Origin: Metabacillus litoralis
GTDB lineage: Bacteria > Bacillota > Bacilli > Bacillales > Bacillaceae
Direction of reading: 5' to 3'
DNA: 64,000 bases
NCBI RefSeq assembly: GCF_003667825.1
Contig: NZ_CP033043.1
Span: forward strand, 4,032,001-4,096,000
Shown: positions 1 through 64,000 of the stretch, one piece after another
Numbering within the stretch: the first letter of the stretch is position 1
Layout: the number at the start of each line of letters is the position of its first letter
The notes under the pieces: generated by a model
What the model was told of the DNA's origin: nothing
Databases searched by the model: none
Seen by the model: the letters and a program-made list of their open reading frames with translations, nothing else
Program-made: the position numbers and the translations under genes

Positions 1-601
1 CTTGAGGAGTACTTGTAAAGTTAACAGCATCTATTTTTCCTTCAAGTATTTCACTTACAAGCTGCTCCATGACCTCTGGCTTTGGCGGGATATGCTGATA
101 AGGTAAAATTTCACGATATTCTGCACCCTGCTCCTTTAAAAAGTCAATTAATAACGGTGCCGGATCACCATGTAGCTGAAGAGCAACACTTAACCCTGAA
201 AATGAATGTGCTCTCAACTCTCTCACTAAACCAGCTGTACTTCCATCATCATCCCTGACATCTGGTTGTATTCCAAGCTTTTTAAGAACATTCACCGTTT
301 TATAGCCTCTTGCCGCAATTTTCGCACTATTTAATGCCTCAATAAATTGGTCACCTAACCCCATGTTCACTGCAGTTTGATAGAGCTTGTCTGTTCCAAT
401 TCCCGTAGTGAAAATCAACCAGTTAAAATTCCCTTCTATTAAGGCCTTTATTTCTTTTTCAACATTTGTATCATCTAAAAAAACTGTTCCCTGTGCTGGT
501 CGAATTAGTGCAACGCCACCAAGGTTTTCTACTAGCTTACTAAGTTCTTCTGATTTACGCTGACCTGCAAGAGCAATCGTTTTGCCAGTTAATCGTTTCA
601 T
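1..601 (-). CDS. Uroporphyrinogen-III synthase-like protein (3' end outside window)
   Basis: Reading from the ATG at 601 the frame stays open to the window edge (about 200 codons), so the C-terminus is missing. The start is supported by GGAGGTA a few bases upstream. The translation begins MKRLTGKTIALAGQRKSEEL. It alternates Rossmann-like strands and ends near DAVNFTSTPQ, which resembles the conserved DAVTFTS segment of the HemD fold (two alpha/beta domains that close hydroxymethylbilane into uroporphyrinogen III). There are no other heme genes beside it, so it may be one of the stand-alone HemD-like proteins of bacilli rather than the pathway enzyme. Family assignment is fairly firm; the exact role is inferred. 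Confidence 0.75.
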   Translation of the reverse strand, partial: MKRLTGKTIALAGQRKSEELSKLVENLGGVALIRPAQGTVFLDDTNVEKEIKALIEGNFNWLIFTTGIGTDKLYQTAVNMGLGDQFIEALNSAKIAARGYKTVNVLKKLGIQPDVRDDDGSTAGLVRELRAHSFSGLSVALQLHGDPAPLLIDFLKEQGAEYREILPYQHIPPKPEVMEQLVSEILEGKIDAVNFTSTPQ

Positions 602-662
602 CGTATACCTCCGCTAAAAAGATAAGTTGCTATTATTGTATCATCAGCTGTTGAATGCACAA

Positions 663-703
663 CAAAAAAGTGACTCAAGGAATATCCTTTCCCTCGAGCC
701 ACT
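663..703 (-). terminator. Intrinsic terminator of purU
   Basis: On the minus strand a stem of AGTGGCTCGAGG paired with CTTGAGTCACT is followed directly by a T run, just after the purU stop codon. Confidence 0.8.
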
Positions 704-707
704 TATA

Positions 708-1607
708 TTAGAAGACGATTGTTTTATTTTCGTGAACAAGAATACGGTCTTCAAGATGCCATTTTACTGCTCTTGCTAACACACTTCGTTCAACATTACG
801 ACCAATTTTTTTCAAGCTATCAACATTATCACGATGATCCACACGGCTAATGTCTTGCTCAATAATTGGACCTTCATCAAGATCATTTGTTACATAATGG
901 GACGTTGCTCCAATTAATTTCACTCCACGTCCATATGCTCTTTCATATGGTCTTGCACCAACGAAGGCTGGTAAGAAGGAATGGTGGATATTGATAATTT
1001 TGTTTGGATTTGCAGATACAAACTTCGGCGTTAAAATTTGCATATAACGCGCCAAAATAATTAAATCAATATCATGCTCTTTTAGAAGCTGAAGTTGTTG
1101 ATCTTCTACTTGCTCACGAATATCCTTGTTGGCAGGAATATGATAGAAGGGAATATTTAGTGATTCAACGACTTCCCTTGCTTCTTCATGATTACTAACG
1201 ACAAGCGAGATATCTGCCATTAAGTCGCCGCTTTGCCATTCCCATAGAAGCTCAAGTAAGCAGTGCAATTCTTTTGAGACGAAAATCGCCACTTTTTTCA
1301 AATTATATACATGCGTGAAGTTCCAGTCCATTGAAAATTTCTCTGCAATTTGATTAAACTGGACCTCCATCTTTTGTGCTTTATCTTTTAAGTTTGGACA
1401 TTCAAATTCAATTCGAATGAAAAAAGTACCGCCCTCAGGATTTGTAGAGTACTGACTTGATTCAATAATATTAGCATTATGCTCAAATAAAAATGTTGAT
1501 ATTGCTGAGACAATACCAGGTTGGTCCGGACAGCTAACTAATAAACGTCCACGATTTTGATTTTTTTCCTGAAAATGTTCAATTTGATTTTTTATAAATG
1601 CATTCAT
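708..1607 (-). CDS. purU: Formyltetrahydrofolate deformylase
   Basis: About 299 residues. PurU hydrolyses 10-formyl-tetrahydrofolate to formate and tetrahydrofolate, balancing one-carbon units and supplying formate for PurT. The N-terminal ACT regulatory domain shows LLVSCPDQPGIVSAIS. The C-terminal formyltransferase domain shows the conserved NIHHSFLPAFVGARPYERA stretch and the later DEGPIIEQDI, both typical of the family. A longer frame exists upstream, but the ATG at 1607 is preferred because AGAGG lies just before it and PurU proteins begin close to the ACT domain. It stands as a single gene with its own terminator. Confidence 0.93.
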   Translation of the reverse strand: MNAFIKNQIEHFQEKNQNRGRLLVSCPDQPGIVSAISTFLFEHNANIIESSQYSTNPEGGTFFIRIEFECPNLKDKAQKMEVQFNQIAEKFSMDWNFTHVYNLKKVAIFVSKELHCLLELLWEWQSGDLMADISLVVSNHEEAREVVESLNIPFYHIPANKDIREQVEDQQLQLLKEHDIDLIILARYMQILTPKFVSANPNKIINIHHSFLPAFVGARPYERAYGRGVKLIGATSHYVTNDLDEGPIIEQDISRVDHRDNVDSLKKIGRNVERSVLARAVKWHLEDRILVHENKTIVF

Positions 1608-1689
1608 TATATATACCTCTCTATAAGTGATTAAAACATTATACATTAGTCAGTCAAAATTATTAAGGTTTTAAAAACACTTTTTTATT

Positions 1690-2142
1690 TTATGACTTCG
1701 TAAATTCATGATTTCGCTTCTGCTTTGCCTTTCGAATGATCTGATTCATCACCTCTGATAAAACCAATCCTATTGCAATTGCACCAGAAATCATAAAGGC
1801 CTTTGCTGCAAGTGGTATCGCAGCATTATAGTCATTTTCCACCACTTGCCTCATCGCATCATACGCTAGTCCTCCCGGCACTAACGGAATAATTCCGGAC
1901 ACGTTAAATATAATCACAGGCGTTTTATGCTTCTTTGCATAGTATTGACTAATAATTGCAATAACAAAAGAGGCAATTAAAGAAGCAAAAACACTGTCAT
2001 TAGAATACTCAAACAACCCGATATAAATCATCCAGCCAACCATTCCAGCGAAACCACATCGAAATAATGCCTGAACAGGTGCATTAAAGATGATTCCGAA
2101 TGCTGCAGATGCGATAAAGCTTGTTATAAGCTGTTCAATCAA
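1690..2142 (-). CDS. Threonine/serine exporter, ThrE_2-type subunit
   Basis: 150 residues, mostly hydrophobic with about four to five membrane helices and a basic tail (RKAKQKRNHEF). It carries the GIIPLVPGGLAYDAMR segment typical of the short half of split ThrE transporters (DUF3815, like E. coli YjjB). It lies 44 bp downstream of the ThrE_1-type gene on the same strand, so the two are probably co-transcribed and form one exporter for threonine or serine or another small acid. The substrate is inferred from the family only. Confidence 0.85.
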   Translation of the reverse strand: MIEQLITSFIASAAFGIIFNAPVQALFRCGFAGMVGWMIYIGLFEYSNDSVFASLIASFVIAIISQYYAKKHKTPVIIFNVSGIIPLVPGGLAYDAMRQVVENDYNAAIPLAAKAFMISGAIAIGLVLSEVMNQIIRKAKQKRNHEFTKS

Positions 2143-2186
2143 ATGAAGCCCTCCTTATAAGAAAGCTGTATTGCTATCCAGAAATG

Positions 2187-2942
2187 TTAATAAAACGAGA
2201 AAACAACCGCAACACCTGCTCCGATGGCAAATGCGGTTAAAAAGGCTTCTGCTCCCTTTGATATTCCGGATACTAAATGACCTGCCATAAGGTCTCTCAC
2301 TGCGTTTGTAATGAGCAAACCAGGTACTAACGGCATAACAGAACCGATAATAATTTTATCCAGCTCAGCACCAATATTAAGCGTGACAAATAAAACAGAT
2401 AGTAGACCGATGATAAGTGATGCTAAAAATTCAGCAAAGAACTTTATTTCGACTAATCGATGAAGATAGATTAAGCTTGAAAATCCGATTCCGCCCGCAA
2501 TAACTGCTGGAAGAAAATCCGTCCAGCCACCTTGAAACATAATTAAAAAGCAACCACTTGCGATCGAAGCTGCCCCAATTTGTACCCAAATCGGGTAGGC
2601 GTGAGCATCTAGTTCAATTTCCTTTAAATGAGCATATGCCTCTTCAACCGATAATTCCCCGTTGCTTATTTGTCTCGAAACACCATTTACTTTTGCAACC
2701 TTTTGCAAATCTGTAGAACGATCAACTATTCTTACAAGCTGTGTTGGGGTTTTACTGCTTACAGAAAAAATGATTCCTGTTGGCGTGACATAGCTATGAG
2801 TCTCCTTTATCCCATAAGCTGCCGCTATTCTCATCATTGTATCTTCTACCCTATACGTCTCAGCCCCACTACGAAGCATAATTTTCCCAGCTAACAAACA
2901 AACATCAATAATATCAAAGGTTTGGTTTTGGTCAACACTCAC
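2187..2942 (-). CDS. Threonine/serine exporter, ThrE_1-type subunit (DUF1212)
   Basis: 251 residues from a GTG start preceded by AAGGAAAGG. The soluble N-terminal part holds the family motif around AGKIMLRSGAETYRVEDTM and the segment THSYVTPTGIIFSV. The C-terminal half has about five membrane helices with SVMPLVPGLLITNAVRD, mirroring the VPG motif of its partner. In E. coli the equivalent pair is YjjP/YjjB. It is the first gene of a two-gene operon with the ThrE_2-type subunit. Export of a hydroxy amino acid or dicarboxylate is a family-level inference. Confidence 0.87.
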   Translation of the reverse strand: MSVDQNQTFDIIDVCLLAGKIMLRSGAETYRVEDTMMRIAAAYGIKETHSYVTPTGIIFSVSSKTPTQLVRIVDRSTDLQKVAKVNGVSRQISNGELSVEEAYAHLKEIELDAHAYPIWVQIGAASIASGCFLIMFQGGWTDFLPAVIAGGIGFSSLIYLHRLVEIKFFAEFLASLIIGLLSVLFVTLNIGAELDKIIIGSVMPLVPGLLITNAVRDLMAGHLVSGISKGAEAFLTAFAIGAGVAVVFSFY

Positions 2943-3046
2943 CTTTCCTTCACCCCATCCTTAAGATACCTAGTTTGAGTTTAAAGAAGTTGGCGGAAAT
3001 AGGCAAGGGATGGTGATTGTGGGGTGGTGCCTGGTGTGGGGTGGGC

Positions 3047-3074
3047 GTGCCTGTCACTTCCCGAAGTTTGTCGA
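3047..3074 (+). repeat. Short dispersed repeat, copy 1
   Basis: Contains GTGCCTGTCAC followed by CCCGAAGTTTGTCGA. The second block recurs almost unchanged at 3401-3415 and exactly at 5489-5503, so copies flank the PhoD-like gene. Confidence 0.75.
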
Positions 3075-3097
3075 GGAATTCAGGGGGAGCTAGCGAT

Positions 3098-3374
3098 ATG
3101 AAGACCGTTTCACTTGCCTTTACTGATCGTTCTGGTCTTCATTGCTCCTATGAAGATCGTTTTACTCGCTCTTACTCACCGTTTTGGTCTTCATCTCTCC
3201 TATGAAGACCGTTTCTCTCGCTTTTTCTCACCATTTTGGTCTTCATCTCTCCTATGAAGACCGTTTCACTTGCCTTTACTGATCGTTTTGGTCTTCATCT
3301 CTCCTATGAAGACCGTTTCACTCGCTTTTTCTCACCATTTTGGTCTTCATCTCTCCTATGAAGACCGTTTCACT
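3098..3374 (+). repeat. Tandem array of five 52-bp units plus a partial sixth
   Basis: Units start with ATGAAGACC at 3098, 3150 (ATGAAGATC), 3202, 3254 and 3306, with a partial copy at 3358. Spacing is exactly 52 bp. Each unit ends with GGTCTTCAT, a 7-base spacer (usually CTCTCCT), and then ATGAAGACC of the next unit, so each junction can fold as a 9-bp hairpin with a 7-base loop. Internal positions vary between units (ACTGATCG versus CTCACCAT types), while the hairpin arms are nearly constant. The rest of 2943-3487 holds no gene I can support. Confidence 0.92.
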
Positions 3375-3393
3375 GGTGTTTAGGTTGACCACT

Positions 3394-3415
3394 GCCACTC
3401 CCCGAAGCTTGTCCA
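3394..3415 (+). repeat. Short dispersed repeat, copy 2 (diverged)
   Basis: GCCACT followed by CCCGAAGCTTGTCCA, two mismatches from the 15-bp block seen at 3060 and 5489. It lies about 70 bp before the PhoD-like start codon. Confidence 0.6.
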
Positions 3416-3487
3416 ACGCCACCTGCCTCACAAATGCACTCTTCCTTGAATAAAGTAATAAAAATACCTAGTTAGGGGTGACTGGAA

Positions 3488-5476
3488 ATGATGAAGCTTC
3501 CTGTTATTCTGTCCGGTCCTATCCTTCGTAGAGTGGAACGTTCACAGGTGTTTATTTGGCTTGCTACGAGCAAGGATTATTCAATAAATGCTGGATTGTA
3601 TGAGAAGCAAACACAAGGTTCAAAAAATCAACCTTTGTCCATAAGAACTAAAACAAAGACCGTTCGTTTAGGGAAACACCTATATATTCATCTCATAAAA
3701 TTAATGCCAACACGAGGTGAGTTTCCTGTTAATCAATTTTTAGGATATAACTTATTCTTTAAAAAAGGATTAGAGGAATATGATTTAGGCAGTCTGCAGC
3801 TCTTATCTTCAGATCATCCAGAATCACTTGTATATGAAGGGTTTGACTATCCTGCATTTTTTATTAACACTAACAAACATTCAACCATTCTGTATGGTTC
3901 CTGCAGAAAGCCCCACGGTAAAGGGGAAGACACTTTAGCCAATGCAGATGATTTAATAAAAGAACATGATCAAGATTTTACATTAAGACCTAGTTCACTT
4001 TTCATGCTTGGCGATCAAATCTATGCTGATGATATAGCCGGTCCACTCGTACCGTATATTCAAAAAATTAAGCAGGAATTAATTGGTGATGACGAAAATT
4101 TAATTGAGGTCGAACCAAAATTAAATAAAGCACCCTATCAACACCTTTTAACTAAAATTAACGGTCGACAATCGATCGCAGAGGATCTCTGTAAATTCAC
4201 ATCATCTCATGCTGAAAACCATTTGCTTACCTTTGGAGAATATGCAGCAATGTACTTATTAAACTGGAGCCCTGCGCTTTGGAATGTCTTGATAGAGTCA
4301 CATGGCGTAAATGCAAATGCATTTGAAGATTTATATAAAAGGAATTCTTTTTACCCTAAAGAAAAAGATGATCTTCAACATCATTTTCTTGAACATATTG
4401 AGGATGTTCATTATTTCCAATCAGGGCTTTCAAAGGTTAGAAGAGTGTTAGCAAATGTTCCAACATATATGATATTTGATGATCATGATATAACAGATGA
4501 TTGGAATATTACGGATAGTTGGAAAGAACAAGTCTATGAGGCTCCGCTTGGAAAGCATACGATTGCTAGTGGTTTAACGGCTTATTGGGCCTTTCAAGGT
4601 TGGGGAAACAACCCGAATAGCTTTGATTCCTCCTTTATTCACGATATCGAGCAATACTTAAAATTAAATTCGGTCAATACGCCTTCTTATAATCGCTGGA
4701 TAAACACAATTCTTGACTTTGAAGGGTGGCATTTTATTGCCCCGACAAACCCGAAAACACTTTGTCTCGATACTCGAACTCTACGGGAAAACGAGTCTAC
4801 CCAAAGTAACCATATAAATTTTTCTAAACCTTCTAAATTAATTGGCTCAAGGGGATGGGAACTCCTAGATACGCTAATTAAGGAAAGCTCATGGCAACAA
4901 GGGGACTCGTTACAAATTACTTCAGCAACTCCGCTTTATGGGGTTGATAGTATAGAGTCATTTTTAAAGAAAAACATCTATCCGTTTCGGTCATTGGGTA
5001 TACCTGTTCAATACAAACTAGATTTTGAAGCTTGGAAATATAACCTTAATGGCTTTTATTCTTTTCTGGAACAATTGTTAAAGTGGAAGCCAGGTGAGTG
5101 TGCTATTTTATCAGGAGACGTTCATTATGCTTTTCGAGCAAAAGCTGATCTTGAGCTGAAGGGTGAAGATCTTACTATTTACCAATTTACGAGCAGTCCA
5201 ATGAAGAATGAGAGTTTTGAAATGCTTGGTGGAAGCTTATTGAAGCTCATCATTTGGTTGAACGATATTCGAAGACAAGAACCTGTCTTAAAACGGTACG
5301 GTATGATAAACGGAACTGTGAAGAAGCTTAAGGATACCTCCGAAACATCGGAATCATTATTATGGAAAGAAAAAATTACTTACTACTCCTTAGAAAGTGG
5401 TTCAATGATTGAAACAAAGAATAATCTCGGGGTGTTCTTGCGTGACAACAAGGGAGTGCGGAGTTACTTGTTGTAG
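3488..5476 (+). CDS. PhoD-like metallophosphatase family protein
   Basis: 662 residues without a signal peptide, so probably cytoplasmic, unlike secreted Tat-dependent PhoD. Metal-binding motifs of the PhoD/metallophosphatase fold appear in order: GSCRKPHGKGED near residue 136, LGDQIYADD near 173, FDDHDITDDW near 328 and SGDVHYAF near 541. A phosphomono- or diesterase activity is expected; the substrate is unknown. The first of two ATGs is used, with GGGGTGA upstream. The gene is isolated, bounded by copies of a short repeat (3394-3415 and 5476-5503), and follows a tandem repeat array, which may point to past insertion of the whole segment. Confidence 0.85.
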   Translation: MMKLPVILSGPILRRVERSQVFIWLATSKDYSINAGLYEKQTQGSKNQPLSIRTKTKTVRLGKHLYIHLIKLMPTRGEFPVNQFLGYNLFFKKGLEEYDLGSLQLLSSDHPESLVYEGFDYPAFFINTNKHSTILYGSCRKPHGKGEDTLANADDLIKEHDQDFTLRPSSLFMLGDQIYADDIAGPLVPYIQKIKQELIGDDENLIEVEPKLNKAPYQHLLTKINGRQSIAEDLCKFTSSHAENHLLTFGEYAAMYLLNWSPALWNVLIESHGVNANAFEDLYKRNSFYPKEKDDLQHHFLEHIEDVHYFQSGLSKVRRVLANVPTYMIFDDHDITDDWNITDSWKEQVYEAPLGKHTIASGLTAYWAFQGWGNNPNSFDSSFIHDIEQYLKLNSVNTPSYNRWINTILDFEGWHFIAPTNPKTLCLDTRTLRENESTQSNHINFSKPSKLIGSRGWELLDTLIKESSWQQGDSLQITSATPLYGVDSIESFLKKNIYPFRSLGIPVQYKLDFEAWKYNLNGFYSFLEQLLKWKPGECAILSGDVHYAFRAKADLELKGEDLTIYQFTSSPMKNESFEMLGGSLLKLIIWLNDIRRQEPVLKRYGMINGTVKKLKDTSETSESLLWKEKITYYSLESGSMIETKNNLGVFLRDNKGVRSYLL

Positions 5477-5503
5477 TGACAGGCACCACCCGAAGTTTGT
5501 CGA
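5476..5503 (+). repeat. Short dispersed repeat, copy 3
   Basis: GTGACAGGCAC starts on the last base of the stop codon and is followed by an exact CCCGAAGTTTGTCGA. In copy 1 the first block is in the opposite orientation relative to the second. Confidence 0.72.
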
Positions 5504-5507
5504 ATAG

Positions 5508-5536
5508 CATCCTCCTTTAATGGAGGGTGTTTTTTT
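5508..5536 (+). terminator. Intrinsic terminator after the PhoD-like gene
   Basis: Stem CATCCTCC / GGAGGGTG with a six-base loop, followed by seven T residues. Confidence 0.85.
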
Positions 5537-5673
5537 GGCCCTTTTTGAAAAAGTCTTAATATGTTAGATGAATTTAGTAGTTACTTCTTTCTTTTTTAAA
5601 TATAATGTTTATGTTGCTGCTTAGAGCAATAGATTTGTAGAAATTATCTACATATAAGAAAGAAGGGTACTGC

Positions 5674-6609
5674 TTGGTTAATAAGCATCAATATCAAATT
5701 TATATATCGCTATTTGTTGTAATGGTTTTTTGGGGATTCAATGTTATTGCAACAAAGCTTCTTGTTACAAGCTTTATGCCTGTGACAATGACAGCTTTTC
5801 GTATTTTTACAGCAGCTGTTGGCGTGTTTATCATTTTATTTTCTTTAAAGCTTGTAAGAAAACCTACCAAAAAGGAATGGCAGTACATTATCATCTGTTC
5901 CTTATTTAATGTTGTTGGACATCATTACTTTCTGTCAATTGGTTTAAAAGAGACCTCAGCTTCTAATGGGGGACTAATATTAGGAACTGGACCAATCTTA
6001 ACGACGATTCTAGCCTTTTTATTTTTACGAAACAAAATCACGATCCTTCGCTTTTGTGGAATTATTCTTGGATTTATTGGCATTTCATTCATTGTGTTTC
6101 AAAATGGAGAAAGTTTGGAAGGTATTTCTCTTGGTGATGTTCATGTATTTCTATCTATTTTTGTTCAGGCCGTTAGTTTTATTATGATTAAGAAGGTATC
6201 TTCAACATTAGATCCCCGCCTGATGACAGGTTATATGCTTTTCATTGGCTCACTTTTACTCTTTATCATCAGTCTTATTGTTGAGCCTGCTGGTCTCGAG
6301 AGCATGACTAACGGATCACTTTCTATATGGATTTTCTTCTTCGCTTCAGCATTTTTAGCAACATCTGTTGGACATATGATCTACAATTATGCGGTTGGAA
6401 AAGTTGGGCCAGCTGAGTCAGCTGTTTTCATTAATCTTAATCCATTTTTTGCATTAGTTGGTGCAACCATATTTTTAGGAGAAGTTATTACACTTCAGCA
6501 AATGATCGGTTTTATTTTCATCATTTTTGGTGTTGTGCTTGGGTCAGGTGGTTTTGAAGGCATTCTTCGAAATCAAAAACGAAAGAGAAATAGAGTGATC
6601 GATTGCTAA
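5674..6609 (+). CDS. EamA/DMT-family membrane transporter
   Basis: 311 residues with about ten hydrophobic helices arranged as two EamA repeats (MVFWGFNVIATKLL near the start; the second repeat begins near FLSIFVQAVSFIMIKK). The start is a TTG with AGAAGGG about seven bases upstream. The family exports or imports small metabolites such as amino acids or nucleobases; no substrate can be assigned from sequence. It precedes adenine deaminase in the same orientation, but a promoter and a terminator lie between them, so co-transcription is not required. Confidence 0.85.
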   Translation: MVNKHQYQIYISLFVVMVFWGFNVIATKLLVTSFMPVTMTAFRIFTAAVGVFIILFSLKLVRKPTKKEWQYIIICSLFNVVGHHYFLSIGLKETSASNGGLILGTGPILTTILAFLFLRNKITILRFCGIILGFIGISFIVFQNGESLEGISLGDVHVFLSIFVQAVSFIMIKKVSSTLDPRLMTGYMLFIGSLLLFIISLIVEPAGLESMTNGSLSIWIFFFASAFLATSVGHMIYNYAVGKVGPAESAVFINLNPFFALVGATIFLGEVITLQQMIGFIFIIFGVVLGSGGFEGILRNQKRKRNRVIDC

Positions 6610-6620
6610 TGTTAAGATTA

Positions 6621-6649
6621 TTGACATTAAATGTTAGATGTTTTAAAAT
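6621..6649 (+). promoter_or_regulatory. Sigma-A promoter of adeC
   Basis: TTGACA at 6621-6626 and TAAAAT at 6644-6649 with exactly 17 bp between. Transcription would start about 125 bp before the adeC ATG and run through the hairpin at 6703. Confidence 0.7.
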
Positions 6650-6702
6650 TTGTTTTAACTTATCATACACTGATAATAAGAAATACTAGTATCAGATTAC
6701 CG

Positions 6703-6742
6703 CCGCAAAGAAAAGGTTATGCTTTTTTCTTGCGGTTTTTTT
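6703..6742 (+). terminator. Intrinsic terminator in the adeC leader
   Basis: CCGCAA... pairs with ...TTGCGG, with A/T-rich pairing inside, followed by seven T residues. It ends the upstream EamA transcript. Because it also lies downstream of the 6621 promoter, it could attenuate adeC. Confidence 0.75.
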
Positions 6743-6780
6743 CTAAACTATTTTAATAAACGAAAGGAGAGATCACACCT

Positions 6781-8520
6781 ATGGAATACTTCACTCATAA
6801 ACTAGCTGCTTCTGCAAAGAAAGTAAAAGCTGATGTTGTTATAAAAAACGGGAAAATAATAGATGTATTTAATGGTGAGATCATCGAAGAAGACATTGCA
6901 ATTACAGATGGTGTTATCGTTGGAATTGGTCATTATGAAGGAATCCAAACCATCGATGCCAAGGGAAAATATATTTCACCAGGTTTTATTGATGGTCATG
7001 TTCACATTGAGTCCGCAATGGTAACTCCTCAACAATTTTCTCAAGTCGTCATTCCACACGGTGTCACAACAGTTATTGCTGATCCCCATGAAATAGCCAA
7101 TGTTAGTGGTTCAAAGGGCATTCAATTTATGATTGATTCAGCAAAGGATATCCCTTTAAACACCTATTTTATGCTTCCTTCCTGTGTTCCAGCTACCCCG
7201 TTTGAAAATGCAGGTGCCGTACTTACTGCCGATGATTTAGAGATATTTTACAAAGAAGAACGTGTTTTAGGGCTTGCTGAGGTGATGGATTTTCCTTCTG
7301 TTTTTCATCAAGAGAAGGGGATGATGAAAAAGCTCATAACAGCCAATAAACTCGGTAAAAAAATAGACGGCCATGCTGCTGGTCTATCTGGAGATGCCAT
7401 AAATGTTTATGCATCTGCGGGAATTAAAACGGATCATGAGTGTGTCACACCTGAGGAAGCACATGACCGTTTGAAAAGAGGCATGTACGTTATGCTTAGA
7501 GAAGGATCAGCTGCAAGAGATGTTTCAGCTTTATTGCCTGTTATTACCGAAAGGAATTCACGTCGCTGTCTCTTTGTAACCGATGATAAACATTTAGATG
7601 ATTTAATTGCTGAAGGAAGCATTGATTACAATATTTTTCTTTCCATTAAAGGGGGACTAAACCCAATTCTTGCCTACCAAATGGCCACCATCAACGCAGC
7701 AGAATGCTTTGGCTTAACATCAAAAGGCGCTATTGCTCCAGGCTATGATGCTGATCTTGTATTTTTAGATAGTTTGGAAGATGTAAAGATTGAAAAAGTA
7801 TTCTTAAAAGGGAAGCTTATGGCTGAAAATGGACGTTTTGTTTGTTCAGAATTTAGTGAAACAACTCCATCCATCCCGGATACTTTATCAAACACCATTC
7901 ATATTCAAGATATTGAAATCGATGATCTGCAAATCCCATGTTTACAGGGAACTACAGCTAACATTATTGAGATCATTCCAAATAAAATCATTACAAAGCA
8001 TATTGTTGAAGAAATTCATTCACAAAATGGTTATTTTCAACCATCTGTTAGCAGGGATCATCTTAAGATGACCGTTGTTGAAAGACATGCAGCAACTGGA
8101 AATATCGGATTAGGAATCGTCAAAGGATTTGGCCTTAAAAGTGGAGCAATTGCTTCGACTGTTGCACATGATTCTCATAATATCATTGCTTTAGGTACAA
8201 ATGATCAAGATCTTCTTAAAGCCATTTATGAATTAAAAGCAATGGGCGGTGGCCTGGTTGTAATGAATGAAAATATGGTGATTGCTTCCTTACCGTTAGA
8301 AATTTCAGGCTTAATGACAGCCTCATCTTTTAAAGATGTAAATAAGATGCTAAAGGAAATTGATGAGGCTCTACTGCATATTGGCTTTACAGGAAACTTC
8401 AACCCATTTTTAACTCTGTCGTTTTTAGCTCTGCCTGTAATCCCCGAATTAAAATTAACAGACTTGGGGTTGTTTCAAGTGAAGGATTTTAAGCATGTGG
8501 ATGTAGTAAATCTCAGGTAA
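6781..8520 (+). CDS. adeC: Adenine deaminase
   Basis: 579 residues. It converts adenine to hypoxanthine and ammonia in purine salvage. The amidohydrolase metal site is visible as GFIDGHVHIESAM near residue 70, with HAAGLSGDAI near 197 and the DDKHLDD segment near 273. The C-terminal domain of the Ade family (GIVKGFGLKSGAIASTVAHD) is intact. GGAGAG stands before the ATG. It has its own promoter and a leader terminator, and ends at a strong terminator, so it is a single-gene unit. Length agrees with bacillar enzymes of this family. Confidence 0.95.
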   Translation: MEYFTHKLAASAKKVKADVVIKNGKIIDVFNGEIIEEDIAITDGVIVGIGHYEGIQTIDAKGKYISPGFIDGHVHIESAMVTPQQFSQVVIPHGVTTVIADPHEIANVSGSKGIQFMIDSAKDIPLNTYFMLPSCVPATPFENAGAVLTADDLEIFYKEERVLGLAEVMDFPSVFHQEKGMMKKLITANKLGKKIDGHAAGLSGDAINVYASAGIKTDHECVTPEEAHDRLKRGMYVMLREGSAARDVSALLPVITERNSRRCLFVTDDKHLDDLIAEGSIDYNIFLSIKGGLNPILAYQMATINAAECFGLTSKGAIAPGYDADLVFLDSLEDVKIEKVFLKGKLMAENGRFVCSEFSETTPSIPDTLSNTIHIQDIEIDDLQIPCLQGTTANIIEIIPNKIITKHIVEEIHSQNGYFQPSVSRDHLKMTVVERHAATGNIGLGIVKGFGLKSGAIASTVAHDSHNIIALGTNDQDLLKAIYELKAMGGGLVVMNENMVIASLPLEISGLMTASSFKDVNKMLKEIDEALLHIGFTGNFNPFLTLSFLALPVIPELKLTDLGLFQVKDFKHVDVVNLR

Positions 8521-8547
8521 GAATGCCGTAAAAGGGAGATACAATAT

Positions 8548-8578
8548 AAGGGATCGGTGCAATTCCGATCCCTTTTTT
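8548..8578 (+). terminator. Intrinsic terminator of adeC
   Basis: AAGGGATCGG / CCGATCCCTT stem, seven-base loop, T run. It also serves as the boundary to the convergent minus-strand gene. Confidence 0.9.
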
Positions 8579-8582
8579 CTTT

Positions 8583-9614
8583 TTACCTTCCCTCAATCTT
8601 ACTTTTCCACTCCTCAAGCCGAGGATGCTGGATTCCAACAATTTTAAAATAACTGTACGCAAGTTGATCCTCATCGATTAGTATCGTTGTTTCCGCTTTG
8701 CTAACATAATCTTCAATTTCTCGCTGTGCTTTATCTGATAGCTGATGAACAAGCGCCTCAAAGATGACTCCTTGTACATCCATTTCTTCTAGTTGATGAT
8801 AAGCATCACGTAACGTTTCTACTGCAGCTTCTGTTTTTATGTTTTCAATAACAGATGCTGCAAAAATTAAGGCATCTTCATGTAATAAATATGGCTTAGT
8901 AGCTTCTACAACCTTATCTGTTTGAAACGAGATAAGCGCTTCTGCTGTTTCCTCTATTAACATATCGTCGTCTCTAGTTAATAGAGATGCAAGAAGATCG
9001 GCATGCTGATCCATTTTCATTAATCCCAGTAAATAAACAGCAATGTAGCCATTATAATCAAACCAATCCTCCTGAAGATTTTGGGCGAAAACACTTAAAA
9101 CCTGTTCTTCTGTTATGTATTTCTTTTCAAAAAGGGAATAAGCAATTTTCTTTAATCTTTGATACAGGAAATAATTCAAGTCTTGTTCAGCATTCAAAGT
9201 AGTTAAAGCGTTAAAATATTCCTCCCATACATCCTCTTCTGTTCCATTCTCCAGCACTTCATAAACGCGCCAATCTTCTTGTTGAAAAAGATCTGTTAAT
9301 CTTTCTCGATGCTTTAAGATTATACGAGGATGAAACTCTATTAATAATCGTTCATAGGTATAACGGATTTGATCAGTAGTATCTATCCTTGCCTCAATTA
9401 AAAGATGAACCAGATCTTCATCATTAGGATCGACCTTAAGAAACGATAATATAGACTTTGCCTTTTTAGGCTTATTTATAGCTTCAAGAAGTAATCTCTT
9501 TGTCCATTTCTGGGATTTGTTCGTAGGATAATCATGAAGAGTATGAGCAACAAAATCCTGAAGGATAAGGTCATCTGTTGTAATAAACGGTTCAATTGTT
9601 TGTTCAAAATTCAT
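8583..9614 (-). CDS. Uncharacterised helical (HEAT-like) repeat protein
   Basis: 343 residues, acidic, soluble, without signal peptide or membrane helices. The sequence is a chain of amphipathic helix pairs such as YIAVYLLGLMKMDQHADLLA, then LLTRDDDMLIEETAEALISF and ALIFAASVIENIKTEAAVE. This spacing resembles HEAT or PBS-lyase-type repeats used as protein-binding scaffolds. The most regular part is roughly residues 180-290. I do not recognise a specific family and no catalytic motif is seen. It lies alone between adeC and a lipoprotein gene, transcribed convergently with adeC. Confidence 0.72.
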   Translation of the reverse strand: MNFEQTIEPFITTDDLILQDFVAHTLHDYPTNKSQKWTKRLLLEAINKPKKAKSILSFLKVDPNDEDLVHLLIEARIDTTDQIRYTYERLLIEFHPRIILKHRERLTDLFQQEDWRVYEVLENGTEEDVWEEYFNALTTLNAEQDLNYFLYQRLKKIAYSLFEKKYITEEQVLSVFAQNLQEDWFDYNGYIAVYLLGLMKMDQHADLLASLLTRDDDMLIEETAEALISFQTDKVVEATKPYLLHEDALIFAASVIENIKTEAAVETLRDAYHQLEEMDVQGVIFEALVHQLSDKAQREIEDYVSKAETTILIDEDQLAYSYFKIVGIQHPRLEEWKSKIEGR

Positions 9615-9948
9615 ATAAGTTGTCCTTCCTGCAAATTCTCTTATTTATGTTGTAACATGTTAAATGAAAAAAACCAATGCCCACCTGTTATTGTATTATA
9701 GACAGCTAGAAATAAATAAACACATTCTGGAACTCATAGCAAAAGTACCAGGAACAAATGATCACATTTTAACAAAGATAGTTGAAAGGGCATACATCAC
9801 ATATTAAACATGACTTTATCCTTATAGCAAATTCCTCCATCAGACCTTAACTACCATTTTTAATAAATTCTGTAAATAAAAGGGTTTTTTATAAGAATTC
9901 TATTATAATAGATAACTGTGGGAAAAAATTGATAAAGGTTGTGAAATT
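9615..9948. other. Intergenic region between divergent genes
   Basis: 334 bp of A/T-rich sequence separating a minus-strand and a plus-strand gene, so it must hold both promoters. A good -10 (TATAAT, just after 9900) precedes the lipoprotein gene, but no convincing -35 is seen. No open frame with a ribosome binding site was found. Confidence 0.5.
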
Positions 9949-11214
9949 GTGAAAAAATCTAAATTTTTATTTTCTACATTGTTTTTCAGCACACTTCTTC
10001 TAGCTGCATGCGGAAACGATGAAGAAGCTTCCGGAACAAAGCAAGAAGAAGCTCCTGCTCAAGCTGAGGAAACACAAACAGCTAATGATGAAGTAGAAAC
10101 TGAAACAGAAGAACAAGATGCCGGAGAACAACCACAAGGCGATAATGAAACGTTAAATCCATTTATTGCTGAAGATTCTGAAGGGAATGTGGAGATTCTC
10201 TATACAAATAAAGATCCTGAATATACTCATGATATGGAAGGCTTTAAAGTATCAGTTGATGAATATCAACTTGTAAAAGTTACCGACGTGAATGAATATT
10301 CAACCATCTATTTTGATGATCAAGTTGATGGATATGTTGTTACTGCTAAAGTGACTATAGAAAATGGAACAGATAAACCTATGTATTATAACAATTCTCA
10401 TCGAATTCAGTTAAGCAATGATTTAGATTACATACCTTCTGATTGGAAAGCGTTTGTACCAGAAGATCAACAGATTTTTAAGATTAAAAAGAACCAGGAT
10501 GATATTTCCTTATTCGAGGCAGGAGAAAAAGTAACAGGCTTATTAACTTTTAAAATGACTAATGAAGATTTTGAAAAGTTAAAGTCAGTTAAGCCTAAAT
10601 ACGTAATAGAAGGTGGAGTAGCGGAGAACTCTGATTTTAGCGGAAGTATTTCAGGAAATTCACCTTCATATGATTTTATCTACAACGATGAACAAGCAGA
10701 AACAACAGCTTCTCAACCACAGTTCTTCCAAGATCGTTTAACATCAGATAACTGGGCTGATAAGAAGATGATTTTTGAAAAAGCAAACATAAATGATACC
10801 AAAAAAATCGGTGATGTAAACGTTACGGTTGAAGGGGTACAATATACAGAAGTTATTCCAACCGAAGCAAATAAAGAAATGTTTAGTGATTTTGGAGACA
10901 GTGGCGTTGCTGCCCTAACTGTCAAAGTGAAAATAGATAACGGATCAACTACACCAGTTAGCATTAACAACTTAGGAACCATTTTGAATGTTGATGATAA
11001 CCGAGTACGAGTCCTTAGTCAGGGAATGGCTGAACCACGTGACCCAGCAACAATCGCTGCTGGAGAAACCGGTGAAAAACTCCATGTTTTCTTATTTAGA
11101 AAAGATGAATTTGGTTTATATAAAAAATTTGTTATGGAATTTGGTCCTTTTTATGCTGAAAACGGTGAAAAAGCATTTAAAGGTCGAACAGCAGAATTTA
11201 CGTTACCTAGATAA
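9949..11214 (+). CDS. Lipoprotein (DUF5068-like)
   Basis: 421 residues from a GTG start with AAAGG upstream. The N-terminus is a type II signal peptide: a KK start, a hydrophobic core, then the lipobox LLAAC with Cys at about residue 21, followed by a long acidic, Gln/Glu-rich linker to about residue 65. The mature part has two similar halves with KVSVDEYQLVKVTDVNE and then DVNVTVEGVQYTEVIPTEAN, each continuing into a VTAKVTIENG or LTVKVKIDNG strand. This suggests two immunoglobulin-like beta domains, as in DUF4352/DUF5068 lipoproteins. It is anchored to the outer face of the membrane; the role is unknown. Confidence 0.82.
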   Translation: MKKSKFLFSTLFFSTLLLAACGNDEEASGTKQEEAPAQAEETQTANDEVETETEEQDAGEQPQGDNETLNPFIAEDSEGNVEILYTNKDPEYTHDMEGFKVSVDEYQLVKVTDVNEYSTIYFDDQVDGYVVTAKVTIENGTDKPMYYNNSHRIQLSNDLDYIPSDWKAFVPEDQQIFKIKKNQDDISLFEAGEKVTGLLTFKMTNEDFEKLKSVKPKYVIEGGVAENSDFSGSISGNSPSYDFIYNDEQAETTASQPQFFQDRLTSDNWADKKMIFEKANINDTKKIGDVNVTVEGVQYTEVIPTEANKEMFSDFGDSGVAALTVKVKIDNGSTTPVSINNLGTILNVDDNRVRVLSQGMAEPRDPATIAAGETGEKLHVFLFRKDEFGLYKKFVMEFGPFYAENGEKAFKGRTAEFTLPR

Positions 11215-11231
11215 TATATATGTGTTGTATG

Positions 11232-11260
11232 AAAGCCAGTTAAAAAGCTGGCTTTTTTTA
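11232..11260 (+). terminator. Intrinsic terminator of the lipoprotein gene
   Basis: AAAGCCAG / CTGGCTTT stem with a short A-rich loop, then a T run. Confidence 0.87.
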
Positions 11261-11390
11261 ATTCCTCATCCCTTCACTTCGATTAACAATCTACATATTG
11301 GCCAAAACTAAATACTTCTATATAACACCTAAACTCTTCAACCATCCATATAAAACTCTAGTTACCCAACTTTGTGAACGATTAATTTTG

Positions 11391-11419
11391 TTGACAACAT
11401 GTATATACAAGTTTATGAT
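11391..11419 (+). promoter_or_regulatory. Trehalose operon promoter
   Basis: TTGACA at 11391 and TATGAT at 11414 with a 17-bp spacer, which is itself filled by the first TreR operator. Confidence 0.8.
11399..11410 (+). promoter_or_regulatory. TreR operator 1
   Basis: ATGTATATACAA lies between the -35 and -10, matching the TTGTATATACAA-type operator known for Bacillus TreR with one change. Its centre is about 31 bp (three helical turns) from operator 2. Confidence 0.75.
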
Positions 11420-11427
11420 AATACCAT

Positions 11428-11443
11428 ATTTGTATATACAAAT
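11428..11443 (+). promoter_or_regulatory. TreR operator 2
   Basis: ATTTGTATATACAAAT is a perfect 16-bp palindrome just downstream of the -10, containing the consensus TreR core. Trehalose-6-phosphate is the inducer in the known system. Confidence 0.82.
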
Positions 11444-11524
11444 ATGCAAACCTTGTTCTGAAATGAAAACGCTATTCTATTCGTTTTATCTGGAACGAGA
11501 CTTATATATTTGGGAGGGAAAACC

Positions 11525-12922
11525 ATGAGTGTCGATCAAAAACAAGTAACGGACATTATAGATGCGATTGGTGGTAAAGAGAATATTTCTGCTGCCACAC
11601 ACTGTGTGACACGACTTCGTTTTGCACTAGTAGATGAATCAAAAGTAAATAAAGAAGCACTTGAGAATAATTCGTTAGTAAAAGGATCTTTCTCAACAAA
11701 CGGACAATTTCAAGTTGTGATTGGTCAAGGAACAGTAGATAAAGTTTACAAAGAGCTCGTTCAACAAACAGGTGTAGGGGAAGCTTCAAAGGAAGATGTA
11801 AAAAAGGCATCTGAGAAAAACCTAAATCCTATCCAACGCGCTATCAAAACATTGGCTGATATTTTCATCCCAATTTTGCCTGCCATTGTAACAGCTGGTT
11901 TATTAATGGGGATTAATAATATCTTAACGGGACCAGGAATTTTCTATGATGGAAAATCAATTATTGATGTTCATCCACAATGGGCCGATTTGGCTAGCAT
12001 TATAAACTTAATAGCAAATACAGCCTTTGTCTTTCTACCTGGCTTAATTGGCTGGTCGGCCGTAAACCGTTTTGGCGGAAGTCCATTATTAGGTATTGTG
12101 CTTGGACTAATGCTTGTTCACCCAGATTTATTAAATGCATGGGGATATGGAACAGCTGAACAAATCCCAACATGGAATTTGTTTGGATTAGAAGTTGAAA
12201 AGATCGGCTACCAAGGTCAAGTTTTACCGATTTTAGTGGCCTCATTGCTATTAGCTAAAGTTGAATTATTTTTACGTAAACGTGTTCCGGACGGTCTTCA
12301 ATTATTAATTGTTCCTCCGCTTACACTTTTAATTACAGGATTTGCATCATTCATCGTAATCGGACCTATAACGTTTGCAATAGGAAATGTATTAACAGAT
12401 GGCGTGATCTCAATCTTTGAAAACTTTGCAGCACTTGGTGGACTGATTTATGGAGGATTATATGCCCTATTAGTTGTAACAGGCATGCACCATACCTTCT
12501 TAGCAGTTGATATTCAATTAGCAAACGCAGGCGGAACATTCCTATGGCCAATGCTGGCATTATCAAATATTGCACAAGGATCAGCTGCTTTTGCAATGAT
12601 GCTTATTTTAAAAGAAGAAAAACAGAAAGGTTTAGCGTTAACATCCGGTATCTCTGCATGGCTTGGTATTACTGAACCAGCAATGTTTGGTGTTAATTTA
12701 CGTTACCGCTATCCATTTATTGCCGCACTAATTAGCTCAGGTATCGCCGGATTATTTATCTCTATTAACGGAGTAAAGGCATTTTCTATTGGTGTCGGTG
12801 GTGTACCAGGATTTTTATCGATCGATTCACAATTCTGGGGATCATTCTTTATCGGAATGGCGATCGTAATCATCGTTCCATTTTTGTTAACCTTTGTTCT
12901 TGCAAAAATAAAAAAACAATAG
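11525..12922 (+). CDS. treP: PTS trehalose-specific EIIBC component
   Basis: 465 residues. It imports trehalose with phosphorylation to trehalose-6-phosphate. The EIIB domain (about 1-85) carries the phosphorylated Cys in THCVTRLRF. The EIIC domain (about 105-465) has roughly ten membrane helices and the conserved GITEPAMFGVNLRYRYPF stretch. There is no EIIA domain, as in B. subtilis TreP, which borrows EIIA from another PTS. The ATG at 11525 is chosen because GGGAGG stands directly before it. A weak cre-like TGAAAACGCT stretch at 11464 suggests additional CcpA control. First gene of treP-treA-treR. Confidence 0.95.
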   Translation: MSVDQKQVTDIIDAIGGKENISAATHCVTRLRFALVDESKVNKEALENNSLVKGSFSTNGQFQVVIGQGTVDKVYKELVQQTGVGEASKEDVKKASEKNLNPIQRAIKTLADIFIPILPAIVTAGLLMGINNILTGPGIFYDGKSIIDVHPQWADLASIINLIANTAFVFLPGLIGWSAVNRFGGSPLLGIVLGLMLVHPDLLNAWGYGTAEQIPTWNLFGLEVEKIGYQGQVLPILVASLLLAKVELFLRKRVPDGLQLLIVPPLTLLITGFASFIVIGPITFAIGNVLTDGVISIFENFAALGGLIYGGLYALLVVTGMHHTFLAVDIQLANAGGTFLWPMLALSNIAQGSAAFAMMLILKEEKQKGLALTSGISAWLGITEPAMFGVNLRYRYPFIAALISSGIAGLFISINGVKAFSIGVGGVPGFLSIDSQFWGSFFIGMAIVIIVPFLLTFVLAKIKKQ

Positions 12923-13048
12923 ATCCACTTGGATCATTGTCAAATGCGAAAGCCTTAGTACTTTCTTTCTACTAGTAAAAATAAATCAAATCGGGACAAG
13001 ATGCTTGTCCCTTTTCTTTATATAAAACTAATAATGGTGGTGTTTAAT

Positions 13049-14737
13049 TTGATTAACCCATGGTGGAAAAAATCAGTCGTTTATCAAATCTATCCAAAGA
13101 GCTTTCATGATACAACCGGAAACGGTGTTGGTGATCTACAAGGGATTATTAGTAGGTTACCTTATTTAAATAAATTAGGAGTTGATGTGATTTGGTTAAC
13201 ACCTATCTATGCTTCTCCACAAAAAGATAATGGATATGATATAAGTGATTATTATTCAATTCATGAAGAATATGGAACAATGGATGATTTTGATGAGCTA
13301 GTTGAAAAAGCACATCAACGTGACATAAAAGTGATTATGGATGTCGTTGTTAACCATACCTCAACAGAGCACAAATGGTTTAAAGAAGCTAGAAAATCAA
13401 AGTCTAATCCATATCGAGATTATTATATTTGGAAGGATCCTAAAGCAGATGGATCACCACCAACAAACTGGGAATCCAAGTTCGGCGGTAATGCCTGGGA
13501 GCTTGACGAAAAGACAGGGCAATACTATCTTCATCTCTTTGATGTTACTCAAGCAGATCTGAATTGGGAAAATGAAAAGCTGCGTAAAGAAGTGTATGAA
13601 ATGATGAACTTTTGGTTTAAAAAAGGTGTTGATGGCTTCCGCCTAGATGTTATTAACTTAATATCTAAAAATCAATCCTTCCCAGATGATGATGGTTCTA
13701 TAGCTCCTGGTGATGGAAGAAAATTCTATACAGACGGTCCCCGTGCTCATGAATTTCTCCATGAAATGAATAATGAAGTGTTTTCAAAGCATGAAAGTTT
13801 AACAGTAGGAGAAATGTCTTCAACAACAATTGATCATTGTATTCAATATTCAAATCCAGAGAGCAAAGAGCTAAGTATGACATTTAATTTTCATCATTTG
13901 AAGGTTGATTATCCTAACGGTGAAAAATGGGCTCTTGGTGAAATGGATTTTCTTTCATTAAAGGAAATTCTTTCCACTTGGCAGACTGGTATGAACAAAG
14001 GAAATGGCTGGAATGCCTTATTTTGGTGTAACCACGATCAGCCACGAGTTGTGTCACGATATGGAAATGACAAAGAATATCATAAAGAATCAGCGAAAAT
14101 GCTCGCAACCACCATCCATATGATGCAAGGAACTCCTTATATTTATCAGGGAGAAGAGTTTGGGATGACTGATCCTAAGTTTAACTCTATTGAGGAGTAT
14201 CGTGATGTTGAGTCACTGAATATGTATAACATCCTTAAAGAAAAGGGAATGTCAGACCAGGAAATCCTTGAAATCTTAAAGCGAAAATCACGTGATAACT
14301 CAAGAACACCAGTACAATGGAATAGCTCTCCGCATGCAGGCTTTACATCAGGTACACCTTGGATTGATGTTGCAAGCAATTATAAAGAAATAAATGCTAA
14401 AAATGCATTAGCGGATTCGGACTCCATTTTCTATCATTATCAAAAGCTTATTTCATTACGAAAACAGTATGATGTGATCACAACAGGAAATTATAAGCTT
14501 TTATTAGAAAATGATCCTCAAATTTTCGCTTATTTACGTCAAACATTTAATGAAAAACTCTTAGTAGTTAATAATTTTTATGATCAGTATACCGAATTCA
14601 TTTTGCCCGAGCATGTAATTGTTGAAGGGTATAACAGAGACATTCTTTTATCTAACTATAAAGATTCATCATTATCGTTTGAAAGCCTGAAGCTACGTCC
14701 ATATGAATCCATTATTTTTTATTTATCGAAAAAATAA
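13049..14737 (+). CDS. treA: Alpha,alpha-phosphotrehalase
   Basis: About 562 residues of GH13. It splits trehalose-6-phosphate into glucose and glucose-6-phosphate. The (beta/alpha)8 barrel motifs are present: DVVVNHTS, GFRLDVINLIS (nucleophile Asp), LTVGEMSST (acid/base Glu) and WCNHDQPRVVSRYG. A TTG at 13049 with GGTGGTG six bases upstream gives MINPWWKKSVVYQIYPKSF, the usual N-terminus of TreA. An ATG at 13034 is the alternative. It follows treP by about 125 bp without an intervening terminator. Confidence 0.93.
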   Translation: MINPWWKKSVVYQIYPKSFHDTTGNGVGDLQGIISRLPYLNKLGVDVIWLTPIYASPQKDNGYDISDYYSIHEEYGTMDDFDELVEKAHQRDIKVIMDVVVNHTSTEHKWFKEARKSKSNPYRDYYIWKDPKADGSPPTNWESKFGGNAWELDEKTGQYYLHLFDVTQADLNWENEKLRKEVYEMMNFWFKKGVDGFRLDVINLISKNQSFPDDDGSIAPGDGRKFYTDGPRAHEFLHEMNNEVFSKHESLTVGEMSSTTIDHCIQYSNPESKELSMTFNFHHLKVDYPNGEKWALGEMDFLSLKEILSTWQTGMNKGNGWNALFWCNHDQPRVVSRYGNDKEYHKESAKMLATTIHMMQGTPYIYQGEEFGMTDPKFNSIEEYRDVESLNMYNILKEKGMSDQEILEILKRKSRDNSRTPVQWNSSPHAGFTSGTPWIDVASNYKEINAKNALADSDSIFYHYQKLISLRKQYDVITTGNYKLLLENDPQIFAYLRQTFNEKLLVVNNFYDQYTEFILPEHVIVEGYNRDILLSNYKDSSLSFESLKLRPYESIIFYLSKK

Positions 14738-14809
14738 GACATTCAAACCGTAATAGAGCCTATATGTATCTTGTTATTCGTTCATGGTAAGATAGGGATG
14801 GTGATGACG

Positions 14810-15526
14810 ATGAGACAAAATAAATACCATTCTATATATAAAGAATTATCGGAACAAATTAAATCTGGGGATGTTAAAGCAGGAGATATTTTACCTTCTG
14901 AAAATGAGTTAGCTGTTCAACATGAAACAAGCAGAGAAACCATTCGAAAAGCCCTAAATTTATTATCACAAAATGGCTTTATCCAAAAAATTAAAGGAAA
15001 AGGCTCAGTTGTCATTGACGTTCAAAAAATGAGCTTTCCTATCTCAGGACTTGTTAGCTTTAAGGAAGTATCAAAAAACCTTAATAGAGAGACGGTAACA
15101 ACTGTTCATGACTTTGGTTTGATTAAGCCTGAGCCCTTTATTAAACAGCAGCTACATGCATCAAGCAAGGATGAAGTGTGGAAGGTTGTTAGATCTCGAA
15201 CTATTAATGGTGAACGGATTATTTTAGATAAAGATTATTTCCTAAAGAAATTTGTCCCGACATTAACTAAACAAATATGTGAAACCTCCATCTATGAATA
15301 TCTTGAGCAACAATTAAAGCTGAATATTAGCTTTGCAAAAAAAGAAATTGTTGTTGAAGACTGCACGGAAGAAGACAGACAACTTCTTGATCTTGAGGGC
15401 TTTTCTCATATTGTTGTTGTGAAAAATTATGTGTACCTTGAAAACACTAGCTTGTTTCAATACACAGAATCCAGACACCGCCTCGATAAGTTCAGATTTA
15501 CTGATTTTGCACGAAGAGGTGTGTAA
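14810..15526 (+). CDS. treR: Trehalose operon repressor, GntR family
   Basis: About 238 residues. The N-terminal winged helix is clear: YKELSEQIKSGDVKAGDILP then SENELAVQHETSRETIRKAL, with the wing QNGFIQKIKGKGSVV. The C-terminal UTRA effector domain (about 90-238) is expected to bind trehalose-6-phosphate, including VVRSRTINGERIILDKDYF. The start is set at the ATG giving MRQNKYHSIYKEL, with GGTGAT upstream; nearby in-frame ATGs are possible. It is the last gene of the tre operon, and its operators lie at 11399 and 11428. Confidence 0.93.
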   Translation: MRQNKYHSIYKELSEQIKSGDVKAGDILPSENELAVQHETSRETIRKALNLLSQNGFIQKIKGKGSVVIDVQKMSFPISGLVSFKEVSKNLNRETVTTVHDFGLIKPEPFIKQQLHASSKDEVWKVVRSRTINGERIILDKDYFLKKFVPTLTKQICETSIYEYLEQQLKLNISFAKKEIVVEDCTEEDRQLLDLEGFSHIVVVKNYVYLENTSLFQYTESRHRLDKFRFTDFARRGV

Positions 15527-15531
15527 TTCAT

Positions 15532-15559
15532 GCATTGAGTGAAAACTCAATGCTTTTTT
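15532..15559 (+). terminator. Intrinsic terminator of the tre operon
   Basis: GCATTGAG / CTCAATGC stem, six-base loop, TTTTTT. Confidence 0.92.
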
Positions 15560-15630
15560 CTGTTTCAATATTGGTACCAAGCATTTTCTTCATGATAAGA
15601 TAAACCTATCTCATAGTAAGGAGAGTAATC

Positions 15631-16863
15631 ATGATGAAAAATGAAATCATTGAAAGATTTACAAGCTATGTAAAAGTTGATACACAATCAAATGAAAACA
15701 ATGATACATGTCCATCCACACCTGGTCAGCTTACACTTGGCAAGCAACTAGTGGAGGAACTGAAGGAAATTGGTATGCAGGATGTCACAATGGATGACAA
15801 CGGCTATGTGATGGCAACCCTTCCTGCTAATACAGATAAAGAGCTTCCTACAATCGGGTTTCTTGCACATATAGATACGGCAACAGATTTCACTGGCAAA
15901 AATGTAAACCCACAGCTCATCTCAAGCTACGATGGAAAAGATATTGTACTAAACAAGGAGCTAAATGTGGTTTTATCTCCATTACAATTTCCAAATCTAA
16001 AAAACTACGAAGGTCATACACTTATCACAACCGATGGAACGACATTATTAGGTGCAGATAACAAAGCAGGTATTGCAGAAATTATGACGAGTATGGCCTA
16101 TCTGATTAATCATCCAGAAATCAAGCATGGCAAAATACGTATAGCCTTTACACCTGATGAAGAAATTGGGAGAGGACCTCATAAATTTGATGTTGATGCC
16201 TTCAATGCTGACTTTGCCTACACAATCGATGGCGGTCCATTAGGTGAGCTTCAGTACGAAAGCTTTAATGCAGCTGCAGCCAAAATCACATTTAAAGGAA
16301 ACAATGTTCACCCAGGAACCGCAAAGGGGAGAATGGTCAATTCGTCTAAAATAGCAATGGCCTTTCAAAGCAAGCTCCCTGCAATGGAAGCTCCTGAGTT
16401 TACAGAAGGGTATGAAGGATTTTATCATCTTATTGGCATTCAAGGTGATGTTGAAAATACATATGTACATTATATTATCCGTGATCATGATAAACAGAAG
16501 TTTGAAGAAAGAAAACAAACAATCACTAAGCTTGTTGAGGAATTTCAATCTGTATATGGTCAGGATTCCGTTGTTTTAGAGCTCAATGATCAATACTATA
16601 ATATGAAAGATAAAATTGAGCCTGTGAAGTATATTGTGGATGTGGCTCATGAAGCAATGGAGAACCTTGGCATCACACCTATTGTTGAACCAATCCGCGG
16701 TGGAACAGATGGCTCACAGCTATCCTATATGGGATTACCAACTCCTAATGTATTCACTGGCGGCGAGAATTTTCATGGGAAATTTGAATTTATTTCGGTT
16801 GATAATATGGTAAAAGCAACTGAAACGATTATTGAAATATGTAAGCTATTTGAGAAAAGATAA
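15631..16863 (+). CDS. pepT: Peptidase T (tripeptide aminopeptidase)
   Basis: 410 residues of the M20 metallopeptidase family. It releases the N-terminal residue of tripeptides in the cytoplasm. Zinc-site motifs are intact: [11 protein letters not shown] near residue 80, [13 protein letters not shown] near 137 and [13 protein letters not shown] near 175. The central dimerisation domain ([19 protein letters not shown]) and the C-terminal [20 protein letters not shown] are typical. AAGGAGAG precedes the first of two ATGs. It is followed about 30 bp later by isoaspartyl dipeptidase, forming a peptide-turnover pair. Confidence 0.96.
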
Positions 16864-16891
16864 TGATTCTAAGATGAAAGGGATGCCCCCA

Positions 16892-18061
16892 ATGCTTACA
16901 CTTATTAAAAATGGAGAAGTGTATACTCCAACTTATATAGGAAAAAAGGATCTTCTCCTCGTAGATGAAAAAATTGGATTCATTGAGGACCATATTTCAT
17001 TACCTACTGATTTTGTCGATATAAACGTAGTTGATGCGTCCGGAATGAAAGTTGTACCAGGCTTTATTGATTCACATGTTCACATTACAGGCGGTGGTGG
17101 CGAAGGAAGTTATAAAACCCGCACTCCTGAACTGCATTTAACAAATGCTACTTTATCAGGTATTACTACCATTATTGGTGTGATTGGCACTGATGGCACA
17201 ACAAGAACAATGCCTAATTTAATAGCTAAAGCACGTGCTCTTGAAGAAGAAGGTATCACTTGTTATGTGCATACTGGCTCCTATCAGGTTCCTGTTAAAA
17301 CACTAACTGGAAGAATTGAAGACGACCTTATCTTAATTGATAGAATCATCGGTGTTGGAGAAATTGCGATTAGTGATCACAGATCCTCACAGCCGACTGT
17401 AGAAGAAATGGCGAAGCTCGCATCTGCGGCCCGAATTGGTGGGATGCTTTCTGGAAAAGCAGGCATTGTTAATATTCATGTTGGTGATAGTAAGGATCAT
17501 CTTGATCTTATTCTAAAGGTCCTCGAGACAACAGACCTTCCAATTCGCCAATTTTATCCAACCCATATCAACCGAAATCCGCATCTTTTTGAAGCAGGAA
17601 TTTCTTATGCAAAGAAAGGCGGCTGGGTTGATTTCACAACAAGTACAATTCCTAAGTTTCTTGCTGAAGGTGAGGTTTCCTGTAGCCAAGGCTTAAAAAG
17701 AATGTTAGATGCCAATGTACCGATTGAACAAATTACCTTCACCTCAGACGGGCAAGCAAGCCTTCCTGACTTTAATGAGGATGGTGAGATGGTCGGCTTA
17801 AAGATTGGCAAGGTCAATACACTCTTTCAAGCTGTAAAAGATGCTGTTCACCAGGAACAAATACCATTGCAAACAGCCTTAAAGGTCATTACTAGCAATC
17901 CTGCTACAATTTTAAAGTTACAGCAAAAAGGCGAACTAAAGCCTGGGAAAGATGCAGATATTGTGCTATTAGATCATGATCTTTCCATTCAATCTGTATG
18001 GGCTAAAGGGCAGCATATGGTATCAGAAGGAAAAGCACTTGTGAAGGGGACATTCGAATAG
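16892..18061 (+). CDS. iadA: Beta-aspartyl (isoaspartyl) dipeptidase
   Basis: About 389 residues. It hydrolyses iso-aspartyl dipeptides that arise when aged proteins are degraded. The dinuclear amidohydrolase site shows GFIDSHVHITGGGGEGS, the conserved GEIAISDHRSSQPT, HVGDSKDHL, PTHINRNPHLF and FTSDGQASLPDF, in the order seen in IadA. The ATG at 16892 (MLTLIKNGEVYTP) is preferred over upstream frames because AAAGGG lies about ten bases before it and known IadA proteins start near here. Downstream of pepT in the same orientation. Confidence 0.94.
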   Translation: MLTLIKNGEVYTPTYIGKKDLLLVDEKIGFIEDHISLPTDFVDINVVDASGMKVVPGFIDSHVHITGGGGEGSYKTRTPELHLTNATLSGITTIIGVIGTDGTTRTMPNLIAKARALEEEGITCYVHTGSYQVPVKTLTGRIEDDLILIDRIIGVGEIAISDHRSSQPTVEEMAKLASAARIGGMLSGKAGIVNIHVGDSKDHLDLILKVLETTDLPIRQFYPTHINRNPHLFEAGISYAKKGGWVDFTTSTIPKFLAEGEVSCSQGLKRMLDANVPIEQITFTSDGQASLPDFNEDGEMVGLKIGKVNTLFQAVKDAVHQEQIPLQTALKVITSNPATILKLQQKGELKPGKDADIVLLDHDLSIQSVWAKGQHMVSEGKALVKGTFE

Positions 18062-18069
18062 TGATTATA

Positions 18070-18093
18070 AAGCCTCGATTTTCGGGGCTTTTT
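18070..18093 (+). terminator. Intrinsic terminator after iadA
   Basis: AAGCCTCG / CGGGGCTT stem with a short ATTTT loop and a T run. Confidence 0.82.
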
Positions 18094-18161
18094 ATTTTCC
18101 TTTCACAACGTCCGTAAATCCCTCATATACTGTTGCAGACCATAACCTATGAGGTGTTTTC

Positions 18162-18602
18162 ATGAAGATTAGAAAAGCTACGCAAAATGAAACAAATTCC
18201 CTTCTTCATATGACAATTAATACAATGAATGAAAGCTCAATGGGGACTGTTAAAAATGATTTTCATACGGGAATGAATATGTTCGTACCTTTATTAAATA
18301 GTGGTGCTTATTACCTTATTGCACTTGATAAACAGACAATAGCAGGTTGGGTTTTACTAGGCCCTGATTTTAATCCAATAAATGCTCGAAAAACAGGCAG
18401 CATTATTGCTCTTTATGTATTTCCACAATATCGAAAAGCCGGAATAGGCAAGCAGCTTATGAATAAAGCCATGCAAGAGTTAAAGTCTGAAGGATATCAC
18501 AAAGTACAGCTAAATGTATTTACAGGTAATCCCGCCAAATCATTGTATAAAAGGCTAGGCTTTAAAGAGATTTCTTCCATTATGGAGATGGATATCAATT
18601 AA
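18162..18602 (+). CDS. GNAT-family N-acetyltransferase
   Basis: 146 residues with the single GNAT domain. The acetyl-CoA loop is seen in ALYVFPQYRKAGIGKQLMNKA (motif A, the R/Q-x-x-G-x-G/A type), followed by VQLNVFTGNPAKSLYKRLGF, the usual motif B and C-terminal strand. The substrate cannot be read from the sequence. The gene is isolated. A 7-bp inverted repeat (18121-18127 with 18148-18154) places its GAGGTG ribosome binding site inside a possible stem. Confidence 0.88.
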   Translation: MKIRKATQNETNSLLHMTINTMNESSMGTVKNDFHTGMNMFVPLLNSGAYYLIALDKQTIAGWVLLGPDFNPINARKTGSIIALYVFPQYRKAGIGKQLMNKAMQELKSEGYHKVQLNVFTGNPAKSLYKRLGFKEISSIMEMDIN

Positions 18603-18655
18603 AAGGATTTTCCATCTTCATCTGGTTTTTTTATACTTGTATTCGCATACATATA

Positions 18656-18669
18656 TGTAAACGCTAACA
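18656..18669 (+). promoter_or_regulatory. Candidate CcpA site (cre)
   Basis: TGTAAACGCTAACA matches the cre consensus TGWAANCGNTNNCA at every defined position. It lies about 145 bp upstream of the MFS gene and 54 bp after the GNAT stop. Confidence 0.6.
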
Positions 18670-18813
18670 CCAATCTTCTTCTCCCTCCATCTGAATATCA
18701 TGCATTGATATTGTTAATGCTTTATTAACTCAATGTAAAATTTTAGTAACAACCATCCTTCTTTTTAAAATTCTTGTAGAATAGAAGGGAAAGTCTACTA
18801 GGGAGGCAAACTG

Positions 18814-20064
18814 ATGAAGCGCTTTACTAAAGAAGAAAATAGTTGGATATTTTATGATTGGGCAAGCTCTGCTTATTCTATTATTATCTCCACAGCCGTT
18901 TTTCCAATATATTATAAGGCGGCTGCAACAAACGCGGGAGTGAGTGCCGCAAATTCTACTGCTTATTTAGGTTATACAATCTCAATCGCAACCTTTATAT
19001 TGGCTATGCTTGGACCTATATTAGGAACAATTGCTGACTATCAGGGCTACAAAAAGAGATTTTTTTCCTTCTTCTTTACGTTAGGAATGGGATTTACCGC
19101 ACTACTCGCCTTTATCCCCTCTGAGCAATGGCTTCTTTTGCTAGCTTGCTATACATTGGCTGCAATTGGCTTCTCTGGGACAAACATTTTCTATGATGCC
19201 TTTTTGGTAGATGTCACAACAGAGGAACGAATGAATCGTATCTCTGCCCGTGGATTTGGACTTGGCTATATCGGAAGTACCATACCTTTTATTATCAGCA
19301 TTGCCATTATTGTTTTAGCACAAAGTGAACTTATTCCACTTTCTACAACAGCAGCTAGTAAGACCGCATTTATCATAACCGCGGTTTGGTGGGGGCTTTT
19401 TACCATTCCACTCTTCAAAAATGTCCAGCAGCGTTATTATATTGAGCGTGAGGCAAACCCGGTATTTAACAGCTTTAAACGATTATTTAAAACACTAAAA
19501 GAAGTTCAAAAACATCGTGCTTTGTTTCTATTTTTGCTAGCCTATTTTTTCTATATAGATGGAGTTGGAACCATCATTACGATGTCAACGGCATACGGGA
19601 CTGACCTAGGTATTAATTCAACAAGCTTACTGATTATTCTCTTTATTACGCAAGTTGTGGCTGCTCCATTTGCTATTCTATACGGTAGATTATCTGAACG
19701 CTTTACCGGTAAAAAAATGCTCTATGTTGGAATCGTCATCTATATGGGTGTTTGTATTTATGCTTATTTTCTTGATTCGACATTGGATTTTTGGATTCTA
19801 GCCATGCTTGTTGCCACTTCACAAGGAGGGATTCAAGCATTGAGCCGCTCCTATTATGCTAAGCTTATCCCAAAAGAGAAGGCAAATGAGTTTTTTGGTT
19901 TTTATAATATCTTTGGAAAATTCGCTAGCATTATGGGACCATTGCTTGTAGGAGTAACTGCACAGGTAACAGGAAATTCAAGCAGTGGTGTATTTAGTTT
20001 GGTCATCTTGTTTATCATCGGTATTCTTATTTTAATAAAAGTGCCTGAGCCAAATAAGGCATAA
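18814..20064 (+). CDS. MFS transporter, UMF1 (Atg22-like) family
   Basis: 416 residues, about twelve membrane helices. The N-terminus [18 protein letters not shown] and the loop [17 protein letters not shown] are hallmarks of the UMF1/Atg22-like branch of the major facilitator superfamily, represented in B. subtilis by YxiO. Members are proposed to export amino acids or similar metabolites; the substrate here is not known. GGGAGG precedes the ATG, and a cre-like site upstream suggests carbon catabolite control. It ends at a strong terminator. Confidence 0.88.
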
Positions 20065-20080
20065 GTATAAGTACTTTTTT

Positions 20081-20106
20081 GAGACGATTTCTATCGTCTC
20101 TTTTTC
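20081..20106 (+). terminator. Intrinsic terminator of the UMF1-type gene
   Basis: GAGACGAT / ATCGTCTC stem, TTCT loop, then T5. Confidence 0.9.
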
Positions 20107-20186
20107 TTTTCAGCGTATTTTATCCAATGCTTTTGGCTACCCTTTGGCTATTAATATGAAAAGGGGTGAAAAGGTTGGAGGACTTA

Positions 20187-20900
20187 ATGAAGGACTTACT
20201 TATTGTCCTAGGACGTATTGTCACGATTCTACCTTTGTTGCTTTTTATCACCATTTTCATGGGTAAGCGTGCAATTGGGGAACTCCCAGTTTTCGATTTT
20301 CTCATTATTCTTACTTTAGGTGCTGTTGTTGGTGCAGATATTGCAGATCCTAACATCAAACACCTCCCGACTGCTTTTACAGTTGTTATCATTGGACTGT
20401 TTCAGAGACTTGTTGCCAGGTGGAAAATTAAAAATCGAAAGTTTGGAAAGCTTATAACCTTTGAGCCTACACTCGTTGTTCAGAATGGAAAGTTACTGAT
20501 AGAAAATATTAGTCGCATTCATTACTCAATAGATAATGTTCTTCAAATGTTAAGAGAAAAAAATGCCTTTGATTTAGAAGATGTTGATTTGGCAATCATT
20601 GAAGCTAATGGAGCGCTGAGTGTGTTAAAAAAAGCTGAAAAACAAATGGTAACTAGAGAAGATATGAAAATCTATAGCTCTAGCCCCTCCATTTCCTTTC
20701 CAGTTATGATGGAGGGACAAATTTATGAAAACACACTGCGTTATTTTCAAGTAGACGAAACGTGGTTAAAACAGCAATTAGCACACAAGGGTATTATTAA
20801 TTACGAGAATATCTTTTATATTTCGCTTAACCGAAACCTTGATTTATCTATTTCATTCAATGATGAGAAAAGTGAAAGGCTCCCTCCCCTGTATCATTAG
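20187..20900 (+). CDS. DUF421 (YetF-type) membrane protein
   Basis: About 237 residues: three membrane helices in the first 85 residues (IVTILPLLLFITIFMGKRA, then FLIILTLGAVVGADIAD and the segment after LPTAF), followed by a cytoplasmic domain with the PTLVVQNGKLLIENISRIHY stretch typical of DUF421. The ATG at 20187 is chosen because GGAGG lies six bases upstream; a GTG at 20166 would add seven residues. Members in bacilli have been linked to spore germination or membrane stress, but no biochemical function is established. Confidence 0.87.
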   Translation: MKDLLIVLGRIVTILPLLLFITIFMGKRAIGELPVFDFLIILTLGAVVGADIADPNIKHLPTAFTVVIIGLFQRLVARWKIKNRKFGKLITFEPTLVVQNGKLLIENISRIHYSIDNVLQMLREKNAFDLEDVDLAIIEANGALSVLKKAEKQMVTREDMKIYSSSPSISFPVMMEGQIYENTLRYFQVDETWLKQQLAHKGIINYENIFYISLNRNLDLSISFNDEKSERLPPLYH

Positions 20901-20910
20901 ATAAGAGTAA

Positions 20911-20955
20911 AAGATGAAAGGTTGGATAATTATTCCGACCTTTCATCTTTTTCTT
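20911..20955. terminator. Bidirectional terminator between DUF421 and the bmr operon
   Basis: AAGATGAAAGGT and ACCTTTCATCTT form a long stem with a short interior bulge. T runs lie on both sides, so it serves the plus-strand DUF421 gene and the minus-strand exporter operon. Confidence 0.85.
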
Positions 20956-20956
20956 T

Positions 20957-21052
20957 TTACACTCTTTTAGTTTTTCTGTTACGAACGATTTTCTTTACAA
21001 TTGGATAAATGATAGGAGCCCACTTTACTAGATTCTTCACGAATTTTTTCAT
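20957..21052 (-). CDS. 31-aa cationic small protein at the end of the bmrCD operon
   Basis: ATG at 21052 with TAGGAGG eight bases upstream. The 31-residue product begins MKKFVKNLVKWAPIIYPIV and ends in a run of Lys/Arg. It has about thirteen basic and no acidic residues around one short hydrophobic stretch, so it is likely membrane-associated. It starts 66 bp after the bmrD stop codon on the same strand and ends next to a bidirectional terminator, which makes it the last gene of that operon. I do not recognise a family. Possible roles are a membrane-acting peptide, a small regulator of the exporter, or a type I toxin-like peptide. Confidence 0.65.
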   Translation of the reverse strand: MKKFVKNLVKWAPIIYPIVKKIVRNRKTKRV

Positions 21053-21054
21053 TG

Positions 21055-21100
21055 TTAACCTCCTATTACTTACTATATTCCCCGGAAAATAGGAGGTTAA
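21055..21100 (-). promoter_or_regulatory. Inverted repeat sequestering the small-protein ribosome binding site
   Basis: TTAACCTCCTATT (21055-21067) and AATAGGAGGTTAA (21088-21100) are perfect 13-bp complements with a 20-base loop. On the minus-strand RNA the proximal arm contains the AGGAGG used by the 31-aa gene, so the stem would hide it. No T run follows, so it is not an ordinary terminator. Confidence 0.7.
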
Positions 21101-21118
21101 ACACGCTTTGCGCTCTCT

Positions 21119-23152
21119 CTAGCCTACGTTTGAAACTTCTTTTCCTAGCTGTAATTGATGCATTTTATAATACTTTCCTCTTTGCTCTAGGAGTTCCTCA
21201 TGACTTCCTCTTTCAACAATTTCACCATGATCTAACACTAAAATATGATCTGCATTTCGAATCGTGGATAATCGGTGCGCAATGATAAATGTAGTTCGTC
21301 CTTCCTTTACCACATTTAATGCTTGTTGAATCATTGCTTCAGTTTCTGTATCAATATTAGCTGTTGCTTCATCTAGTATTAAAATCGCTGGGTCATATGC
21401 TAAAGCCCGGGCAAAGGAAATGAGCTGTCGTTCTCCTGCTGATAACGTGCTTCCCTTTTCTAAAACTGGCTCTTCAAATTGTTGAGGTAGCTGTTTAATA
21501 AATCGCTCTGCACCTACATCTCTCAGAGCTTTTCTTACACGTTCTTTAGGAATTTCAGCATTTCCAAGGCTAACATTTGATTCGATTGTACCTGTAAACA
21601 GAAACGGATCCTGTAACACAATGCCCATGTGCTTCCGCAGCTGTTGACGTGGAATTTGGCTTGTATCCATAGAATCTATCGTTATTTTTCCGCGGTTGAT
21701 ATCGTAATATCGGAATAACAGGTTGATAATGGAGCTTTTCCCAGAGCCTGTGTGACCAACTAGTGCAACTGTCTCTCCTTTTCTTGCTTCAAAGGAGATA
21801 TTTTTTAATACATCATTCTCACTATCATACGAGAATGATACATTTTCAAATGTAACATTTCCTTGAAATCTAGGCAGGATCTCTGTGTCCACTACTTCCC
21901 CTTCTTCATCGAGTAGTTCAAATACACGCTCCGATGCAACACGTGCCTGTTCCAACTGTGCCAGCTGATTGACAATATCCGTTACGGGCTGGAACAATCG
22001 ATTTAAATAATCTACAAATGCATACAAAACACCAATTGAGATGATACCTGTTGCTGTTAGTGATTGCCCTCCGAAATACCAGATTAAGGCAACAAAGGTG
22101 GCATTTCTGAGCACATTTACTAGGTTATGGGAAGTTAAAGCATTTAAACTTAGTAATTTATTTTGATACGTAAAATGCTCTTTATTCAGCACCTCAAATT
22201 CGTCAATTGTTTGCTTTTTTCGACGAAATGCCCGAATAATCGTCATACCTTGTATCGACTCATTTACCACTCCATTTATATCACTAACACGAGTACGAAT
22301 TAAATGATTATAGTTAGAAGCTACTTTACGGTAAAGAACCGTCCAGATAAACAAAATCGGTACAACAAGCAAAGTAATCAGTGCCAGCTTGACGTCTAAG
22401 AAAAACAAAGCGATTAAAATTCCTGTCATATAAATCCCACTTGTGAAAAAACTCGCTAATACTTTCACATATAATTCCCTGATCGCCTCTGTGTCGTTTG
22501 TTACACGTGAAACAATTTTCCCGGCGGGACGATTGTCGAAATATGAAAGTGGTACTCTTTGAATATGCTCAAATACATCTGTTCTCATTTTTTGGATAAT
22601 ACGGTTGGCTGCCTTTTGTAGCAATAAGGATTTACCATATTGAAAGAAAGCTGCAACCAAGAGCAACCCTACATAAACGCTTAGAAGAAAAACAATCGGT
22701 TTAATTTCAGGCTGATAAAATGCTAACAGCTCTTCTCTCGTTAGTTTATTTACAGGATAGTTGGCAGTTTCATCTCCATTACTAATTGTTAATATTTGGT
22801 TATTAATAGACCTCTTTCCATCAAATGTTACATGCTCATCTGTTACATAGAAGGAGGGCCCAACCTGCACAACCTGTATTTGATCTTTACCGACTGATTG
22901 ATCTGATGCTATATCTGTACTCTTTCTATAATATTTCCCTTGATAGGCAACGGATTGTTCATCTACCTCTAAAACCTCTACCCACGGCTTTTCAATCCCC
23001 ATCATGTGGTGGTCAATCATTCTTTTTGCTATAAACGGTCCTGTTAACTCTGCTGCTACTGCAAAGGTTAGCATAGCAAGCGCAATAAAGATTGTTCGTT
23101 TATAGTGAAGTGCATATTGAACTAGGCGTTTTCCAGTTGAGGGATTCTTCAT
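21119..23152 (-). CDS. bmrD: Multidrug ABC exporter subunit, BmrD (YheH) type
   Basis: 677 residues: a six-helix ABC exporter domain and a C-terminal nucleotide-binding domain. A large extracytoplasmic insert of about 100 residues between the first two helices (after IDHHMMGIEKPW) is characteristic of BmrD/YheH. The ATPase has Walker A GHTGSGKSS, signature TLSAGERQL and Walker B plus catalytic Glu in LILDEATANID. It is therefore the half with the consensus catalytic residue. Its ATG follows the bmrC stop codon directly, implying tight translational coupling. In B. subtilis BmrCD is a heterodimeric drug exporter induced by ribosome-targeting antibiotics. Confidence 0.92.
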   Translation of the reverse strand: MKNPSTGKRLVQYALHYKRTIFIALAMLTFAVAAELTGPFIAKRMIDHHMMGIEKPWVEVLEVDEQSVAYQGKYYRKSTDIASDQSVGKDQIQVVQVGPSFYVTDEHVTFDGKRSINNQILTISNGDETANYPVNKLTREELLAFYQPEIKPIVFLLSVYVGLLLVAAFFQYGKSLLLQKAANRIIQKMRTDVFEHIQRVPLSYFDNRPAGKIVSRVTNDTEAIRELYVKVLASFFTSGIYMTGILIALFFLDVKLALITLLVVPILFIWTVLYRKVASNYNHLIRTRVSDINGVVNESIQGMTIIRAFRRKKQTIDEFEVLNKEHFTYQNKLLSLNALTSHNLVNVLRNATFVALIWYFGGQSLTATGIISIGVLYAFVDYLNRLFQPVTDIVNQLAQLEQARVASERVFELLDEEGEVVDTEILPRFQGNVTFENVSFSYDSENDVLKNISFEARKGETVALVGHTGSGKSSIINLLFRYYDINRGKITIDSMDTSQIPRQQLRKHMGIVLQDPFLFTGTIESNVSLGNAEIPKERVRKALRDVGAERFIKQLPQQFEEPVLEKGSTLSAGERQLISFARALAYDPAILILDEATANIDTETEAMIQQALNVVKEGRTTFIIAHRLSTIRNADHILVLDHGEIVERGSHEELLEQRGKYYKMHQLQLGKEVSNVG

Positions 23153-24895
23153 TTAGCTCACCTCCCCATATGAATCTGCTTGTTGGCGATCATATTGTTC
23201 TTTGTACCATTTTCCCAGCTGAATTAACTGTTCATGTGTTCCCTCTTCAACTATTTTTCCTTCGTCCATCACGATAATCCAATCTGCATGCTGGACAGCC
23301 GATAAACGATGGGCAGTAATGAATGTTGTTTTTCCAGCTCGTTCATGACGAATGTTTTCAATAATCTTTGCTTCTGTTTTTCCATCAACCGCCGACATGG
23401 AATCATCTAATAAAAGAATTTCAGGATCCTTTATTAGTGCCCGTGCAATTGAGATGCGCTGTTTTTGCCCACCTGATAGGGCTACACCTTTCTCTCCTAC
23501 AAGAGTGTCTAGGCCTTTTGGGAGAATAGACAAATCAAAGGCTGCTGAATTCAATGCGGACTTAATTTCATCTTCACTAACATTTTCTTTTCCAAACTTA
23601 AGATTTTCACGGATTGTTCTAGAAAATAAAATTTGTTCCTGTGGCACATAGCCTACCCATGAGTGAATGTCATCAATTAGAATCTCTTCAATTGGTTGAC
23701 CTGAAACGAGAAGTTTCCCTTCACCTAATGGATACTCTCTTAGCAATTGCTTGAGTAATGTTGTTTTTCCAGACCCCGTTTTACCAACAACACCGATTGT
23801 AGCTCCTCTTTTCACCTGCAAATGAATGTTTTTTAAATTGTCTGTTGTTGAGGTCGGATAACGGAAAGTCACATTGGCAAACTCAATATTTCCTGGTATG
23901 GTTACATGCTTAGGACTATTTACATCCTTAACGTCTTCTTCGTAGGCTAGAGTCTCATTTACCCGGTCTAATGAAGCGTTTCCACGCTGTAGAATATTGA
24001 TTAGTTCTCCAACAGCAAACATTGGCCAAATTAACATTCCAAGGTAAATGTTAAAGCTAACTAATTCTCCTAGAGTAATCAACTGGTTGAACACAAGATA
24101 TGCACCATAGCCCAAGCCAATAACATAGCTCAATCCAACAAGTATTTTAATGGTTGGTTCAAACAGGGCATCAACCTTTGCGACAGCGATATTTTTCTCA
24201 TACACATCCTCTGTCATTTCATTAAACCGCTCTTCATCTGCTTTTTCTTGTACATAAGCGCGAATAACTCGCACTCCTGCTATTGATTCCAGAACATTGT
24301 CATTCAAATTTCCAAAGGCATCCTGAGCAACAGTAAAACGTTCGTGAATGAGCTTCCCAAAATAGTTGATAGCGATAGCCATTAACGGTAGTGGGATAAG
24401 TGCAGCTAGTGTAAGCTTCCAGCTAATCGTAAATCCCATAACAAAAACAATGATAATCATAAACACGGTTGAATCGACCAAGGTTAAAATACCAAACCCT
24501 GCTGTTAACGAAATAGCTTTTAAGTCATTTGTTGCTCGTGCCATTAAATCACCGGTACGATTTTTTTCAAAAAATCTCGGTGTCATCGCAAGCAAGTGTT
24601 TCATAAAACGGTATCTTAAAATCCGTTCAATTAAATGTGCTCCGCCAAACAATTGATACATCCATACGTAAGTTATCGCATAGCTGACAATGATGAGCGC
24701 AATAAAGAAAAACAGAAGCTCACGTAACCGTTCAGCAGTCATCTGACCAAACTGAATATCATCAATGGCTATTCCAATTATCTTTGGTGGAATAACATCT
24801 AAAATACTAACGAAGATCAGTAGTGAAATGGCTACTGTGTATCGTTTCCAATATTTATAAAAAAACCAGCTTAATTTTCCTAGTACTGAGAACAT
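23153..24895 (-). CDS. bmrC: Multidrug ABC exporter subunit, BmrC (YheI) type
   Basis: 580 residues: six membrane helices (first at about 12-40) and an ATPase domain with Walker A GKTGSGKTT, signature ALSGGQKQR and Walker B LLLDDSMSAVD. The residue after the Walker B Asp is Asp instead of the catalytic Glu, so its composite site should be degenerate, as known for BmrC. It pairs with the adjacent BmrD-type subunit, whose site is consensus. AAAGGAGGGATATGA before the ATG gives a strong ribosome binding site. Upstream is a long leader with short ORFs and two terminators, which fits antibiotic-induced attenuation. Confidence 0.92.
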   Translation of the reverse strand: MFSVLGKLSWFFYKYWKRYTVAISLLIFVSILDVIPPKIIGIAIDDIQFGQMTAERLRELLFFFIALIIVSYAITYVWMYQLFGGAHLIERILRYRFMKHLLAMTPRFFEKNRTGDLMARATNDLKAISLTAGFGILTLVDSTVFMIIIVFVMGFTISWKLTLAALIPLPLMAIAINYFGKLIHERFTVAQDAFGNLNDNVLESIAGVRVIRAYVQEKADEERFNEMTEDVYEKNIAVAKVDALFEPTIKILVGLSYVIGLGYGAYLVFNQLITLGELVSFNIYLGMLIWPMFAVGELINILQRGNASLDRVNETLAYEEDVKDVNSPKHVTIPGNIEFANVTFRYPTSTTDNLKNIHLQVKRGATIGVVGKTGSGKTTLLKQLLREYPLGEGKLLVSGQPIEEILIDDIHSWVGYVPQEQILFSRTIRENLKFGKENVSEDEIKSALNSAAFDLSILPKGLDTLVGEKGVALSGGQKQRISIARALIKDPEILLLDDSMSAVDGKTEAKIIENIRHERAGKTTFITAHRLSAVQHADWIIVMDEGKIVEEGTHEQLIQLGKWYKEQYDRQQADSYGEVS

Positions 24896-24933
24896 TCATA
24901 TCCCTCCTTTGATATCAAATAAAATGTCTTCAG

Positions 24934-24987
24934 TTAGCCACCTTCCATCCAATCTAAATAAATACGAACCACCTGTTGTTTTAACAT
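24934..24987 (-). CDS. 17-aa upstream ORF before bmrC
   Basis: ATG at 24987 preceded by AAAGGAG at eight bases gives MLKQQVVRIYLDWMEGG and stops 38 bp before bmrC. Its ribosome binding site is as good as that of bmrC. It lies after the second leader terminator, so it is on every full-length exporter mRNA. It may be a genuine small protein or a second leader peptide that tunes bmrC translation. Confidence 0.55.
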   Translation of the reverse strand: MLKQQVVRIYLDWMEGG

Positions 24988-25055
24988 GCTCAAAACTCCT
25001 TTCATTTGTAAAAAATATCTATATAAACGGGCAGATACAATACCCGGAATAAACA

Positions 25056-25092
25056 GAAAAAGGCATTATGCATGTGTAAAGTGCATAATGCC
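25056..25092 (-). terminator. Leader terminator 2 of bmrCD
   Basis: On the minus strand GGCATTATGCA / TGCATAATGCC is a perfect 11-bp stem with a 9-base loop followed by TTTTTC. The CGGGCA at the foot of its 5' arm can instead pair with TGCCCG farther downstream (25028-25033), giving a possible antiterminator. Confidence 0.85.
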
Positions 25093-25106
25093 CGAAAAAA
25101 GACAAT

Positions 25107-25141
25107 ATAAAAACGCACGTCACAATAGTGATGACCTGCGT
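25107..25141 (-). terminator. Leader terminator 1 of bmrCD
   Basis: ACGCA-g-GTCA pairs with TGAC-g-TGCGT around a 9-base loop, followed by TTTTTATATT. It starts 28 bases after the stop codon of the 23-aa leader ORF. Confidence 0.7.
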
Positions 25142-25169
25142 AGAAAAGTAAGTTAAGTGTTAATTCATT

Positions 25170-25241
25170 TTAAAGAAAGGTATGGCGGGTCACCTTACAA
25201 TATGAAATTTTGCTATAGTATCGCACTCTTACAATTTCCAT
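25170..25241 (-). CDS. 23-aa leader peptide of the bmrCD operon (BmrB-like role)
   Basis: ATG at 25241 with GGAGGG seven bases upstream. The product begins MEIVRVRYYSKISYC and is 23 residues long. A strong promoter stands about 40 bp upstream of the ATG and two terminators stand downstream. The GTGACC within its codons 17-18 (25188-25193) is complementary, with one G-U pair, to GGTCAT in the 5' arm of terminator 1, so ribosome position could switch the fold. B. subtilis bmrCD is controlled by the translated leader bmrB through attenuation. This ORF occupies the same place but is shorter. Confidence 0.72.
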   Translation of the reverse strand: MEIVRVRYYSKISYCKVTRHTFL

Positions 25242-25279
25242 TTTGTAACCCTCCAATTTTTGTAAATTTATTCTTTTTT

Positions 25280-25309
25280 ATTGTATGTTTTTTCAAATCG
25301 TACTGTCAA
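25280..25309 (-). promoter_or_regulatory. Sigma-A promoter of the bmrCD leader
   Basis: On the minus strand TTGACA (25309-25304) and TACAAT (25285-25280) are 18 bp apart. The transcript would begin just upstream of the 23-aa leader ORF. Confidence 0.8.
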
Positions 25310-25465
25310 CGTTTTTCTGAAATTATTTTCCTGTTCAGTTATATGCTAATTCCTTAAACAATTATGACTAATTATCAACTTTAATCTTAGAAAAGCACTG
25401 TGCGCACCTTGTAAGAAGGTTGCCCAACCCTGGGCAGCGTTAAAGTAGACAGCTAACAGAGAAAT

Positions 25466-26062
25466 TTATTTATTCATACTCGCCAAAAAGTCACCTAAAA
25501 GATCACTTAAATCTTCCTTTGATTCATCCTCTATCGTAGCAGCAACTTCATTTTCTGTAGGAAAGATATCAAAATCAGCAATATCATCTTCAAGTGCATT
25601 TACTGCTATACTCTCTTCTTCTTCATTCTCTACCTGATTAACAGAGAAATGTTCCACCTCTACATCCATCGGGGCATTTTCAACTTCCTGTAAATACAAA
25701 GCTTCATCTATATCCAAGGAATTACTCGTTAACGAAGCTAATATAGATGTTGCTCTGACTGGATCAGATAATAGTTGATAAACAATACTTCCCATTAGTG
25801 CCTCTGAATGAGAGTGCTTTAGCCAATTTCGTTGATCTTTTGATAATTGCTTTGGCAGAGGAAGTGTAATCATTTCTTTCTCTTTTTTTAATGAGCTGCC
25901 CACTCCTTCTAATACAAAATCAGCAATTGTACTAGAAAAGTTTCTTTTCTCCGTTTGTTTAAGTTTGTCCAGTTGTCTTACTAAATGATCAGGGGTATCA
26001 GAGGGAAGGCGAAAGGTAATAGCCTGTCCCCTTTTTATGGTTGGTGTGCCCTTTTTATTCAT
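25466..26062 (-). CDS. ParR-like ribbon-helix-helix partner of the actin-like protein
   Basis: About 198 residues; the start at 26062 (MNKKGTPTIKRG) follows GGGTGG. The N-terminus AITFRLPSDTPDHLVRQLD followed by NFSSTIADFVLEGV has the strand-helix-helix spacing of ribbon-helix-helix DNA-binding domains such as ParR. The middle is unassigned. The last 90 residues are very acidic and end in DLSDLLGDFLASMNK, a likely helical tail that could bind the filament, as the C-terminus of ParR does. It lies 18 bp downstream of the ParM-like gene, the usual parM-parR order. Sequence identity to known ParR proteins is not obvious; the call rests on fold pattern and context. Confidence 0.72.
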   Translation of the reverse strand: MNKKGTPTIKRGQAITFRLPSDTPDHLVRQLDKLKQTEKRNFSSTIADFVLEGVGSSLKKEKEMITLPLPKQLSKDQRNWLKHSHSEALMGSIVYQLLSDPVRATSILASLTSNSLDIDEALYLQEVENAPMDVEVEHFSVNQVENEEEESIAVNALEDDIADFDIFPTENEVAATIEDESKEDLSDLLGDFLASMNK

Positions 26063-26080
26063 ATAACCACCCAATTTTAA

Positions 26081-27253
26081 TTAGACTGTTTGTTTTTCAT
26101 TCTTTTTCGGAGGCTCGCTAGTTTTTCTGACAAAATCGGAAACTAATTTATAATAAGCATTTGCCATCATCCAAATACTTTCGTTTTCATCTTCAAAAAA
26201 CTCAATATTATAGCCATCTAAACTATTATTTAACATCTTAATATAGTCTTTTAGAACAATGGCACCTCCACCAACAAAATAGCAGATTTCTGTTTGTGAA
26301 TTTTTTTGCCATACGTTTCGTAGATGACGGTACTGTTTCTTAGCAAGCTCTAGAAGAATGCGGTCGGTGATATCATGTACGTTTGTCCGACTACCCTTTA
26401 CCATGATGTGGTGACGGTCATTTTTACGTGTAATAATATCAACCACATCTCGGCGGCTGTCGAGTTCAACACCATGCTTTTTTCGGATTTCTTCTCTAAT
26501 AGCTTCTAATGACTCTGAAACACCAAGATTAAAGCCCTGCGCTTTGTCATCATCAACATTACGATTTTTAATGACAGCAATATCCGTTGATAAGCCGCCA
26601 ATATCTTGAATTAATATTTGCTTATCAATTAAATCACGATTGATAATCTTTAAATCTTTGTCCATAACTAGATTAATAAATGCAGCAAATCCTTCTGGAT
26701 ACACCTTCACTTCGTCAAACTTAATATTTACTTTTAAACCTTGATATTTAGGAGTCACTAAAAATTCAACTTGATGAACAGATCCGAGAAGCTGTGAGCG
26801 ATAGCCAACGTCTTTGCCTTCCTTAACTTCACGAAGTGGTAAACCTGTTCCTAACGTATAATTTGCATCAATAACATTATTGGTTTTTTTGAAAATAGAC
26901 GAGTTTTCTTCTCGAACGGCATCTAATGCAAGGGTAGTAAAAAGCATAACAAGTGTCTGATCTTCTTCTGATTTTGTACTACCAGGATCTAGCTCACTAG
27001 GGTTATCACTTTTTGTTGCGAGGTTACCAACTCGATAGATTGCATTGTTATCCTTCAGGGCAGGGGAGTGAACTCTTACATGAATACCATCTAATGGATC
27101 TTTATCATTTAATTCTTCTATACCGATGACTGGTCGGTCCTCGGTGTCTCTTGCAATAACATTAGGGATATATAATTCGTAATCTACTTTTCCAAAAAGT
27201 GCCTTCACACAATCATTTCCAACATCAACTGCTGTAATTCTAGTTTTACTCAT
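26081..27253 (-). CDS. Actin-like ParM/StbA-family segregation protein
   Basis: 390 residues. Actin-fold ATPase motifs are in order: phosphate-1 TAVDVGNDCVKALFGK near the N-terminus, phosphate-2 LIQDIGGLSTDIAVIKN near 215, and adenosine motif CYFVGGGAIVLKDYI near 340. Such proteins polymerise and push replicons apart through a ParR-bound centromere. Related proteins (ParM, AlfA, Alp7A) are mostly plasmid-borne, whereas here all neighbours are chromosomal genes. The likely operon is this gene plus the ParR-like gene. A phased repeat array upstream (27373-27510) is the candidate centromere. Confidence 0.9.
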   Translation of the reverse strand: MSKTRITAVDVGNDCVKALFGKVDYELYIPNVIARDTEDRPVIGIEELNDKDPLDGIHVRVHSPALKDNNAIYRVGNLATKSDNPSELDPGSTKSEEDQTLVMLFTTLALDAVREENSSIFKKTNNVIDANYTLGTGLPLREVKEGKDVGYRSQLLGSVHQVEFLVTPKYQGLKVNIKFDEVKVYPEGFAAFINLVMDKDLKIINRDLIDKQILIQDIGGLSTDIAVIKNRNVDDDKAQGFNLGVSESLEAIREEIRKKHGVELDSRRDVVDIITRKNDRHHIMVKGSRTNVHDITDRILLELAKKQYRHLRNVWQKNSQTEICYFVGGGAIVLKDYIKMLNNSLDGYNIEFFEDENESIWMMANAYYKLVSDFVRKTSEPPKKNEKQTV

Positions 27254-27280
27254 CTAACCATCCCTCTCTATTTCATTCAT

Positions 27281-27310
27281 GAGTTACTAAATCAGTGAAT
27301 CTAGTAACTC
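27281..27310 (-). promoter_or_regulatory. Inverted repeat in the parM leader
   Basis: GAGTTACTA (27281-27289) and TAGTAACTC (27302-27310) are perfect 9-bp arms around a 12-base loop, between the repeat array and the parM start codon. No T run follows, so an operator or mRNA structure is more likely than a terminator. Confidence 0.55.
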
Positions 27311-27372
27311 AAGGGTAAAGGGTAGGGGAGACAAGCGTCAATATTACTTTCGTTGTGTTCAATTTGAATACA

Positions 27373-27510
27373 TGTACACAATTTTGTCTACATTTGTAAC
27401 AAAATTGTATACATACCTATATGACGCGGTGTATACGTATTTGTACACATGTAAACACTATTGTAAACACCACGTACACAATATGTATACATGTATACAG
27501 TGACGTATAC
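27373..27510. repeat. Putative parC centromere: 12-copy NGTANAC array
   Basis: Heptamers of the TGTATAC/TGTACAC/TGTAAAC type start at 27373, 27385, 27395, 27406, 27430, 27442, 27450, 27462, 27473, 27484, 27492 and 27504. Most spacings are 10-12 bp, that is, about one helical turn, with one double step and two 8-bp steps. The array sits directly upstream of the ParM-like gene, where ParR-binding centromeres of actin-type systems lie. Confidence 0.75.
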
Positions 27511-27681
27511 TGTGGAATTCTGGTCTATTTCGACAGAATCTTCTAACCCTTTTGACCTAGTTGAACGTTTGTTTCTACCTCAGTTTTTATAGAAAAATGT
27601 AGGTTATTGGAGAAACATTTTTTTATTTTTTAGTAGATTTCTTTTTAAATTAATAGATTTAAGAAAAATAACAACAAATAA

Positions 27682-27701
27682 GATCAAGCTTAAGCTTGAT
27701 C
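27682..27701 (-). terminator. Perfect palindrome after the SDR gene
   Basis: GATCAAGCTTAAGCTTGATC is a perfect 20-bp palindrome starting 2 bp after the SDR stop. On the minus strand it is followed by a T-rich but interrupted tract, so it is a probable weak terminator. Confidence 0.5.
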
Positions 27702-27702
27702 C

Positions 27703-28542
27703 CTACCTTAACCTTCTTAATACGATTTTTTCGAATATCGTCCACGGCACCAGCATTTTAAATAGAATCGTTATCTTAACCCCTCTTCCGATTGCATAAC
27801 GCAAGGTTGTTTTCTTCTTTAATGCAATGGCTGTGATTAGCCTTGCTACGTCCTTTGGGTCTTCAAACTTACTTGATCCACTTTCAATATGATCTTCAAG
27901 CTTACGCATCATTTCATAATAAGGTGACTCTTTTTTGAGAGAGTTCTCTGTTACCTTCTTTCCCGACGTCCATATATTTGTTTGGAATGAGCCTGGCTCC
28001 ACTAATATAACATCTATACCAAAGGACTTCACTTCTAAACGGAGAGATTCACTCCACCCTTCTAACGCATACTTTGAAGAAACATACGGCGATAAACCAG
28101 GAAAGCCAACTCTTCCACTAATGCTGCTAACATTAATTATTTTTCCTTTGGACTTCTTCCTCATTATTGGAAGTACAGCTTGTGTGACAGCTATTGCACC
28201 AAATACATTTGTTTCAAATTGACTACGATACTCATCAATTGGGATTTCCTCTACAAAGCCAGCTCCTGCAAAACCTGCGTTGTTAACCAATACATCAACT
28301 TGTCCTACCCTTCCCACTAAGTCCTTGAATTGATTAACTGATTCTGCAGAGGTTACATCTAATTCATGAATGGTTATCCTGTTCGTTATTCCAGAGCTTT
28401 TAGCCTCTCTTAGAAGAGTTATGCTCCTTTTTTTATCACGCATTGTAGCAATAACTTCAAATCCATTTTTCGCTAACTCTAATGCTGTTAACATTCCAAA
28501 CCCGCTTGAAGCCCCTGTAACAACAGCTATTTTCTTTATCAT
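27703..28542 (-). CDS. Short-chain dehydrogenase/reductase
   Basis: 279 residues of the classical SDR family. The cofactor loop VVTGASSGFGMLTALEL is at the N-terminus, NNAGFAG near residue 88, and the catalytic Ser-Tyr-Lys set is seen as NVSSISGRVGF plus YVSSKYALEGW. Arg in the first beta-alpha junction (TMRDKKR) suggests NADP preference. The C-terminal 40 residues are hydrophobic and basic (IGRGVKITILFKMLVPW), perhaps membrane-associated. The substrate is unknown. Single-gene unit on the minus strand between the partition cassette and the Fur-linked genes. Confidence 0.88.
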   Translation of the reverse strand: MIKKIAVVTGASSGFGMLTALELAKNGFEVIATMRDKKRSITLLREAKSSGITNRITIHELDVTSAESVNQFKDLVGRVGQVDVLVNNAGFAGAGFVEEIPIDEYRSQFETNVFGAIAVTQAVLPIMRKKSKGKIINVSSISGRVGFPGLSPYVSSKYALEGWSESLRLEVKSFGIDVILVEPGSFQTNIWTSGKKVTENSLKKESPYYEMMRKLEDHIESGSSKFEDPKDVARLITAIALKKKTTLRYAIGRGVKITILFKMLVPWTIFEKIVLRRLR

Positions 28543-28611
28543 AAGTTCTCCCCTGCCCTTGTTATGTATCTATTATTTCCATTATATCTGTTACATTTCT
28601 TCAATATTAAT

Positions 28612-28649
28612 AATAAAAAGAAGTCCTACGTAAGCTCGCAGGACTTCTT
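28612..28649 (-). terminator. Terminator of the ferredoxin reductase gene
   Basis: AAGAAGTCCT / AGGACTTCTT stem with an internal CG/CG extension. On the minus strand it is followed by TTTTTATTAT. Confidence 0.85.
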
Positions 28650-28667
28650 CCTTAAAAAGCAGACTAT

Positions 28668-29726
28668 TTAATTTATCATTCTTTTAACTAATTCACGATT
28701 ACGATCTTTAAACACTTCATTATGAGATGATACCATTCCTACTTTTGTAGCCTCAGGCTGAATATATTGCTTTGCTTTGTTTACAGCATTTGCAGCATCT
28801 TGAAAGGCACCCGCAATTAAGTGAAGCTTTCCATCATGGGCTAAAATATCACCGGCCGCATAAATTCCTTCTATTGAAGATTCACTAGTTGCATTACCTG
28901 ATATATAAAATTGATCTTTCAATGAAATTTGCACATCACTATTTTGAAGCAGTGATGAATCTCGTTCATATCCATGATTAATTACCACTTCATCGATCGG
29001 GAGATACGTCACTTCTCCTGTTTGATGATTTGTTAGTTCAACGCTTTCAATTTCTTCATGATTTGCACCAGCAACTAATTTCGTTATCGAAGTGTGGAAA
29101 TAGCATTCAGCTTTACTATTCATTAGTTGACTAACCTGTGCTTCATGGCCGTTTAACTCCCCTTTTCGGTAAGTTAAGATTACTTTTTCAGCTATTGGCT
29201 CTAATTCGTTTGCCCAGTCAATTGCTGAGTTCCCTCCACCAGATATAATGACCTTTTTATTTTTAAAACGTTTTAAGGATTTTACTGTGTAATGTAAGTT
29301 AGATACCTCAAATTTTTCAGCACCTTCAATTTCAAGCTTTTGAGGATTTAGTATTCCACTGCCAACAGCAACAATCACTGTTTTGGAATAATGCTTTTCC
29401 CCTGAAGATGTATGTAAAATAAAGATTCCTTCTTCATTACGTGAGATGGACTCCACTTTTTCACTTAATACAACTGTTGGGTCAAAGGTTAGACCTTGCT
29501 GGACAAGCTGTTGAATTAACTTTTCTCCAAGAATTGGAGTTTGTCCCCCAACGTCCCAGATCATCTTTTCCGGATAAACATGAATTTTCCCGCCTAAGTG
29601 TGGCTGAAATTCAATGATTTTTGTTTTCATTTCTCTTAATCCACTATAAAAGGCTGAGTAAAGTCCTGCTGGTCCTCCCCCAATAACAGTTACATCAAAC
29701 AGTTCCTGTGAGTCCATTCTATTCAC
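28668..29726 (-). CDS. Ferredoxin/flavodoxin-NADP+ reductase, TrxR-like (YumC/YcgT type)
   Basis: 352 residues. The FAD site is GGGPAGLYSAFYSG near the N-terminus and the NADPH site is VIISGGGNSAIDWANEL near residue 160. The FAD-contact segment YAAGDILAHDGKLHLIAGAF lies near 290. The CxxC redox pair of thioredoxin reductases is absent, which places it in the low-molecular type 2 ferredoxin reductases of bacilli. A Fur box upstream and the divergent siderophore ATPase suggest a role in iron limitation, for example electron supply for siderophore reduction. Confidence 0.9.
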   Translation of the reverse strand: MNRMDSQELFDVTVIGGGPAGLYSAFYSGLREMKTKIIEFQPHLGGKIHVYPEKMIWDVGGQTPILGEKLIQQLVQQGLTFDPTVVLSEKVESISRNEEGIFILHTSSGEKHYSKTVIVAVGSGILNPQKLEIEGAEKFEVSNLHYTVKSLKRFKNKKVIISGGGNSAIDWANELEPIAEKVILTYRKGELNGHEAQVSQLMNSKAECYFHTSITKLVAGANHEEIESVELTNHQTGEVTYLPIDEVVINHGYERDSSLLQNSDVQISLKDQFYISGNATSESSIEGIYAAGDILAHDGKLHLIAGAFQDAANAVNKAKQYIQPEATKVGMVSSHNEVFKDRNRELVKRMIN

Positions 29727-29747
29727 TCCTTAGCTTGAATTCCTATT

Positions 29748-29766
29748 AATGATTATCATTCTCATT
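29748..29766. promoter_or_regulatory. Fur box upstream of the ferredoxin reductase
   Basis: On the minus strand TGAGAATGATAATCA agrees with the 7-1-7 Fur consensus TGATAATNATTATCA at 12 of the 14 defined positions. It lies 22 bp from the reductase start codon. Confidence 0.8.
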
Positions 29767-29811
29767 TAACTATACTATGATTCGTTAATTTTTACAATAT
29801 TGTTTATTGTA

Positions 29812-29840
29812 TTGACATTAGAACATATGAATTATAGAAT
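29812..29840 (+). promoter_or_regulatory. Promoter of the siderophore ATPase gene
   Basis: TTGACA at 29812 and TAGAAT at 29835, 17 bp apart. The second Fur box lies 15 bp downstream of the -10. Confidence 0.7.
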
Positions 29841-29854
29841 CAAACTAACGATAT

Positions 29855-29869
29855 TGAGAATCATTTTCA
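29855..29869 (+). promoter_or_regulatory. Fur box upstream of the siderophore ATPase
   Basis: TGAGAATCATTTTCA fits the 7-1-7 Fur consensus with two mismatches and overlaps the expected transcription start. Confidence 0.78.
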
Positions 29870-29905
29870 TTTGTAAGTTGAAAATGAATAAATGGAGGGT
29901 TAATA

Positions 29906-30730
29906 ATGGCTCGCCTATATACAAATAACTTAGAAATTGGCTATGGTGAACGACTGATTGTTAAAGATTTAAGTGTAGAAATTCCAGATAAGAAAATAAC
30001 AACGATTATTGGTTCAAACGGTTGTGGAAAATCTACTTTATTAAAAGCCATTACAAGAATCATTCCGCATCAATCCGGTACTGTCATATTAGATGGAGAA
30101 GATATTTCCAAGGAAAACACCAAGCTTCTTGCAAAGAAGATGGCCATTCTCCCCCAAACACCTGAAAGTGCAAGCGGTTTAACAGTTGGTGAACTTGTTT
30201 CTTATGGACGCTTTCCTTATCAAAAAGGTTTTGGGCGTTTAACAAAGAAAGATTATGAAGTCATTGATTGGGCACTTGATGTGACAGGAACGATTGACTT
30301 TAAGTTCCGACCAGTCGATGCGCTATCAGGTGGGCAACGTCAGCGTGTGTGGATTGCTATGGCCCTTGCTCAGGAAACAGACATCATCTTTTTAGATGAA
30401 CCAACTACATATTTAGATATGGCTCACCAATTGGAAGTATTAGAACTTCTTCAAAAGTTAAATAAAGAGCAAGAGCGCACAATTGTTATGGTTTTGCATG
30501 ACTTAAACCAAGCTGCACGCTTTGCTGACTGTATCATCGCATTAAAGGACGGTCAGGTCATTAAAGCCGGTAATTGTGAGGAAGTTATCACACATGATGT
30601 GTTAAGGGATGTTTTTAACATTGATGCTGAAATTGGCAAAGATCCACGAACAAATAAACCGATGTGTATGACTTATAATTTATTAAAAAATTCTTCTGCT
30701 ATGAACCCAACTGCTGTTGCCAGTTATTAG
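29906..30730 (+). CDS. Iron-siderophore ABC transporter ATPase (FecE/YusV type)
   Basis: 274 residues. ABC ATPase with Walker A GSNGCGKST, Q-loop ILPQTPES, signature ALSGGQRQRVWIAMALAQ, Walker B IIFLDEPTTYLD and switch His in MVLHDLNQ. The FecE-class sequence and length match B. subtilis YusV, a shared ATPase for several siderophore permeases encoded elsewhere. No permease or binding protein is adjacent here, consistent with that arrangement. A Fur box overlaps its promoter region, and GGAGGG precedes the ATG. Confidence 0.92.
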   Translation: MARLYTNNLEIGYGERLIVKDLSVEIPDKKITTIIGSNGCGKSTLLKAITRIIPHQSGTVILDGEDISKENTKLLAKKMAILPQTPESASGLTVGELVSYGRFPYQKGFGRLTKKDYEVIDWALDVTGTIDFKFRPVDALSGGQRQRVWIAMALAQETDIIFLDEPTTYLDMAHQLEVLELLQKLNKEQERTIVMVLHDLNQAARFADCIIALKDGQVIKAGNCEEVITHDVLRDVFNIDAEIGKDPRTNKPMCMTYNLLKNSSAMNPTAVASY

Positions 30731-30771
30731 TAGCATTTACTTCCTAACAAGCAACTCAATTTCTTTACTAG

Positions 30772-30800
30772 TCTCGAGGTTATTAGCCTCGGGATTTTTT
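30772..30800 (+). terminator. Intrinsic terminator of the siderophore ATPase gene
   Basis: TCTCGAGG / CCTCGGGA stem with a seven-base loop and TTTTTT. Its end overlaps the last bases of the convergent methyltransferase gene. Confidence 0.85.
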
Positions 30801-31404
30801 ACTGTGGTGTTGCCCAAATAAGGTGAACAGACCCCAACATATAGCTATCCATCTTTTTTATATGCAATGGCGATTGCTTTAATATGTGTAAAATATCTCG
30901 GTTTATATGGCAACCTATGCTTTTTGCAAAAAAGAAATCTGTTCTGTTTTGTAGCCATGAAAAAACAGAATTCGAACTAATGCCATGTTCTAATAGTAGT
31001 ATTTGACCGTCTTCTTTACACCAAAAATTCAACAATTGCAGTACCTTTTCAGGATTGGGATAAGAGCATAATGAGAGTGTGGATACTACTGTATCAAATG
31101 CACGCTCGGGTAAAATGACTTCTTCTACATTACCAACTATATACTCTACATGAAGCTTATGATGTCTTGCTTCCTCTTTTGCCTTTTCAATCATTAAGGG
31201 ACTAAAGTCTACAGCAGTTACTTTTGAATCTTTAGGATAATAGTTAAAATTTGCACCTGCTCCAACTGAGACTTCTAGAATATGTCCTTTTGCGGATGAA
31301 AGCAGCCTTTTCCTCATTTTTTGATCACTTGTATTTTGCCTTAAGCGCTTTGCATACTTATTTGCTTGCTTATCAAATAATTTGACCTGTTTGTTTAGAT
31401 CCAT
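30799..31404 (-). CDS. Class I SAM-dependent methyltransferase
   Basis: 201 residues. The SAM-binding motif I is HILEVSVGAGANFNYYP near residue 43, followed by VTAVDFSPLMIEKAKEEA (acidic loop) and FDTVVSTLSLCSYPNPEKVL (motif for the UbiE/Methyltransf_11 type). The C-terminal half shows ILLLEHGISSNSVFSWLQ, as in small phospholipid or quinone-type methyltransferases. The substrate is not predictable. Convergent with the siderophore ATPase gene and alone in its orientation. Confidence 0.85.
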   Translation of the reverse strand: MDLNKQVKLFDKQANKYAKRLRQNTSDQKMRKRLLSSAKGHILEVSVGAGANFNYYPKDSKVTAVDFSPLMIEKAKEEARHHKLHVEYIVGNVEEVILPERAFDTVVSTLSLCSYPNPEKVLQLLNFWCKEDGQILLLEHGISSNSVFSWLQNRTDFFFAKSIGCHINRDILHILKQSPLHIKKMDSYMLGSVHLIWATPQ

Positions 31405-31617
31405 TCAAGACCACACTCTTCTCCATTTTTTTGTTTGCTTTTCTCAACTGTTATACTCACTCGTATTACGATCATGAATTAATGAAAGATTCACTTCTTT
31501 TCTATAACTTCATATTTGATATCCAATAACACAAAATGTAAAATGAGATAGAAATTGCCGCTTAGTTAGTTGGTTAAATACTATACAGAAAAGTCATTGA
31601 AATGGAGAGAAACTCAC

Positions 31618-31911
31618 ATGATTCAACGTACTGTGCTTATTAAATTCGAAGAAACAACAACACAAGAACAATATCAAGAGATTATTAGTCGTTTTACAGC
31701 ATTAAAGAATGTGTTAACTGGGATTGTTGAAATTCATGCAGGTCTTAATCTTGCTGAGAAAAGCAAAGAATATCAAATTGTATTAATTGTCCGTTTTGAA
31801 GATCAAGCAGCTCTTGATGCGTATGCAGCTAACGAAGATCACCAAGCAGTTGCGGCGTTTATTCGCGATTCTGGTAGAATTGACAGCATCGGTGTAGATA
31901 TTGAAATTTAA
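31618..31911 (+). CDS. Dabb (stress-responsive A/B barrel) family protein
   Basis: 97 residues: TVLIKFEETTTQEQYQEII at the start, then VEIHAGLNLAEKSKEYQIVL and the DAYAANEDHQAVAAFI segment. These are the signature strands and helix of the dimeric alpha/beta-barrel Dabb fold. The ATG at 31618 is chosen because GGAGAG lies eight bases upstream; the longer frame has no ribosome binding site. Function is not established for bacillar members. Single gene ending in a clear terminator. Confidence 0.87.
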   Translation: MIQRTVLIKFEETTTQEQYQEIISRFTALKNVLTGIVEIHAGLNLAEKSKEYQIVLIVRFEDQAALDAYAANEDHQAVAAFIRDSGRIDSIGVDIEI

Positions 31912-31921
31912 TTAAAGGGAA

Positions 31922-31955
31922 AAAGACATTGCAAAGTATTGCAGTGTCTTTTTAT
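31922..31955 (+). terminator. Terminator of the Dabb gene
   Basis: AAGACA-TTGCAA / TTGCA-GTGTCTT stem-loop followed by TTTTTATTTTT. Confidence 0.85.
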
Positions 31956-32098
31956 TTTTATTTATCTTCCTTCCTCCCCTCCATAAAATTATCAATCTTT
32001 TTTCATAAACCCTAACACATTTGCTAAGCATATTTATGTACAAATGTAGATCATTTTCTTACTATAACAAGTACACCAAAACAAGGAGGAAGATACAA

Positions 32099-33232
32099 TT
32101 GAGTAACAACTTTTTATCTACATATACATTACCTAATGGAATAGAATTAAAAAACCGTCTGATCATGGCTCCAATGACAAACTTCTCTTCTCACCAGGAT
32201 GGAACTGTAACTGAAGAAGAAGTAAATTACTATGCACGCCGCTCTAAAGGAGTAAGTATGGTTATTACTGCTTGTGCCTACATTACACCTAATGGCAAAG
32301 GATTTCATGGTGAATTTGGTGCAGATAATGACGAAATGATTCCGAGCTTAGAAAAGCTAGCAACAAGAATCAAAGAGCAAGGTGCTAAAGCTGTTTTGCA
32401 AATTTTTCATGGCGGAAGAATGTGTCCTCCGGAGTTAGTGCCTAACGGTGAAATAGTTAGTGCAAGTGATATTCCTGCTGAAAACGGTGGGGTATCAACA
32501 GAAGAACCTGACAAGAAGCCAAGAGCCTTAACGGAAGCAGAGGTTGAGGATATCATTCAAGCCTTTGGCGAAGCCACACGCCGTGCGATTGAAGCAGGCT
32601 TCGATGGAGTAGAAATTCATGGGGCTAATGGTTACTTAATTCAACAGTTTTTCTCTCCACACTCGAATAGACGTGAAGATCGATTTGGTGGTAGCCTTGA
32701 AAAACGAATGACTTTTCCTTTAGAAGTAGTTGATACAGTTAAAAAGGTTGTTTTAGAACATGCTAAAGAACCTTTTATTGTTGGCTACCGTTTTTCACCG
32801 GAAGAACCAGAAACGCCTGGTATCACAATGGATGAAACTCTAGCACTTGTAGATGCTTTATCAAACAAAGGTCTTGATTATTTACACGTATCACTATTTG
32901 ATTTCTTCTCAACACCTAGAAGAGGTGTGGAAGATCTAACAAAAACTAGAATCTCTTATCTTCAGGAAACAATTAATGATCGTGTACCACTAATTGGTGT
33001 AGGATCTATCTACTCTGCTGAAGATGCTCGTAAAGCCTTTGAAACAGGGGTACCTCTTCTTGCATTAGGAAGAGAGCTTATTATTGATCCTGATTGGGTT
33101 CAAAAGGTGTCAGAAGGAAAAGAGGACGAAATTGTAACAGAAATAAATAAAGATAAACAAGAAGAACTCGTTATTCCTGACCCACTATGGAACGCGATTA
33201 TCAATACACCAGGTTGGTTCCCTGGCGTTTAA
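32099..33232 (+). CDS. NADH-dependent flavin oxidoreductase (old yellow enzyme family)
   Basis: About 377 residues. The FMN barrel starts with NGIELKNRLIMAPMTNFSS. The typical IQFF-type segment appears as GANGYLIQQFFSPHSNRREDRFGGS, and the late FMN phosphate site as PLIGVGSIYSAEDA and LLALGRELIIDPDW. A TTG at 32099 with AAGGAGG upstream gives MSNNFLSTYTLPNG; no ATG lies nearby in frame. It resembles B. subtilis YqiG-type enzymes. The natural substrate is unknown, probably an activated alkene or quinone. Confidence 0.88.
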   Translation: MSNNFLSTYTLPNGIELKNRLIMAPMTNFSSHQDGTVTEEEVNYYARRSKGVSMVITACAYITPNGKGFHGEFGADNDEMIPSLEKLATRIKEQGAKAVLQIFHGGRMCPPELVPNGEIVSASDIPAENGGVSTEEPDKKPRALTEAEVEDIIQAFGEATRRAIEAGFDGVEIHGANGYLIQQFFSPHSNRREDRFGGSLEKRMTFPLEVVDTVKKVVLEHAKEPFIVGYRFSPEEPETPGITMDETLALVDALSNKGLDYLHVSLFDFFSTPRRGVEDLTKTRISYLQETINDRVPLIGVGSIYSAEDARKAFETGVPLLALGRELIIDPDWVQKVSEGKEDEIVTEINKDKQEELVIPDPLWNAIINTPGWFPGV

Positions 33233-33245
33233 TACTTATTCTAGA

Positions 33246-33281
33246 AATCACTCACGAATTCTATGCTCGTGAGTGATTTTC
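33246..33281 (+). terminator. Terminator of the flavin oxidoreductase gene
   Basis: AATCACTCACGA / TCGTGAGTGATT, a 12-bp stem with a 9-base loop, then T residues. Confidence 0.87.
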
Positions 33282-33398
33282 TAACTTCTTAAGCTCCTGT
33301 CACAATATATCTGTACCCCCTCATCTATTACGGTATATTTTTCCAAAAGGTTATTCTATAATAGTAATAAAAAGGATCTTTTGAAAGAGGAAAATACG

Positions 33399-33938
33399 AT
33401 GAGTACAGAAAAAAAACCTCCTTTATTGGCATGGTTTGTTTTAATAGGTGGAGCATTATTCCTCGTCAATGCCCTTCCAGGTTTCATATTTTTATTTTTA
33501 ATGAAATTTAAGCAATCAGGTGTCTTTCATTTCTTTTCTCTCTTTTACCTTACCATTGCACTTGTGATCGTTCTTGGTGCAATTTGGGCAATGAAGCGTT
33601 CCTTTGATGCAATTAAAGAATTTCATATTTTTAAAAGGGACACTAACATCCAAAATTCCAGACCAACTGCAAGTCCACCTTCAGAAAAAACATCAAGAAC
33701 AATCTGGCCATGGCTTGTTTTAATTCCTGGTGGGTTGTTACTCGTTAGTACAGGTCCTGGTATGATTATGTTGCCAATTATGCCTTTGTTCTTGGCTGCA
33801 ATGTCAACCGATTCAGGAACTACACCTGATTATGTACCTCTACTCATTATCGTAATTGGATATGGACTGATCATTGGCTATATCACTTTAGTTATTCTAG
33901 CTATAAAAAAATTAAGAAAAAAAGAGACATTAAACTAG
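33399..33938 (+). CDS. Small four-helix membrane protein upstream of bceR
   Basis: 179 residues with four predicted membrane helices in two pairs (about 10-35, 45-65, 105-130 and 145-170), separated by a polar, Pro/Ser-rich linker. The two halves start similarly (LAWFVLIGGALFLVNALPGF and WPWLVLIPGGLLLVSTGPGM), suggesting an internal duplication. AGAGG lies eight bases before the ATG. The stop is only 16 bp before bceR, so it is probably the first gene of the bce operon. I do not recognise a family, and it is not part of the classical B. subtilis bceRSAB set. Confidence 0.75.
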   Translation: MSTEKKPPLLAWFVLIGGALFLVNALPGFIFLFLMKFKQSGVFHFFSLFYLTIALVIVLGAIWAMKRSFDAIKEFHIFKRDTNIQNSRPTASPPSEKTSRTIWPWLVLIPGGLLLVSTGPGMIMLPIMPLFLAAMSTDSGTTPDYVPLLIIVIGYGLIIGYITLVILAIKKLRKKETLN

Positions 33939-33954
33939 TAGTGTGGTGAAAATT

Positions 33955-34638
33955 TTGTTTAAACTTTTAGTTATTGAAGATGATATGACCCTGTTTAACG
34001 AAGTAAAAGACCGATTAACCGGCTGGTCTTATGATGTGCATGGGATTACGGATTTTAGCAAGGTCATGGAGGAGTTCATTTCTATTAATCCAGAACTCGT
34101 CATCATTGATATACAGCTTCCTAAATTTGACGGATTTCATTGGTGCCGAATGATTAGATCACGATCAAATGTTCCTATTATTTTTCTCTCTTCAAGAGAT
34201 CACCCTACTGATATGGTGATGTCTATGCAGCTTGGTGCCGATGACTTCATTCAAAAGCCCTTTCACTTTGACGTTCTTATCGCTAAAATTCAAGCCATTC
34301 TTCGCAGAGTATATGACTATAGCAGTGAACAGCTAACAGTGAAAACATGGTGCAGTGCCACAGTAGACTTAGAAAGAAATATTGTTTCCAACCATGTTGG
34401 CTCTATAGAACTAACAAAAAATGAAATGTTTATTTTAAAAATATTAATTGACCATAAAAATAAAATTGTTAGCCGGGAAAAAATGATCAATCAGCTATGG
34501 GATGATAAGCGTTTTGTTAGTGATAATACATTAACTGTTAATGTAAACCGTTTGCGAAAACGGTTGGATGAGATTTCATTAGGAAGCTTCATTGAAACCA
34601 AAGTCGGACAAGGCTATATGGCCGTAGAAGAGGTATAA
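33955..34638 (+). CDS. bceR: Bacitracin-type response regulator
   Basis: About 227 residues, OmpR type. The receiver domain has VIEDDMTLF, phosphoacceptor Asp52 in IIDIQLPKFDGF and the Lys in DDFIQKPF. The C-terminal winged helix shows LTKNEMFILKILI and NTLTVNVNRLRKRLD. It matches BceR closely along its length. The start is taken as a TTG (MFKLLVIEDD) with GGTGA five bases upstream; earlier GTG codons are possible. Adjacent to the kinase gene with a 2-bp gap. Confidence 0.92.
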   Translation: MFKLLVIEDDMTLFNEVKDRLTGWSYDVHGITDFSKVMEEFISINPELVIIDIQLPKFDGFHWCRMIRSRSNVPIIFLSSRDHPTDMVMSMQLGADDFIQKPFHFDVLIAKIQAILRRVYDYSSEQLTVKTWCSATVDLERNIVSNHVGSIELTKNEMFILKILIDHKNKIVSREKMINQLWDDKRFVSDNTLTVNVNRLRKRLDEISLGSFIETKVGQGYMAVEEV

Positions 34639-34640
34639 AC

Positions 34641-35645
34641 ATGGTAAAAACATATCTTCTGGAACGACGAAGTTGGATCGTCTATTTTATTTTCCAACTC
34701 CTTCTTTTGCTTTTTATTGCTTATATTGATCCGAAAATTTCACTATCATCTATAGTGTATGTAACCTTTCTTATGACACTTATCCTACTCTTTTTCCTTG
34801 CTTTTCGTTATCAAAAAGAAACTAAGTTTTATAAAGCTTTACAGGAACGGGAAAAAGATTTTGATTTAACTCGTTTAATAAAGCCTGATAGTCCGTTTGA
34901 GCAGATGATAGAAAGTAGTTTTATTGAGCAAATAGACTACTTAAAAACGATCGCCTCACAAAATCAAGTGAAATTAGAGCAGGAAAAAGATGATTTATTA
35001 TCATGGATTCATGAAGTGAAAACCCCTCTAACAGCCATGCATTTAATGATTGAAAAAATAGAAGATGATACATTGAAATCCCAAATAACCTATGAGTGGC
35101 TTCGAATTCACTTACTTCTTGATCAGCAGCTTCATCAAAAACGATTGCTTTTTATTGAAAATGATTTACTAATAGAAAAAACAGATTTAGAAGCTTTGCT
35201 GTTTCAGGAACTAAAAACCTTACAATCTTGGTGTATTCAAAAAGGAATTGGTTTTGATATCGATCTTCAAAAAACAGAAGTATTAAGCGATACAAAATGG
35301 CTTGCTTTCATTATAAGACAGCTTTTAACAAATGCTGTTAAATATAGTGATCACTCTGATATTTATATTAAAAGCTATCAACAAGATGAACATACATACT
35401 TACAAATACAAGACTTTGGGCGAGGAATAGATGCGAAAGATCTCCCTCGTATATTCGATAAAGGCTTTACCTCTACAACCAATCATGATGACCAATCAGC
35501 AACAGGAATGGGACTGTATCTCGCAAAAAAAGTAGCTAAACCATTGTTAATTGAGATTACCATCCAATCCGAGCTGGGCGTAGGAACAACCATTATACTT
35601 ACCTTTCCAAAAAGCAATGACTTTGTGAATGTAATGAGCATGTGA
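34641..35645 (+). CDS. bceS: Intramembrane-sensing histidine kinase
   Basis: 334 residues. Two membrane helices (about 13-29 and 35-56) are joined by a loop of only a few residues, so there is no external sensor domain. This is typical of BceS kinases, which receive the signal from the BceAB transporter. The phosphorylated His124 is in WIHEVKTPLTAMH. The ATPase lobe shows RQLLTNAVKYS, DFGRGIDAKDL and GMGLYLAKKVA. Its stop codon lies within a palindrome that looks like the BceR target of the bceAB promoter. Confidence 0.92.
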   Translation: MVKTYLLERRSWIVYFIFQLLLLLFIAYIDPKISLSSIVYVTFLMTLILLFFLAFRYQKETKFYKALQEREKDFDLTRLIKPDSPFEQMIESSFIEQIDYLKTIASQNQVKLEQEKDDLLSWIHEVKTPLTAMHLMIEKIEDDTLKSQITYEWLRIHLLLDQQLHQKRLLFIENDLLIEKTDLEALLFQELKTLQSWCIQKGIGFDIDLQKTEVLSDTKWLAFIIRQLLTNAVKYSDHSDIYIKSYQQDEHTYLQIQDFGRGIDAKDLPRIFDKGFTSTTNHDDQSATGMGLYLAKKVAKPLLIEITIQSELGVGTTIILTFPKSNDFVNVMSM

Positions 35646-35663
35646 CAACATTGTCACATGCTC
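35636..35663 (+). promoter_or_regulatory. BceR binding site / palindrome before bceA
   Basis: GAGCATGTGACAA and TTGTCACATGCTC are perfect 13-bp arms around two bases. The core TGACA-N4-TGTCA fits the TNACA-N4-TGTAA motif described for BceR-type regulators, apart from one half-site base. It overlaps the bceS stop codon and lies about 50 bp upstream of a TATAAT at 35710 that lacks a good -35, as expected for an activated promoter. Confidence 0.7.
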
Positions 35664-35765
35664 TTCTATTTTGTTAGAACAATCGAGGGAAAAGCTGATC
35701 ATCCTTTTTTATAATGAAGTTAGATGAAAGCTAAAGATCAATTCGTAATGAAAGGGAGTTTTTCC

Positions 35766-36530
35766 ATGATGAATATTTTAGAAGCAACGAAAATTCATAA
35801 AAGCTTTGGCAATAAGTTTAATAAACAAGAGGTTTTAAAGGGAATAGATATCACAATTAAACAAGGTGAGTTTGTTAGTATTATGGGGGCGTCCGGTTCA
35901 GGAAAAACCACGCTGCTGAATGTCCTCTCCTCCATTGACCGAGTCAGTAGTGGTTCTATTATGATCCAAGGCAACGAAATGACAAAGCTTAAAGATAAAC
36001 AACTTGCCCAATTTCGAAAAAATCATTTAGGGTTTATCTTTCAAGATTATAACCTGTTAGATACTCTTACTGTGAAAGAAAACATTCTTCTTCCACTATC
36101 AATCACAAAAACACCTAAAAAAGAAGCTGATCAAAAGTTTCAAGAATTGGCTACTGCCTTAGGCATTTATGATCTAAAAGATAAATATCCAAATGAAATA
36201 TCCGGTGGACAAAAACAACGAACATCTGCAGCAAGGGCGTTTATTCATGAGCCGAGTATTATTTTTGCAGATGAGCCTACAGGAGCTCTTGATTCAAAAT
36301 CCGCTTCAGATTTATTGCATAAATTAAGTGAATTAAATCAAAACCGCCAGTCTACCATTTTGATGGTTACACATGACCCAACTGCGGCAAGCTTCTGTAA
36401 TCGAGTGATTTTTATAAAAGATGGACAAATTTATACTCAATTAAATAAAGGTGCGCAAGATCGACAGCGTTTCTTCCAGGATATTATCAAAACTCAAGGT
36501 GTATTAGGTGGTGTAAAATATGACCACTAA
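35766..36530 (+). CDS. bceA: Peptide-antibiotic ABC transporter ATPase
   Basis: About 254 residues. Walker [12 protein letters not shown]-loop [10 protein letters not shown], signature [16 protein letters not shown], Walker [13 protein letters not shown] and switch His in MVTHDPTA. It is of the MacB/LolD-like class used by BceAB detoxification modules. The first ATG of a pair at 35766 has AAAGGGAG upstream. The gene overlaps bceB by 11 bp, so translation is coupled. The module senses and removes bacitracin-like or lantibiotic peptides from lipid II-cycle targets. Confidence 0.93.
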
Positions 36531-38466
36531 TCAGCTTATATTTAGAAGCTTAAAGAAAAATCTTAAGAACTATTATCTCTATGCGTTTGCTTTGATTTTT
36601 AGTGTTGCTCTTTATTTTGCTTTCGTTACCTTGCAATATGATCCCTCTATGGATGAAGCAAAAGGTACAGTAAAAGGAGCAGCAGCTGTTAAAACAGCAT
36701 CCATTTTACTTGTTGCAATTGTGAGTATCTTCCTTTTATACGCAAACAACATTTTTATCAAAAGACGTAGTAAAGAAATTGGACTATTTCAATTGATTGG
36801 GATGACAAAAGCTGAAATCTTTCGGATTCTAAGTACAGAAAATCTTATTCTCTATTTCGGCTCTTTATCTATAGGTATCTTTATCGGCTTTTCCTTTTCA
36901 AAGCTTATTACCATGATTTTATATAAAACAACAGCTGTTGATGAGATTGCTACCATGCATTTTTCTTGGCAAGCACTTGTCCAAACAATTTTTATATTTG
37001 TGGCAATCTATCTGCTAATCATCGGAATGAATTCCTTATTTATTAAGAAGCAAAGCATTCTCTCTCTTTTTCGAGTAACTTCTACAACAGAAGGAAAAGT
37101 GAAGAAAATATCAGTTATAGAAACCATTATTGGAGTTTTGGGATTAGCTCTTATTATACTAGGCTATTATGTGTCTTCTAAATTATTTGGCGGAGATTTT
37201 GCAACGGTTAATGAATTATTTTTTGCCATGACCTTTATCTTAGCTTCCGTTATTATCGGAACATACCTATTTTATAAAGGCTCTGTTCGCTTTATTGCAA
37301 ACATTATTCGAAAGAAAAAAGGCGGATATTTAAATATTAATGAGGTATTGTCTCTTTCCTCCATTATGTTTCGTATGAAGTCTAATGCTCTTTTACTAAC
37401 TATTATCACAACCGTTTCAGCTCTAGCCATTGGCTTGCTATCCCTCAGTTATATCTCCTATTATTCAGCTGAAAAGCAAGCACAAAATAGTGTTCCGGAC
37501 GACTTTGCTATAACAAATGTTGAAGATGCAAATACTTTTAAAGGCGAATTAGAAGCAGCTAATATAGCATATAAGGAAAAGAAAATTGAGGTTCTTCAAG
37601 TCAATACGAACCTATCAAATATTTTAGACGCTAAATTAGAAGGGTTAAATTATCAGCCAAGCGCTATGCCAATGCCTGTTATTAGTGAGAAAGCACTTAA
37701 GGATATTGATGTTGCAGCAGATGAAACTCTTTTTACTGGCTATAATGATTTTCTGCAAAAGTTTATGAAAATGAAAAACTCCGGTCAAATTGAACTGAAG
37801 GGAAAAAATGAGGTCATTTCCCAAAAGCTTATAGGAATAAAAAGACATTATCCTATTTCATGGTATTTTACCAGTGGTGGAATACCTACCGCAGTTGTTG
37901 ACGACTCTACTTTTAAGCGTTTAAAACAGGATCTTGAACAGGAAATTCAAAGAGAAGCTTCTATTTATATCGGGTTAAATATTAATGATGAGAGTAATAT
38001 ACAAAGAGCTAATGACCTTTTTCAAAAGCTGGGGTTTGACCAGAATGAAGGACATGATTCACAACTAGCTATGGCAAACGGTCAAAAGAGGACAATGGGG
38101 TTAGCGATGTTTATCGTTGGATTTTTAGGATTAACCTTTCTGATTACGTCAGGATGTATTCTTTACTTCAAACAAATGGATGAAGGTGAAGATGAAAAAT
38201 CAAATTATACGATCTTAAGAAAGCTTGGATATACTCAAGGAGACCTACTTAATGGAATTAGAATGAAACAAATTTATAACTTCGGAATTCCATTGTTTAT
38301 TGGATTACTTCATAGCTATTTTGCTGTTCAATCTGGATGGTTTTTATTTGGAACCGAGATATGGACACCGATGATTATGGTAATGGTTGTTTATACTGCG
38401 TTATATTCAATCTTTGGTATTTTGTCTGTTTTATATTATAAAAAGGTGATAAAAGAAGCTTTATAG
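36520..38466 (+). CDS. bceB: Peptide-antibiotic ABC transporter permease
   Basis: 648 residues. The layout is that of BceB: helix 1 near 18-36, three further helices by residue 170, six to seven by about residue 305, then a large extracytoplasmic domain (about 310-525) and the last three helices up to the C-terminus. FtsX-like segments flank the external domain ([19 protein letters not shown] and [15 protein letters not shown]). BceB both transports or protects against the peptide and passes flux information to BceS. Length agrees with bacillar BceB. It is the last gene of the module, and a dispersed repeat begins seven bases after its stop. Confidence 0.93.
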
Positions 38467-38472
38467 TCGATG

Positions 38473-38816
38473 GCCCCTAACTTTTTGTTAACGGGTTCGG
38501 TTTTGAAGTGCAAAATTAGATTGACCGTACAGTAATTCGACGATAAATTAACAGATAATATGATTAAATGCTTGGAACATTGTGTCTCCAAGCATTTTTT
38601 TACACTTTATAGTTGCGTCTTCTGGGAAACAAACGGAAAAATTCCGTTTAAATTAGGAAAAACCAGCGTTTTTAACAAAATAGGGGGAATTTTTCCGCTT
38701 ATTTGAACCAAATCTAAAGATTTGCTTCTATTTATAGAAGTTAACCGGAATATATCCGCTTATATCGGCTATTTATGCACCTACTATATACCTTAAGCGG
38801 AATTTCTCCTCCTATT
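38473..38816 (+). repeat. Dispersed 3'-flank repeat, copy A
   Basis: Starts seven bases after the bceB stop. Order of blocks: GCCCCT...GGTTCGGTTTTG, then the terminator hairpin (38567-38601), then CGGAAAAATTCCG, GGGGAATTTTTCCG, CCGGAATATATCCG and GCGGAATTTCTCC modules about 50-60 bp apart. The same blocks in the same order occur on the minus strand at 62536-62173. Confidence 0.8.
38567..38601 (+). terminator. Terminator of the bce module, inside repeat copy A
   Basis: AAATGCTTGGA / TCCAAGCATTT stem with a ten-base loop and seven T residues. The loop and stem are identical in copy B. Confidence 0.88.
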
Positions 38817-39000
38817 TATTCTTCCTATACCTTCACATCAACAATGAATATCATTAGATCCTTTTCTTTCTAAACTATTTTCAACTTAAATATCCAAAAC
38901 ACTCCTACATTCAGTACATCAATCCCAATTATGCTGTTTTAATAAAAACAAATGGTAATTTTAGTATGAATTCTTTAGGTAATATAAAAAATTTTTGTGC

Positions 39001-39025
39001 AGTTTGTTTAATTAATAAACAAAGT
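39001..39025 (+). promoter_or_regulatory. XylR-like operator upstream of the GH43 gene
   Basis: TTTGTTTA and TAAACAAA (within AGTTTGTTTAATTAATAAAC and the next bases) form a palindrome that resembles the Bacillus xyl operator (TTAGTTTGTT...AACAAACTAA). It lies four bases upstream of a TATAAT at 39030. Confidence 0.6.
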
Positions 39026-39038
39026 CTGCTATAATTAA

Positions 39039-39052
39039 TACAAACGCTTACA
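39039..39052 (+). promoter_or_regulatory. Candidate cre near the GH43 transcription start
   Basis: TACAAACGCTTACA differs from the cre consensus (TGNAANCGNWNNCA) only in the second base. It sits directly after the -10, a repressing position. Confidence 0.55.
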
Positions 39053-39078
39053 AATTTCTAGTAGATAAGGAGATTAAG

Positions 39079-40059
39079 ATGAGTAAACAACCAAAACCTA
39101 ACCAACCTATCGTTGAACATATTTTTACAGCAGATCCTTCTGCACATGTATTTGAAGGGAAAATTTATATCTATCCTTCACATGACTTGGATCATAATGA
39201 GCCTTCAAATGACAATGGTGATCAGTACAAAATGGAGGATTACCATGTATTATCAATGGATAATTTCGAATCTCCTTGTATTGATCATGGACAGGTTCTT
39301 CATGTAAAAGATATTCCTTGGGCAAAGAAACAATTATGGGCACCAGATGCAGCGTTCAAAAACAACACCTATTATTTGTTTTTCCCGGCAAGAGATCATG
39401 ACGATATCTTTAGAATTGGTGTTGCAACAAGCTCAAACCCTGCAGGCCCTTTTACTCCTCAAGAGAGTTATATCCCAGGAAGTTTCAGTATAGATCCTGC
39501 CGTATTAGTAGATGATGACAACAAGTCTTATATTTATTTCGGTGGTCTATGGGGAGGTCAGCTAGAAAAGTGGCAGACTGGAATTTTTAATCCAGATGGT
39601 GAGGGTCCTGCAGCATCAGAGCCGGCATTAGGTCCGATGGTAGCTGAACTAGAGGATAATATGCTTACATTTAAATCTAAACCGCAAGAAATCTCAATCG
39701 TTGATGAAGATGGCAATCCAATCTTAGCAGGTGACGAAGAGAGACGATTTTTTGAAGGAGCTTGGGTACATAAATATAATGATGAATATTATCTTTCCTA
39801 TTCAACTGGAACAACTCACTGCATCGTTTATGCAACAAGCAAAAACCCACAAGGTCCATTCACGTATAAAGGGAAAATTCTTACTCCAGTAACAGGCTGG
39901 ACTACTCATCATTCAATCGTTCAGTTTGAAGATAAATGGTATCTATTTTATCATGATTGTTCATTATCAGACGGAGTCGATCATAAACGTAGTGTGAAAT
40001 ATGCGGAAATACACTACAATGAAGACGGCACTATTCAAACGATAGATCCTTATAAATAA
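39079..40059 (+). CDS. GH43 glycoside hydrolase (beta-xylosidase/arabinofuranosidase type)
   Basis: 326 residues, no signal peptide, so it acts on imported xylo- or arabino-oligosaccharides. Five-bladed propeller catalytic residues of GH43 are visible: base Asp19 in FTADPSAHV, the pKa-modulating Asp in SFSIDPAVLV near 137, and acid Glu in RRFFEGAWVHKY near 222. AAGGAG precedes the ATG. A XylR-like palindrome, a TATAAT and a cre-like site stand upstream, the same kind of operator as at the GH10 xylanase 3 kb away. The precise substrate (xylose or arabinose linkage) is not decided. Confidence 0.9.
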   Translation: MSKQPKPNQPIVEHIFTADPSAHVFEGKIYIYPSHDLDHNEPSNDNGDQYKMEDYHVLSMDNFESPCIDHGQVLHVKDIPWAKKQLWAPDAAFKNNTYYLFFPARDHDDIFRIGVATSSNPAGPFTPQESYIPGSFSIDPAVLVDDDNKSYIYFGGLWGGQLEKWQTGIFNPDGEGPAASEPALGPMVAELEDNMLTFKSKPQEISIVDEDGNPILAGDEERRFFEGAWVHKYNDEYYLSYSTGTTHCIVYATSKNPQGPFTYKGKILTPVTGWTTHHSIVQFEDKWYLFYHDCSLSDGVDHKRSVKYAEIHYNEDGTIQTIDPYK

Positions 40060-40068
40060 GCTAACTTG

Positions 40069-40101
40069 GAACACTACAATGAATTATTGTGGTGTTCTTT
40101 T
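40069..40101 (+). terminator. Terminator of the GH43 gene
   Basis: GAACAC-TACAAT / ATTGTGGTGTTC stem with a short loop, then T residues. Confidence 0.82.
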
Positions 40102-40341
40102 ACATTTTTTCAAAACCTTCACTAATTTTGAATTTAGTTGATTTAATTTCATAATAATGACTCTTAAATCAAAAAACGAACATTTTTATTCATCCTCAAC
40201 TTTTTAATAAACAATACACGGATAAAAACACTAATAAAGGTGAAATTCATACGTATTTTTGTAACAAATGATTCATTATGAAATTGATTCAGTTGGGGAA
40301 GAATAAGATTATAACAATATAATATAAAGGGTACGATCAAA

Positions 40342-41097
40342 ATGAGCCAAAAAAAACCTACTCTCGCTACAATTCATACACTAGGCACAACATATCTTCA
40401 ACAGCACAATCCAATCATGATCGCTTGGTGGTCTGCAGTATTTCCTGGATTTGGACATTATTTGCTTAACCAGTATATAAGAGCTACCCTTTTAACCTTA
40501 AGTGAAGTTTTTATAAATACATTTGCTCATATCAATGAAGCAATGATCTTTTCCTTTTGCGGTAAATTTAAACAGTCTGTATCCATTTTAGAGCCGAAAT
40601 GGGCTTTTGGCTATCTCATAACATACCTAGTAATCATCTGGGATAGCTATAGGTCTACTGTTTATCAAAACAAATTATGTCACATTGCTTATTTAGAAAA
40701 TCATTCTGTTTCAAGGTTGAAAATTGCACCGAACGAAATTCAATATATCGAAAGAAAAAGTCCATTTGTTAGTGCGTTTTACTCTTTGCTCTTTCCAGGC
40801 CTTGGCCAACTTTACAATCATCAAGTTGCTCTTGCCTTCTACGCTATGCTTTGGTGGTGGATCTATTTAAGCTTTTCAAACCTCCATGAAGCCATACTAA
40901 CATTAGTATTCGGTAATGTTGTTGGTTCAAGTTCAACCCTTGACCCACACTGGTTATTGTTTATGCCATCAGTATTGGGAGGATCCATTTATCAAGCATA
41001 TGTCACAACAATTGGACATAATAAGCTATACCGTATTGCACAGCGTCAGCATCTAACAGAGCGATATGGACAAAATCGCCCTCGTATCTTCAAGTAA
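40342..41097 (+). CDS. Internally duplicated multi-pass membrane protein
   Basis: 251 residues, about six to eight membrane segments. Two halves repeat the same landmarks: WWSAVFPGFGHYLLNQY / FYSLLFPGLGQLYNHQV, then AHINEA / SNLHEA, LEPKW / LDPHW, and QNKLCHIA / HNKLYRIA. I do not recognise the family. The PGxG...N turn recalls small TM2-like domains. It is followed 14 bp later by another small membrane protein gene, so the two are probably co-transcribed. Placement between xylan genes does not by itself imply a sugar-related role. Confidence 0.72.
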   Translation: MSQKKPTLATIHTLGTTYLQQHNPIMIAWWSAVFPGFGHYLLNQYIRATLLTLSEVFINTFAHINEAMIFSFCGKFKQSVSILEPKWAFGYLITYLVIIWDSYRSTVYQNKLCHIAYLENHSVSRLKIAPNEIQYIERKSPFVSAFYSLLFPGLGQLYNHQVALAFYAMLWWWIYLSFSNLHEAILTLVFGNVVGSSSTLDPHWLLFMPSVLGGSIYQAYVTTIGHNKLYRIAQRQHLTERYGQNRPRIFK

Positions 41098-41111
41098 GCA
41101 GGAGTTTTATT

Positions 41112-41558
41112 ATGATTATTGTTGGAACATTTGAACAAACAATTGAAATGGAGCAAGCCCTAGCCGTTCTAGAAAGCAAATATGTCACAAGAGAGCAAAT
41201 ACTTGTGACTTTTATGGAAAGTGATCCAAATGAACGACTACAAGGTAGAACGAGGAGCGCTCGTTCAAATGCCTTTGAAGTTGGAATGGCTTGCGCGACT
41301 GGTAGTGCTGTTATTGGTGCTAGTATAGGATTTATCCTAACTCTAGGCCCAATTATATGGGGGTTACTTGGTGCATTCATTGGATTTACAATTGGTTATA
41401 GCATCTATTACCTCAATAATAAGAATGGCTCTAAAATGCCAAAACGGTTGCCTGAGGTGACCGTTATCATTCAGTGTTTAGAGGGTGATCAAATTCAGTT
41501 GATTAAGAATGTTTTATGGAATTATAAGGCTCTTACTGTGGGGGTGTTAAAATTATAG
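41112..41558 (+). CDS. Small membrane protein with Gly-rich hairpin
   Basis: 148 residues. A soluble N-terminal alpha/beta stretch (IIVGTFEQTIEMEQALAVLE) leads to a glycine-rich hydrophobic hairpin (about 58-98: GSAVIGASIGFILTLGPI, then WGLLGAFIGFTIGY). A second soluble stretch (EVTVIIQCLEGDQIQLIKN) follows. The layout resembles general-stress-type proteins in which a ferredoxin-like fold is interrupted by a Gly-zipper hairpin. Function unknown. AGGAG lies before the ATG, and it follows the duplicated membrane protein gene by 14 bp. Confidence 0.72.
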   Translation: MIIVGTFEQTIEMEQALAVLESKYVTREQILVTFMESDPNERLQGRTRSARSNAFEVGMACATGSAVIGASIGFILTLGPIIWGLLGAFIGFTIGYSIYYLNNKNGSKMPKRLPEVTVIIQCLEGDQIQLIKNVLWNYKALTVGVLKL

Positions 41559-41606
41559 AAAGTATGGCAATTTGTTTCTTAATCAACCGAACTTAGTCAT
41601 AACCCC

Positions 41607-41732
41607 CTATCGCTTCACTAGCAGAATATATTCCTCACAGCTTATATTGACAACAAACCACCCTTCCTCCTGCTTAAAGCCCTCTTGCGCGTAGAGCCTT
41701 TCATTATCCGCATTAACCAGGAGTATAGTCAT
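41607..41732 (-). pseudogene. GNAT acetyltransferase C-terminal remnant (41 aa)
   Basis: ATG at 41732 with AAAGGAG eight bases upstream gives 41 residues including VNADNERLYAQEGFKQEEGW. This is the N..N..LY...GF signature of the last helix and strand of GNAT proteins. The acetyl-CoA loop and everything before it are missing, and no GNAT-like sequence is seen upstream. It is most likely a decayed gene that has kept or acquired a translation start. Confidence 0.55.
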
Positions 41733-41797
41733 GATTTCATCTCCTTTATCTTTAAAATAAACTATTACTATTTTACTAAATTTATTGAATTGCCAAA

Positions 41798-41830
41798 TAA
41801 CTTTGTTTATTTAGTAGCCAAACAAAGTTA
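41798..41830 (+). promoter_or_regulatory. XylR-like operator upstream of the GH10 xylanase
   Basis: TAACTTTGTTT and AAACAAAGTTA are perfect 11-bp arms with an 11-bp spacer. A TATAAT follows at 41838. The arms resemble the operator at 39001-39025 before the GH43 gene. Confidence 0.62.
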
Positions 41831-41999
41831 AAGTTGTTATAATCAATTTCAGTTAGGGCTCTACCATTACCATACATAGTTAACTTCCTACAGAAATGTA
41901 AGCCCTTACTTTATTTCATTTAATAAAAAGGAGGTTCATTAGAGTTATTCAGAATTTGTTTTAGAAAGCCTTTCAAATCTATATTAAAAAGGAGATTAA

Positions 42000-43157
<1,158 letters not shown>

Positions 43158-43170
43158 TTTATTTTATAGA

Positions 43171-43202
43171 TACTCCAGAGTAAAAGCTGGAGTATTTTTT
43201 TG
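43171..43202 (+). terminator. Terminator of the xylanase gene
   Basis: TACTCCAG / CTGGAGTA stem, eight-base loop, seven T residues. Confidence 0.9.
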
Positions 43203-43598
43203 TTAATTAGGTCTCTATAATTATTTTACAATATTAAATATATCGTTTTTGCTCTTACTCATTTACTTTTCTCTCCCCTCTTATTTCACTCACTTTAGTC
43301 GTTTGTAAAATATTCCCTTAAACAATAAAGCGTTTACTATTTCAGGAATTGTAAAGACTTTATTAAGCTACTGTAAAGGCGTTTTACAATACGAAATTTC
43401 AGAGGAATTATACCCATTAATACTCCCTTTTCATAGTGTCATTTATAAGCATCTGGCACTACTAAAATTAACTTACAAAAAAATATGATAGTAGAATATA
43501 ACCATTATTCAAAACAATTAAACTATTACAAAATAATTCTGCTATATTTAGCTTTGGAGACTTAATCTCTCAAAAAAATTAAAGGATGGATGTATCGA
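43203..43598. other. Intergenic region before the nucleotidase gene
   Basis: About 395 bp, very A/T-rich. An AAAGCGTTTACT stretch near 43330 resembles half of a cre but fails the other half. No ORF with a ribosome binding site and no clear Pho-box repeats are seen. Confidence 0.45.
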
Positions 43599-46500
43599 AT
43601 GAAGTTGCAAAGCAAGCTTAAAGGTAAAAAGATTTTAACTAGTACTTTAGCCATTTGTTTGTTATCAACCCCGTTTATGACAAGCGTTGTAAATGCAGCC
43701 AAACCTACTACTTCTAAGGTTCAATCACAAGTAGAGCTTCGAATTATGGAAACGACAGACATTCATACGAACCTGCTCAACTTCGATTACTACAAAAATG
43801 CTGAAGCTCCTAAACTTGGACTAGCTAAAACAGCAACTCTTGTTAAGGAAGCAAGAAAAGAAGTAGATAACTCTGTCCTCGTAGACAACGGTGACCTTAT
43901 TCAAGGAACCCCTCTTGGCACCTATAAAGCAAAGATCGATCCACTTGAGGACGGCGAGGTACATCCAGCTATCGAAGCAATGAATATGATGGATTATGAT
44001 ATGGTTACACTTGGAAACCATGAGTTCAACTATGGTCTAGACTACCTAGATGAAGTGTATGATGATGCAGAATTTCCTTTTGTAAATGCAAATGTTTATA
44101 TTGATGATCATGATGATAATCCATCAAATGATGTTAATAAATATAGCCCTTATAAAATCGTTAATAAAAAAGTAAAAGATGAAGATGGGAAAACGAATGT
44201 TATCAAAGTTGGATATATTGGTTTTACTCCCCCACAAATCAACGAGTGGGACAAAGCTCATCTAGATGGTAAAGTAATCACAAAAAATATCATCGAAAGT
44301 GCTAAAAAATATGTACCTCAAATGAAGAAAAAAGGTGCAGATGTTGTGATCGCTTTAGCTCACTCTGGTTTTAGTGCAAATGAAGACAACACAGAAGATG
44401 CAGTTTATGCTTTAAGTAAAGTAGACGGAATTGATGCTATTACATTCTCACATACTCATAAAACGTTTCCAGCTAAGGATGTTGCCAGCTTAGATGCACT
44501 TTTCAAAGGTGCTGACGGACAACCATTACCTGGAGTAGATAATAATAAAGGTACAATCAATGGTGTTGCTGCTGTTCAAGCAGGCTATGGCGGTGGTTCT
44601 CTCGGAATCATTGATCTTACCCTTCAAAAGATTAAAGGAAAGTGGGAGGTTTCTAATTCTCAATCTTCTACTAGAGCAATAGATAATGTGCAACCTGATC
44701 AAGAAATTGTCAACGCCGTAAAGGATGCACATGAAGATACGATTGACTATGTAAATACACCAATCGGAACAACAACTGATGATATTTACAGCTATTTTGC
44801 CCTTGTTCAAGATGATCCTTCTGTTCAAGTCGTAACAAATGCGCAAAAATGGTATGTAGAAAACTATATCTCATTGAACAAGCCTGAATTAAAAGATCTT
44901 CCAATTTTATCTGTTGGAGCACCTTTCAAGGCAGGTCGTAATGGTGTTGAAGAATATACAGAAATCAAAAAAGGTGATTTAACAATCCGTAGTGCTGGGG
45001 ATCTGTATCTTTATGACAACACATTAAAAGCTGTAAAGGTGAATGGTTCAGTTGTAAAAGAATGGATTGAAATGTCAGCAGGTAAGTTCAATACAATTGA
45101 CACCACTAAAACTGATGCACAACAATTATTAAATCCTTCTTTCCCAGTGTATAACTTCGATGTCATTGACGGAGTTGAATATCAAATTGATGTCACTCAG
45201 CCAGCTAAATACGACACGAAAGGGAATCTTGTTAACCCAGAATCCAGCCGTGTTGTTAACTTAGAATACAACGGAGAACCAATTGATCCAGAACAAGAAT
45301 TTGTTGTGGTGACAAACAATTATCGTGCTGGTGGCGGTGGGAATTTCCCTGGTCTCAAAGGCAGTGAGTTAGTCGTGGATTCTGCTGATGAAAACCGCCA
45401 AATTTTAATGGATTATATTTCGGAAGTAAAAGAAGTTACTCCAACAGCTGATAATAACTGGTCTATTGCACCAATCCCTGCTGATGTGAACGTTACATTT
45501 ACAACCTCACCGAAGGCAGAGCAGTACATTACTGAAGGAAGTCCATTCTCATATACTGGACAAACTGATGATAAAGGCTTTGGTATTTTCAATATTGACC
45601 TAAACCGTGGGGTAAAGGTACAGCTTTTAGGGTTAAATGATTTACATGGCCAATTAGATACAGTGACTAAAGTAGGTGAGTCTTTAGCCGGTCAAATAGA
45701 ATATACAGCTGCTGCCCTTAAACAGGAAGAAGCAACAAATCCAAATACTTTACTAGTTCATGCTGGTGATATGATTGGTGGCAGCCCACTTATCTCAGCT
45801 CTTTTCCAAGATGAGCCAACAATTGAAGTTTTAGAAGAAATCGGCTTTGATGCTGGAACATTAGGTAACCATGAATTCGATGAAGGAATTGATGAGTTAA
45901 AACGGATGATGAATGGCGGAGATCACCCAAATGGAACTCCAGGCTATGATGGAATGGACTTTCCACTTGTAGCTGCAAATGCTTATGACACAAGAGATGG
46001 ACAGCTAATCACTAAACCTTACACAGTATTAGAATCTGGTGGTCAAAAGATTGGTGTCATTGGGGTTGTGACTCAAGAAACACCTTCAATGATCGTGACA
46101 AAAGGAAACGAAACTTTAAAAATTACAGATGAAGCAGAAGCAATTAATAAATATACAGCGGAATTAAAGGCACAAGGTGTTGAATCGATTGTTGTTTTAG
46201 CACACAATCCAGCTACACAAACTGGTTATACTGACTCATTTGATGCTAGCAGAATAGCAGAACAAATAAATGATGAAGTTGATGTTATCTTTGCTGCTCA
46301 TAACCATGTAAATGTTAATAGAGTGGTAGATAATAAATTAATTGTACAAGCTTATTCTTATGGGTCTGCTTTCTCAGATGTTGATTTAGAAATTGATCCT
46401 TTTACAGGGGATATTTTTAGTAAAAAAGCAGAAATTAAAACAGTTTACCAGGACAAATATACTCCAGATACTGCAGTAGCAACTATCATGAAGAAGTATA

Positions 46501-47105
46501 AAGAAAAGGTTGAGCCAATCAAAGCTCAAGTAGTTGGTCAATCAGTATCCACCCTTGAAAAAGGCTATCCTTCAGTAACCAATGAGTTCGGTGACAATGG
46601 ACTTGGCAACCTCATTGCTGATGGCATGAAGGATGCAATGGGCGCTGACTTTGCCCTTATGAACGGTGGCGGAGTTCGTTCACCACTTGAAGCTGGTGAG
46701 ATCACATACGGTGATTTATTTGCAGTGCAACCATTTGGAAATGTATTGAATAAGGCTACTCTAAGTGGTGCTGATTTACGAGTTATTTTAGATGAGCAAA
46801 TTACTGAAAGAGGTCTTGATTACCATATTTCAGGCTTTAAATATACGTACACTTATGATGCTGCTGCTAAAACTGGAAAAGTACAGGATATTCTTTTACC
46901 TGATGGAACTCCAATCGACCCAGCAACAGAATATACAGTCGTTGTAAATAACTATATGTATGGAAATATTAAAACTAGCTTCGGAAAGCTTTCTTCAAGC
47001 ATGGAAGTTGGACCAGTAGATCTTGATGCTACAGTTGAGTACGTTAAGAGTTTACCTTCTCCAATTGACTATAAATCCGAAGGAAGAATCACAAGAGTGA
47101 ACTAA
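43599..47105 (+). CDS. Secreted bifunctional 2',3'-cyclic phosphodiesterase / 5'-nucleotidase (YfkN-like)
   Basis: About 1168 residues. A signal peptide (first about 30) ends at SVVNAAKP. Domain 1 (about 45-630) is CpdB-like with TTDIHTNLLNFDYY, DNGDLIQG, LGNHEFNYG and SHTHKTFP. Domain 2 (about 670-1168) is a 5'-nucleotidase with LNDLHGQLDTV, HAGDMIGGSPL, LGNHEFDEG, AAHNHV and NGGGVRSPLEAGEITYGDLF. The same pair forms B. subtilis YfkN, which is about 1460 residues and anchored to the wall. Here the protein ends right after domain 2 with no LPXTG signal, so it should be released. Likely role: recovery of phosphate and nucleosides from extracellular nucleotides. Confidence 0.92.
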   Translation: MKLQSKLKGKKILTSTLAICLLSTPFMTSVVNAAKPTTSKVQSQVELRIMETTDIHTNLLNFDYYKNAEAPKLGLAKTATLVKEARKEVDNSVLVDNGDLIQGTPLGTYKAKIDPLEDGEVHPAIEAMNMMDYDMVTLGNHEFNYGLDYLDEVYDDAEFPFVNANVYIDDHDDNPSNDVNKYSPYKIVNKKVKDEDGKTNVIKVGYIGFTPPQINEWDKAHLDGKVITKNIIESAKKYVPQMKKKGADVVIALAHSGFSANEDNTEDAVYALSKVDGIDAITFSHTHKTFPAKDVASLDALFKGADGQPLPGVDNNKGTINGVAAVQAGYGGGSLGIIDLTLQKIKGKWEVSNSQSSTRAIDNVQPDQEIVNAVKDAHEDTIDYVNTPIGTTTDDIYSYFALVQDDPSVQVVTNAQKWYVENYISLNKPELKDLPILSVGAPFKAGRNGVEEYTEIKKGDLTIRSAGDLYLYDNTLKAVKVNGSVVKEWIEMSAGKFNTIDTTKTDAQQLLNPSFPVYNFDVIDGVEYQIDVTQPAKYDTKGNLVNPESSRVVNLEYNGEPIDPEQEFVVVTNNYRAGGGGNFPGLKGSELVVDSADENRQILMDYISEVKEVTPTADNNWSIAPIPADVNVTFTTSPKAEQYITEGSPFSYTGQTDDKGFGIFNIDLNRGVKVQLLGLNDLHGQLDTVTKVGESLAGQIEYTAAALKQEEATNPNTLLVHAGDMIGGSPLISALFQDEPTIEVLEEIGFDAGTLGNHEFDEGIDELKRMMNGGDHPNGTPGYDGMDFPLVAANAYDTRDGQLITKPYTVLESGGQKIGVIGVVTQETPSMIVTKGNETLKITDEAEAINKYTAELKAQGVESIVVLAHNPATQTGYTDSFDASRIAEQINDEVDVIFAAHNHVNVNRVVDNKLIVQAYSYGSAFSDVDLEIDPFTGDIFSKKAEIKTVYQDKYTPDTAVATIMKKYKEKVEPIKAQVVGQSVSTLEKGYPSVTNEFGDNGLGNLIADGMKDAMGADFALMNGGGVRSPLEAGEITYGDLFAVQPFGNVLNKATLSGADLRVILDEQITERGLDYHISGFKYTYTYDAAAKTGKVQDILLPDGTPIDPATEYTVVVNNYMYGNIKTSFGKLSSSMEVGPVDLDATVEYVKSLPSPIDYKSEGRITRVN

Positions 47106-47109
47106 ACTG

Positions 47110-47144
47110 AAAGGAGACTGACCTAATTGTGTCAGCCTCCTTTT
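47110..47144. terminator. Bidirectional terminator between nucleotidase and lactate permease
   Basis: AAAGGAG-CTGAC / GTCAG-CTCCTTT stem with one mismatch, flanked by A and T runs. It serves both convergent genes. Confidence 0.82.
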
Positions 47145-47149
47145 CATTT

Positions 47150-48721
47150 CTAAAAAATCAATGCTAGAACAAACGTCCAAAGGCATACAAACCCTAGTAA
47201 CCCAAAGCTATATTTTAATGTCATTTTCGTTAACTCTGCTTCTTTACCTGTTTCCCCTACTGCTGCTGTTGCAATGGCAATAGATTGTGGAGAAACAAGC
47301 TTCGCCATGACTCCTCCGGCAGTATTTGCAGAAACTAATAAAGATGGGTTTGTTCCAATGATGTTACCTGCTGTAGCTTGAATTGGTGCAAATAATGTAT
47401 TGTTATTTACCACAGATCCTGTCATGAATACGCCAATCCACCCTAATATTGGAGCTAATAATGGGAATATATCCCCTGTTGTGGCTACCGCTTGCCCTAA
47501 CGCAACTGTTAATCCACCGTATGTCATTAGCTTTGCAATACCAATAATCGCAGAAATCATCACGATTAGAATTCTAAATTCTAAAATCGTCTTTTTCAAT
47601 AATTTAAAGCTTTCTTTGAACCTAATTTCTTTTGCAGAAGCGACAGTTGTTAATCCTGCTAAAAGAATGGCTGTTCCTGTTGCCCCTATTAAATCAATTC
47701 CCATCCCTATTGAAGAGCCAGGGATTGTGAACTTTACTGCTGTTCCTGCAAGTAACCCACCTTCTGTAAATAGTCCTTTAAAAACTGGTAAACTCCAAAT
47801 TAAGACAAAGATTGTTAGCAAATAAAATGGAGACCATGCTTTGATTACTTCACTCATAGAATGCTTTTCAACTTCACACTTTTTACCGTTTAGCAAGAAA
47901 ATTTCTTTTGGTTGCCATTTTTTCAGAAATAACGCTAGCGTCCCCATCGCTAATAGTGACGGAATAATATCGGCTAACTCTGGTCCTATCGTGACTGTAA
48001 TGACTGCCTGTGTCACTGTATAAGTAGCAGATGTGACTAAAATAGCTGGTAATATTTCTTTCACTCCTTTAAAACCGTCTAGTAACCAGACTAGGAGAAA
48101 TGGTATGGTAAAGTTGATCATTGGTAGAGTTAAAGCCGTCATCATTGAGACGTTCATTGATGTTACACCTTCCAAATGAAATGTATCAATGATGCCCACC
48201 GGTATACCAATTGCCCCAAAAGCTCCTGATGCACCATTTGCTATCAAGCACAGCATCGCTGCCTGCAATGGTTTAAAGCCTAATGAAACTAAGAGTACAG
48301 CACATATCGCAATTGGAACTCCAAAGCCTGCTGCTCCTTCAAGAAATGCGTTAAAGCAAAAGCCAATTAATAATAAATGAATCCGTTGGTCTTGAGAAAT
48401 CCCTACTATACTTCCTCGAAGTATATCAAACTTACCTGATTCTACTGCAATTTTATAAAGCCATACTGCCATCACAATGATATAACCAATCGGCCATAAT
48501 CCTAATATGGCTCCTTGGATGACACTTCCGATTGCTTCTCCAAAAGGGAGCTTAAAGACTACTAATACAATTAAGAAGGTGACTGCTAAGTTTAATAAAG
48601 CTGCATGTATTCCCTTCATCTTGAACACTGTTAAGCATAATAGAAACAATATGATTGGTATGGCTGCAACTAATGCTGATATGGCGAGATGCTGAAATGG
48701 ATCAAACGTCTCAACTAACAT
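47150..48721 (-). CDS. lctP: L-lactate permease
   Basis: 523 residues with about twelve to thirteen membrane helices. Conserved LctP segments are seen: FNAFLEGAAGFGVPIAICAV, LIANGASGAFGAIGIPVGII, GWIGVFMTGSVVNNNTLFAP and NTAGGVMAKLVSPQSIAIAT. It exchanges lactate with protons across the membrane. It follows ldh by 28 bp on the same strand, the ldh-lctP operon known in Bacillus, and is expected to share its Rex control at 49712. Confidence 0.94.
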   Translation of the reverse strand: MLVETFDPFQHLAISALVAAIPIILFLLCLTVFKMKGIHAALLNLAVTFLIVLVVFKLPFGEAIGSVIQGAILGLWPIGYIIVMAVWLYKIAVESGKFDILRGSIVGISQDQRIHLLLIGFCFNAFLEGAAGFGVPIAICAVLLVSLGFKPLQAAMLCLIANGASGAFGAIGIPVGIIDTFHLEGVTSMNVSMMTALTLPMINFTIPFLLVWLLDGFKGVKEILPAILVTSATYTVTQAVITVTIGPELADIIPSLLAMGTLALFLKKWQPKEIFLLNGKKCEVEKHSMSEVIKAWSPFYLLTIFVLIWSLPVFKGLFTEGGLLAGTAVKFTIPGSSIGMGIDLIGATGTAILLAGLTTVASAKEIRFKESFKLLKKTILEFRILIVMISAIIGIAKLMTYGGLTVALGQAVATTGDIFPLLAPILGWIGVFMTGSVVNNNTLFAPIQATAGNIIGTNPSLLVSANTAGGVMAKLVSPQSIAIATAAVGETGKEAELTKMTLKYSFGLLGFVCLWTFVLALIF

Positions 48722-48749
48722 GATGAATTCTCCTCTGTGTGGTTTTTAC

Positions 48750-49706
<957 letters not shown>

Positions 49707-49711
49707 TTATA

Positions 49712-49729
49712 TTGTGAAGTTTTTCACAA
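49712..49729 (-). promoter_or_regulatory. Rex operator of ldh-lctP
   Basis: TTGTGAAGTTTTTCACAA is a complete match to the Rex consensus TTGTGAANNNNTTCACAA. Rex represses fermentation genes at low NADH/NAD+ ratio. The site is 30 bp upstream of the ldh start codon. Confidence 0.9.
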
Positions 49730-49784
49730 TCCAGTGTGTGTTTTATAACTTGAGTTAAGATTAACACCATAATGTAATTTATAA

Positions 49785-49800
49785 TGTGATAAAGATCACA
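49785..49800 (-). promoter_or_regulatory. Fnr/Crp-type site upstream of ldh
   Basis: TGTGATAAAGATCACA fits TGTGA-N6-TCACA, the pattern bound by Fnr- and Crp-like regulators of bacilli. It is about 100 bp upstream of ldh, a position suited to activation under oxygen limitation. Confidence 0.6.
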
Positions 49801-49817
49801 CTCTGTTAATCTTTTTA

Positions 49818-49843
49818 TAAAATCTAGTTAGAACTAGATTTTA
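49818..49843. repeat. Perfect inverted repeat upstream of the lactate operon
   Basis: TAAAATCTAGTT and AACTAGATTTTA are exact 12-bp arms around AG. The tiny loop argues for a protein-binding palindrome rather than a terminator. No known operator is recognised. Confidence 0.6.
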
Positions 49844-49869
49844 ATACACTTAAAGCCCCTTCTTTAAAA

Positions 49870-49897
49870 GATAAAAAGAGGGGATTTCTCCCCTCTT
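49870..49897 (-). terminator. Terminator of the HAD phosphatase gene / PTS operon
   Basis: AGAGGGGA / TCCCCTCT stem with a four-base loop. The minus-strand T run follows. Confidence 0.87.
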
Positions 49898-49924
49898 AGT
49901 TAAGTTTAAAATTTTAATTATTCT

Positions 49925-50728
49925 TTATTTTATTACACCTGAATCTAATAACCCACATTGATGAAGCCCCTTCATTATGCCATCTTCATTATTAGAAGTC
50001 GTTACATATTTAGATATACTTTTTAAATTTTCTACTGCATTTCCCATTGCAATAGGGTGCTTAACAAGTTGAAACATTTCAATATCGTTCAATCCATCAC
50101 CAAATGCATACGAATTTTCCAATGATAAATTCTGATGTTCCATTAATCGTTGAATGCCTGATGCCTTAGAAGTGTCTCTAGGATACACATCACATCCTAA
50201 AGGAGAGTGCCGAACAAATTGAAAATATGGAAATTGCTCTTGATAATAGAGTTCCTCGCCTATATTACAGAAAAGGACCATTAAATGAATGGGGGATTTT
50301 AAATACATCGTCTCATCTACTGGAGGATATTTTGTTCCTACACGTTCTATGTAATTTTTTGTGATTACATCAGAATTTCCTGCAGTAACTGTTATATATT
50401 CAGCGTTGTAAAATGCTAAATCATGACCGTTTTGAGAAGCTGTTGTATGTAAAAGCTTTACTTCATTTTGGTCAAGTGGATTTTCATAAATAACCTTACC
50501 CTCGTACATAACATACTGGCCATTCATAGCAACACATGAACGAATACCTGTGAGTTCTAATACATTACCAATCTCACTAATATTTCTACCAGTAGCTATA
50601 ACTGGCTCAGCACCTAACTTTTTTATGGTCTTAATAGCATCTATGGAACTATTAGCTACTTTAAATTCACTTGTTAAAAGAGTGCCATCCAAATCAAAAA
50701 ATACAATCGGTGTGTCTACCAAAATCAT
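49925..50728 (-). CDS. Cof-type HAD-IIB phosphatase
   Basis: 267 residues. HAD motif I is FFDLDGTLLT near residue 10, motif II is VIATGRNISEIG, and motifs III/IV are seen as SGIQRLMEH...SYAFGDGLNDIEMFQLV. The IIB cap lies between. Such enzymes dephosphorylate sugar phosphates or other phosphorylated metabolites. As the last gene of the PTS operon it may act on a phosphorylated sugar or polyol made by that system. AGGAG lies just before the start. Confidence 0.88.
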   Translation of the reverse strand: MILVDTPIVFFDLDGTLLTSEFKVANSSIDAIKTIKKLGAEPVIATGRNISEIGNVLELTGIRSCVAMNGQYVMYEGKVIYENPLDQNEVKLLHTTASQNGHDLAFYNAEYITVTAGNSDVITKNYIERVGTKYPPVDETMYLKSPIHLMVLFCNIGEELYYQEQFPYFQFVRHSPLGCDVYPRDTSKASGIQRLMEHQNLSLENSYAFGDGLNDIEMFQLVKHPIAMGNAVENLKSISKYVTTSNNEDGIMKGLHQCGLLDSGVIK

Positions 50729-50804
50729 ACTCCTCCTTTAGAAATGATCCTTGAAAGGTATAAAGAAAAAGCCTTGAGATGTTCAAGACTCCATTTTATG
50801 CTCG

Positions 50805-51071
50805 TTATTCTCCTAAGCCTTGCTTTGTAATAATTTCAGAGATTGCCTGGGCAGCTTCACTTTCATCTGCACCTAAAGCAGTAACTTTGATTTCAGCACC
50901 TTTGGGAATACCGAGAGACATAACTCCCATAATTGACTTTAAGTTTACACTTTTCCCTTTATAATCAAGTGTAATTTCTGCATTAAACTTTGACGCCACA
51001 CTTACTATTTGAGTAGCTGGACGTGCGTGAATTCCAGATTCATCGATAATGTTAAATGTTTTTTCTACCAT
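50805..51071 (-). CDS. HPr phosphocarrier protein in the PTS operon
   Basis: 88 residues. The catalytic His15 is in GIHARPATQ and the regulatory Ser46 is in [12 protein letters not shown], so both the PEP-dependent and the HPr-kinase sites are kept and the protein is a true HPr, not a Crh (which has Gln15). The start at 51071 (MVEKTFNI) has AAAGGACGGG upstream. There is no ptsI beside it, so it is probably an extra HPr that serves, or reports on, this PTS rather than the general ptsHI copy. Confidence 0.9.
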
Positions 51072-51125
51072 GTAACCCGTCCTTTCAAACATCTCAATTT
51101 TATATTACTCTATCATGCAATAAGA

Positions 51126-51302
51126 CTATTTTGTTTCAGTCACCGATTTTACTGAAGGATCTTGCTTTCGTTTTCCAAAGAATATTTTGTAACAGGCAAA
51201 TCCAACAACGATTGTATTGATTAGAAACTGATTATCGAGGTATAACTCACTTAAATATCTACCGTGTGGTCCTAATGCATAATCGACAAATGTTTCAATC
51301 AT
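51126..51302 (-). CDS. 58-aa single-span membrane protein in the PTS operon
   Basis: ATG at 51302 with AAAGGTGAGG upstream. The 58-residue product starts MIETFVDYALGPHGRYL, has one membrane helix (about 26-42, FLINTIVVGFACYKIFF) and a basic tail (GKRKQDPSV). It lies between the EIIC and HPr genes in the same orientation. The family is not recognised. A possible role is a small partner of the EIIC transporter. Confidence 0.7.
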   Translation of the reverse strand: MIETFVDYALGPHGRYLSELYLDNQFLINTIVVGFACYKIFFGKRKQDPSVKSVTETK

Positions 51303-51356
51303 ACTACCTCACCTTTCTCTTACATAGTTTCTTTTAAAAAAGGTTCATTAAAATTA

Positions 51357-51383
51357 ATAGCTCCAGTCAAAAACTAGAGCTAT
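51357..51383 (-). terminator. Stem-loop between EIIC and the 58-aa gene
   Basis: ATAGCTC-AGT / ACT-GAGCTAT with one wobble pair on the minus strand, followed by TAATTTTAATG. It looks like a leaky terminator or processing stem that would lower expression of the distal genes. Confidence 0.55.
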
Positions 51384-51487
51384 ACTTAGACAATTTTATT
51401 TCTCTTTAACACCTATATATAGTCATTTTACATTGTTTTCAATTATTATACGAGAATAACTTTTGCAAAAGTAATACTCTGGGTGTT

Positions 51488-52750
51488 CTAGTTAAATATT
51501 GCGAATATCTTATAAACAACATAGTTGATGAAGTTTCCACCTTGGTCAAGACTTGATACCAAGCTTGTTCCTTCTGGCATATTGAATTTACCGTCAATTG
51601 CTAATTGAGTATGAACTTGTGCTAAATCTGTAGCTAAGTATAAAGTTAATGCGATTAAAATTGTTCCTACAATAACAGAATGAATAATATTTCCTCGTGC
51701 AGCACCTACAATGAATGCCACGATAAATGGAATTGTGGCTAAATCTCCAAATGGCAAAACATTGTTACCAGGTAATACTACAGCTAATGCAACCGTTATT
51801 GGTACTAAAATTAAAGCTGTTGAAATAACTGATGGGTGTCCAATCGCAACGGCAGCATCTAGACCAATGTAAATGTCTTGCTGACCAAACTTTTTGCTTA
51901 AGAATGATCTTGCTGATTCTGAAACAGGCGTTAAACCTTCCATTAGTATCTTAACCATTCTTGGCATTAACACCATAACCCCTGCCATGGCCATACCAAC
52001 TTGGATCACTTCACCGAATGAATATCCTGCTAGTAATCCCAATCCAATACCTAAAATCAATCCCATGAAAATAGATTCTCCGAAAACACCGAAGCGTTTT
52101 TGAATCGTTTCTGGATCTGCATTCCAATTCTTAATTACTGGTACTTTTTGAATAAGCTTAACAAGTGGTATTCCAAGTGGTGCGTAAGAAACTGTACTTC
52201 CTGTTGCAACAGCAATACCTTCAAGATCAAAATAATCTCTTAACATAGGTGCTGTCCAGTCTGCAATTTTCAAACAAATGATCTGGAAAATAACTGCAGC
52301 CGCTAATCCTTGGATTATGCTTCCTGAAACTGTATAAACAAGAGCTCCTGTGAATGTAAAATGCCAGAAGTTCCAGATATCTACGTTCATTGTTTTTGTT
52401 GTTTTCGTAACAAGCATGATAACGTTTACTAATAGGCCCAAAGGAATAATAAATGCAGCTATTGGTGATGCCCATGACATTGACGCAGCACCAGGCCATC
52501 CAACATCTATAACATTTAACTCAATTCCAAATCTCTCAACCATCCCGTTTGCTGCTGGTCCTAAGTTACTTACTAATAAATCAACGACTAGAAAAATACC
52601 AACGAATGCTACACCAATTGTAATACCTGAGCGAAAAGCTTTTCCTACCTTTTGTCCAAAAGCAATACCAATTAAGAAAATGGCAACAGGTAAGATTACT
52701 GTTGGTCCTAATGCTAGAAATGCTTGTAAAGCTTCTACCATACCATTCAT
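51488..52750 (-). CDS. PTS EIIC, galactitol type
   Basis: 420 residues, about nine to ten membrane helices, GatC/SgcC type. MVEALQAFLALGPTVILPVA opens the protein. The middle holds NFWHFTFTGALVYTVSGSII, and GLDAAVAIGHPSVISTALIL corresponds to the conserved GxxHP region of this class. It forms the translocation channel for a polyol or related sugar. The ATG at 52750 is chosen because of AGGAGG upstream. A 8-bp stem (52800-52828) separates it from the preceding EIIB gene. Confidence 0.9.
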   Translation of the reverse strand: MNGMVEALQAFLALGPTVILPVAIFLIGIAFGQKVGKAFRSGITIGVAFVGIFLVVDLLVSNLGPAANGMVERFGIELNVIDVGWPGAASMSWASPIAAFIIPLGLLVNVIMLVTKTTKTMNVDIWNFWHFTFTGALVYTVSGSIIQGLAAAVIFQIICLKIADWTAPMLRDYFDLEGIAVATGSTVSYAPLGIPLVKLIQKVPVIKNWNADPETIQKRFGVFGESIFMGLILGIGLGLLAGYSFGEVIQVGMAMAGVMVLMPRMVKILMEGLTPVSESARSFLSKKFGQQDIYIGLDAAVAIGHPSVISTALILVPITVALAVVLPGNNVLPFGDLATIPFIVAFIVGAARGNIIHSVIVGTILIALTLYLATDLAQVHTQLAIDGKFNMPEGTSLVSSLDQGGNFINYVVYKIFAIFN

Positions 52751-52799
52751 TTTAAATTCGCCTCCTTTTAACATCTGTCGACTCTAAGATTGAAAGGAC

Positions 52800-52828
52800 C
52801 TCGATTCGCTAAAGATTAGAGAATCGAG
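52800..52828 (-). other. Intercistronic hairpin between EIIB and EIIC
   Basis: CTCGATTC / GAATCGAG stem with a 13-base loop and no T run; probable mRNA processing or stability element. Confidence 0.5.
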
Positions 52829-52843
52829 ATGTTTAAGAATCTA

Positions 52844-53125
52844 TTATTTTTTAAGTTCCTCTAGAATCTTTGCTTTAACATCATCTAGTCCGATTCCTGT
52901 TAAGAACGCTCTTGCATTAATAACCGGGAATGGATATTCTTTTTGTACAATTGTTGTACTAATCAAAAGACTAGCTGTATCTACATAAGAACCAACTTCA
53001 GTAATTTTAATTTGTTGAAGAGTTGCATCAATTCCATTTTCTTTACACATTGCCTCTACAGCATCATTAACGATTGTAGAAGTTGCAATACCAGCACCAC
53101 ATGCGATTAATATTTGCTTTTTCAA
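52844..53125 (-). CDS. PTS EIIB, galactitol type (first copy)
   Basis: About 93 residues. The phosphorylated Cys is in the P-loop ILIACGAGIATSTIVND, followed by ISTTIVQKEYPFPVINARAF and ending in ILEELKK. The start is taken as a TTG at 53125 with GGTGG eight bases upstream, directly after the EIIA stop codon; GTG codons within the EIIA end are alternatives. It passes phosphate from EIIA to the incoming substrate at EIIC. A second EIIB of the same type lies at 54962-55246. Confidence 0.88.
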   Translation of the reverse strand: MKKQILIACGAGIATSTIVNDAVEAMCKENGIDATLQQIKITEVGSYVDTASLLISTTIVQKEYPFPVINARAFLTGIGLDDVKAKILEELKK

Positions 53126-53126
53126 C

Positions 53127-53600
53127 TTACTCACCACCTTTCACAGAAAAATTAAGCTTATCTAGTAGTAAATCTTTAATTTTTGTTTTCGATTCTTCAG
53201 TAGATAATTCTGATAGGACATTTTCATCCTGAAAAATACGCATTAAGTTTTGTAGAAGTTCTAATTGGGAGTGTCCCTCATCCATAGCTAACATAAACAC
53301 TAATTTAACAGGAGTTTTTTCCCTATCTTCACCCATAATGCCGAACTCCACTGTATCTTTTAACACTCCGACACTGATTGCTTTTTTATTTACATGCTCA
53401 GTGTCAGTATGCGGAATAGCTACAGAACAACCATTCGTTGGAAGACCCGTTGCATATGATTTCTCCCTTTCAATTACTGCTTGGATATAACTTTCTTTAA
53501 CTATTCCTAAATCATTTAAGTTTCTTGCCATGATCTCAATTACTTCTTCAGAGCTGCTAGCTTCTATATCTTTTAAAATAAGAGTTTCATCTAATAACAC
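53127..53600 (-). CDS. PTS EIIA, fructose/galactitol type
   Basis: About 157 residues. The phosphorylated His lies in NGCSVAIPHTDTEHV near residue 65. The fold segments ATGLPTNG and VKLVFMLAMDEGHSQLELLQ are typical of the PTS_EIIA_2 family. A GTG at 53600 is chosen because GGAGG lies eight bases upstream; the TTG that overlaps this GGAGG would be too early. It lies next to EIIB, with stop and start within a few bases. Confidence 0.9.
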   Translation of the reverse strand: MLLDETLILKDIEASSSEEVIEIMARNLNDLGIVKESYIQAVIEREKSYATGLPTNGCSVAIPHTDTEHVNKKAISVGVLKDTVEFGIMGEDREKTPVKLVFMLAMDEGHSQLELLQNLMRIFQDENVLSELSTEESKTKIKDLLLDKLNFSVKGGE

Positions 53601-53866
53601 TTTGTTATCCTCCAATCAATATCTAGTTATTCACTTCACTATGGTTTAGGTTAATCACGTACAATTGATTGGAAAAGCTAAATGTGTAGTTCCAATTTTA
53701 ATCTTTATTAACCTTGTGTTTTATTTTGTAGCTACTAAAGTAATCATATCACTTAGAAAGCCTTTTCTGAATGCGGTTTCATCACCATTGGTTGATCTTG
53801 AGTTGTACAACATTGTGATGTAAAAAAATAATTCTATAAATATATTAGAATATTAAAATTTGAGAC

Positions 53867-54898
53867 TTATGATTTAATAATAACTTTAATCTCATTACCA
53901 GTCATAACTGCTTCAAAGCCTTCGCGCCAATTTTCTAATGACACAACTTTTGTAATCATTTTATCAGTTGCAATCTTATTTTCTTCCAATAGCTTCAACG
54001 CTAAGTGCCATGAGCTCGGCTTTTGTGAACGAGTTCCCACATATGTTATTTCACGTTGAATGATTGATTCTTGATCTAGCTGATTTAATTTGTTTGCAAA
54101 AATACCTACTTGCACAAATGTACCTTTTTTCTTCACAAGCGGTAAGCCTTGATTTAGAGCAGGTACTGCTCCAGAACATTCAAATACTTTGTCAACACCA
54201 TAACCATCTGTATGTTTCATAACAACATCTGCTAAATCCTCTTCGAGAACATCAACTATTACATCAATACCTAGCGATTTTGCTAATTCTAAGCGTTGTT
54301 TATCTTTTGTAATACCAGCTAAAATAACAAACGCACCTTTTGCTTTTATAATTTGACATTGAAGTAAACCAATTGGACCAGGACCAAAAACTAATACTTT
54401 ATCTCCTTCGTTGATTGTTGTTTTCTCTAATGCAGCATGAGTACAACAAGCTAATGGTTCAGTCAATGCCGCTGCTTCAAAGCTGATGCTATCAGGTAAA
54501 ACGTGTACACTCTCTTCTCTTGAAACAACAAACTCAGCCATACTCCCGTTTACTTGCGTTCCAATCCCTTTACGTGTAGAACATAAATTATAATCTTTTT
54601 CTAAACAATACTCACATTCTCCACATGTTGTAAATGTTGTCTCACTTGTAACTCGATCTCCAACTTTAACCTTTTTTACAGCATCCCCAACTTCTACAAC
54701 TACTCCTGAGAACTCATGACCTAGAACAACTGGTGTTTTTGAATTTCGATATTCTCCTGTATATGTATGAATATCAGTTCCACAAATTCCTGTATAGGCC
54801 ACCTTTACCTTTACTAAATCACCTGATACTTCTGGTTCTTGAATGTCCACTAATGACATATTGTCATAACCTGGTTCCGTTTTCATTACTGCTTTCAT
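53867..54898 (-). CDS. Zinc-dependent polyol dehydrogenase (GatD-like)
   Basis: 343 residues, medium-chain dehydrogenase family. The catalytic zinc ligands are seen in YTGICGTDIHTYTGEY and LGHEFSGVV. The structural zinc Cys cluster is CGECEYCLEKDYNLC. The NAD site is KVLVFGPGPIGLLQCQII. In galactitol systems such an enzyme oxidises the imported polyol phosphate (for example galactitol-1-phosphate to tagatose-6-phosphate). AAGGAGTGA precedes the ATG at 54898. It lies between the two EIIB genes, so it probably acts on the product of this PTS. Confidence 0.88.
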   Translation of the reverse strand: MKAVMKTEPGYDNMSLVDIQEPEVSGDLVKVKVAYTGICGTDIHTYTGEYRNSKTPVVLGHEFSGVVVEVGDAVKKVKVGDRVTSETTFTTCGECEYCLEKDYNLCSTRKGIGTQVNGSMAEFVVSREESVHVLPDSISFEAAALTEPLACCTHAALEKTTINEGDKVLVFGPGPIGLLQCQIIKAKGAFVILAGITKDKQRLELAKSLGIDVIVDVLEEDLADVVMKHTDGYGVDKVFECSGAVPALNQGLPLVKKKGTFVQVGIFANKLNQLDQESIIQREITYVGTRSQKPSSWHLALKLLEENKIATDKMITKVVSLENWREGFEAVMTGNEIKVIIKS

Positions 54899-54961
54899 TT
54901 TCTTCACTCCTTGTTAAAACTTTTTTACTTATATTCATAAAGAGCAATAAAATACTCTTAT

Positions 54962-55246
54962 TCACTTTTTTAATAAGTCCAAAATTTGTTGATCAATTTT
55001 TTCCATACCTACACCTGTTATGTAAGATGTTGCAACGATAGTAGGTGTTTCATAAACTTTTGGTAATAATGTAGTTGATATAATTAAATCTGCATTAGAC
55101 TGAAGAGATCCCACCTCGGAAATAGTACACTGGATGAGCTCCGCTCTTATCTTGTTTTCTTTTAAAAGACTCTCTACACGTTGAGCTACAATTGTTGAAG
55201 TAGCAATTCCAGCACCACAAGCAACAAGAATAGTAGATATTTTCAT
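54962..55246 (-). CDS. PTS EIIB, galactitol type (second copy)
   Basis: 94 residues: TILVACGAGIATSTIVAQRV with the reactive Cys, then IQCTISEVGSLQSNADLIIS and IDQQILDLLKK. It parallels the first EIIB closely in length and motif positions. Only one EIIC is present, so the two EIIBs may serve alternative substrates, have divided catalytic and regulatory roles, or work with an EIIC elsewhere. It follows the regulator gene by 29 bp. Confidence 0.88.
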   Translation of the reverse strand: MKISTILVACGAGIATSTIVAQRVESLLKENKIRAELIQCTISEVGSLQSNADLIISTTLLPKVYETPTIVATSYITGVGMEKIDQQILDLLKK

Positions 55247-55275
55247 TACAATATTCCTTCCTAGTAAAAATACCG

Positions 55276-57321
55276 TTATTTTGAGTAAGCTTTAATAAGG
55301 TTGAACATATCTTCCTTACTATCAAGTTCAATCATCTTTTGAACAACATCATCCATTTCAGCCAGTTTAATGAGTTGTAAGAGAGCGTTTAAATGCTGCT
55401 TCTTATCAACGGCTGCAATCACAACCACAAGATGTAATTTGCCATTTTCAGTTTGTATCCCATCTTTGATTTTTAATAAGCTCATCCCTACTGAATTTGC
55501 CCCTTCTTCTGGCTTTGCATGTGGAATGGCAATATTCATTCTTAATGAAATATGTGGTAAAAGAGTTGGATACCTTTCTTTCATAGTCGTGATATATGTT
55601 TCTTGGATTGCCCCATTTTGTAGTAAAGGCTGCGATGCGATTTCAATTGCTTCTTCCCAACTATTCACAGATTGTTTGGTAACCATCATCTCTGGTGTAA
55701 TGAAGTCTGATAAAATATAATCTTTTTTTACTTTCACTTCTTTTGTTAATTGTAGAGAGAAGTAGTCTTGAAGTGCTTTTTCTAAAGACTGCTTTTCTTC
55801 TATTTTTGCGTATTTCTCAACGATCGAAATAATTTGATCTATGTTCACTACAGACGTATTTAACCCGAATACCCCTTGCATAACACGTTGACGTAATTGA
55901 GTTTTTTCAAATTCAGAAATAAACTGATTTACAATAAACAAATGTTTATTTGTCTGCAAGGGAACAGGTGAAAAGACAAGATCAAACTCTAAATCCAACT
56001 GTTCAAATTCACGTATAGAGAATGCTTGATAAAAGTAAAACTCTGGAAACAAGTCTCTTAATGTATGTTCCATTAATTGTGATATCGAAACCCCATTTGG
56101 ACATACAACTATTGCCTTTTTCTTTACCGGAATTGTTTCCCCACTATTAAGTAAATGACCACCAATTAAGATTGTTATATACATAATTTCACTTTCTGGA
56201 ATATCACAGTCTATATACTCACGAAAGGGTCTGATTGCATCTTTTACAATATAATGAATAGCATCAAACTCATCACTCACTTTTTCTAGCATTGCATAGT
56301 TGGTTGTAAGTTGATATTTGATCCGGTAGTATGCAGGCTTCATATGCATGATTAGCCTGTTAAGCAAAGCTTCTCTATTCTTTAATGTAATAGCTGCTTT
56401 ATATTCAAAAAGCTCTAAACTATCTTCTAACGATTTTCTCAACTGTGGCAATTCTCGATCAGTCAAAAATTGAGTTGAAAATACATTTGATGTTAAAAGT
56501 TGCAGTGTTATAAACATTCTTTCTTGTTTAGGAATTGCTGGGCTGTCTTGAATAAGTATTTGTGCAGCTTCATATTCCTTTGTGTCAGAAAGTGCCTCGT
56601 GGTCAATATGATAGGCATCTGAAATAATCTGACCCTTTTTTATTCTCTTTAATAGAACTGCAATAATATATGGTAGAAGCTTTATTCGCTCATCAATGAA
56701 TTTAAGGTGCAAAAGCCTTTCCACTTCTTCTATTTTTGTTTTAAGGTGACGAATTTCACGACTTGATATTTCCCCAAATTGCTGAATATAAAGTTCTCCC
56801 TTATAAATATCAAACACATCTCTTAATGTACCAATCAACAACTTGCGTTTATCCCATTCATTTCCAATTATGTCATAACCATATTTTCTTGAATAAACAA
56901 TCTCTAATTGATAGTCATTGACGAACCTTTGAGCTGCCTTAATATCTCTAAGCGCTGTGTTTTTACTAACTTCTAGTGCAATTGAAAAATGAATTAATGA
57001 TAATTCTTCTTCACTGCTTAGTAGCATCAAAATAATTAATTGAACTCTTTCTTTTTCAGAAGGAATATACCTAGCAGAAGTAGTATCCTCTTCTTCTTCA
57101 GTAAACAGATCAAACAATAATGGGCTAACAATAAACCTACCGCCATTTGTCCTTTTAATTACCGGATAATTATTTTGCTCTAACCAATCATTTATTTTGC
57201 TGAAGCTGTAACTTATTTGTCTGCGGGTTAAATTCAACCGGTTTTCTAATTCAGTATTTGTAACTTCCGGATTACTCAACACAGCTTTTAATAGTAGGTT
57301 GCTTCTTTCGTCTAAATACAT
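55276..57321 (-). CDS. PRD-containing transcription activator with EIIB- and EIIA-like domains
   Basis: 681 residues. Helix-turn-helix at the N-terminus (VTNTELENRLNLTRRQISYS), a second HTH region near 90-150, two PRD domains (about 195-290 and 305-405; His residues in VSDEFDAIHYIV), a Gat-type EIIB-like domain (KKAIVVCPNGVSISQLMEHT) and a C-terminal EIIA domain (phosphorylatable His in MNIAIPHAKPEEG near 605). This is the MtlR/LicR architecture: activity is set by PTS phosphorylation. It is the first gene of the PTS operon and likely controls it. A perfect cre lies upstream. Confidence 0.9.
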   Translation of the reverse strand: MYLDERSNLLLKAVLSNPEVTNTELENRLNLTRRQISYSFSKINDWLEQNNYPVIKRTNGGRFIVSPLLFDLFTEEEEDTTSARYIPSEKERVQLIILMLLSSEEELSLIHFSIALEVSKNTALRDIKAAQRFVNDYQLEIVYSRKYGYDIIGNEWDKRKLLIGTLRDVFDIYKGELYIQQFGEISSREIRHLKTKIEEVERLLHLKFIDERIKLLPYIIAVLLKRIKKGQIISDAYHIDHEALSDTKEYEAAQILIQDSPAIPKQERMFITLQLLTSNVFSTQFLTDRELPQLRKSLEDSLELFEYKAAITLKNREALLNRLIMHMKPAYYRIKYQLTTNYAMLEKVSDEFDAIHYIVKDAIRPFREYIDCDIPESEIMYITILIGGHLLNSGETIPVKKKAIVVCPNGVSISQLMEHTLRDLFPEFYFYQAFSIREFEQLDLEFDLVFSPVPLQTNKHLFIVNQFISEFEKTQLRQRVMQGVFGLNTSVVNIDQIISIVEKYAKIEEKQSLEKALQDYFSLQLTKEVKVKKDYILSDFITPEMMVTKQSVNSWEEAIEIASQPLLQNGAIQETYITTMKERYPTLLPHISLRMNIAIPHAKPEEGANSVGMSLLKIKDGIQTENGKLHLVVVIAAVDKKQHLNALLQLIKLAEMDDVVQKMIELDSKEDMFNLIKAYSK

Positions 57322-57373
57322 AAGCTGTCACCTCTCTTGCTCATAAATTATTTTATCAGCTAAGTTGGCCTTA

Positions 57374-57389
57374 TTGAATTCGCTTTCAT
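57374..57389 (-). promoter_or_regulatory. CcpA site (cre) upstream of the PTS operon
   Basis: On the minus strand ATGAAAGCGAATTCAA satisfies WTGNAANCGNWNNCAW at every position. It is 53 bp upstream of the regulator start codon. Confidence 0.72.
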
Positions 57390-57672
57390 ACTCAATCTCT
57401 GTTTAAAGATTGTTCAACTTGATGATTATGTATTTAAAGTATGTCCACTAATAGGGAATCTTTTGTGTTTATTAATGAAAAAACCCATAGAGATATTTCC
57501 CCTTGTATGAGGGATTAATATTCTTTTACTCTATCTTTCAGAGTGAAAGATGAGTTTATAGTTTACTATTGGAGAATAAATCAAGAGCTTTTCTCTTATG
57601 TTTCAGCTTGAAAAAGTGAAGCGAGTATTTTCCGCCTACATTGAACTAGATATATCACCTTATGATTTGTGT
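57390..57672. other. Intergenic region upstream of the PTS regulator
   Basis: A/T-rich, holding the presumed minus-strand promoter (a TTGAAC near 57415 is the best -35). The plus-strand frame at 57598 has no ribosome binding site. Nothing else is supported. Confidence 0.4.
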
Positions 57673-57722
57673 AAAAAAATAGCAGTGGTTACCTATAACT
57701 GGGTAACTACTGCTATTTTTAA
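57673..57722. terminator. Strong bidirectional terminator
   Basis: AATAGCAGT-GTTACC / GGTAAC-ACTGCTATT stem of about 16 bp with a short loop and T/A runs on both sides. On the minus strand it ends the TolB-like gene. Confidence 0.88.
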
Positions 57723-57724
57723 GC

Positions 57725-58603
57725 TTAATGTAGTTCATATCTTACAAACGCCAACTGCTTACTATCTGGAGACCACGAATTCACATTGATCGTACCCTGA
57801 CCGCCAAACAGCTTTATCAACAAACTTGACTCTCCACCTGTACTTGACATGATTCTTAACTCAACATCCTTATTAGGAGGATGGTCTCCAGGTTCCACAT
57901 CTCCTTTTTTATAGGCAAGATAAACTACCTTCTCTCCATCAGGAGAAACATGTGGAAACCAATTATTGCTTTCTTCAAATGTTACTCTCGTTTGTTCACT
58001 ACCATCTGCATTCATACGCCATATTTGCATCAAACCGGATCGTGTGGAATTAAACCAAATATGCTTTCCATCTGGTGAGTATTCAGGACCATCATCTAAA
58101 CCAGGCAAATCTGTTAGCTGTTTTTCCTCTCCACCATTAGCAGGAATCGTATAAATGTCGTATTGGCCATTTCTTTCCGCACAATAGGCTAATGTCTTGC
58201 CATCAGGTGACCAGCCATGAAGATAAGACGGTGCCATTGGCGTTATGAGAGTTGGAATGCCACCTTTTGTAGGAAGGATGTATATACGTGATTGATGATC
58301 CAGGGCAGTGTGGTGGCTGATAGCAATCTGAGATTCATCAGGAGATAAGACATGATCGTTGTTACAGGAGGTTGCAAAGCCTGTTTCTATTAGGCCGTTT
58401 TCATGAGTATTTATATCAAAGGAGTAAAGATGACCATCACTGTTATAAATCAGCTTTCCATCACGGGTCCAATTTGGTGCTTCAATTACCTTATGAAAGG
58501 ATGCTAGTGTCTTCCTTTCACCAGTTTCAATATTGATTATTTCCAGGAAACTTTTCGTTTTTTTCCCTTTGGGTAAACTATATTGTTCATTAGATTGGTC
58601 CAT
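57725..58603 (-). CDS. TolB-like beta-propeller protein
   Basis: 292 residues, no signal peptide. Repeated blade motifs of the WD40-like TolB type are seen: [70 protein letters not shown] and [17 protein letters not shown], then [16 protein letters not shown], giving about six blades. Such cytoplasmic propellers often bind proteins or small ligands; the specific role is unknown. Followed by a strong terminator. Confidence 0.87.
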
Positions 58604-58664
58604 GTGGTTTCTCCTAACTACTTGGATTTTTGCCCTTATATATCTTATTGGATTAGATGAGTTC

Positions 58665-59603
58665 CTATAACTGTTCTACTACAAACTTTTTCTCCTTCTG
58701 TACAAGTTCTAACTCTTCCGTTTTTTTCTTTACTTGATCTTCTAATTTATCCAGAACTTCTGTCACTTTATCATACTGCTCCCTTGTTTCATCCAAAGCA
58801 TCATTAATTTTTCCCTGCACCATAAAGTCTACGATGAATCCATCAAAAAAGAAGTCAGCAAACATCAATAAACTTGAAATATCAACTTCGAGCTTTGCTT
58901 CCTCTTGTACATCTAATAATTCTTTTTGAAACTTCCGCATATGTGTTTGAGCATCGTGAAGATAGTCCTCTGCATCATTAATATGCTGATGTTTCACAAA
59001 ACCAGAAATTGTTCCACCACCCAGCATATCCGCTGTTCCCCAATTACTAGCTTTTTCAAGAGAATTTTCTGCATCCATCAGCGATTCCTTCACAAGTTCA
59101 CCAGCAGTAATCGCTTCATTTAACTCATCAATATAAGCTCTAAGACTTCCTTCCTGTTCACTCAGCTCCAAAACCTTATCAGCATGTGCTGAATCGCTGC
59201 TCTTTATTAAAGTTTCTTTTTGTAATAAAAGTTTCTGGTAATCATTCTCCACATTTGATAGAGGGTGTAGCTTATTCCTTATTTCATTGATTGACTCATC
59301 AATATCCGATTTAATTTTTAATACTTCATCTAGCCTATGTTTTGTACCTAGTAGCTCCTTGTTTTCCTTAGAAAGTTTCTCATCCTTTGTACCAGATAAT
59401 GTTGCAAATAAGTTTGTTAAACTCATTCGTTCTAGCTTATTAACATCTTCTTGGTCAGATTTTAATTGATTGTTTAATTGAGAGATTTTCCCTTCTACTG
59501 CTTCTAATTCATTTTGAAAATCCTCAATCTGGATTTTATATTTTTGTTTTTTCCTAAGGTCACCTTTGATCTTGATTAGTTGCTCATTTATATCAGAGAA
59601 CAT
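58665..59603 (-). CDS. Long coiled-coil protein of unknown function
   Basis: About 312 residues. Two coiled-coil stretches (about 5-160 and 250-312, rich in Glu, Lys, Leu; for example [20 protein letters not shown]) flank a less charged central part with [20 protein letters not shown] and [20 protein letters not shown]. The central GGG...FF segment looks structured and may sit near membranes or partners. The ATG at 59603 is preferred because GGGGG lies seven bases upstream. I do not recognise a named family. Confidence 0.75.
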
Positions 59604-59849
59604 GTTCATTCCCCCAGTTTTCTCTGTTTCTATTTCATACGTAAAAAATGGAAAAAGGTTTCAATAGAATATAGACTAGTATCAATTGTTACTTTCAAAT
59701 GAGAAAAGGTGATTATACTTTATTCTAATAATGGAAATAATGCTTAATGGCTAGCTACAGCATGTCTTTACAACTAGTTAAAATATAGGTGAATTAAAAT
59801 ACTATTAATTTGTAAATACACTTTTAAATAAATTATCAATCTGTTACCC
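59604..59849. other. Intergenic region upstream of ahpC
   Basis: Very A/T-rich, separating divergent genes. No ORF with a ribosome binding site is seen. A PerR box would be expected for ahpCF, but I could not find a convincing TTATAATNATTATAA match here or up to the ahpC start. Confidence 0.4.
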
Positions 59850-59878
59850 TTGACGTATAATGAATTTTATTTGATAAT
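59850..59878 (+). promoter_or_regulatory. ahpCF promoter
   Basis: TTGACG at 59850 and GATAAT at 59873 with a 17-bp spacer, about 70 bp upstream of the ahpC ATG. Confidence 0.6.
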
Positions 59879-59953
59879 TTATTTAAAATTAGAGAGATTA
59901 TAGATAGTATATTTAAGTTATCTATTATCTCAACTACATAGGAGGAAAATAAT

Positions 59954-60517
59954 ATGTCATTAATTGGTACTGAAGTAAAACCTTTCGCAGCAAAAGCATT
60001 CAAAGATGGCGAGTTCATCGATGTAACAAACGAAGATTTAAAAGGTCAATGGAGCATCTTCTGCTTCTACCCAGCAGATTTCACATTCGTATGCCCAACT
60101 GAGCTTGAAGATCTACAAAACGAATATGATAACTTAAAAGCACTTGGTGTTGAAGTATACTCTGTATCTACTGATACTCACTTCACTCACAAAGGCTGGC
60201 ATGACAGCTCAGAAAAAATCGGTAAAATCAAATATGCGATGATCGGTGATCCATCTCAAGTAATCTCTCGTGGATTCGAAGTATTAAACGAAGAAGAAGG
60301 TCTTGCTGATCGTGGTACTTTTATCATTGATCCAGATGGCGTAATCCAAACTGTTGAAATCAATGCAGGTGGAATTGGTCGTGACGCAAGCACGTTAATC
60401 AACAAAGTAAAAGCTGCACAATATGTTCGTAACAACCCAGGCGAAGTTTGCCCAGCGAAATGGCAAGAAGGTTCTGAAACACTTAAGCCAAGTCTTGACC
60501 TTGTTGGAAAGCTGTAA
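59954..60517 (+). CDS. ahpC: Alkyl hydroperoxide reductase subunit C (2-Cys peroxiredoxin)
   Basis: 187 residues. The peroxidatic Cys47 is in [13 protein letters not shown] and the resolving Cys near 166 is in [15 protein letters not shown]. It reduces hydrogen peroxide and organic hydroperoxides and is recycled by AhpF. TAGGAGG lies upstream of the ATG. Codon use is strongly biased (AAA, GAA, GTA, CGT), in keeping with high expression. Twelve bp separate it from ahpF in one operon. Confidence 0.97.
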
Positions 60518-60529
60518 GGAGTGCAATAA

Positions 60530-62059
60530 ATGGTACTTGATGCAGAGATTAAAGCACAGTTAGAGCAATATCTTCAACTACTAGAAAGTGATATTGTGCT
60601 AAAAGTTAGTGCTGGTGATGATAATGTTTCAAGTGACATGATGGAGCTAGTGAATGAGCTAGCTTCCATGTCATCTAAAATTACTGTTGAAAAAGCTGAT
60701 TTACCAAGAACGCCAAGCTTTAGTGTGAATCGTGTTGGTGAAGATACTGGTGTTACTTTCGCTGGTATTCCTTTAGGACATGAATTCACTTCTTTAGTGT
60801 TGGCTCTTTTACAGGTTAGTGGAAGAGCGCCTAAGGTTGATCAAAGCGTGATTGACCAAATTAAAGGCATTACTGGTGAACATCACTTTGAAACATACGT
60901 AAGCTTAAGCTGTCACAACTGTCCTGATGTTGTACAAGCTCTAAATATCATGAGTGTTTTAAATCCTAATATCACTCACACAATGATTGATGGTGCAGTT
61001 TACAAGGAAGAAGTTGAACGTAAAAACGTTATGGCTGTTCCTGCCGTTTACCTAAACGCAGAATTCTTAAGCGGCGGTCGTATGACGATTGAGGAGATTC
61101 TTGCTAAGATCGGTACAGGCCCTGATGCTTCCGAGTTTGAAAACAAAGAACCTTATGATGTTTTAGTTGTTGGAGGCGGCCCTGCTGGTTCAAGTGCGGC
61201 AATCTACGCAGCTCGTAAAGGTATTCGTACAGGTATCGTTGCGGAGCGCTTTGGCGGCCAGGTTCTTGATACAATGAGCATTGAGAACTTTATTAGTGTA
61301 AAAAGCACTGAAGGTCCTAAGCTAGCGGCAAGTCTTGAAGAGCATGTTAAAGAGTATGGTGTTGATATCATGAATCTTCAACGCGCTAAAAGCATTGAAA
61401 AGAAAGATCTTTTCGAGCTTGAGCTTGAAAATGGCGCTATTCTAAAAAGTAAAAGTGTGATTGTATCAACAGGTGCACGCTGGCGTAATGTAGGCGTACC
61501 TGGTGAGCAAGAATTTAAAAACAAAGGTGTAGCTTATTGCCCTCACTGTGATGGTCCATTGTTTGAAGGAAAACATGTAGCTGTTATTGGCGGTGGTAAT
61601 TCTGGTATCGAGGCAGCAATTGACTTAGCAGGTATTGTTAAGCATGTTACTGTACTAGAGTTTAATCCAGAACTAAAGGCTGACGAGGTGCTACAAAATC
61701 GCCTGAACAGTCTTCCAAACGTAACAGTACTGAAAAATGTTCAAACGAAGGAAATCACTGGTACAGATAGTGTTAATGGTATTACATATATTGAACGTGA
61801 TACCAATGAAGAAAAGCACGTTGAATTACAAGGTGTATTCGTTCAAATCGGTCTTGTTCCAAACACTGACTGGTTAGACGGAGTCGTTGAACGTAATCGC
61901 ATGGGTGAGATCATCGTTAATAAGCATGGCGAAACAACCGTTCCTGGTTTGTTTGCTGCTGGAGATTGTACGGATAGTGCGTATAATCAGATCATTATCT
62001 CAATGGGATCTGGAGCTACTGCAGCTTTAGGTGCATTTGATTATTTGATTAGAAATTAA
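60530..62059 (+). CDS. ahpF: Alkyl hydroperoxide reductase subunit F
   Basis: 509 residues. The N-terminal tandem thioredoxin folds carry the CHNC pair in SLSCHNCPDVVQ near 128. The thioredoxin-reductase-like part has the FAD site VVGGGPAGSSAAIYAARKG near 216, the active CPHC in AYCPHCDGPLF near 340 and the NADH site VIGGGNSGIEAAIDLAGI. The C-terminal FAD contact is FAAGDCTDSAYNQII. It transfers electrons from NADH to AhpC. AAGGAG precedes the ATG, and the operon ends at a strong terminator. Confidence 0.97.
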   Translation: MVLDAEIKAQLEQYLQLLESDIVLKVSAGDDNVSSDMMELVNELASMSSKITVEKADLPRTPSFSVNRVGEDTGVTFAGIPLGHEFTSLVLALLQVSGRAPKVDQSVIDQIKGITGEHHFETYVSLSCHNCPDVVQALNIMSVLNPNITHTMIDGAVYKEEVERKNVMAVPAVYLNAEFLSGGRMTIEEILAKIGTGPDASEFENKEPYDVLVVGGGPAGSSAAIYAARKGIRTGIVAERFGGQVLDTMSIENFISVKSTEGPKLAASLEEHVKEYGVDIMNLQRAKSIEKKDLFELELENGAILKSKSVIVSTGARWRNVGVPGEQEFKNKGVAYCPHCDGPLFEGKHVAVIGGGNSGIEAAIDLAGIVKHVTVLEFNPELKADEVLQNRLNSLPNVTVLKNVQTKEITGTDSVNGITYIERDTNEEKHVELQGVFVQIGLVPNTDWLDGVVERNRMGEIIVNKHGETTVPGLFAAGDCTDSAYNQIIISMGSGATAALGAFDYLIRN

Positions 62060-62062
62060 TTC

Positions 62063-62106
62063 AAGTCGCTTTGCATATATTCATCATGCAAAGCGACTTT
62101 TTTTAA
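62063..62106 (+). terminator. Terminator of ahpCF
   Basis: AAGTCGCTTTGCAT / ATGCAAAGCGACTT, a perfect 14-bp stem with a nine-base loop and seven T residues. Confidence 0.93.
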
Positions 62107-62172
62107 CAAAAAACCCTCTAAGAGATCATAAGTATATAAAAAATTAATTTGTGTCGTGGAGGTATAGAAATT

Positions 62173-62536
62173 GATAGGCGGAGAAATTCCGGTTAAGGTA
62201 TATCATTGGTACTTAAGAAGCCGATATAAGCGAATTTATTCCGGTAAAATTCTCTATATATGGCTAAATCTAAAGTTTTGGTTCATATAAACGGAAAAAT
62301 TCCCCTTATTTCGTAGGGAATGTTAGTATTCCTCAATTTAAGCGTAATTTTTACGTTTATTTTTTTCAAATTTAGTAAAAAACACAACTATGTGTTCAAG
62401 ATCATGTAAAAAATGCTTGGAGACACAATGTTCCAAGCATTTTCGCTAATCAAATGATCAGTTAATTTAAGTGCGAATAACCCGTGATTTCTAATTTATC
62501 CAAAACCGAACCCCGTTAAATTGTTAAAGAGGGGCT
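62173..62536 (-). repeat. Dispersed 3'-flank repeat, copy B
   Basis: On the minus strand it begins nine bases after the stop codon of the GIY-YIG gene and repeats the block order of copy A: GCCCCT, GGGGTTCGGTTTTGG, the hairpin at 62443-62411 (identical stem and loop), then AAACGTAAAAATTACG, GGGGAATTTTTCCG, CCGGAATAAATTCGC, ATATCGGC and CCGGAATTTCTCC. It differs mainly by small indels and substitutions. Confidence 0.8.
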
Positions 62537-62544
62537 TTTTGTTT

Positions 62545-62901
62545 TTAGCGATAGAAAACTTTATCTACGTTATACTTCGCCTTAAGTTCATTAATAATAT
62601 AGGTTTCATATATTTCTCTATGTACTGGGTCTTCGACCAAACAAACACTAATCTTCGTTACTTCTTCTCTATGTGATTTAATAGGAGAAACATTATCTTC
62701 GAAATGTTTTTTAATTCTTTGTCGTAACTTCCTAGCTTTTCCTACGAATAATAATTCCTTATCATCGTTGTAAAACATAAAAATTCCACCTTTATCTCTG
62801 GTAATAAGGTGAAAATCAGTAAATCCATAAATATTACTTAACTCTGGATTTTCCTGTTTCGTAATTGTAACATCAGGTGTTGGAATCGATATTTTGATCA
62901 C
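62545..62901 (-). CDS. Small GIY-YIG-like nuclease-domain protein
   Basis: 118 residues from a GTG start with AGGAGG eight bases upstream. The core GIFMFYNDDKELLFVGKARK (a diverged GIY-YIG pair, IFM and FVG) followed by LRQRIKKHFEDN and ending with EIYETYIINELKAKYN resembles the N-terminal domain of UvrC and small GIY-YIG proteins. The Arg in the helix and the Glu of the C-terminal part are present, but the Tyr residues of the first motif are replaced, so catalysis is uncertain. The dispersed repeat copy B follows its stop. Confidence 0.78.
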   Translation of the reverse strand: MIKISIPTPDVTITKQENPELSNIYGFTDFHLITRDKGGIFMFYNDDKELLFVGKARKLRQRIKKHFEDNVSPIKSHREEVTKISVCLVEDPVHREIYETYIINELKAKYNVDKVFYR

Positions 62902-62989
62902 TTACATGACCTCCTTTTCTATATCCTTAAATCCTACCATTATTTTAACACCATTGTTCATAATTTATTTCAAATCATGCTATTTTCTG

Positions 62990-63331
62990 TTAATCATTCA
63001 TAATCAAGCCCGGATCATTTTTAATATAAGCATCTCTTCGTTTAAAATAGCGCTTTTTTTGAACAATTTTTGCCAGTGTAATCATAATGACAGAAACAAA
63101 CAGTGGTACAAATGCATACCACCCTGAAAAAAATATGAGAAAAAGATGAAAGATAGAAAGTAAGAATAATACCGAAATTAACATTAGAAACATCACATTA
63201 AAGGCTTGTAGTTCACGAATTCTCGTCCTTGCCTTTCTTTCCACTGTATTTTTTTTCAAATTCACTAGATAGTTCATTTCAATAAGAGTAGTGGAGAAAG
63301 GTTCCACAAACCACTTTAAGATTTTATTCAT
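62990..63331 (-). CDS. Small two-helix membrane protein
   Basis: 113 residues. A basic, amphipathic N-terminal part (about 1-42) is followed by two adjacent membrane helices (about 45-68 and 72-92: NVMFLMLISVLFLLSIFHLF, then WYAFVPLFVSVIMITLA) and a strongly basic tail (VQKKRYFKRRDAYIK). GGGGAG lies upstream of the ATG. Family and function are unknown. Confidence 0.68.
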   Translation of the reverse strand: MNKILKWFVEPFSTTLIEMNYLVNLKKNTVERKARTRIRELQAFNVMFLMLISVLFLLSIFHLFLIFFSGWYAFVPLFVSVIMITLAKIVQKKRYFKRRDAYIKNDPGLIMND

Positions 63332-63566
63332 TTGCTATCTCCCCTAAATCTGTTATAAGATCTCTCCTTACTTCTATTGAAAATGGACTTATTAAAAATA
63401 TAGAGATTACTTAGTTCAATTGTCAGACTTGAATAACAGTCATTATAGACTCCCCAACGAAAAGAGTCTATGGTTGATCATCATAGAATTATGATTGGGC
63501 AGTGCAAGAAAAGATGTCTGGGAACGGAAATCAACAGCCTCTTTTCACCTCAAGCCAAAATAAAAA

Positions 63567-63609
63567 GACTGTAGACAAGCTCGTTTATTATCGAGTTTAT
63601 CTACAGTCT
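63567..63609 (-). terminator. Terminator of the LamG-like protein gene
   Basis: GACTGTAGA / TCTACAGTC outer stem with an inner CTCG/CGAG stem. On the minus strand it is followed by TTTTTATTTTGG. Confidence 0.82.
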
Positions 63610-63627
63610 CCTTTTACTTTTCCGCTT

Positions 63628-64000
63628 CTATTCAGTTACTACCCCATCCGGATTTTGATAAAGTGATTGTACCTCATCCGCTGTAATAGCCAATCCATCA
63701 TAAACTCGAACTTCATCCATGAGCCCTTTAAAAGGAGTATCCCAATAGTTAACACCTAAACCAAATACTGCGTCTATTGAATTAAATACATTTGGGAAAT
63801 TTCCTCCGGAGAATTTTGCTTCTCCATTGATATAAAGTACAGCATTTCCTTCATTAACAGTAAAAGCAAGGTGACTCCACTTGCCTACTGGAATGGTTGT
63901 ATCTGTTGGGGCATCATACCATTGATCACCGTTGTGTGCCCAAACCATTGTATTACCCCAACTTGTTTTTGGAACAACACTAATCCAATTATTTGATGTT
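63628..64000 (-). CDS. C-terminal LamG/concanavalin A-like domain of a larger protein (partial)
   Basis: The frame is open to the window edge, so only the last 123 or so residues are seen. Motifs TIPVGKWSHLAFTVNEGNAV, then LYINGEAKFSGG and GLMDEVRVYDGLAITADEV are typical strands of LamG-type laminin-G/concanavalin A-like domains. Such domains are often attached to secreted glycoside hydrolases (for example GH43 arabinanases) or surface proteins. Which catalytic domain, if any, precedes it cannot be told. A strong terminator follows. Confidence 0.8.
   Translation of the reverse strand, partial: TSNNWISVVPKTSWGNTMVWAHNGDQWYDAPTDTTIPVGKWSHLAFTVNEGNAVLYINGEAKFSGGNFPNVFNSIDAVFGLGVNYWDTPFKGLMDEVRVYDGLAITADEVQSLYQNPDGVVTE

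What the first reader, a model, noticed from the sequence alone, without database searches (positions are those of the whole stretch)
25466..27510. Chromosomal actin-type partition cassette with a phased centromere-like array
Seen: a ParM-like actin ATPase gene, an 18-bp-spaced downstream gene with a ribbon-helix-helix-like N-terminus and acidic tail, and, directly upstream, twelve NGTANAC heptamers (27373-27510) mostly 10-12 bp apart. Known: type II systems use the order parC-parM-parR, with ParR binding helically phased repeats. Inference: this is a complete ParMRC-like module sitting among housekeeping chromosomal genes without replication, integrase or transposase genes. It could act in chromosome-linked segregation, be a relic of an integrated plasmid, or have been re-used to move something else.
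Basis: partly seen in the sequence, partly recalled or inferred. Interest (0 to 1): 0.82.

Follow-up and report, generated by a model that had tools for sequence, protein, structure and literature searches.

The report
Origin-linked chromosomal actin partition cassette
A three-part actin-based DNA-moving system of the kind plasmids use to divide themselves sits on the main chromosome of this bacterium and many of its relatives, near the replication origin wherever that could be measured, which suggests that it helps to segregate or position the chromosome, although this has not been tested at the bench.

Summary
In detail: a ParM/Alp7A-type actin gene (27253-26081), a ParR-like gene 18 bp downstream, and an upstream array of 11 GTANAC sites (27374-27510). 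It is not a recent plasmid relic. The window lies on a 5.23-Mb chromosome with dnaA and ParABS genes. Orthologues occur in 201 of 397 genomes of the order; plasmid relatives reach 43.5% identity. The actin is about as conserved as DnaA (83.4% vs 84.2% mean identity, 35 genomes). Gene, partner and array travel together while flanking genes turn over. In 53 of 53 genomes with at most 4 contigs the cassette lies 36-288 kb from dnaA, on the same side and in the same orientation; three control genes stayed within 290 kb in 14 of 38 cases. Of 48 matches to the array pattern in 26 genomes, 46 lie at the cassette. Best reading: an old, mainly vertically inherited type II (ParCMR) system acting on the origin region. 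Chromosome-encoded ParMs are in print (PMC12270681); I found no report of this origin-linked family. Filaments, ParR binding and phenotype are untested, and many relatives, B. subtilis included, lack it.

The parts
26081..27253 (-). parM-like actin ATPase gene, 390 aa (Alp7A/ALP_N domains)
   Evidence: orthologues in 201 of 397 genomes of the order, own genome included
25466..26062 (-). parR-like gene, 198 aa from the ATG (a TTG at 26074 is an alternative start): conserved N-terminal half (RGQAITFRLPSDTPDH...), acidic variable linker, near-invariant C-terminal DDLLGDFLAxMNK-type end
   Evidence: alignment of 36 relatives; a ParR match in the same locus as the actin in 153 of 153 loci, which include duplicate fetches of some genomes; helices at 25-37, 42-61 and 185-196 in a low-confidence model
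27374..27510 (.). centromere-like (parC-like) array: 11 GTANAC/GTNTAC sites
   Evidence: 79 of 81 loci have at least 6 sites in the 420 bp upstream and the other two (L055, L107) have arrays displaced further upstream; in G000 the 12-8 pattern matches 3 times, all here
27337..27342 (-). putative -35 element (ATTGAC), about 30 bp downstream of the array in the direction of transcription
   Evidence: ATTGA in 20 of 20 rows of the alignment, by eye; for coordinates
27314..27319 (-). putative -10 element (TTTACC; TATAAT/TATACT-like in several relatives)
   Evidence: alignment; inference

Best explanation
This is a mainly vertically inherited chromosomal type II partition system (ParCMR-like) that acts on the origin region of the main chromosome. 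ParR dimers (inferred ribbon-helix-helix) bind the phased GTANAC array about 106 kb from dnaA and form a curved complex. The conserved C-terminal peptide of ParR captures ParM filament ends. ATP-driven growth of the filaments then pushes or positions the two newly replicated array copies, and with them the sister origin regions. It works beside Soj/Spo0J/parS and SMC, not instead of them. Shown here: gene content, order, array, near-uniqueness of the array in the genomes searched, conservation, retained distance and orientation to dnaA. Inferred: ParR binding, filaments, force, and any effect on segregation.
For: Domain homology to ParM/Alp7A. Order array-parM-parR with a promoter-like site after the array. 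ParR match in 153 of 153 loci, duplicates included. Array pattern in 21 cassette-bearing and 5 cassette-free genomes: 48 matches, 46 beside the cassette, 0 in the 5 without it. Orthologues in 201 of 397 genomes of the order and in 8 genomes of two further families among 398 genomes of the class. Actin about as conserved as DnaA over 35 genomes, distances congruent, Mantel r 0.55, 0 of 2000 permutations as high. dnaA distance 36-288 kb, median 95, same side and opposite strand to dnaA in 53 of 53 genomes of 18 family codes, against 14 of 38 within 290 kb for three control genes of the window in genomes outside the genus. Flanking gene families not kept: the commonest neighbour family is in 15 of 81 loci.
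Against: No function has been tested. The system is dispensable: 7 of 21 genomes of the genus lack it, about half of the order lacks it, and the 14 named control genomes have no PF22128 protein (B. subtilis is among the controls named). G007 has its actin frame split. ParABS is present in the same chromosome. The 53 genomes are related, so the counts are not independent; only three control genes were run and one (pepT) is itself often near dnaA (8 of 13). In one search the reversed control pattern gave 38 matches (places not shown) against 48, so the count alone is no excess; only the location speaks. Within the own family DnaA is more conserved than the actin. ParR fold and binding are unproven. 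The array could serve gene regulation only.
Confidence: 0.58

Rival explanations
1. A domesticated actin-adaptor pair whose array is mainly an operator for its own promoter, and whose filaments do another job (cell shape, membrane or spore organisation) with the DNA link used only for regulation.
For: The array sits directly upstream of the promoter-like site. In 4 of the 5 plasmid cassettes read, short paired motifs lie around the -35 by eye, as operators do. A bacterial actin with a cell-shape role is reported for a filamentous cyanobacterium (PMC12645912, title and abstract start in the listing).
Against: 6-18 sites upstream of nearly all actins, clear of the -35, are more than an operator needs. 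Some species carry 2-4 arrays. A purely regulatory element does not explain the retained distance to dnaA.
Confidence: 0.2
2. A chromosomal cassette that acts on plasmids: it stabilises resident plasmids in trans, or its centromere interferes with incoming plasmids that carry related ParMRC systems.
For: Related ParMs (36 of 72,556 plasmid records) occur in plasmids of the same bacterial groups; PMC12270681 does not rule out help to plasmids (Discussion).
Against: All plasmid ParMs found are under 60% identical; the motifs and ParR tails of 5 plasmids differ; array and genes are chromosomal and co-conserved; position near dnaA would not matter for this.
Confidence: 0.08
3. Position near dnaA is a by-product of general gene-order conservation in this part of the chromosome and says nothing about function.
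For: Control pepT also lies within 290 kb of dnaA in 8 of 13 genomes outside the genus; genomes are related; three controls are few.
Against: ahpF 3 of 9 and purU 3 of 16 stay that close, against 23 of 23 for the cassette in the same set of genomes; near neighbours of the cassette are not conserved.
Confidence: 0.2
4. Relic of a recently integrated plasmid, prophage or other mobile element.
For: ParMRC is typical of plasmids; G014 holds a decayed extra copy; a prophage actin system exists in Corynebacterium (AlpAC, listing).
Against: Order-wide orthologues with an actin about as conserved as DnaA; no match in 50,697 phage records; plasmid relatives at 43.5% or less; no mobile genes recognised in the window.
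Confidence: 0.03

Closest known systems
Chromosome-encoded ParMs (cParCMR): Dh-cParM1, Cb-cParM, Bt-cParM, Mt-cParM (Ali et al. 2025, PMC12270681)
   Same: ParM-type actin plus a ParR-like gene on a chromosome, highly conserved among related species; authors propose roles beyond plasmid partition and show filaments for two of them.
   Different: Here the family spans many family codes of one order, carries a recognisable multi-site array in nearly every locus examined, and keeps its place near dnaA; the parts of that paper I read (outline with abstract and start of the introduction, sections 4, 5, 13, found passages) report no link to the origin. Whether Bt-cParM1/2 of B. tropicus are orthologues could not be tested here. 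Dh-cParM1 itself is only a weak sequence match (E 0.06).
Alp7A/Alp7R of Bacillus plasmids and the ParM/StbA plasmid ParMs of Bacilli
   Same: Same Pfam domains; same gene order; ParR N-terminal halves 31-40% identical on 5 plasmids.
   Different: 43.5% identity at best for the actin; the 5 plasmid ParRs read are 133-151 aa with other acidic ends, and have 0-5 GTANAC sites instead of an extended array.
ParM-ParR-parC of plasmids R1 and pSK41
   Same: parC upstream, actin, then small DNA-binding adaptor (recalled); R1 ParM is the best PDB sequence match.
   Different: Weak sequence match (E 0.0016); chromosome, not plasmid; ParR matches no solved ParR by sequence.
AlpAC-alpS of the Corynebacterium glutamicum prophage CGP3 (PMC5539076, PMC4446434; abstract starts in the listing)
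   Same: Actin, DNA-binding adaptor and binding sites carried on a chromosome.
   Different: Part of a prophage and tied to viral DNA replication; not compared by sequence here.
Soj-Spo0J-parS (ParABS) and RacA of B. subtilis
   Same: Chromosomal, act at sites clustered near oriC (recalled; ParABS genes found about 10 kb from dnaA here).
   Different: Unrelated proteins; ParA gradient or polar anchoring instead of actin filaments (recalled).

Membership tests
Type II (ParMRC) partition systems | ParM-type actin ATPase | tested here: met
   Alp7A_like_C 134 bits vs cut-off 22, ALP_N 35.7 vs 26.3; the ParM C-terminal model PF21523 scores 25.9, just under its 27.4 cut-off; PHROG 691
Type II (ParMRC) partition systems | Order centromere - parM - parR | tested here: met
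   ParR match in the same locus in 153 of 153 loci. One transcription unit is inferred from the 18-bp gap.
Type II (ParMRC) partition systems | ParR is a ribbon-helix-helix DNA-binding protein | tested here: inconclusive
   no family hit, AF2 pLDDT 64, no Foldseek match; homologous to the gene after parM on plasmids, one of which has a sub-threshold Arc hit, E 0.042
Type II (ParMRC) partition systems | Helically phased iterons upstream of parM | tested here: met
   best common period 10.8 bp, with a lesser peak at 9.8, no shuffled control for the period
Type II (ParMRC) partition systems | ParR binds the iterons | tested here: inconclusive
   ParRs with A16 (and T14) go with GCNNAC/GTNNGC-rich arrays (7 of 7 vs 12 of 122 others), but the tree needs only one change, so one event
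Type II (ParMRC) partition systems | ATP-dependent filaments, growth at ParR-parC | not testable with these tools
   needs biochemistry
Type II (ParMRC) partition systems | Carried by a low-copy plasmid that it stabilises | tested here: not met
   single 5.23-Mb contig with dnaA; all 36 plasmid records with a match are under 60% identity
Chromosome-encoded cParCMR (Ali et al. 2025) | ParM and ParR genes resident and conserved on chromosomes | tested here: met
Chromosome-encoded cParCMR (Ali et al. 2025) | Orthology to a cParM named there (Bt-cParM) | not tested
   the accessions could not be fetched with these tools

The most novel reading that the evidence does not exclude
A main bacterial chromosome that segregates or positions its origin region with an actin spindle: a dedicated centromere-like array and a ParM/ParR pair kept through much of a bacterial order on one side of oriC, missing from B. 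subtilis and therefore overlooked in the model organism. It would be the first type II system shown to act on a chromosome.
Probability: 0.5. Interest if true: 0.92.

Novelty: new variant of a known kind. Interest (0 to 1): 0.8.

Why it matters
[quoted passage not shown] This family gives a conserved, genetically accessible case with a defined array near dnaA in many cultured non-model Bacillales (names), so the question can be tested directly. It also warns that the B. subtilis picture of chromosome segregation (Soj/Spo0J, SMC, RacA; recalled) may be incomplete for many of its relatives.

Tried and rejected
Integrated plasmid or prophage: rejected on order-wide orthology, DnaA-like conservation and the plasmid and phage searches.

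Co-variation of ParR residues 14/16 with array motif: Fisher p 5e-7, but the tree needs only one change of the trait, and 12 of 122 other loci also have at least 4 variant sites. Rows dropped before that count: 153 loci to 129 (identical actins, actin pieces under 300 aa, upstream under 300 bp). Kept as a hint only.

Further arrays elsewhere in the chromosome: the 12-8 pattern has 2 of 48 matches away from the cassette (G014, G044); neither consists of GTANAC/GTNTAC sites throughout. The same call's control, the pattern read backwards, gave 38 matches over the 26 genomes, also in cassette-free ones, with places not shown; so the number 48 is no excess by itself. Sites with other spacing would be missed: of 21 cassette-bearing genomes, G136, G245 and G341 had no match and G044 only the one elsewhere, although one search shows arrays by looser counting for three of these four.

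Local array count was not made for loci held on the minus strand; look at other sets. One search used single-letter shuffles for the site number and no control for the period.

Orthologue counts were made by eye from its table (219 matches minus 18 with E above 1e-20); its list of places is cut, so identities of some orthologues were not seen. A decayed second copy in G014 matches at 47-58%, between the orthologues and the rest. The actin places of 8 genomes with few contigs were cut from that listing and looked up again, so that no genome with at most 4 contigs and an orthologue or 40 was left out of the 53. dnaA stands in for oriC. For genomes whose dnaA lies at a contig end the distance assumes a circular contig. 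Two DnaA rows (G203, G197) are C-terminal pieces, which slightly raises DnaA identity. purU rows include five at 51-56% identity that may not be orthologues; without them purU is 3 of 11.

Literature: searches (listings partly cut: 15 of 17, 10 of 46 and 8 of 20 papers shown). PMC12270681 was read in part (outline with abstract and start of introduction, sections 4, 5, 13, find passages); all other papers only as listings. Supplementary tables were not available; subscription papers (for instance the 2009 survey of bacterial Alps, recalled) are not held.

Full report
What is there. On the minus strand lie a 390-aa actin-like gene (27253-26081) and, 18 bp further, a 198-aa gene (26062-25466). 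Upstream, between 27374 and 27510, are 11 sites GTANAC/GTNTAC. The actin hits Alp7A_like_C at 134 bits and ALP_N over its cut-off and the phage 'partition protein' family PHROG 691. The best solved sequence relative is R1 ParM, weakly (E 0.0016). The second protein has no convincing family hit.

The set belongs together. In 81 loci (window plus 80 named ones) the actin and the ParR-like gene are the only gene families present in all; the next neighbour family (pepT) is in 15 of 81. A ParR match lies in the same locus as the actin in 153 of 153 loci, duplicate fetches of the same genomes included. Array sites number 893 in the 420 bp upstream of the 81 actins against a mean of 53 in single-letter shuffles (maximum 70 in 200 shuffles); 79 of 81 loci have 6-18 sites and the other two (L055, L107) have the array pushed further upstream. 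The commonest spacings are 12, 8 and 11 bp and the best common period is 10.8 bp, with a lesser peak at 9.8. A promoter-like ATTGA(C) with a TATAAT-like box follows the array in the 20 loci aligned. ParR has a conserved N-terminal half, a variable acidic linker and a C-terminal DDLLGDFLAxMNK-type end in which F192, M196 and N197 are invariant in the 36 rows. By analogy with R1 ParR (recalled) I take this tail as the ParM-binding peptide.

It is a chromosomal, inherited trait. G000 is one contig of 5,230,624 bp with one PF22128 match and dnaA. It also has ParA, ParB and a second ParB-type protein (soj, spo0J and noc by position, recalled) about 8-10 kb from dnaA, with ParA and ParB domains confirmed by Pfam and parS-like sites (recalled consensus). 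Orthologues (E below 1e-199) are in 201 of 397 genomes of the order and, among 398 genomes of the class, in 8 genomes of families f49 and f73 outside the order, where the next best matches are 44% identical. Identities seen run from 77% to 99%. Plasmids give 36 records of 72,556, all under 60%, best 43.5%; phages none of 50,697. The tree of 81 actins follows named genera better than shuffled labels (36 changes for all 22 groups, shuffled mean 54.9, 0 of 200 as low), though several genera are split, so some transfer is not excluded. Among 35 genomes, mean pairwise identity is 84.2% for DnaA, 83.4% for the actin and 61.5% for ParR; actin and DnaA distances correlate (r 0.55, 0 of 2000 permutations as high), but within the own family DnaA is the more conserved. 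Losses or absences are common: 7 of 21 genomes of the genus lack it, 10 of 10 listed genomes of genus g6 lack it, and PF22128 is in none of 14 named control genomes, among which names B. subtilis.

Position. In 53 of 53 genomes with at most 4 contigs (18 family codes) the actin lies 36-288 kb from dnaA (median 95; 45 of 53 within 150 kb), upstream of dnaA and on the opposite strand every time. Controls from the same window, in genomes outside the genus: pepT 8 of 13, ahpF 3 of 9 and purU 3 of 16 within 290 kb, together 14 of 38, against 23 of 23 for the cassette in that set of genomes (Fisher p 2.4e-7, not corrected for kinship). So the cassette is held near the origin more tightly than these three genes, while its immediate flanks turn over. 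Three controls are few, and a full null is still to be computed.

The array marks one place. The 12-8 triple pattern in 26 genomes gave 48 matches, 46 of them beside the cassette; the five genomes without cassette had none. The reversed control pattern gave 38 matches at places not shown, so it is the location, not the number, that counts. Some species have two to four arrays within a few kilobases (G009, G367, G386, G215, L095, L098). In G245 and Heyndrickxia the motif has drifted to GTTTGC/GCAAAC-like sites together with ParR residues 14 and 16, which in a ribbon-helix-helix would face the DNA (inference); this is one evolutionary event and only a hint.

Plasmid relatives differ. In five plasmids read the ParR is 133-151 aa with a different acidic end. 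The upstream has 0-5 GTANAC sites; by eye, short paired motifs lie around the -35 in four of the five. The chromosomal form has a longer ParR and an expanded array clear of the promoter.

Mechanism. ParR on the array, ParM filaments between sister arrays, sister origins moved apart or held: gene order and parts are shown; binding, filaments and force are inferred from the ParMRC family. Regulation-only and plasmid-directed roles remain possible. PMC12270681 describes chromosome-encoded ParMs, including Bt-cParM conserved on several Bacillus chromosomes, shows filaments for two others and says ParCMR has yet to be implicated in chromosome segregation. Whether Bt-cParM is this family could not be tested; in the parts I read, origin linkage is not reported. 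That I found no paper on this family rests on the searches, some with cut listings, in an open-licence library.

Verdict. A real, maintained and probably important system; a new variant of a known kind. Most of the remaining doubt is about what it does, not whether it exists.

Noticed in passing
L161:7597-8680 (G014): A decayed second actin copy, with a second array further upstream, lies next to the intact cassette in one genome of the genus, as after tandem duplication or replacement.
   Followed up: partly
L146:9286-10454 (G007): The actin frame is split in one otherwise nearly complete genome; sequencing error or real loss not decided.
   Followed up: no
L095, L098, L149, L138, L165, L172: Two to four GTANAC arrays within a few kilobases upstream of the actin, as if the centromere-like region had been multiplied.
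   Followed up: partly
L130 (G245), L111, L099, L135, L028, L155, L156: ParRs with T14/A16 instead of A14/T16 have arrays rich in GTNNGC/GCNNAC: possible co-evolution of adaptor and site.
   Followed up: partly
L105: A record titled Pseudomonas sp. ISL-84 carries the Bacillales cassette; probably a mislabelled or contaminated assembly.
   Followed up: no
window 27281-27310: Inverted repeat (gagttacta...tagtaactc) in the leader between promoter and actin start; not seen in the relatives aligned.
   Followed up: no
G009:C1:2895595-2896590, G033:C14:6101-7189: Second, more distant ParM-like actins (30% and 43% identical) elsewhere in genomes that also hold the cassette, perhaps plasmid- or element-type.
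   Followed up: no
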